A stretch of 30,102 nucleotides of DNA from a candidate division SR1 bacterium (GTDB taxonomy: Bacteria; Patescibacteriota; Gracilibacteria; Absconditabacterales; Absconditicoccaceae). The notes under the pieces are model-generated. The model saw nothing but the letters and a program-made list of their open reading frames with translations, made no database searches and had not been told where the DNA came from. The DNA lies in contig PDOX01000010.1 in the NCBI GenBank assembly GCA_002746475.1, positions 1 to 30,102 on the forward strand, written 5' to 3'. The number at the start of each line of letters is the position of its first letter. The stretch's first letter is position 1. The position numbers and the translations under genes are program-made. Below are positions 1-30,102 of this stretch, piece by piece.

Positions 1-189
1 GTGAGAAATAATTATGATGAAACAGTAGGTTCAAATTGGGCAAAATACTATAAGGAATATATTGGAAGTCGTATACAAGCGACAACACAGACAGATAATT
101 TGAGAGCAAATATAGCAGAGACGATCTATGATTTATACAAGATGAACCATTATAATTGGGAAGATATTGGTTTTGTTATTGTGGATTAA
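1..189 (+). CDS. 3' end of an unrecognised gene (5' truncated by window edge)
   Basis: An open frame enters at base 1 and ends at TAA 187-189, leaving 62 visible residues rich in Tyr, Asn and Trp. The GTG at base 1 may be an internal codon, because nothing upstream is visible. I see no motif that names a family. A strong A/T-flanked hairpin follows at 234-278, so this is probably the last gene of its unit. Function unknown. Confidence 0.5.
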   Translation: MRNNYDETVGSNWAKYYKEYIGSRIQATTQTDNLRANIAETIYDLYKMNHYNWEDIGFVIVD

Positions 190-233
190 ATTATCTCATT
201 ATCATTATTATGATCATCATAGATAAAAAAACT

Positions 234-278
234 AAAAAAAATGAACTTGTATACAAAAAACATACAAGTTCATTTTTT
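234..278 (+). terminator. bidirectional intrinsic terminator
   Basis: Perfect 12-bp inverted repeat: ATGAACTTGTAT at 241-252 and ATACAAGTTCAT at 262-273, with a 9-nt loop. It is preceded by A7 and followed by T5, so it can act on both strands. It separates the upstream gene from the ribosomal block. Confidence 0.85.
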
Positions 279-304
279 ATTACATCAAAATGTTGTTTTT
301 TCTC

Positions 305-332
305 TTGATTTTTAAGTCCGTTTCCTTATACA
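305..332 (+). promoter_or_regulatory. putative sigma70-type promoter of the rpsL block
   Basis: TTGATT at 305-310, a 16-bp spacer and TATACA at 327-332 lie about 55 bp upstream of the rpsL start and just after the terminator at 234-278. This is where the promoter of the ribosomal block is expected. The match is by eye only. Confidence 0.45.
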
Positions 333-386
333 ATAAAGCACACGTCTTTTTGTGTGTATTGTTTTAAAGTTAATAAAATAGCGTTT

Positions 387-794
387 ATGCCTACAATTAA
401 TCAATTAGTTAAGAATGGAAGAAAGCAAAAAAAGACAAAATCTAAGTCTCCTGTTTTGCTTTATGGAGTAAATAAATTAAAAAACAATAAAAAGGTTTTT
501 AATCCAGCACCGTTCAAAAGAGGGGTATGTCTGAAAGTATCTGTAATGGGTCCTAAAAAACCAAACTCAGCACAGAGAAAATTTGCAAAAGTTAGATTGT
601 CTAATGGAGCAGAAGTATTGGCATATATTCCAGGAGAGTCTCATACACTCCAAGAGCATAGTGTGGTATTAGTAAGAGGTGGAAGAGTAAAAGATCTTCC
701 GTGAGTAAAATATCATATCGTGAGAGGGAAATATGATGCGAATCCAGTGGCTGATAGAAAACAATCAAGATCATTGTATGGTGCTAAAAAATAA
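387..794 (+). CDS. rpsL: 30S ribosomal protein S12
   Basis: 135 aa, a normal length for S12, the decoding-centre protein of the small subunit. It starts [12 protein letters not shown] and contains the conserved [18 protein letters not shown] segment. The reading frame crosses UGA at 702-704, exactly at the Gly of the invariant [12 protein letters not shown] loop, then runs to TAA and ends SRSLYGAKK. The family alignment therefore directly assigns UGA as Gly. The ATG at 387 is chosen because the family starts there; the frame stays open further 5' without family support. It heads a block with rpsG 53 bp downstream. The usual fusA/tuf partners do not follow in this window. Confidence 0.98.
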
Positions 795-847
795 TACCAT
801 AAAAAAAATAAGAATAGAAAAATATTTACTATTATCTGTAAGAAAGA

Positions 848-1303
848 ATGGCAAAAAAAGTAATTCAAGATGCAAATTTTAGCGAGAAGATTGATAAATT
901 TATCAATTATCTTATGAAAGATGGAAAAAAATCTGTAGCAAAAAAAATTTATTCAGATACTTTGCATGAGATTAAATCTAATGGACATATGAATCCTACT
1001 GTTGTTGTGCAAACTGCAATAGAAAATGCATCTCCTGCAGTAATGATTAAATCAAAAAGACTTGGAGGATCAGTATACCAAGTACCAGTAGAAGTAAAAC
1101 CAAGAAAAAGACTATTCTACTCTACAAGATGGATCCTTGATGCTGCAAGAAGTAAAAAAGGTAAACCTATGTACAAAAAATTAGCTGAAGAATTACTTGC
1201 TGCATACTCTAATCAGTGAGCTGCGGTTAAGAAAAAAGAAGAAACGCAAAAAATGGCTGATGCAAATAAAGCATTTGCATATATGGCAAAATATATTAAC
1301 TAA
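848..1303 (+). CDS. rpsG: 30S ribosomal protein S7
   Basis: 151 aa, full length for S7, which binds the 3' major domain of 16S rRNA and organises the small-subunit head. Conserved segments include GGSVYQVPVEVKPRKR and the C-terminal KKKEETQKMADANKAFA. UGA at 1217-1219 sits where S7 normally has Gly before the AVKKK segment; reading it as a stop would remove the last 28 residues. It follows rpsL in the standard str-operon order. No strong Shine-Dalgarno is visible (AAGAAAGA just before the ATG). Confidence 0.98.
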
Positions 1304-1357
1304 AATATGTAGAATAATAGAATTAGAAATTTTAAATTGTGTTAACCTCTGTGTATA

Positions 1358-1627
1358 ATGTGAGATACTAACGGAAGAAAAATAAAGAGAAAGCTTGTAA
1401 AAATTCAATGGAAGAGAAAAGCTACAAATCAGAAATTACAAAAAGCGATTGACTGGTATATGCTTATCTTGAAAAAACAAGCAAAACAATGAGAGACTAA
1501 TTGGGTAAAAGATGCCAAACAAAAAGCACTTGCGAGAATAAAAAGATATGGAATCGCTGATTATCAGATAAAAGAAGTCTTTGAAAGAAGAGGAATGTTA
1601 GATTTATTATCTAAAGAAGTAAAATAA
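1358..1627 (+). CDS. small basic protein of unknown function in the ribosomal block
   Basis: 89 aa, readable only with UGA as Gly: the second codon is UGA (ATG-TGA) and another UGA occurs in KQAKQGETNW. It is Lys/Arg-rich and looks helical, with a C-terminal segment ERRGMLDLLSKEVK. It lies between rpsG and rplS on the same strand, with 54 bp before it and 1 bp after it. The charge and context suggest an RNA- or ribosome-associated protein, but I recognise no family. A lineage-specific ribosomal protein or a diverged known one are both possible. Confidence 0.7.
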
Positions 1628-1628
1628 T

Positions 1629-1772
1629 ATGTGAAGATTAAAAACTAATGCTAAGAAAAAGCTAAGAAAAGCTCTTTCAAGAGTAGAAAAGGTAGTAATT
1701 ATGGATACTAGAAAAATGCTTGAACAGCAAAAAAAATGGAAAGCGAAAGTTGTAAATAGTAGACAAAAATAA
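1629..1772 (+). CDS. very small basic protein of unknown function in the ribosomal block
   Basis: 47 aa starting ATG-TGA (Met-Gly), very rich in Lys/Arg (AKKKLRKALSRVEK), one base after the stop of the previous gene and 31 bp before rplS. Standard-code gene finding would miss it because the second codon is UGA. Tight packing within a ribosomal transcript argues that it is real and translationally coupled. No family is recognised; it is vaguely reminiscent of small basic ribosomal proteins, without a convincing motif. Confidence 0.6.
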
Positions 1773-1803
1773 TTTTTTTTAGATATTTCTAAAAGTTAGC
1801 ACA

Positions 1804-2259
1804 ATGGATTATAAAAGATTACAAGATCTCTACAATAAAAATGAAGCACAAATATTGCAAGTAAAACCAGGTATGCAATTGGAAATTCATGAACAAGTAG
1901 GAGATGGAGATAATAAAAGAATATGGAAATTTAAATGTTTGGTATTGAAAGTAAAAAAACCAAACCATCCAGATGGGTCTTTCACTGTAAGAGGAAATGT
2001 TGCACGTATGACAATTGAAAAAATTTATCCTCTTTCATTTGATAAGTTTGAAAAAGTTATTTTGTTAGATAACTTTAAAACAAGAAGATCTAAATTATAT
2101 TATCTAAGAGATAAAGTTGGTAAAGGAGCAAGAATGAAAAGTATCATCTCTGCTGAAGAAAGAAATACTAATCTCATGGATAAGGTAAAAAAAATGGTTG
2201 ATACTTCAAAAAAAGTTGAAACTGCAGAATCTAAAGAAGTAGCTGAAGCTACTGAATAA
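1804..2259 (+). CDS. rplS: 50S ribosomal protein L19
   Basis: 151 aa. The core carries the L19 hallmarks: FTVRGNVARMTIEKIYPL followed by RRSKLYYLRDKVGKGARMK. L19 sits at the interface of the 30S and 50S subunits. It is longer than the usual 110-120 aa because of an acidic/Lys tail (about residues 118-151, SAEERNTN through EVAEATE) that is probably disordered. There is no UGA codon. It is followed 23 bp later by rplY, which also ends in an acidic extension. Confidence 0.95.
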   Translation: MDYKRLQDLYNKNEAQILQVKPGMQLEIHEQVGDGDNKRIWKFKCLVLKVKKPNHPDGSFTVRGNVARMTIEKIYPLSFDKFEKVILLDNFKTRRSKLYYLRDKVGKGARMKSIISAEERNTNLMDKVKKMVDTSKKVETAESKEVAEATE

Positions 2260-2282
2260 TTATTTTATAATATGGAAGTATA

Positions 2283-2912
2283 ATGAAATTAAAAGTACAA
2301 AACCGTGATGTGCTAGGGAAAAAAGTAAAGAAATTAAGAAAAGAAGGATTGATTCCTCTCGTAGTATATGGTAAAAGTATAGAGGCACCATTGCATCTCA
2401 CATGTGATAGAGTAGAGTTTATAAAACTTTATAAGAAAGTTGGAGTATCTACCCCTATTACCTTAGAAGGAGATGGTATTGAACAAATGGTATTGATCAA
2501 CGATATGCAATTAGATCCTGTTTCTGATATCCTTTTGCATGTAGACTTTATTGCTATTAAAAAAGGTGAAAAAGTATCTACAGAGGTAAATATTGTTTTA
2601 ACAGGGGAAGCTCCTATTGAAAAAAATGGTGAATATCAAATTCAATTATTGAAAGATACTATTGAAGTTGAAGCTATCCCATCAAAATTACCGAAAGAAA
2701 TTACTGTTGATATTTCCAATATCGATGATGCAGCTAGTACTATTCATCTTAGTGATATTAAAATGCCGACAGGAGTAGAATTAATAAGTGATGCTGATCA
2801 AGCATTGATAACTGTTTCAAAATTATGAGGAAGTGGAGACGAGTCTGAAGAAGATGTTAATCCAGCAGGAGAAGAACAAACAGAAGAATCAAAAGAAGAA
2901 GCTGCTGAATAA
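2283..2912 (+). CDS. rplY: 50S ribosomal protein L25 (Ctc/TL5 form)
   Basis: 209 aa with two parts: an N-terminal 5S-rRNA-binding L25 domain (about 1-90; GKKVKKLRKEGLIPLVVYG, then LQLDPV-like and HVDFIAIKKGEKV) and a C-terminal TL5/CTC beta domain (about 95-180; NIVLTGEAP, VEAIPSKLPKEITVDIS). The frame crosses UGA at 2826-2828 and continues into a 27-residue acidic tail rich in Glu before TAA. The tail is visible only with UGA as Gly. The L25 family binds 5S rRNA in the central protuberance. Confidence 0.93.
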
Positions 2913-2942
2913 AAAATTTAATTTAATTAATGTGAAATAATC

Positions 2943-3131
2943 ATGGCAAGAGTATGTGATTTAACAGGAAAAAGAACAAGAACCTGAAATAATAGTTCTC
3001 ATAGTAATAGAAAGACAAAGAGAAAATATAAACCAAATCTTATTTATAAGTGGTTACCATTAGAAGATGGATCAAAAGTAAGAGTTAAGATTTGTCCAAG
3101 AGTATATAAAAAAACTCGTGGTTTAATCTAA
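2943..3131 (+). CDS. rpmB: 50S ribosomal protein L28
   Basis: 62 aa. It starts MARVCDLTGKRTRTGNN, the L28 signature in which the Gly of GNN is UGA, followed by SHSNRKTKRKYKPNL. Standard-code ORF calling misses it completely because UGA is codon 15. It carries a Cys at position 5 only, so it is not the zinc-ribbon form. It is the last protein gene of the block, before tRNA-Lys. Confidence 0.95.
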
Positions 3132-3193
3132 TTATCTATTGAAATTTTGAGCTGATTCATTAAGATATGGACCGTTGGAAGAAACGGTCTTGG

Positions 3194-3266
3194 GGGATAA
3201 TAGCTCAGTCGGTAGAGCAACAGCCTTTTAAGCTGGTGGTCCTGGGTTCGAATCCCAGTTATCCCA
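3194..3266 (+). tRNA. tRNA-Lys(UUU)
   Basis: A 73-nt cloverleaf: acceptor GGGATAA/TTATCCC with discriminator A, D-stem GCTC/GAGC, anticodon loop CTTTTAA (anticodon UUU), variable loop TGGTC, and T arm CTGGG-TTCGAAT-CCCAG. The top pair of the anticodon stem (A-G) is mismatched. CCA is not encoded, so it must be added by a nucleotidyltransferase. A small stem-loop (3170-3189, GACCGTT/AACGGTC) lies directly upstream and may be a processing structure. Confidence 0.95.
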
Positions 3267-3300
3267 TAGTTATATTCTTGAGTATATTACATATTAAAGT

Positions 3301-3332
3301 GCTTTCTTTCTCTCTAGAAGAAAGCATTTTTT
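3301..3332 (+). terminator. intrinsic terminator after tRNA-Lys
   Basis: 8-bp stem GCTTTCTT (3301-3308) / AAGAAAGC (3318-3325), 9-nt loop, then a T6 tract at 3327-3332. It closes the ribosomal/tRNA transcript before the M16 peptidase gene. Confidence 0.8.
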
Positions 3333-3378
3333 GTTATATTTTGTTTCATTACTTTTATCATCATATTATTTATTACTC

Positions 3379-4602
3379 ATGCATCATACTCTAAAAAAAA
3401 TTAACAATATTGACTGTCTGTTTGTCCCTATGGAAAGCAGTAATTCTACGACCATACAGATTTTGGTAAAGGCAGGAAGTGTCTATGAGAACAGAAAAAA
3501 TAACGGGATTAGTCATTTTCTGGAACATATGTTTTTCAAAGGGAGTAAGCGTTACCCTACTGCAAAGATTCAGTCACAGAACATTGAAAATTTTGGTGGA
3601 GAAGTGAATGCGTTTACCAGTAATGAATATGCTGGCTATTATATCAAATCTGCTCCTGAATTTACGCTCAAAGGGCTAGATATTTTGGCGGATATGATTG
3701 TCAATCCTTTGTTTCCTGAGGAGGAAATGGAGAAAGAAAAAGGCGTAGTGATCCAAGAAATCAGAATGTATGAGGATAATCCTGCTAGATTGGTCATGGA
3801 TTTGTCAGATTTTGCGTTCATCGGTGATAATAACTATGGAAGACCAATCCTGTGAAGAGAAGAAAATGTACAGGCAATCACGCAAGCGGATTTGTTCGCA
3901 CACAAAGAAAGCTTGTATACCAAAGATAATATGGTCATTGTCATCTCTGGGAAACTTGATCAGCAAGCGGAACTAGAAGAGCAAATTTGAACATTATTCG
4001 CAGATCTACCTGAAAAACACACGGGAAGCAAAACTCCCCTGGCATGGACATTTCCAAAAATACAGGAAGACTGCTACAAAAAAGGGACCGAGCAAAATCA
4101 TCTGGTGATCTCTGCAATGGGATTTGATGGAAATGATGAGAATAGATTTCCTGCAAAAACTTTGATGTATATCTTGGGGGGAAACATGTCATCAAGATTG
4201 TTTCAAGAGATCAGAGAAAAAGAGGGACTTTGCTACTATATTCATGCTGGGTATGGACAGAGTCTGGACTATGGGAAATTCACTATTAGAGCAGGAATCC
4301 AAAAAGATAAATTTGATTTTGGGAAAGAAAAAATCTATGCAGAACTTGCAAAAGCCAGCAAAGGCGATATAACAGCAAGCGAATTGAAAAATATCAAATG
4401 ATATATCAAGGGAAGTCTCCAAATGGGGATGGAAACTTCTGATGAAGTCGGATATTTCTTAGGACTACAACATCTGATCTATGGAAAAATAGAAAGCATT
4501 GCCGATATGCTTGCATCCTATGAAGCTGTGAGTTTAGATCAGGTAAATGTCGTGGCAGAAAAACTTGATGCGAAAAATTTATTTGGGTATTGGATTGAGT
4601 AA
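3379..4602 (+). CDS. M16-family zinc metallopeptidase (processing-peptidase-like)
   Basis: 407 aa, typical of single-chain bacterial M16B peptidases. The inverted zinc motif HFLEH is at residues 46-50, with the third ligand expected at Glu127 in VVIQEI. FGGEVNAFTSNEY (72-84) and the C-terminal-half motif GGNMSSRLFQEIREKEGLCY are also typical. Three UGA codons are read as Gly (PILGREEN, EEQIGTLF, NIKGYIKG), all in plausible positions. No signal peptide is evident, so it is probably cytoplasmic or exported by an unusual route. The start at MHHTLKK is preferred over an upstream in-frame hydrophobic stretch that overlaps the terminator. The substrate is unknown. Confidence 0.92.
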
Positions 4603-4912
4603 TAAAACCCTGCTTTAACCTTGAGAAAATAATTTCATCTATCCTCTTGAGTCAGATAAAACATACTACATCAACAACAACTATACAAATTTTATAAGAT
4701 TTATCTAGTTAAGTGGAAGAATTATATTAAATTTATCTAGTTCTGGGGAAAAATTAATTTCTAAAAATACAAAATCAAGTAAAATAGTAATTTACTTAAA
4801 TATGTGTTTTAGTAAAATAGTGTTAGACTTATTGATTATATCAATGAACAACACTACTCTCGTGAAAGGAAATTATTTGGGTACTGGGTTGGGTAGAGCT
4901 TTTTTTATAATA
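4603..4912. other. AT-rich intergenic stretch with a possible relic of an M16 gene end
   Basis: I find no intact gene here, even with UGA as Gly. At 4873-4896 the sequence reads LFGYWVG-stop, closely matching the C-terminus LFGYWIE-stop of the M16 gene that ends at 4602. The surrounding nucleotides (4868-4896 against about 4574-4602) also align with few changes. The frame is closed by TAA at 4813-4815, so only a short vestige remains. It may be the remnant of a duplicated peptidase gene or of a recombination event. Confidence 0.4.
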
Positions 4913-4947
4913 AAAAAAGATACTTCCGAAAACAGAAGTATCCTTTT
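4913..4947. terminator. bidirectional intrinsic terminator
   Basis: Stem GATACTTC (4919-4926) / GAAGTATC (4935-4942), 8-nt loop, with an A-run on the left and a T-rich run on the right. It sits about 40 bp beyond the stop of the minus-strand lipoprotein gene and can also stop transcription from the M16 side. Confidence 0.75.
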
Positions 4948-4983
4948 CTTGATGTTTTTAACTTAGTTTCAGTTTTTCTCGTG

Positions 4984-5757
4984 TTATTTATAACGAATAT
5001 TAAATTTAATATAGTTACTTTCGTTATATCTTCCGACTACCTTTATGGTCATCTTTTTAAAATCAATACCTTTTGTAAAAGGAATAGTGATCTTTCTTTG
5101 TGCATACAACGGCTCCTCTTCATTAGTTTCGATAACAGAGGTTCTTTTCCATTCTCCTTGATAAAATCCTTTATAGCGAGCAACGATATAAGAGTTTTGT
5201 CTTCTTATATTGTCTATCAAAATTCTCATTTGAAAATTTTGTCCCTTAGATAATACAAATTCTCGCTCCTCCTTATCATCAAACTCCATATAAAATTCTG
5301 GAGTAATTCTCATCTTGTAAAGGGATGAATCAATTTTAATTTTTACTTTCTTCTCAATCCATTTTTCGGATCCATCGGAAAATTTAAATTTTAAAATTGT
5401 CCTAATATCTTTATGAGAACTTTTTTCATACTCTTCTACATAAAAAGTATAGTAGACTTCATTGTTTTTTTTATCAAAGATTTGGTACTCCTCACCAAGA
5501 ATAACCAATTTTTCTGGTTTACCATTATGTGAAGAATACATTTCAAAATATTCCCCTTTTTCTAATCCTATAATTTTGTATTTTACTGATACATAACCAT
5601 CAGGATTTTCATATTCATCCAATACAATAGTATCAGACGACACATCACTTTCTATTGTTACTCTCTGTGCAATAGAATTTATTTCTAATATTTCTTTTTC
5701 ACAAGAAGCGAAAAATACTAAAATTAGAATACTACTTATTAATTTTATTTTCTTCAT
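4984..5757 (-). CDS. lipoprotein of unknown function
   Basis: 257 aa. The N-terminus MKKIKLISSILILVFFASC is a lipoprotein signal with the lipobox Cys at 19, followed by EKE, so the mature protein should be lipid-anchored outside the membrane. The rest is beta-rich and highly charged without a recognised domain; it could hold two Ig-like or beta-sandwich modules. It contains no UGA codon: all of its glycines use GGN, unlike most long genes here. The FASCEKE style of lipobox is common in Bacteroidetes, so acquisition by transfer is conceivable, but the evidence is weak. It is a single gene with its own terminator. Confidence 0.85.
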   Translation of the reverse strand: MKKIKLISSILILVFFASCEKEILEINSIAQRVTIESDVSSDTIVLDEYENPDGYVSVKYKIIGLEKGEYFEMYSSHNGKPEKLVILGEEYQIFDKKNNEVYYTFYVEEYEKSSHKDIRTILKFKFSDGSEKWIEKKVKIKIDSSLYKMRITPEFYMEFDDKEEREFVLSKGQNFQMRILIDNIRRQNSYIVARYKGFYQGEWKRTSVIETNEEEPLYAQRKITIPFTKGIDFKKMTIKVVGRYNESNYIKFNIRYK

Positions 5758-5824
5758 ACCAATTAAATTTTAATTATTATACTTATTTTTTTAGTGGAAA
5801 CTGAAACTGTTAAATAACATCATT

Positions 5825-5965
5825 GTTAGAAATTCTAACGAGTTGTTTATAATCAATATATATATATATAATGTCAAGTCTTTTTTGTTTTTTATATACT
5901 TTTTTTCATATTTTCTGTCTTGATTTTGAGGATAAAATTCCTATACTGTATCTGTTTTGAGGATA
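5825..5965. promoter_or_regulatory. intergenic control region with palindrome and direct repeats
   Basis: Between the divergent lipoprotein (start 5757) and the InsA-like gene (start 6020) lie: a perfect 15-bp palindrome GTTAGAA-A-TTCTAAC at 5825-5839; a TA-dinucleotide run around 5857-5870; and two direct repeats of TTTTGAGGATA at 5924-5934 and 5955-5965, spaced 31 bp start to start (about three helical turns). They look like operator sites. The cognate regulator is unknown. Confidence 0.4.
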
Positions 5966-6019
5966 TAGTATTTTTTTATATATTTTTTATCTATCTTTTT
6001 AATTACTAATATAACACAG

Positions 6020-6298
6020 ATGACAACCTGTATTTTTTGTGAAGAATGAACGGTGGTGAAAAATGGACAGTTGAGTTCCTGAGGACAGAGATATAAATGC
6101 AAATCATGTGATAAACAATTTCATAGTTGAGGAACGAGAAAAAGCTATGATCCTAGTTTCAAAGAAACAGTCGTCCAAGATTATCTCCATGACAAAACTT
6201 CTGCAAGGAAAGTTGCAAGCAAATATCATATCTCCACCTCTACCCTCCTGCAGTGGAGCAAGCAACACAAGACATGTTGTGAAAAGTGTAAATTATAA
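6020..6298 (+). CDS. InsA-like zinc-ribbon/helix-turn-helix protein, stand-alone
   Basis: 92 aa with three UGA codons. An N-terminal zinc ribbon (Cys4, Cys7, then GQRYKCKSCDKQF with Cys27 and Cys30) is followed by a basic HTH-like segment SARKVASKYHISTSTLLQW and a Cys-rich tip CCEKCKL. The architecture and the QRYKC..C signature match the N-terminal protein InsA of IS1 and the zinc ribbons of related transposases. No InsB/DDE partner follows: the next gene, 31 bp downstream, is znuA. It is either an insertion-sequence remnant or a domesticated DNA-binding protein; its position beside a zinc-uptake operon makes a regulatory role conceivable, but that is inference. Confidence 0.7.
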
Positions 6299-6329
6299 TA
6301 TAGATATTTTAACTTTGTAATATACCCAA

Positions 6330-7733
6330 ATGAAAAAACTTAAAAAATTATTACTCGCAGTATTTGTTATTTTTGGAATTGCTGGACTGAGTGGATGTAC
6401 ACTCACCCAAGAGCAAGCCCACAATGTAAAAGAAAAAGAACAACAAGTTTTGATCACAAGCATCCCTCCGATTGCAGACATTGCTGAACATATCGCTGGG
6501 GAGCGTTTTGAAATATATAGTATTGTGAAGGAAAATAGCAGTCCAGAAGAATATGAAATCAGCACCAAAGACCTCAAAAAAATTGCTGGTGCAAAGGCGT
6601 ATCTTGTCAATGGGACTTTTGCTTTTGAAAAGCAGTATTTGGAAAATATCAAAACAATGAATCCTGATCTTGATATCGTAGAAATCAGCAAAAATATCAT
6701 ATTATTATTGATGGATGATGATGAAAAGCATCATTATACGCTCAATGCTTTTTGAGTAGAACCCTTTTGGCACCTTGAAGTGGAAGACTGAAAACTTTAT
6801 TATACTAATCCTGAAGGAAGACAAGATCCATTAGCGATCAGTATTACTCAAAGTTGAGAAAATCTAAGAGTTGATTGACCTACGGCAAAAGTCGTCTTTA
6901 CGGCAAAAAAATGTGTAGATGAGAGCAAATGAGATACGCATGACTATACTGTTCAAGTTGATTTTCCTTGAATCCAAGTTTTTGGATGTGGAGATAAAAT
7001 AACGGATGAAGACACCTATGAACATAAAATTTCGTCATTCTGAACGAAGTGAAGAATCCAGTCTACTGCTTCAGCTTCAAAGAAAATAGATTCTTCGGCT
7101 ATTGCCTCTGAATGACACTCCCATGGAGCGTTTGATCCGCATTATTGGGTTTCTAAAAAAAATATTCAAATTATCGCTCAAAATATTGCTGATTACCTTA
7201 CTTCAATAGATCGTATCAATGAAGTATACTATACTAATAACTTAAAAGCATTCTTGGAAGAGCTTAATAATATTAGAGAAGGACAAAAAGTTTCGTCATT
7301 CTGAACGGAGTGAAGAATCCAATCCACAGAATCAAAGGAAATAGATTCTTCGGCTATCGCCTCTGAATGACATAGACATCAGCATCTCTATATCTATCAC
7401 CCTTCGATTAGATATTTTGCTGAGGAAATGGGACTGGATGTCATAGCGTTCCAACAGCATGGGAAAGCGACAACGAGTGCAATGATTGAAAAAGTGTTAG
7501 AGCATTTTGATACTGACTATGATGTCGTGCTTGTAGATCCGCAAACTCCTCAAATTTTTATTGAATATTTGACTCAGCAAGGGATTACTACTCAAGTTTT
7601 TAATCCAATTAAAAAAGATCTTTTAACGAATCTTTCCTCTTTATATGCCTTGGTTTCACAAAATGCACACACACAAGACCACATACAAAAACACCATGAA
7701 CACGATGAGACAGCACATCATCACAGCGAATAA
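6330..7733 (+). CDS. znuA: zinc/manganese ABC transporter substrate-binding lipoprotein with embedded extra domain and in-frame repeats
   Basis: 467 aa, well above the roughly 300 aa usual for ZnuA/TroA (cluster A-I) proteins. Lipoprotein signal with LSGC (Cys23). The N-lobe is about 35-130 (VLITSIPPIADIAEHIAGE). The C-lobe contains the metal-site DPHYWVS (about 269-275), a second lobe with YHPSIRYFAEEMGL, and a His-rich tail. Between the lobes, at about 142-225, sits a domain starting EPFWHLEV and ending FGCGDK that resembles the secreted COG3650-type fold. Two copies of a palindromic repeat are inserted in frame (about 234-263 and 321-347). Twelve UGA codons are read as Gly, half of them in the repeats. 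The gene overlaps znuC by 29 bp. It should capture Zn2+ or Mn2+ and deliver it to ZnuB. Confidence 0.9.
7030..7117 (+). repeat. in-frame palindromic repeat element, copy 1 (within znuA)
   Basis: 88 bp beginning TTTCGTCATTCTGAACG and ending GCCTCTGAATGACA. The two ends form an imperfect inverted repeat (GTCATTC...GAAGAATC against GATTCTTC...GAATGAC). It is shared with copy 2 at 7291-7372 with few substitutions and a 6-bp length difference. It encodes SSFGTKGRIQS...SSAIASEGH without breaking the frame, using three UGA-Gly codons. Confidence 0.85.
7291..7372 (+). repeat. in-frame palindromic repeat element, copy 2 (within znuA)
   Basis: 82 bp with the same borders as copy 1 (TTTCGTCATTCTGAACGGAG ... 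GCCTCTGAATGACA). It again contains three in-frame UGA codons. It interrupts the ZnuA C-lobe between IREGQK and HRHQHLYIYHPS, where the parent protein would be continuous. It is 6 bp shorter than copy 1, a multiple of three. Confidence 0.85.
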
Positions 7734-8457
7734 TCTGCATTTCAGATATGATAGCAAACAAGCCCTGCTGGAAGGGATTTCTTTTGCTATTCAGCAAGGA
7801 GATTTTGTGGGGATTATTGGAGCAAATGGAGGTGGAAAATCTACGCTATTGAAATTGATGTTAGGGTTTTTGAGACCACAAAAGGGGATACTTACCCCAC
7901 CCCAAACCCCTCCCCTCGAAGGAGAGGGGCTCCCCCCTACGAGGGGGGAATACAAGGGGGGTACTATCTGATACATTCCTCAATTTAGCGCTATTACCCA
8001 AGATTTCCCTATTAGTATTAGAAAAGTTGTAGAAAGTGGAGCAACGCATGGTTGGAATTTTCTCGCCACGCCTCCTCATGAAAAAATCAATCAACTGTTG
8101 GAACAATTTCAACTGACGGATATTGCTGATCATCTGATTTCAGAGGTTTCAGGTGGGGAAAGACAAAGAGCCTTGATTGCCAGAGCTTTGGTACAAGATC
8201 CAGATATTATTATCGCTGATGAGCCGACCTCAAATATTGATATTCATAGAGAAAAGGAAGTGTTTAATATTTTTGAGCAACTACACAAACAAGGGAAGAC
8301 CTTGATCGTTGTGAGTCATGATATTTTTTTGTTGAAAAAGTATGCGACCATTGTCTTTGGAGTAAATAGACATCTCCATACGCACAGACCAGAAGATATT
8401 ACCGAAAAATTGATTTATGAAAGTTATATCTGTCCTGACTGTCATCATCAGCATTAA
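7705..8457 (+). CDS. znuC: zinc/manganese ABC transporter ATP-binding protein with in-frame repeat
   Basis: 250 aa. Walker A GANGGGKST at 39-47, Q-loop in GYIPQFSAI, ABC signature VSGGERQR (148-155), Walker B IIIADEP (168-174) and H-loop VVSHD. The closing CPDCHHQH adds a Cys/His tail of possible metal-binding character. Between GFLRPQKG and GYIPQ a GC-rich repeat inserts about 24 residues (TPPQTPPLEGEG and following) in the strand region before the Q-loop, again in frame. UGA at 7969-7971 is the Gly of IGYIPQ. The start is ATG 7705 or the in-frame ATG 7696; both overlap the znuA end, implying coupled translation. It energises uptake through ZnuB. Confidence 0.93.
7893..7963 (+). repeat. GC-rich palindromic element inserted in frame in znuC
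   Basis: A C-rich then G-rich tract bounded by TACCCC and GGGGTA, containing two nested inverted repeats (CCCCTCCCCTCGAAGGAGAGG and CCCCCCTACGAGGGGGG). It is far more GC-rich than the surrounding AT-rich genome. It resembles the short palindromic repeats dispersed in many bacterial genomes that translate as PPQ-PPL-type peptides. Confidence 0.8.
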
Positions 8458-8507
8458 GGAAAAGCTTTGTTACTTTATAAACTTTATCATTTCTTATTTA
8501 AAAAAGC

Positions 8508-9434
8508 ATGTCTATTTTATGGGTTATACTTCCTCCAATATTGTTTAATCTATGAGGTTTGATTGATACATTCCTAACCAAAGAGTTAGCTACTAAACAA
8601 CATGATTGAGACTTACATAATGCTACCTGAACATTGATGATTATTGGAGGGTTCATTGCACTCGTAGTTGCAATCATTTTAGGGATAATATTTGTTCAAG
8701 ATATTCAATTCACTATGCATTCTTTGATATTGCTCCTTGCTGGCATATTAAATTGAATTGCCGCATTTCCTTATTTTAAAGCGTTACAGCATGAAAAAGT
8801 AGAGAACATTGTCCCAGTATTACAAAGTATTCCGATATTTGTTTATGTGTTTTGAGTAGTATTTCTTGATGAGTATTTATCATGAATAAAGATACTACTC
8901 ATGTTAGCGATTGTTATCTGTACACTCTTTTTTAGTCGAGACCATGAAAGCAAAAAATTTAACACCAAATGATTATATTTTACTCTTCTTTCAGTTGTAT
9001 GTTATGCACTCAGTTTTGTGGTTTTTAAGCTCTGATGAAAAATAGCGGATAATATTTGAGTTGCATTATTTTGGCAACATTTAGGAATCTTTTTAGCAAC
9101 AAGTTACCGATTTTTACAAAAGAAAACTGTACTTTCTACAATAAAATATCTCAAAAAACAAGGAGCTATATTTGCTATTTTAAATATATGTAATGAACTG
9201 TTCTTCATTATTGGGTATGTTGTATTAAGTATTCTATTTCTCTATCACCCTGTGGTAGTTGTGGATACTCTCTCTAATGGGATACAACCATTGCTTTTGT
9301 TTGGCATGGTGTATCTTTCATATAAAATCTTTCCTCATATATTTGAACGAAAATATAACAAGAATATCATAATACAAAAGATTTTTTTATGCTGTGTTTT
9401 GATTATTTTATTAGGATTCTTTAGCTTTTTATAA
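8508..9434 (+). CDS. EamA/DMT-superfamily permease-like membrane protein
   Basis: 308 aa with about ten hydrophobic segments in two similar halves, as in drug/metabolite transporter (EamA) proteins. The tell-tale segment GILNGIAAFPYFKALQHEKVENIVPVLQSIP corresponds to the conserved end of the first EamA repeat, shown here only to name it in parts: AAFPYFKALQ and VPVLQSIP. Ten UGA codons are read as Gly, so standard-code ORFs exist only for its tail. It is inserted between znuC (50 bp upstream) and znuB (7 bp downstream) on the same strand, which suggests co-transcription and perhaps a role in metal or metabolite efflux. The substrate is unknown. Confidence 0.8.
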
Positions 9435-9441
9435 CAACCCA

Positions 9442-10224
9442 ATGCGAGACATTATCTCTACTCCCCTCATCGTTTGAACCCTATGAATTATTATTGCTGG
9501 AATTTTTTGAAGTTTTGTGTATTATCAGAAATTAAATTCTGCTGTTGGTGGGATTTCTCATGCAAGTTTAGCTGGAATTGGGTTGGGCTATCTGCTGTTT
9601 TCTTTACCCATGTATTGAGCGTATTTGCTAGCGCCGTTTTTATGATTATTGTTGGGATATATTGCACAGAAACATAAACAACACCATGATGCCTTGATTT
9701 CGCTGATTTGGGCAGGCGGAATGAGTTTAGGTATTTTGCTTTTGTATCTCTCTCCGTGATATACCGCTTGATTACAGAGCTATCTATTTGGAAATATTCT
9801 GTTTACCAGTACGATGGATATTTGGATTTTGTGAGGATTAGCCCTCCTCTCTCTCGTATTTTTAGGATCTTTTAGGAAAGTGCTGATTATTCTCAGTTAT
9901 GATCCAGAATTTGCTCGTATCCAAAAAATTCCATACAAACTGGTGTATTACTGCTTTATGGTCCTGATTGCTTTTGTGATTGTGGCATTGACAAAAATTA
10001 TTGGAATTGTGCTGATTCTTGCGATCTTTTCTCTTCCGACCTTGGCGAGTATCAATATCAGAAGAACCCTTGCTGGAATCGTGTGGAGCAATATCATTAT
10101 TGGGATCATCGCGATTTGGGGAGGAATTATTGGAGCCTATTATCTTGATATTCCATCAAGTCCTTTGATTGTAGGGATTTTGATTATATTATATGGAGTG
10201 AGTTTGGTGCTTAAGAAGAGGTAA
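9442..10224 (+). CDS. znuB: zinc/manganese ABC transporter permease
   Basis: 260 aa with seven to eight hydrophobic helices, typical of the ZnuB/TroC (ABC-3) family. Diagnostic segments are AVGGISHASLAGIGLGYLL near the N-terminus and LTKIIGIVLILAIFSLPTLAS in the C-terminal half, including the conserved SHAxLxG and the AxxxLPA-like loop. Eight UGA codons are all read as Gly within helices or turns. It forms the membrane channel for the metal delivered by ZnuA and powered by ZnuC. Its last 14 bp overlap the convergent minus-strand gene at 10211. Confidence 0.92.
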
Positions 10225-10528
10225 ATTCTTCCAACGGTACTGCACACTGTAAAAGTTCATTGTCACTTGCATCACAGTTTAGGACATTTTCTGAGTTTTT
10301 TACTGCAGTATTTTTATCATTATTTGTATCATTATTTTCTTCATAATTTTCAAATTTGATGGTTTCAGTATTTTTAGTATTTTCGCTATTTTCTATCTGG
10401 ACTTCTACCAAGCTCCTTGTCTGTGCAGTAAATGCAGTATACGAAAGAATATTAAGTGCAAAAAGAATTACTATAATTATGATCACTCCTGCTATAATTC
10501 CTAAAATAATGTTTACTGTTTTATTCAT
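10211..10528 (-). CDS. small single-pass membrane protein of unknown function
   Basis: 105 aa from MNKTVNIILGIIAG; an in-frame ATG at 10543 would add five residues. One hydrophobic helix (about 6-30) is followed by a long acidic, Asn-rich, probably disordered domain (ENSENTKN, ENNDTNNDKN) and two Cys near the end. It overlaps znuB tail to tail by 14 bp. No UGA and no family recognised. The low-complexity tail makes the call less secure than its length suggests. Confidence 0.6.
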   Translation of the reverse strand: MNKTVNIILGIIAGVIIIIVILFALNILSYTAFTAQTRSLVEVQIENSENTKNTETIKFENYEENNDTNNDKNTAVKNSENVLNCDASDNELLQCAVPLEEFTSS

Positions 10529-10612
10529 CAAAATACTATACAAGAGATAAAGAAATATTTATATTATATTTGAGTATACTATATATAAACTTCGTAGATA
10601 TACGTTCTTTTT

Positions 10613-11362
10613 TTACCTCACTCTACAATCTACATAGCTCGCTAAAATTTCTTTTGCTTTTGCTACACTTTCTGCACTCGGTGGTTTTACTCCTTCAAGT
10701 CCATATTTCCATCCCATTGATTCCCATTTTTCTACTCCAAGCGTATGATAAGGAAGAATAGTGATTTCTTCCAAATTTTTTCTATTCTGCAAAAATTGCC
10801 CTAATTGATGCACATATTTTTCTATCGCTGTCCATCACGGAACATAGACATGTCTCACCCAATATTTGGTGTTGTTATGCTTTCTATTTTCATCACTCTC
10901 CAAATATTCCAACATCTGTAAAGTATGTACATTCGGTTGCCCGGTTAGTTTTTTGTGCATTTCATTATCAATATGCTTGATATCTAGCAATACTAAATCC
11001 ACATAGCTCAACAATTCTTTCACATCAGGAGTCAAAATAAATCCATTACTATCAATACAGATATGCACGCCCATTTCTTTAATTTTCTTAAACAAAGGAA
11101 TGAGATTTTTAGCTTGCAATGTAGGTTCTCCACCAGAAAAAGTTATTCCTCAGTTTTTGATATATCCTCTCTGTTTATTGATATATGCGATGATTTCCTC
11201 ATCTTCCATCATCTTCCCTCATTTTTCTGGAATCGTATCAGGATTGTGACAATATAAACACTTAAAATGACACCCTTGCAAAAAAACGACCAACCTAATT
11301 CATGGTCAGTCTTGGGTACTAAAGGTCTCTATTGAATGTACACGAATCCTGAATATTTTCAG
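10613..11362 (-). CDS. pyruvate formate-lyase activating enzyme-like radical SAM protein
   Basis: About 249 aa. The conserved N-terminus HSIETFSTQDGPGIR (two UGA-Gly in QDGPG) leads into the radical-SAM cluster motif CHFKCLYC (CX3CX2C), then TFSGGEPTLQ, LLDIKHID and a C-terminal ILPYHTLGVEKW, all matching PflA. These enzymes install a glycyl radical on pyruvate formate-lyase or a related enzyme; no partner is in the window. The start is uncertain: no ATG lies near the expected N-terminus. The coordinate uses CTG at 11362-11360, and in-frame TTG codons lie further up. The first roughly 45 bp overlap the end of the dnaE fragment in another frame, pointing to a rearrangement at this junction. 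Confidence 0.85.
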
Positions 11363-12242
11363 GCGTCTGATGCACAGGGAAAAGTGATTGATACATATCA
11401 ATTTCAATATTCACACTCTCCAAAATGCTATTATTCGTAGCAATTCGTTGCTGAATTTCAGTATCTGCAAATCCATTTGCCTGACACGTTGCAACAATTT
11501 CTTCCTCACTCTGAATAGAAAAATCTCCAATCGGCTTCCTCCTATCTTCATCATAAATCTTCTTCACATCTTTGATCGCTAGTGCAATTTCCCAAGATTC
11601 TTTGTCTTCTTTGTTAATATAACGATAGGTATTTCCAACAATTACCCCAAGTTCGTGCTTTGTAGCCAATGTTTGAACAGCATGATTAATCTTTTCTATA
11701 TTTGGAAGTTTACTATGTTCTTGCGCAATAATTTCCAAAAACACATTTTCTTTCCCAAAAATAGTAATCAATTTCTGCAAAATTTCTTCTGTCTGTTTCT
11801 CATCAGCATTTTTCAAAATCTTCTTTCCTAACCATGATTCCTCACCACCAAAAAATGCAATAATATTACTCGAATACTGTTCCAGATGCTTCAAATCAAT
11901 TTTTGCCCTGCCATCAATTCCTTCAGTATTCGCGATAGAAACTAACTTAATCAAATTCAAATATCCTTCATAATTCAAGGCCAAGAGACAAATATTTCCT
12001 ATTTCATGATGCGGTCTAAAATCTACGATATCAACCACAAATCCAAGTTCAACTCCCAAAATCGGGGTCATCTCTTGCGCTTTCGCAGATTGATAGAGTT
12101 TTATTGCAGAATACATCCCTCCCAAGTCAGTAATCGCAATCCCTTGCATCCCAAGACTTTTCGCCTTGCTCACAATATCCGCAGGTTGCCCAATCGCCTC
12201 CAAAAATGAAAAGGTGCTATGTCAATGTAAATGTGTAAACAT
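11319..12242 (-). CDS. DnaE N-terminal PHP-domain fragment
   Basis: 307 aa where DNA polymerase III alpha has about 1100. It begins MFTHLHGHSTFSFLEAIG (UGA as the Gly of HLHGHS), the PHP signature, and continues GIAITDLGGMYSAIKLY and PILGVE. The usual TDH metal ligand is TDL here, so the PHP metal site looks degraded. The protein reaches the start of the polymerase region (LFPVHQTPENIQ) and stops after nine unrelated residues at TAG. The polymerase core, with its catalytic Asp residues, is absent. It is probably a truncated duplicate or the product of a deletion that joined it to the PflA gene; an active split DnaE is less likely. The symbol is withheld for that reason. Confidence 0.8.
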
Positions 12243-12379
12243 CAAATATGCTATACCTTATAGAGTAAATATAAATTTTTAGTTCCAATCTAATAAGATA
12301 AATGATATAAAAACAAAGCATTTTTACAAGATATTTTCCTTTTCATCAGCTTTTCCATATTTTTATCTGGAATACCTTG

Positions 12380-13214
12380 CTAAATTTTCATAACATAGAA
12401 AAGCTGGTCTTCTGATGAATATGCACATTCAGAATTATCCGCTGTTGCTGGTTCTTCTTGTCATTTTTCTACTTTTTTTACTGAAGAACAGAGATAAAGT
12501 TCTTCCATTTGATTTTGTGTTCTTTCCCAACATCCAGAACTATCTATACCTGGACGCTTCCAAGCCCCTCATGGTGTTGAATGATGTCTTGGATTAGACA
12601 AAATATAATTTGCTGAGGATGGGGTTTCTACTTTTGCAACAAGTACTGCTCCTCAAGAATTATCTCAATGATATTTAAATATTTGGTATAAATATTCTCA
12701 TGGATTTTGGGCATGTCATCATTTTTTTCGATGATCTCAATGCCAATACGTATCATTATTAAACCACTTTCATGCCATTTCATTAGTTATTGGAGTATAA
12801 TGAATTTTTATAGTATTATTTTTTTGAGGGTCTTTGGGAATTTTCTGGATATAATTTGACAAACTTCCTTGTAATCTCTTTATATCTCAAAACATAGTGC
12901 AAAATCAACAAGCACCCTTGTCATGCCATCAACAATCATCCAGTTTCGGAAATTCCCCTGTATCCATCTTGTATCTTTGTATCGCCATGGCTACATTTCT
13001 CAAATCTGCTACTCTCTTAGTATCTCTTGCTCTAGATGTTACTCACATTATTTTGGGTAATAATGCCCCTGCGAGTATTCAAATTACTACTATGACAATC
13101 AACATTTCTACGAGCGTAAACGCTAGATTTCTAGTCTTTTTCTTAAAATTTATTTTTCTTTTAAAGGTCTCCCCCCCCCCTCATCTTCTGAGGTTCCAAG
13201 CTACTTCTCAACAT
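12380..13214 (-). CDS. type IV pilin-like prepilin, out of frame at a G10 tract (putative phase-variable gene)
   Basis: From about 13160 down to TAG at 12380 there is a long frame (UGA as Gly, more than a dozen UGAs) with a class III signal: KKKTRNLA then FTLVEMLIVIVVIGILAGALLP, followed by a pseudopilin-like helix SRARDTKRVADLRNVAMAIQ and a Cys-rich C-terminal domain. No start codon exists in that frame next to the signal. Two ATGs upstream (13214, preceded by AAAAGGA, and 13184) are in the other frame: MLRSSLEPQKMRGGG. Between them and the pilin frame on the coding strand lies G10 (plus-strand C10 at 13171-13180). Nine or twelve Gs would join the frames; ten gives an early TAA. The ON product would be about 277 aa. 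A sequencing or assembly error in the homopolymer is the main alternative. Confidence 0.75.
13171..13180 (-). repeat. G10 homopolymer next to the pilin start (slippage site)
   Basis: Ten consecutive C on the plus strand (G10 on the coding strand), two bases past the ATG at 13184-13182. It is a striking tract in AT-rich DNA and sits exactly where a change of one G switches the pilin frame. Such tracts after start codons are classic contingency sites in surface-protein genes. Confidence 0.8.
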
Positions 13215-13331
13215 TCCTTTTATTTTTATCTTAACTATATAAATATTTTATTTTTACGCTAAATACACCGTAAGAGTATCTAAATACTATTAAAATTCAA
13301 GAGCTACGCTATCTCATCGTATCAGCTATCC

Positions 13332-13359
13332 TTGATTTTTTTCAATAGAATAGTATAGT
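13332..13359 (+). promoter_or_regulatory. possible promoter of the EEP-family gene
   Basis: TTGATT at 13332-13337, a 16-bp spacer and TATAGT at 13354-13359 precede the ATG at 13422 in the intergenic region between the divergent pilin and EEP genes. Identified by eye only. Confidence 0.35.
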
Positions 13360-13421
13360 GTTGCTATGCTATTATTTATGTTACTATTTATCCTATTTTT
13401 TTACTTTACTATTTCGTATAT

Positions 13422-14420
13422 ATGTGATGAAATATTATTATTCTCTTAGCACTACCTACTTTTTTATTAGCGAGTTTTTTTTACTTTTTTCCAAAATTTT
13501 GGATTAATGAATTAGCGCTCAGTTTTAGCCCCTATATTATTCTTTTTATAAGTATAATTTTTGCTATCACCGTTGTTTTCTTTCGGAGAACTATTAAAAA
13601 AAAAGGGGGGATATCCAGCAAAGATCTCTTTTTTGCGATATTAATTTTGTTATTAGGGACCCTTATATTCTTCTATGGGAATCGTATCAAACAATTTTAT
13701 CTCCCCACTCAACAAAAACTTACACCGTCTACAAATACTGGAATTACCCTAATGTTCTCAAATATTTTTTATAAAAACACCAACACAGAAGATATCATCA
13801 AACACATTAATAAAAATACTCCTGATATTATTGCTTTTGTAGAATTTTCATTACATCACAAAACAAAACTTTATCCTACACTTGTAGAACATTATCCCTA
13901 TACCAATATCACACAGCGGTCAAAGACCCACGCAGGGAATATTGTTTTCAGCAAATACCCTTTAGAAGATTTAAATCATCAAACTCAGCAAGGAAGTTGG
14001 AGGTATAATTATATTGCTATACATCATAATGGCAAAAAATACTATCTTTATGTTGTCCATACGACGGCTCCTATTTCTCCAGAATATTTTGACAATAGAA
14101 ATACTCAACTCATAAAATTTACACAAGATATTCTGTCTCAAAATGATGAATCCTCTCATAATGCAAGGACAATTATTGTTGGAGATTTTAATATTACTCC
14201 ATGGTCAGCATATTACAAAAAAACATTAAACACACTCCCCTTTAATAATATCACAAGATACTATCCTTGACTATTTACTCGATATTTTTCTCCAATTCCA
14301 ATCTTTCAAGCACATATCGATCATGTATTTTTAAGTAAAAATTTACGCTATGCTACCCTCGATACTTTTCAATTACAATGATCAGATCACAAAGGATTAC
14401 TCATAAAAAACATTCAATAA
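13422..14420 (+). CDS. membrane-anchored endonuclease/exonuclease/phosphatase-family protein
   Basis: 332 aa. Starts Met-Gly-Gly (ATG-TGA-TGA). Three hydrophobic helices (about 3-25, 35-55 and 68-88) anchor an outward or cytoplasmic C-terminal EEP domain: SNIFYKN, FVEFS (catalytic Glu), VVHTTAP, VGDFNITPW (Asp/Asn) and the final HIDHVFLS and GSDHKGLL motifs. UGA is the Gly of the SDH motif context and of YYPGLF. The topology matches VanJ-like membrane EEP proteins, which act on lipid or sugar phosphates, but the substrate cannot be told from sequence. An A9G6 run at 13596-13610 lies in the cytoplasmic linker before the third helix. rluD-like follows 33 bp later. Confidence 0.85.
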
Positions 14421-14453
14421 TTACCTCCAACATTATTTCTAACCAAATATACA

Positions 14454-15410
14454 ATGTCAGAAAAAAACATAACAATGACAGACCATATAACATCTCCAAT
14501 TATATTCACCTGACCATCTCAGAGAATAGATCAACGACTCACTCAGCATTTCCCTTATTCTAGAAATTTTTTTCATCATATTATCACAAGAAAAGGGATT
14601 ATGGTAAATGATAAACCTGTAAAAAAATCTTATAAACTCAAAGATCAAGACACAATAGTCATTGATGATTTGCAAAGATATCTATGACCAGCATTGCTAG
14701 AAGAATCACCAAATATTGTGATTCCCATAGTATTAGAGCAAGAGGACTATCTCATTATTAACAAACCCAAGTGAGTATTATCTCATCCCAATAGTATCCG
14801 AGATGTTGCAAGTCCATCTGTCGTTGGATTTCTCTACCATCGTTATAAAAACCTTCCAAGTATCTGAAATTTTATTAGAGCAGGATTGATTCATAGACTA
14901 GACAGAGATACTAATGGTCTGATGATTGTTGCAAAAACTGAAAAATGACTCGCTCATTTCAAGCAACTCTTTCAACAAAAATCATGAGCAGAAAACAGAG
15001 AAGAAAAAGAAAAAGTCCCTCTAAAAAAATGTTATCATGCCGTCTGTCATCTCACTGAAAAATGAAGAAAAAGCGTAAAAAATTGGGATACAATATGATT
15101 GCCTTATTATATCATCCAGGATGTTGTTCCCAATGTTCCGCATCCAGTTATCAAACTAGGAATGACAAAAATTTTGTCGTATACCCAAACTTCACAAGAA
15201 AAATCGTCAAATTTGATGAGCTGTGAAATCGAAATTTTGACAGGAAGGACCCATCAAATCAGGTATCATCTTGCGAAACAAGGCTTACCGATTGTCGGTG
15301 ATTATCTTTATTGAAAATGAGATGAAGAAGATATTCAACTTCAACTCACAGCAAAAAAGCTTGCATTTCAAGACATCTATACAAATAAAATGATAACTAT
15401 TGAAATATAA
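14454..15410 (+). CDS. RluA/RluD-family pseudouridine synthase
   Basis: 318 aa. N-terminal S4-like RNA-binding domain (about 24-70; [34 protein letters not shown]) and a catalytic domain with [16 protein letters not shown], where Asp150 is the expected nucleophile, plus the distal [13 protein letters not shown] motif. Ten UGA codons are read as Gly, including KPKGVLSH, which matches the family's KPxG(L/V). It isomerises uridine to pseudouridine in rRNA or tRNA; which site cannot be told, so no symbol is given. The start could also be ATG 14475. It converges with the minus-strand TPR gene 33 bp away; no clear terminator hairpin lies between them. Confidence 0.9.
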
Positions 15411-15443
15411 TACCAGAATTTTTTTTAATGTTAGTAAAAAGGA

Positions 15444-17327
15444 TTATTTTTCATCATTACTTATATCGTTACCTGTATCATTACTTAAAAGTAATAACTT
15501 TTTTTGGATGATTTCTTTCTCTAAAAGGTCTTTTGCCATAAGCGTGGCTTTTAAATAATAATCTTTTGCTGCTTTGTGAAAATTTGTATAATAGTAATAA
15601 TCTCATAATAATTGAAGTGTGAAATTCTGATTATATACTGTTACAAGTTTTTTTAATTGATCTAGTAATTCAGGAGTCCATTGATTTTTTGCAACTTGCA
15701 AACCAATCTCTCCTAAAAGACAGATATTTTTATCGATATGTTGATTGTTTTTACAAGACTGAATATATGATGATGCAAGTTCAAAACTATATTCATCTAT
15801 ATTAATCTTTCCTGTTTTTTCATAAGGAACAACGAATATAAAAGTAAAAAAATCTACAAAATCTCAATCAATTAATTTTTTCTCTGCTAAAAGTTCCTGA
15901 TATATTTCTAATGTTCTCTTATGATCTTTTATATTTTTATATCATAAAATTAGATATCTCAATACGTTTGTTCTGAGCGTAGGACTATTTTTTAATTGTG
16001 AGAGATGCAAGATAGCATTTGGATAATCCCCTAACCAATAATATGATATTCCCATCATGTATTTATACGAATTATGTTTAGCTGGATCTATTTTTGTAAG
16101 TTTCTGAAAATATTCAATTGCTTCGTGGAGATCACTTGTTAAAAATGCGCTATATGCCAATACTTGATACGGTAAAATATATTTTTTATTTTGTTCAAAT
16201 GACGAAGTTGCTAAATATTTTGCTAATGAAAAATATCCATTTTTTAGCATTTCTAGCCCTACGAGAGCATCTTGATAATAAAGAGGGATATCTCTTTTTT
16301 TAGCAATCTTCTCTTGGATCGTATGAATACTATGTATGAGAGGAGTATATTTTTTATCAGTGACAGACTTCCAAGTTGTGTTTGCTTTTGCATATTTTTT
16401 TTCTGCTATCAGGAGAAGTCCATTATAAAAATTAACATCTTGGTCTGATATCAGTTGATATTCTTGCATTGTTTGTAATTTTCTTTTAAATTCATCAACT
16501 TTTGCAACAGAATATAAATCTAGAATATTAAAATACGTATAAATATATAATTGCGGATGTACCAACATATTTTTATCAATACTCAGTGATTCAAGATACT
16601 TTCGTGCATCATTAAATTCATAATTTTTTACCAATTCTTGAATAAGTTTTTTTAGGTCAGAATTTTTTTTCTTTTCTTTGTAGAGTTGTTCAAGATTTTT
16701 AATATGTTCTTTCCTGAGATGCTGTTCATTTTTATTATCAGTCGTTGCACTGATATCCAATGTTTTAATAGCTTTATTTTTAGGATTACTATGTTTCTGT
16801 TCATATTCTTGTATTTTTTTCTCAATACTTGATATTACTAAAATATCAGCATTATCCTGTTTTTTAGTAGTGACTTTTTGTTGTTGTATTTGTTCTTGCG
16901 TTTGTCTTTGAGTATTTTCCTTTCATAAAAAACTTGTAGTTCAAGTTAGAGTCGAATGTATAGATATTTCGGATGTTTTTTTATCAGAAATATCTAAAGG
17001 CACAAGAATATCAGGAGTGCTAGTAATATGAGTATCCAAAATAGGTATATCAAAAGCACTCTCTCATGTACTAAGATTTATCCCTGTTGAATTTCTTTTT
17101 TCTATAATTTCCTCAATTGGTAATAGTGGTATTGTTTCATCAATTGTATTTATATCAGTAGAAGTTGGATTACTACTAGCGTGATTATTAGAAAATAAAG
17201 GAATATTAAGGAATATTTTTCCTCATGTTTTGTCCAAAAACAAAATTACTATCCATACAACCATAAATATTGATAGAACTATCCCCAAAACATTTCTTAT
17301 GATATTTAATCTTGTATCATTTGGCAT
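15444..17327 (-). CDS. membrane-anchored TPR-repeat protein
   Basis: 627 aa, with standard-code fragments joined by seven UGA-Gly codons. A single N-terminal helix (about 9-33; VLGIVLSIFMVVWIVILFL) is followed by a roughly 170-residue Ser/Thr/Asn/Ile-rich and then Gln-rich linker (QRQTQEQIQQQKVTTKKQ, shown for composition). From about 190 onward an alpha-solenoid follows, with TPR-like units such as FNDARKYLESL, DLHEAIEYFQKLTKIDP and GDYPNAILHLSQLKNSP. The C-terminus is helical. The layout suggests a scaffold or assembly factor with the solenoid on one side of the membrane; a pilus or envelope role is possible but unsupported. Confidence 0.8.
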
Positions 17328-17655
17328 TAGTGCAAAAAAAATATAAACATAATATAAACAAAAATATTCTAATCATTATATTTTATTTTGTATATAGTTA
17401 TCTTAGGGAAAAAATCTATCTTTTTCTCTGTTTATAAAAAATATCTTTTGACTTTTATAATATTTCTAGTCTTTTTGATTTAAAATATCTCACTATTACA
17501 TTTTTGTATTGATTTTTTATACTCTGAGTTGAAAAAATAAAATATTTCCCTACACTAAAAGATATCTATTAATTATAATATCATTAATAATTAATAATTA
17601 ATCATTAATAATTAATAATTAATCATTAATAATTTATCATTAACCATTACCCCAC
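17328..17655. repeat. AT-rich gap with 21-bp tandem repeats upstream of glyA
   Basis: No gene is visible. At 17581-17601 and 17602-17622 the 21-bp unit TCATTAATAATTAATAATTA(A) occurs twice exactly and begins a third time at 17623 before diverging into TCATTAATAATTTATCATTA. A closely related copy of that last stretch lies at about 27977-28005, upstream of another gene, so this is a dispersed motif. The rest is poly-A/T with no promoter I can assign confidently. Confidence 0.6.
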
Positions 17656-18963
17656 ATGTATTCTCATATCAAACAAACCGACCCAAATATCGCAAAACTT
17701 GCAGAGCAAGAATATCAGAGACAGTGTGAAGGAATGGAGCTCATTGCCAGTGAAAACTATCAATCCCAAGCGGTGCTCCAAGCACAATCTACCGTCTTTG
17801 CAAATAAGTATTCCGAAGGATTTCCATGAAAAAGATATTATGGCGGACAAGAAAATACTGACCAGATCGAACAACTCGCGATAGATAGAGCAAAAACAAT
17901 TTTTCACGCAGATCATGCTAATGTCCAAGCACTTTCTGGTGCAGCAGCCAATGTCTGTATCTATGCGGCACTGATGAATCCATGAGATACAATTTTAGGA
18001 ATGGATTTGACCCACGGAGGGCATCTCACCCACGGAGCGCCCGTGACCTTTCTCTCAAAAGTGTTTAATTTTATCAGATACAAGACTCTTCCCAACGGGG
18101 AGATAGATTTTGACCAGGTGAGGAAACTTGCTCATGAACATAAACCAAAAATTATTTTGGCAGGATTTAGTGCCTATCCGAGAGAATTAGATTATGAAAA
18201 ATTCGTAGAAATAGCTAACGAAGTCGGAGCTATCGCGTTTGCCGATATGTCGCATATTGGAGGACTAATTGCTGCGGGAGTATTGAAAAACCCACTCGAT
18301 TACGGATTTCATGTGATGATGACGACCACCCATAAATCCCTCAGATGACCGAGAGGTGCGTTGATATTAAGCAAAGGCGTAGTTTCAAATCCGCTCAAAA
18401 AACCAGAAGATACCATAGAAAATATTCCAACCAGAATTGATAGAGCAGTCTTCCCATGAGTGCAAGGATGACCCCATATGAATACAATCTCTGCGATTGC
18501 CGTTGCACTCAAAGAAGCGCAAACCCCAGCATTCAAAACCTATGCAGAGCAAACGCTGAAAAATGCTCAAGTGATGGCAGAGGAGTTTATCGCAAAAGGA
18601 TATAAGCTTATCACCTGAGGAACCGATAATCATATGATTATTCTAGACTTCTCAGATACTGCACTAGAAAATGGAAAAAACGCCGAAAAAATACTTGATG
18701 AAGTGGGAATTTCTACGAGTAAGTCTACTATCCCCGATGACCCAAATCCACCGTTTAGACCAAGTGGACTGAGAATTGGAATGCCTGCGATGACCACCAG
18801 AGGTGTAGACGAGGAAGGAACTAAAAAAATCGTAGATTTTATGCACAGAACATTCCAGTGTCATAGCGAACAAGACGAAGCTGTTAGACTTGAAAAACTT
18901 GCAAGCATAAGAGAAGAAGTAAAAAATTTCTGTAAACAGTATCCAGTTCCAGTGGTAAAGTAA
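17656..18963 (+). CDS. glyA: serine hydroxymethyltransferase
   Basis: 435 aa, full length. It converts serine and tetrahydrofolate to glycine and 5,10-methylene-THF with PLP. Family blocks are all present: [10 protein letters not shown] near the start, [47 protein letters not shown], and the PLP-lysine site [13 protein letters not shown] with Lys227. Six UGA codons fall on family glycines (FPGKRYYGG, NPGDT, LRGPRG, FPGVQGGPH, ITGGTDNH). It stands alone after a long AT-rich leader. As glycine is also specified by UGA here, the enzyme supports an expanded glycine codon set, but that link is only a curiosity. Confidence 0.98.
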
Positions 18964-19168
18964 AAAAATATTCTTTTTCATTATTTTGTAATAATATTTT
19001 GTAATACTTATAATTAGTAATAAGGAGAGAAAATAAAATTTATGATTTCCTCTTGAAAAAGATGTTTATATTATTATACTGTGTATCACGATGTGATTTT
19101 TGTTTTTGCAAAAATATTTGATTGGATTAATAATGTGTTATATTTAATTGTTATACTTAATATAGGAA

Positions 19169-19678
19169 ATGGCTCATAAGAAAGCTGCTGGATCGGCAAA
19201 AAACCTCAGAGACTCGAAACCAAAGTATAGAGGAGTCAAACTTTTTGGAGGGCAGAAAGTTGCAAAAGGAAATATTATTATCAGACAAAAAGGTAATAAA
19301 TATGAATGTGGAGAAAATGTATATATGGGTAAAGATTTTAGTATCCATGCAAATGCAAATGGTTTTGTATTCTTTTCTAAAAAGAAAAAAGCTGCTTTTA
19401 ATGGAAGAAAATACTTAAAAACGTATGTTTCTGTTACAGAAGATAACAAATATTTAACTGTAATACCTGCAAAGGTTGAAAAATCTGAAAAAAAAGTAGA
19501 AAAAAAGACAGCTGTGAAAAAAACTTCAACAAAAGCAACTGCTACAAAAAAATCTACTGCATCAGCAACTAAAAAACCTGCTGCGAAGAAAGCTACAACA
19601 AAGACAACTGCTGCAAAAAAAACTCCAGCTAAAAAATCTACTGCAAAAAAAACAGCTACTAAGAAAGAAACAAAATAA
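19169..19678 (+). CDS. rpmA: 50S ribosomal protein L27 with histone-like C-terminal tail
   Basis: 169 aa, about twice the usual 85-95. Residues 1-90 are L27: MAHKKAAGSAKNLRDS, GVKLFGGQKVAKGNIIIRQ, GKDFSIHANANGFVFF. L27 lies near the peptidyl-transferase centre. From about 100 on comes a low-complexity Lys/Ala/Thr tail (KKTAVKKTSTKATATKK and similar repeats) resembling histone H1/HC1-type DNA-binding tails. There is no UGA codon and no frameshift, so the tail is genuinely encoded. rpmF follows 57 bp later; rplU, its usual neighbour, is not upstream. A 45-codon ORF (19042-19179) overlaps its start. Confidence 0.95.
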   Translation: MAHKKAAGSAKNLRDSKPKYRGVKLFGGQKVAKGNIIIRQKGNKYECGENVYMGKDFSIHANANGFVFFSKKKKAAFNGRKYLKTYVSVTEDNKYLTVIPAKVEKSEKKVEKKTAVKKTSTKATATKKSTASATKKPAAKKATTKTTAAKKTPAKKSTAKKTATKKETK

Positions 19679-19735
19679 TTTTGTTAAATTAGTGGAATAG
19701 CTTTTCTCTTTATTGTTTAATATTGATTGTAAAAA

Positions 19736-19963
19736 ATGATTGGACCAAAAAAGAAGATTTCAAAAAGTCAAAGAAATAAAAGACATTCAACATGGGAAGG
19801 GTTGATGTTAAAAAAACTTACTAAAAAATATGCTCCTGTAAAATGTGGTAATTGTGGTGCGAATACTTTGCCTCATAGAGTATGTAAGACTTGTGGGTAT
19901 TACAAAGGAAAACAAGTTGTCACTATTAAATCAAAATCAAAACAAGAAGTTCTTGATGCATAA
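19736..19963 (+). CDS. rpmF: 50S ribosomal protein L32, zinc-ribbon form
   Basis: 75 aa. [16 protein letters not shown] at the N-terminus and a four-Cys zinc ribbon CGNCGAN...[10 protein letters not shown] identify bL32 of the zinc-binding type. It ends with a Lys-rich tail that is slightly longer than usual. No UGA codon. It follows rpmA and precedes nusB on the same strand. Confidence 0.96.
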
Positions 19964-20030
19964 TTTTGCGATATACTTATTTCGTAAATATTAAATTTAT
20001 TCTATCAAAACTACTCGTTCTATGAATATA

Positions 20031-20567
20031 ATGGCAAGAATCAATGCTAGAAAAATAGTTCTCTCTTACTTTTATCAGAGGAACTTTTTTTTGTATTCTT
20101 TTCAACAAGAAAATATTATTTCTGATGTTTTGTTTGCTAATGATATTTTTGCCTCTGAAAAAGAACAGTATTGAGAAGAAAAAGAAGCTTTTAATCAACA
20201 AATTCAAAAGACTTTGAATCAAAATGCATATGAGCTTTTAGATTATATTATTGTAAATTTTTTTGATCAATGGAGTAAAGATACCATTGATATGGATTAT
20301 ATATTTTCTGTGGGTCTAAAAATCAACCACTATCATGAAGAAATAAAATCTGCTGTTAATAGATATGTTGATTCCTTTGAATATGAAAAAATGAGTATGA
20401 TGAATCAAGCTCTCTTTGCTTTGGGATATATTGAATGGAAGGAGTTAAGAACAGAAAAAGAAATTTTGATCAATGAAATGATTGAATTAGCAAAAAGATA
20501 TGATGAAACTTGATCTCCAAAATTAATTAACGCTGTAATGCATAAAATTATTAGTCAAGAAACATAA
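20031..20567 (+). CDS. nusB: NusB-like transcription antitermination protein
   Basis: 178 aa from MARINARKIVLSYFYQ (ATG 20022, three codons upstream, is an alternative start). The all-helical pattern, the N-terminal ARKxVLSYxYQ and the C-terminal ILINEMIELAKRYDETGSPKLINAVMHKI match NusB, which with NusE/S10 binds boxA RNA in rRNA antitermination. It is longer than E. coli NusB (139 aa) because of an insertion in the first third (about 30-65). UGA gives Gly in YGEEKE and in the conserved TGSPKxIN. Overall divergence is high, so the call rests mainly on the C-terminal helix. Confidence 0.8.
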
Positions 20568-20690
20568 TATCTTAATTTAAAGAAAATATGGATTAAGTAT
20601 ATATAAGTGATATATCAGGAATATCAAGAATATCTTAAATATATATAATATACAACATATAACATAGAAAATATATTAAAAACGAGAAAT

Positions 20691-20715
20691 GTCATTTGAA
20701 AGTGACTTTTTTTTT
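20691..20715 (+). terminator. intrinsic terminator between nusB and pilT
   Basis: Stem GTCATT / AGTGAC (20691-20696 and 20701-20706, with one G-U pair) around tetraloop TGAA, followed by T9 at 20707-20715. It lies 124 bp after the nusB stop and 72 bp before pilT. Confidence 0.7.
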
Positions 20716-20786
20716 GACAAAAAAAGTTTTCTGATTATACTTAAGTATAAATTAAAAAGAATATATTTATTATCTAATGTATAATA

Positions 20787-21875
20787 ATGGAAAGAATTGG
20801 TATTGATATTGATTCTATCTTGGATTTGGTAGAAGACAACCCCAATATCTCAGATTTACATCTTTCAGGAGGGAATTTTATTGCTTATAGACTCAATGGT
20901 GATATTGTCATCGAAGAAAAGGCAGGGAGACTGAGCAATGAGACACTAGAATTGTTTCTCAAGCAATTATTTCACTGAAATCCTCAGAGATTTAATAAAT
21001 TTTTAGGAGATAAGGAGGCTGATTTTGCCTATATGAGTAAGCATGGAACGCCGTATAGAGTAAATGCTTTTTTCAAAACAGGAAAGATTGGATTAGTCAT
21101 GAGAAAGATTGCAAAAAAGTCTAAAAAATTGGATGAATTAATGTTTAAACATATTTCTGATAGTATAAAAAATAATGTTCTCAATAAAGATCAAGGATTA
21201 TTTATTATTTCATGACCTACAGGGAGTGGAAAAACGACATCAATTATTTCTATGCTTGAAGAAATTAATACGCATCAAACGAAAAATATTATTTCTATTG
21301 AAGACCCTATTGAATTTATTTTCAACCAAAACAAATGTTTGATTTCTCAGAGGGAAGTAGGAAATGATACTTGGTCATTTAAAAATGCACTAAAATCAGC
21401 AATGAGAGAAGATCCTGATATTGTTTTCGTTGGAGAAATTCGTGATGCAGAAACAGCTGAAGCAGTACTTAATTTAGCTGAAACTGGACATTTGGTATTT
21501 ACCACTTTACATACAAGTTCTGCTTCACATACTATTAGTAGATTCATGTCATTTTTTGCATCTGATATTCAAAATGGAATCGCAGAAAGATTAGCTCATT
21601 CTCTATTGGGAGTCATGGCTCAATCATTGGTAAAACATGCAAAAGGACATACCAGAGTCGGAGTATTTGAATTAATGCTAAATACGACGTCTATTAAAAA
21701 CAATATCAAAAAATTTGAATTAGATCAATTGGATATTATCTTGCAAAATCCTGGAACACAAAATATGATTAGTTCAAAAAATTATGCTCAAGCTTTGCTA
21801 GATAGTGGTATTGTAAAAGAAGAAAATGTAGAACGCTTTTTACAAACAAAAGGTGTGGTTTCAAATGTCGAATAG
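20787..21875 (+). CDS. pilT: type IV pilus retraction ATPase-like protein
   Basis: 362 aa, the PilT size. The N-terminal domain has ISDLHLSGG; the RecA-like ATPase has Walker A GPTGSGKTT (143-151, its first Gly being UGA), Asp box EDPIEF (172-177), Walker B DPDIVFVGEIRD (209-220) and His box TGHLVFTTLHT (233-243). A C-terminal helix KNNIKKFELDQLDII corresponds to the PilT AIRNLIRE region. It should power pilus retraction at the inner-membrane platform. It links functionally to the pilin gene at 12380-13214, 7.5 kb away on the other strand. Confidence 0.93.
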
Positions 21876-21913
21876 CAAAATATTAAAAAAGATTTAGATT
21901 ATATATATCTGTA

Positions 21914-22111
21914 ATGTGAAATAGTATTTGAGAATCGTATCTCTGATGAGGATCAAAAGTATATATATCTCCTGCGCAAATTCGTAGGATGAAAAAAAAT
22001 ATGAAAAAAGTTCCTAAAATCCAAGATAAAGCACAACATTACGCGCAAAAAGAATGAGAAATTGCTGATGAGTGGTTTGATAAAACATTAGAAAATCTTG
22101 AAAAATTATAA
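21914..22111 (+). CDS. small UGA-rich protein of unknown function downstream of pilT
   Basis: 65 aa. Five of its six glycines are UGA, mostly in the first 12 codons (Met-Gly-Asn-Ser-Ile-Gly...Leu-Gly-Gly-Gly), so it is invisible under the standard code. The segment SKVYISPAQIRRMKKNMKKVP is basic; the C-terminal half, QDKAQHYAQKEGEIADEW, is amphipathic. It starts 38 bp after pilT on the same strand. No family recognised. Confidence 0.55.
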
Positions 22112-22116
22112 TTAAA

Positions 22117-22138
22117 TATCTTAAGTAATATTAAGATA
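22117..22138. repeat. 8-bp palindromic hairpin before the coiled-coil gene
   Basis: TATCTTAA-GTAATA-TTAAGATA at 22117-22138 is a perfect inverted repeat with a 6-nt loop and no T-tract. It may be an operator or a transcript-processing hairpin in the 80-bp gap between two co-directional genes. Confidence 0.4.
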
Positions 22139-22191
22139 ACGTTAACATAACATTAATAAAATAAAAATTTAATTCTATTATAAAATTTATT

Positions 22192-22614
22192 ATGACAGAT
22201 ATGACAGCATACATTACATTAATTCAACAACAACTTCCTCAACATTTACATGAAGTGGCAAAAAACTATAAGATTCCAGTTAAATATCTGGAAGAGGATG
22301 CTTCTCTTATTGTTTTGGTTTTAGAATCCAAATCTCTTGCACAGTCAGAAGAAAAACAAAATTGGTTTGATCTCATGGAAATGATGAATACTGAGCAAGT
22401 TGAGAAACTTAGAGATATTCTTACAAGAGAGAAAGAAAAAATTGCTGAAATTGAAGAAAAATATGAAAATAAGAAAAAAGAAATCAAAGCAAAATATCAG
22501 AGTAAATTTGATATGTATACTGCCAATGCTCGTATGAAGAAAATTAGAGCGACAGAACAGACACAGAGAGAACAGGAATTGGAAGATGCAGATAGTTTAC
22601 TAGATGATTTATAA
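22192..22614 (+). CDS. coiled-coil protein of unknown function
   Basis: 140 aa, no UGA. The N-terminal half is mixed (ITLIQQQLPQHLHEVAKNY); from about 70 onward there is a continuous charged helix (EKLRDILTREKEKIAEIEEK and onward) that looks like a coiled coil, ending in an acidic DADSLLDDL. No signal peptide or membrane segment. It lies between pilT and two VirB2-like genes, so it may belong to a secretion or pilus locus, but this is positional inference only. Confidence 0.8.
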   Translation: MTDMTAYITLIQQQLPQHLHEVAKNYKIPVKYLEEDASLIVLVLESKSLAQSEEKQNWFDLMEMMNTEQVEKLRDILTREKEKIAEIEEKYENKKKEIKAKYQSKFDMYTANARMKKIRATEQTQREQELEDADSLLDDL

Positions 22615-22696
22615 TTTGTTTATTATCTAATTATTATATCATTATTGTCTGATTGTTTTGTCTGTTTAGTATCTGTTTATAATATTAGCAAATAGT

Positions 22697-23191
22697 ATGA
22701 AAAAAAAATTTCTGAAACATATATTTCAAAGTATATTTGTCTTGTGTATGTTTTTTTGATGCATCAGTGTAGGATTCTGAGATGATTTGCTTTCAAAAGC
22801 ATTTAGTAAAGCATTACATAATGATTATGTTATTGATATTGGGAATTCTAAAAAATATGTGGGACAATCTCTGACTAGAAGTCAGACAAGTTCTAAATTG
22901 GAAAGTCTTAAGTTTTGGGAAAAAGAGAATTGGAAAAAGAAAAACAATCCTCCTTTGTTGGTGAGAATTGCAAAAATATTGCTGAGATTTACAGTAGCTA
23001 TCTCTGTAACCATGATTATCTATAATGCAATACTCTATGGAATAAAAGTGATATGATGAGATGATTATAAATCAAAAGAATCTATAAAAAAATTAGCATA
23101 TGTTTGACTCGGTTTGGTATTAGCATTATCAAGTATTATCCTTATTAATATTATTAGATCAATAGCTACTACGGTTATGACTGCTTGATAA
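22697..23191 (+). CDS. VirB2/TrbC-like small membrane protein
   Basis: 164 aa. N-terminal signal-like helix (MKKKFLKHIFQSIFVLCMFF) and a short exported region, then two hydrophobic helices (IAKILLRFTVAISVTMIIYN and LAYVGLGLVLALSSIILINI) separated by a short charged loop with Gly-Gly (UGA-UGA) and DDYKSKESIKK. This order, signal plus two helices with a short cytosolic loop, is that of VirB2/TrbC conjugative pilins common in CPR genomes. Seven UGA-type and GGN glycines are mixed. A second gene of similar plan follows 62 bp later. Confidence 0.65.
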
Positions 23192-23253
23192 AAAAATTCA
23201 AAAGAAAAAAAACAAATAAGAAATATAATGTTTTACTTCGGGATATATTAGCT

Positions 23254-23646
23254 ATGAAAAAAATATATACAAAATATGTAAAAATAATAAGTGTAGGAAT
23301 GTTTTGTTTTCTTCTTACTACGTTTTCGTTTGCATTAGATCTGTATTATCCTGGAGATTGATGACAAAGTGACTTAAATGTTAAAAATACTCATATTAAA
23401 GCTTCTGGTACCGCTAATGAAAATTATATCATAAGAATCATTGACTCAATAAATGAATATTTATGGTTTTTTGTTGGGCTCACTGGATTAATTCTATTAG
23501 CATATTGAGGATTTAAAATTATGACAGCACAATGAGATAAAAAGATAAGATCTGATTCTTATAATCTCATTATTGCTGCAATTATTATGATTTTCATTGC
23601 AATATTATCGTATGCTATTGTAAAATTAATCGTTAATTTATTTTAA
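23254..23646 (+). CDS. VirB2/TrbC-like small membrane protein, second copy
   Basis: 130 aa. Signal peptide (VGMFCFLLTTFSFA), then two helices: WFFVGLTGLILLAYGGFKIM and LIIAAIIMIFIAILSYAIV, with the loop TAQGDKKIRSDSYN. The pattern GGFKIMTAQGDKK...IIAAIIMIFIAILSYAIV closely follows the CPR TrbC/VirB2 pilin-like family. Four UGA-Gly codons. It probably forms or anchors a surface appendage with the preceding gene. No VirB4, VirB6 or other T4SS genes appear in the window. It converges with the UvrB-like gene, 7 bp away. Confidence 0.75.
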
Positions 23647-23653
23647 TTTTAAT

Positions 23654-24430
23654 TTAACATTCTTCTTCTATTTGTTTAATCTGATCTCTAATGAGAGCAG
23701 CTTTCTCGAATTCCCAAGATTGAATTGCTTCATCCAATTGTTTTCTCAAATTTTTTGTGATTATACTTTTTTCTGCTTTAGTTGCTCTTTTTAGTTTCTT
23801 ATTTTTTCATTTATGGACACTCATAAAAGATTGTTCCGTAGATGCACCAGTTTTCACAGACTGTAATTGTTTAACATGAGAAACAACTTTTTTTGGTTGA
23901 ATATCATTATCTTGGTTAAATTGCTGTTGAATCGATCTTCTACGATAGGTTTCTCGTAAAGATTTTATCATAGATTCAGTAAAGACATCAGCATACAGAA
24001 TTACTTCTGAGTCGGGATTTCTTGCTGCTCTTCCAATAATTTGAATAAGTGCGGTATTAGATCTCAAAAATCCCTCTTTATCCGCATCAAGAATCGCAAT
24101 CAGAGAGACCTCAGGAAGATCAATCCCTTCTCTTAATAAATTTATTCCTACAATAATATCGATAACTCAGGTTTTTAATTTTGTCAAAATATCCCATCTT
24201 TCCATCGTATCGATTTCACTATGAAGATAGTATGCTTTGTATCATTTAGAAAGCAAAAAGTTTGTAATTTCCTCTGATGATTTTTTAGTCAATGTAAGGA
24301 GAAGTACTCTTCATTTTTTATTAATATGCTCATCTATTTTTTCCAACATATGATCTACAAATTCTTTTGTAGGTTTGGTTATATCATTTTTATGTGTTTG
24401 AAGATAATCTTCAATATTTGGGAAATTCAT
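23654..24430 (-). CDS. C-terminal half of UvrB (helicase C and UVR domain), N-terminus missing
   Basis: 258 aa where UvrB has about 660. It starts with a short linker then [13 protein letters not shown], proceeds through the second RecA-like domain ([59 protein letters not shown] in pieces, QIIGRAARN) and ends in the UVR coiled coil ([17 protein letters not shown]). Walker A, motifs Ia-III and the DNA-clamping beta-hairpin are absent, so it cannot hydrolyse ATP alone. Four UGA-Gly codons, including HINKKGRVLLL. The start ATG 24430 is preceded by ordinary AT-rich DNA with no trace of the N-terminal half. It is either a relic or a paralogue that acts through the UVR domain, which binds UvrC/UvrB. 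Confidence 0.85.
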
Positions 24431-24659
24431 ACAACAATATTATAAAATCTAGATCACGCTATATAATCTAAACTAAAATGTTTAATAATACTTTTTTACA
24501 TACTATACGCACTATGTATAAATATTTTTATATCGTAATCAAGTATTAAATCCAAATTTTTTAATAAATTTGCTTTTTTATTTTTTCTGAGTATACTTTA
24601 ATATGTAGTTTAGTATACCATGTGTATATTTTGTATTTATATATAACAATTTTATAACA

Positions 24660-25223
24660 ATGGAAGCAATACAAAAACAAAATCCTTATGATCTCATTGA
24701 TGGAAAAGCTCCTGTAGAAAATCCAGCAAACACAGAACAGAAACATCAACAAGAAAAAAAAGAATCTGCAAACGCTAATAAACCTGGAAAGTTTATCAAT
24801 GGGCTGATGAGCATGCTAGCAAGAATGATGGGGAAACCTGATCCCTTGACGGGTAAGATGTATACCCCTAAAAACACAGAAAACGATACAACAGTTTCTG
24901 GACAACAGCCGAAAGATACGGCAAAAGAAGTTTTGGCAGGCGTAGAAAAATTTCTTTGAAAAGTAGGAAACCAACTTGAAGCCACCGCGACAACATTAGA
25001 AAATAAAGCAAATACTGCGTTAAAAAATATTTCTACTCCCCAAAATACTAGCACTCCCCCAGTGAATACTCCAGAGCATACTCCAGAGCATACTCAAGTA
25101 AATACTCAAGAAAATACTCAAGAAAATACTCCAGTTAATACTCAAGCTGATATTCAATCTAATGTTCAAGATCCACAAGTACCTCCTCAAACAGCACAGC
25201 AAGATACTTCAACAAAAGCATAA
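24660..25223 (+). CDS. protein of unknown function with tetrapeptide-repeat tail
   Basis: 187 aa with one UGA (VEKFLGKVGN). Polar N-terminus, a central helix (FINGLMSMLARMMGKPDP), a second helix (EVLAGVEKFL) and a disordered C-terminal tail of 12-bp/tetrapeptide repeats (NTPE, HTPE, HTQV, NTQE, NTQE and relatives) at about 25065-25172. No signal peptide or recognised domain. The repeat could expand or contract by slippage without losing the frame. Confidence 0.75.
25065..25172 (+). repeat. 12-bp tandem repeats inside a coding region
   Basis: Nine imperfect units of AATACTCAAGAA/AATACTCCAGAG type, each coding a tetrapeptide (Asn/His-Thr-Gln/Pro-Glu/Val). Unit length is a multiple of three, so copy-number change would alter tail length only. 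Confidence 0.7.
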
Positions 25224-25307
25224 ATCAGTATGAGTGTTGTTATTATTACAACATATTATATATATTTTTAAATTTTTGGATAGAACAAAAGAAGAAGTTT
25301 TCTTGTA

Positions 25308-25437
25308 TTTGTCTTGAAATTACGAGACAAAGTCTTATGATACAGAGCATATGAGAGGTGATAAGCCTTCATATAAAAAGCAAATTGTAGTAGTTTGAAC
25401 AGATAACTGGCCCTTCAGCACGGTCAGTTATTTTTTT
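25308..25437 (+). ncRNA. candidate structured small RNA ending in an intrinsic terminator
   Basis: In the 350-bp gene-free gap 25224-25573 three hairpins follow one another: TTTGTCT/AGACAAA (25308-25314/25325-25331, loop 10); TATGA-AGG/CCTTCATA (25350-25358/25366-25373, one bulged G); and ATAACTGGCC/GGTCAGTTAT (25403-25412/25422-25431, one G-U) followed by T7. The last is a good terminator. No ORF covers the region even with UGA as Gly. The array suggests an independent transcript or a long 3' UTR of the preceding gene; I do not recognise tmRNA, 6S, SRP or RNase P signatures. Confidence 0.5.
25403..25437 (+). terminator. intrinsic terminator
   Basis: 10-bp stem ATAACTGGCC/GGTCAGTTAT with a 9-nt loop, followed by seven T at 25431-25437. 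It ends the transcript that crosses the gap 25224-25573. Confidence 0.85.
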
Positions 25438-25573
25438 CTTTATTTTTTTACTCTATTATTATATATTTTATCATCTTTTAGCATATTTCATCATATTTTA
25501 GTTTGATTTTTGTTGGCAAAACGATAAAAGAGAGGTGTATGTTTCGTTTATTTTTGTTTATTCATTATCAGCA

Positions 25574-25864
25574 ATGAAAATATTATTTGAACTTATCAAA
25601 GGATTATTTCTTTTCATGACGATTGCTATCGGAATTTTTTTTGTGAGAGGGAAACTCCTCTTTTCTCCTGAAGCGTTTATCTTGATCAAACAATTTCTCG
25701 TGCCAGGATATTTGATATTTTGTGGACTGATGATAGGATACCTCATCACGTTGGCCTATGATAAATCTGATGATACCCAATATCTGCACAAAATTTATGC
25801 GAGATATTTTATTGTGGGACTCAGTATTGGGATTCTCCTTGCTATTGCTTATATCGTAATGTAA
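25574..25864 (+). CDS. small membrane protein of unknown function
   Basis: 96 aa, no UGA, with three hydrophobic helices (about 4-23, 36-55 and 74-95) separated by short charged loops (YDKSDDTQYLHKI). The start MKILFELIKG is preferred to an upstream in-frame ATG (25535). It begins a run of small membrane/secreted genes with tight spacing: the next starts immediately after its stop. Confidence 0.75.
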   Translation: MKILFELIKGLFLFMTIAIGIFFVRGKLLFSPEAFILIKQFLVPGYLIFCGLMIGYLITLAYDKSDDTQYLHKIYARYFIVGLSIGILLAIAYIVM

Positions 25865-26464
25865 ATGATGAAAAAGATACTTCAATTACTTCAACTAACA
25901 AAAAAAATCATATATGCGTGATATCTATGCTGTCTAGGATATTTGGCAATGGGGAGCGTGTTTTTTTTGTCTGGATGTGAAAAAGAAGCACCAAGCTCAG
26001 TCATCACTATAGATGATTATGTATTACGTGTCTATACTCCAGTTCCCTTTCATCAGAACAGCAATACCCAAGAACTCGATCCTGTCATCCAAAAATATTT
26101 GCTTGCGATGTATACCATAGAAGAAGATAAAACCTTTGATGATAATATTCTTGTTTTCAAGATGCCAAATACCTATCAAGATATCAATGATTTTGTCACA
26201 AAAAATACCGAACACATCACCGAACCGAGACATTCAGAAAATGACAATAAAACGACCACGCTCGATGATTGTGAAAAAGATATTCCTCTGATTGTAAAAG
26301 GATCTGAATATGAGCATGAAACTACAAGTACGTATTTTGTCCAAGGGTTCTTTTTAGATGGGGATGATGCTTATCTCATTTCGGCAGGAACAGAAGACAA
26401 AGAACGTTATGACCAACTCTATGATGATATGAAGCATCTCGCATGCAAAAACATAGCAGAATAA
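25865..26464 (+). CDS. lipoprotein of unknown function
   Basis: 199 aa starting ATGATG right after the previous TAA. A hydrophobic leader runs to the lipobox FLSGC (Cys38), after an UGA-Gly at codon 19 that standard-code gene finding would treat as a stop. The mature part begins EKEAPSSVITIDDY, is acidic and carries a Cys pair (DDCEKD, HLACKN) that could form a disulfide. No domain recognised. It begins with CEKE like the minus-strand lipoprotein at 4984-5757, but the rest is not obviously related. Confidence 0.8.
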
Positions 26465-26490
26465 ATTTTACCTTTTATCGTATTATACCA

Positions 26491-27249
26491 ATGTTTGATT
26501 TAAAAAAAATTCAACCTTATGCACCTGGATGACGAGAATTATTTGGGAAAGTCTGAGTAGGACTAAGTGTTGGTGTGATTGTGGCGATACTGATGTTTAT
26601 CATCTTGTCGTTCGTATCATCAATATTTATGAAAGCGACAGGAATCAATGCAGACACCGCTATCTATTCTAACCCACTCCTCTCGTTTGTGTGTCTATTT
26701 ATTGGATTTTTGTCATCATTTATTGGGAATTTCTTGCAAGTATTAGCGTATAATCTCTTTTATTCAAAAAAATATTATAACGTCTGAAAAGTTTTTGGAT
26801 TGTTATTATTGACGAATGCGATCATTTTAGGGCTAGTTGGACCAATCTATTTTCTCTTTTCTACGCAGTTAGTAATTCTCTTTATTATTTTGGCTTTTCA
26901 TGTATTGCTTTCTATCTTTATCTCTATGAATGTGGTAGAATTCTCGCTCTCTCCAAACTATGCAAATTCATCATTAGTAGGAAACACCTTCGGGTTTGGG
27001 ATTGTGATGCTGATGTACGCAATTTTTTGGAAATCTAATAGCGGTGGAGTATTGTCTGAAAGTAGTATTACCTTGTCTATTATCCTCCCTCCAATTTTGG
27101 GATATACGTTGATACCGTTAGGACTCGGGATATGGGAAAAAATATATCTCAAATTTTATGAGATGGGGAGCAATCCTTTCTATATTGATTCAGCTACTGA
27201 ACAAGAGGTGAACACTGATGAGGAAGAAATTAACATTGATTTAGATTAA
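26491..27249 (+). CDS. multi-pass membrane protein of unknown function
   Basis: 252 aa with about six to seven hydrophobic helices (VGLSVGVIVAILMFIIL, LLSFVCLFIGFLSSFIGN, LVILFIILAFHVLLSIFI and others) and an acidic cytoplasmic tail (EQEVNTDEEEINIDLD). Three UGA-Gly codons (APGG, KVGVG, NVGKVF). It follows the lipoprotein by 26 bp and precedes another membrane protein by 17 bp, so this is an operon-like run. No family named. Confidence 0.8.
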
Positions 27250-27266
27250 CATAAGCTATTATCATC

Positions 27267-27662
27267 ATGCTACTAGGAAAATATAATTTTTATCGCAGTG
27301 TTTCATTTGTAAAAATTGTGTTGGGAATCATCACGACACTCCTGACCTATTACAATATCAATATCTATGAAGATCCTGCTATTGCTATCATCCTATGATT
27401 TATTGGGTTGTTTATTACCTTATGGGGGATCAGTTTTTTTGTATTTTTGGGAGTATTGTATCTTATCAATGATGAGCAAACAGATATTTTACGTCTGGAA
27501 AAAGATAGTTATAAATCTTCATTTTTGTTTGGAATATATATCCTTATCAATATTTTGCTGATTATTTTGACCCAACGAACAACGCTTTTAGGAGTGGTAT
27601 TGTTAGCAATTTTCATCTTGCTCCACATCATTTTATTCAAGACTACAAAATATGCTGACTAA
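27267..27662 (+). CDS. small membrane protein of unknown function
   Basis: 131 aa with four hydrophobic helices and a short charged mid-loop (DEQTDILRLEKDSY). One UGA-Gly (IILGFIG). Its stop overlaps the start of the next gene (ATGCTGACTAA), indicating translational coupling with the SufT/MIP18-type protein. Function unknown. Confidence 0.75.
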
Positions 27663-27957
27663 AACTGATGTCATTGAATGGCTAAAAACCGTCTACGACC
27701 CAGAATTTCCGATGGTTGATATTTATACCTTGGGACTAATTTACAATGTTCGTGTTGATAACGACAAAGAAATTGTGCATATTTTGATGACCTTCACGAC
27801 TCCTGCCTGTCCGATGGCAGATATGCTTGAGGAAATGGTGAAAAATGCTGTATTAGAAAAAGTTCCACACTACGAAGTTGATCTAGAAATCACCTTTGAT
27901 CCGCTATGGAAATTTGAGATGATCAAAGATGAAGACCTGAAAAGGATGTTTGAGTAA
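27652..27957 (+). CDS. MIP18/SufT-family (DUF59) Fe-S assembly factor-like protein
   Basis: 101 aa, the usual size of single-domain DUF59 proteins. The N-terminal YDPEFPMVDIYTLGLIYNV is the family signature and Cys53 in TTPACPMAD is the conserved cysteine of the PaaD/SufT/MIP18 group. The PLWKFEMI ending with Trp is also typical (DPPW-like). These proteins help deliver or assemble Fe-S clusters. It is coupled by an 11-bp overlap to the upstream membrane protein. No UGA codon, which is unusual here but not significant in so short a gene. Confidence 0.9.
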   Translation: MLTKTDVIEWLKTVYDPEFPMVDIYTLGLIYNVRVDNDKEIVHILMTFTTPACPMADMLEEMVKNAVLEKVPHYEVDLEITFDPLWKFEMIKDEDLKRMFE

Positions 27958-28009
27958 AAAAGCATATCTTTCATTCATCATTAATAATTTACCATTAATC
28001 ATTGTTTTC

Positions 28010-29608
28010 ATGCCTCATAGACTCAAAGAACGACAGGAGAAAATGGCAAAAAAGATTAAAAAAGATAATTTTAGAACCTATCTCAAAACTGTGGTAAGTT
28101 GGAGTCCTTTGATGTTTTATAAAAATAATTGATTAATAAGTATTTTCCCAGAAGTTTGAAGAATATCAGATATTCAAGACTTTGAGAGTTTTTCTTCTCA
28201 AAGAGATACAATATTGCAAAAATGACTGACTATAGCTTCTAATATATCATTTTTCTGAAATTTTAGCAAATTGATACAAAATATCACCTTTCCTGCAACA
28301 ATTAAGTATATGACAAATGAAAATTCAGAATATGCTGATTCTCTTGCATGAGTAAAAAATGTCTATCTTTCCAGTAATATTACTTTTTGAAGTGAAAATG
28401 TGCTATATAGTTTTTCTGTAAAAAATAATAATACGAATATTTTAAATTCTGTGGCTGTTAATAGCTGATCTCATAATATTTATTTCTGTTCTTGAATTAC
28501 AACTTCCCACAATATTTTTTATTCTAGATATATTACTAATTCCTCAAATATTTGGTTTTCAGATAACCTTGTAAATTGTAGAGAGTGCATCAGTTGTAAT
28601 AACTTGGAACATACAACCTTTTGTATAAACAATAAGCAATATAAAGAAAAAGAATATTATATCCAAAAAGAAAAGATCCTAAAAGAAAAAAAATCTTTTG
28701 CAGAAAGATATGCTACTCTAAATGCTATATGAAAAAATATCGCTAGTGAAAATATTGAATGATCTGCAATTTCACATTCAGATAATATTGAAAATGGATA
28801 TTTAGTACATCAAATAAAAAACGGGAAAAATCTCATTATGGTATGATGAAAAGATGCTTGTCAAGAAATGTATAATTGTTTTCAATGTGCCTCTAAATTA
28901 GAAAACTTTAATTATTCTGCAATCTCAGCAGGGCGATGAGAACACTTATATTGTAATTATAATTCTTCATGATCCAGTATGTATTATACGATTTTTTGTG
29001 AAAACTGTTCCTACTGCCTTGGCTGTATCGGGCTAAAAAATAAGTCCTACTGTATCCTAAACAAACAATATACCAAAGAAGAACGACATGATAAAGTTGA
29101 TGAGATCTTTACGCAGATGGAGAAAGACTGAACCCTATGAAAATTCTTTCCATGAAGTATGAATCCATTTTACTTTAACGATACCGCTGCCTATCTCATT
29201 GATGATACTTTTACCAAGGAAGAAGTGGAAGCAGAAGGATACCTACGAAGAGATGAAAAAATCAAAGTGGATATTCCAGAGGGTGCGGAAATCGTGTATG
29301 TAAATCCCCCTCAATCCCCCTTTAGCAAAGGGGGAAGCGAAGCGGGAAAGGAAACGAGTAATTCCCCCTCTTTGCTAAAGAGGGGGTCAGGGTATCCCAT
29401 CTCTGAAATTGGAAACAAGGTCCCAAAAGTAGATAGTGGAGCTGAACGATGGATAGATCCTGAAATACTCAAAAAAGTTATCCAAGACAAAGAAGGGAAC
29501 TACTATAAAATCGTTAAGATGGAATATGATTTTCTCATGAAGCATGGACTTCCATTACCGAAACTCCACTGGCTAGACAGAATCAAGTTAGGGTTTACAT
29601 TTAAGTAG
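28010..29608 (+). CDS. Cys-rich CPR-type protein (often auto-annotated caib/baif family), with in-frame repeat
   Basis: 532 aa, readable only with UGA as Gly (about 17, all in the first 383 codons). It begins MPHRLKERQEKMAK. A central stretch (about 100-185) repeats a roughly 20-residue NIYF/NITF-S pattern that suggests a beta-helix. Cys clusters are C190-x2-C193-x2-C196 and C330-x2-C333-x2-C336-x2-C339 followed by NKSYCILNKQYTKEE, probably metal knuckles. The family is known from CPR genomes, usually unnamed or called caib/baif, without experimental function. A palindromic element (29302-29393) inserts about 30 residues in frame near the end. The following gene is a paralogue with the same N-terminus. 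I do not assign a reaction. Confidence 0.8.
29302..29393 (+). repeat. palindromic element inserted in frame near the 3' end of the Cys-rich gene
   Basis: Two stem-loops, TCCCCCTTTAGCAAAGGGGGA and CCCCCTCTTTGCTAAAGAGGG, flank a short spacer. The translation reads NPPQSPFSKGG...NSPSLLKRGSG, a peptide typical of dispersed palindromic repeats. The element has a distinctly higher GC content than its surroundings and keeps the host frame open. Confidence 0.8.
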
Positions 29609-29639
29609 AATTTTTTTTATATTGTAGTATATATATTTC

Positions 29640-30102
29640 ATGCCTCATAGACTCAAAGTACGACAGGAGAAAATTCAAAATAAGAGAAGACAGACACCTT
29701 GGAGGGAGTTTGTGAAAGAGATAGCGAGTTGGATTCCCGTAAATTTATATAAAGTTAATTGAGATATTACAAGATATCCAGAAACAAAGAGGAAGATATG
29801 AAAACTCGTTTCTTTATCAGAATTTGCTTGAAAAAGAGATAATAATATTAGAGAAGATATACCTACTGATTGATTAATGAACAAACAGAAAATGCTTTGT
29901 ATACTGATGTATGTGCTTGGTGAGTAGAAAACTGTTATTTAAGTTTTTTTGTCTTTTATAATATAAAAAATGTACTCTATAGTTTTCATGTCAAAGAAAA
30001 TTGTAATGATGTATTAAATAGTGTAATGGTATGGAATAATTCCAATAACATCTATACTTCTAGCGTAATTATCAATTCTTACAATGTATATTTTTCAAAC
30101 AA
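29640..30102 (+). pseudogene. second, frameshifted paralogue of the Cys-rich CPR protein (runs off the window)
   Basis: The start MPHRLKVRQEKIQNK copies the neighbour at 28010 (same first six residues; the DNA matches over the first 30 bases). The initial frame runs to TAG at 29925-29927, but homology to the paralogue (ENALYTD...NVLYSF, matching ENVLYSF) continues in another frame (about 29870 onward) to the window end. The switch lies around 29870-29890, and about 28 residues of the paralogue around it are missing. It could be a pseudogene, a deletion allele, a sequencing error or a programmed shift. Confidence 0.65.

Follow-up and report, generated by a model that had tools for sequence, protein, structure and literature searches.

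Slippage switches acting at pili, at promoters and at the 5′ ends of genes are already known. In Bifidobacterium breve, according to the available part of the report (PMC9187656), an intragenic G tract switches sortase-dependent pili, its slippage-changed length deciding pilus production, and populations contain tracts of mixed lengths. In Neisseria meningitidis, a poly-G run lies in the promoter of PorA, where a change in expression has been shown (PMC3639595, available part), and homopolymeric tracts at gene 5′ ends, such as the poly(A) of Listeria inlA, have been surveyed in a work whose accessible sections stress poly(A) and poly(T) and describe slippage that leads to a very short product by a reversible change of frame (PMC2831843). 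The locus described here shares something with each of these. As in B. breve, a G tract lies in a pilus gene; however, the B. breve pili are sortase pili of a cultured actinobacterium and their switching was shown experimentally (PMC9187656, same part), whereas our locus is known from its sequence alone; it encodes a type IV pilin, its tract stands next to the start codon, and the bacterium is UGA-recoded and uncultured. G runs in promoters, as at PorA (PMC3639595, same part), are found on contigs C83 and C100 of the same genome and in its relatives, here again as DNA sequence only. Like the tracts at gene 5′ ends, the tract of our locus would give a very short product through a reversible frame change, but it is a G run in a genome of about 31% GC.

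Within the candidate phyla radiation (CPR), the nearest case in the literature is the hypervariable PTD-repeat gene of the Gracilibacterium BD1-5, in which, according to its authors, slippage should vary the repeat length (PMC6851277, accessible text). It resembles our locus in combining repeat variation, a predicted surface protein and a UGA-recoded CPR bacterium; however, its nine-base repeats are in frame, their variation is mostly synonymous, there is no on/off switch in the text available, and the term 'phase variation' appears a single time, among the references. Type IV pilins of CPR bacteria have also been studied in Saccharibacteria, where host binding was lower after deletion of the major pilin pilA2; 'phase varia' and 'homopolymer' are absent from the available text of that report (PMC12206443). 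Our literature searches, by titles and the starts of abstracts, found no description of repeat switching in CPR groups, in agreement with the original prediction, which knew of no described phase variation in a UGA-recoded CPR pilin. Where phase variation and the candidate phyla radiation were mentioned together, it was in reference lists or in connection with water chemistry only, and the words Patescibacteria and Candidate Phyla are absent from a 2025 review of phase variation (PMC11868660).

A G10 tract at the start of a type IV pilin gene

The stretch of DNA analysed here (the window) comprises 30,102 nt of contig PDOX01000010.1 (assembly GCA_002746475.1), from a bacterium that reads UGA as glycine (code 25). 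At the 5′ end of the pilin gene, its minus strand reads ...cagaagATGA GGGGGGGGGG agacc..., with ten consecutive Gs at 13171-13180. An ATG (13182-13184) stands one base (A 13181) ahead of the tract and shares its frame with another ATG further upstream (13212-13214); translation from the latter gives MLRSSLEPQKMRGGGDL and then ends at a TAA (13161-13163). The prepilin lies in a different frame, which after the tract comprises 262 codons and a stop (12380-13168, minus strand, code 25) and encodes an N-terminal methylation motif, a long helix and a globular domain. This frame is open from 13219 to its stop codon at 12382-12380 and encodes ...GGGGETFKRKINFKKKTRNLAFTLVEM... followed by the full pilin; ahead of the FTLVE helix it contains no ATG, GTG or TTG, and its first ATG (13105) is found within the hydrophobic helix. 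Translation thus bears out what had been claimed from the sequence, namely that both upstream ATGs are in one frame and the prepilin in another, and that ten Gs lead to an early TAA. It had also been proposed that nine or twelve Gs would join the ATG to the pilin, and this frame arithmetic, worked by hand, is right, since joining lengths are those divisible by three. The tract amounts to four overlapping G7 matches in the window, as compared with a shuffle mean of 0.25, and none of 100 shuffles reached four. A promoter role for the tract was considered and rejected: we saw no TTGACA/TATA pair around it, and promoter-like sites near the window pilin were at chance level (seven found, shuffle mean 6.1).

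The protein encoded beyond the tract has the features of a type IV prepilin. It carries a class III leader and a methylation motif with glutamate at position 5 (FTLVE), the predicted cleavage falling before the phenylalanine codon at 13120-13118, and 14 of its 262 codons are TGA, read as glycine. It matched the Pfam family N_methyl (PF07963) with 27.8 bits (cut-off 21.2, E 1.7e-6) and T2SSG with 20.1 bits, just below the cut-off of 21. The AlphaFold2 model (mean pLDDT 86.4) shows a helix at residues 18-70 and a beta-rich globular domain, and when it was submitted to Foldseek the best eight of 32 rows were type IV pilins or a pseudopilin, with none of the 32 reaching E 1e-3. Pilus machinery is encoded as well: a T2SSE-family ATPase (20787-21875, plus strand, T2SSE 5.3e-48), PilT-like by our reading, lies in the window, and a prepilin peptidase (PF01478, score above cut-off) on contig C44, so that the peptidase and the assembly/retraction ATPase by which we judged a type IV prepilin are both found in this genome. 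None of the genome's four pilin paralogs has a tract at its start, which is of the ordinary kind, and a regex search of the 52 pilin-like starts in the fetched loci found a repeat at one, that of the window pilin.

Long G tracts elsewhere in the genome and in its relatives

The genome assembly (561 kb, 102 contigs, 65.6% complete) contains 76 runs of at least six Gs preceded by A, C or T, among which nine are 9-12 long and none is exactly 8 long. About 0.4 runs of nine or more would be expected by arithmetic with P(G|G)=0.174, a value measured on 105 kb of fetched contigs that had been picked for carrying tracts or pilins; within these 105 kb, G runs extend up to six, none has a length of 7 or 8, and then nine of 9-12 appear. 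Both the shuffles and the genome-wide counts put the tract beyond chance length, and the placement, at the junction of start codon and gene in the window and in promoter spacers elsewhere, would let length alter expression.

Besides the window, the tracts are on contigs C25, C42, C44, C54, C70, C83, C88 and C100. Two occupy promoter spacers, the tract of C83 lying inside TTGACA-16-TATACT upstream of a protein with a peptidoglycan-binding domain and that of C100 inside TTGACA-17-TATACT upstream of a 107-codon ORF and an ORF of more than 1,700 codons. The C42 tract is close to a gene start. Five tracts, that of the window pilin included, lie in ORFs: the C54 tract is in frame, and those of C25, C44 and C88 are out of frame like that of the window pilin; the piece downstream of the C25 tract is a GNAT acetyltransferase, and the C88 ORF has a transglutaminase-like domain and a VWA match under its cut-off. 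On C44, the gene broken by a G10 tract (L065 4004-5788) is on the same strand as the prepilin peptidase and ends about 0.2 kb upstream of it, so that a second pilus-related locus may be switched; its downstream frame holds a possible GTG start, which makes the off state of this gene uncertain. Loss of mismatch repair was considered as the cause of the tracts and is not supported, since MutS_V is encoded in 41 of the 49 family genomes, this one included, and the tracts are therefore not explained by a repair defect.

Runs of at least nine Gs after A, C or T occur in 59 of 118 genomes, this genome counted. Within the family 13 of 49 have them, this genome being the richest, and the trait is patchy since the other 36 have none. 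The arrangement TTGACA, 0-8 nt, G7, 0-8 nt, TATA was found at 11 distinct places in eight of the 118 genomes, while the reversed pattern, used as a control, was found in none of the 118. The spacers are 14-17 nt long at the ten of these 11 places that were measured, that of L121, printed as 13 to TTATAC, being read as 14 to TATACT. In the relative G020, matching flanks surround three tracts (12, 11 and 9 Gs), two of them ahead of proteins with a start that, judged by eye, resembles a signal peptide and with Listeria-Bacteroides repeats, the third at a contig end; a fourth tract (G12) is upstream of a DUF285 protein. In genome G032, two large proteins whose starts resemble signal peptides (also by eye) contain in-frame tracts, of 11 and 9 Gs, some 56-88 codons from the beginning; one of the proteins matches Listeria-Bacteroides repeats, and no Pfam family matches the other. 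The same G8 promoter is found in two species of one genus, with no difference in length. A scan of genome contigs for TTGACA-G8-TATAAT yielded at least 120 stretches spread over many phyla, three from Saccharibacteria, one from Nomurabacteria and one from Peribacteria among the matches listed; this promoter form is therefore not special to the lineage. Another genome of the same class, G091, has 85 G runs of at least nine, the next highest count of the 118 being 13.

Variable repeats at the same place in homologous pilins

When homologous pilins were compared for the same tract, as the original prediction had proposed, we found glycine runs or (RE)n at the same place, with varying repeat lengths. 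In the homolog P0006 the sequence is ...GTQKMRGGDVKSKIKFKRNTKLAFTLMEM, and the reading frame is kept at the point where the window shows ...PQKM followed by the tract and then ...KINFKKKTRNLAFTLVEM; ...TQKMRGGD...AFTLMEM in P0006 lines up with ...PQKM, tract and ...AFTLVEM in the window. In P0007, KGGGN stands at the tract position. The database entry of the window's own pilin, P0001, begins at MLIV inside the helix, past the lost start, and P0009 and P0010 likewise begin at MLIV. A C-terminal QLYY motif was present in 114 of 214 proteins among the matches listed, these being the best 120 of each of the first two of three protein searches, in 90%-identity clusters, so that the counts are not frequencies. 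In the 114, the leader ahead of the helix is a glycine run in 18 and (RE)n in 38; 17 have no start there, and 41 show neither, a group that includes short leaders of the ordinary kind as well as some shorter RER or REN ones.

Length differences between otherwise identical homologs can be seen at the protein level. Collapsing the RE or Gly runs before the helix yielded 33 matching pairs, a list which, built in this way, leaves room for further differences; of the 33 pairs, 25 have bodies at least 89% identical, and the other eight, at just 46-54%, are not alleles. Two pairs are identical over 229 (P0166/P0168) and 230 residues and differ in repeat count. P0150 (MYERERERNN...), P0156 (MRERERNN...) and P0167 (MRERNN...) have one identical 230-residue body and differ in their repeat-coded N-termini alone, and between P0159 and P0162, whose bodies are 92.7% identical, the run differs in length by a single glycine. 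From these proteins we infer that (RE)n is probably encoded by a GA run and the glycine run by a G run, and the occurrence of both MY and MR ahead of one body would be in keeping with a pair of ATGs that differ in frame. P0177-P0179 and P0174, with a GGGKSSLKAG leader, group with (RE)n-leader proteins, their bodies being linked at at least 95% identity, as if the 5′ end and its repeat had been exchanged between alleles.

Searches for the DNA of repeat-bearing homologs did not find it, and none of 62 candidate stretches from a protein search of genome contigs was confirmed. P0025 matched 40 of the 49 family genomes at E 0.001, the best match outside this genome (4.2e-22) covering only residues 14-124 of 263; a class-wide search at E 1e-18 hit two of 353, namely this genome and G009; P0153 found one of 379 in a phylum sample at E 1e-20, again this genome; and in viral contigs two of 88 candidates were hit, at 28 and 36% identity.

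A candidate contingency switch and its alternatives

The bacterium belongs to a UGA-recoded CPR lineage, and we consider it very probable that the G10 tract, lying where translation of this type IV pilin would begin, serves as its contingency switch. Slipped-strand mispairing during replication would add or remove Gs; some tract lengths would join ATG 13184 to the pilin frame and allow the subunit to be made, while at the captured length translation would stop after a few codons, leaving the window pilin off, and a further slip could restore it. The assembly would then represent an off state or an off-state consensus. Since four paralogs with normal starts remain, one switched pilin is to be expected rather than total loss of pili, and switching would probably change one pilus type or the composition of the pilus. 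At the other tracts of the genome, length would tune transcription where they are promoter spacers, and further tracts would act within ORFs. The earlier reading of the locus as a phase-variable pilus is thus supported by the anatomy of the site, by the further long G tracts and by the repeat-variable homologs; counting against a switch are the tract-free paralogs, the single repeat among 52 pilin starts, the patchiness of the trait and the shared G8 promoter of invariant length.

A miscounted homopolymer or consensus error, with the tract fixed in frame and the pilin simply made with a glycine-bearing leader, appears unlikely. It would suit a fragmented genome of 102 contigs and 65.6% completeness in which the G12 tract of C70 adjoins a gap of N, and four of the five ORF tracts are out of frame, near the two thirds that chance gives and as miscounting would also give. 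However, a tract of random length would be out of frame two times in three, the promoter-spacer tracts and the repeat differences on identical bodies are independent of the count at 13171-13180, and a miscount would alter the captured state more than the reading of the site. We give less credence still to a decaying pseudogene, a dispensable paralog hit by a frameshift: in the assembly the frame is broken, and four paralogs remain, but 262 codons stay open past the tract and carry the invariant and near-invariant positions listed from 48 homologs, N_methyl scores above its cut-off, the AlphaFold2 model is confident and the break coincides exactly with the G10 run.

The least probable alternative, by a small step, is that the pilin is always made, either from an unusual start past the tract (ATA 13153) or by slippage of polymerase or ribosome on the G run. 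A leader beginning at this ATA would be about as long as that of the paralog on C76, and G runs can cause transcript slippage, which could also act on top of a DNA switch. ATA starts are rare, however, the in-frame homolog P0006 reads through to upstream ATGs, and the (RE)n homologs put the start ahead of the repeat. 

The observations may be joined in a broader picture, to which we give an even chance: UGA-recoded CPR bacteria would carry genome-wide simple-repeat switches that randomise the surface (pilins and secreted repeat, peptidoglycan-binding and transglutaminase-like proteins), the position of the pilin switch being kept while the repeat, a G run or a GA run, is swapped between lineages. 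Where the repeat is a GA run, the presence of two ATGs that differ in frame (products MYERERE and MRERERE, followed by an identical body) would leave two thirds of repeat lengths productive.

Few means of surface variation are known in CPR bacteria, whose genomes are small. The pilin switch, if true, would make the cells of a clone differ from one another in attachment, and truncated pilins in CPR genomes, such as P0001 starting inside the helix, may be off-state alleles and not pseudogenes. A benefit of switching might lie in contact with host cells, by analogy with the lowered host binding after pilin deletion in Saccharibacteria (PMC12206443, available text).

Other features of the window and genome

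Directly before the start codons of all four pilin paralogs we observed a terminator-like hairpin with a T run (L059 ~5900-6000, L060 ~2700-2800, L061 ~350-440, L062 ~3480-3580), which may be a leader controlling these pilins. A known RNA element was looked for there and rejected, with no Rfam match to one at gathering score in the window and the four paralog contigs; the one Rfam match in the window is a tRNA. Two minus-strand ORFs of the window look partial: a 308-codon ORF with a PHP domain (11319-12245) resembles only the N-terminal part of DnaE, and a 258-codon ORF (23654-24430) has only the C-terminal domains of UvrB. These may be gene fragments, frameshifts or assembly breaks. Within a ZnuA-like zinc-uptake gene, two near-identical repeats (85-91%) lie in frame at 7022-7117 and 7283-7372, as if a dispersed element had been absorbed into the coding sequence. 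Finally, a long ORF of the window contains an inverted repeat whose arms are rich in G (29308-29392; also 7932-7961), and many of the genome's contigs carry pairs of oppositely oriented G6 runs; this is probably a palindromic element dispersed through the genome.
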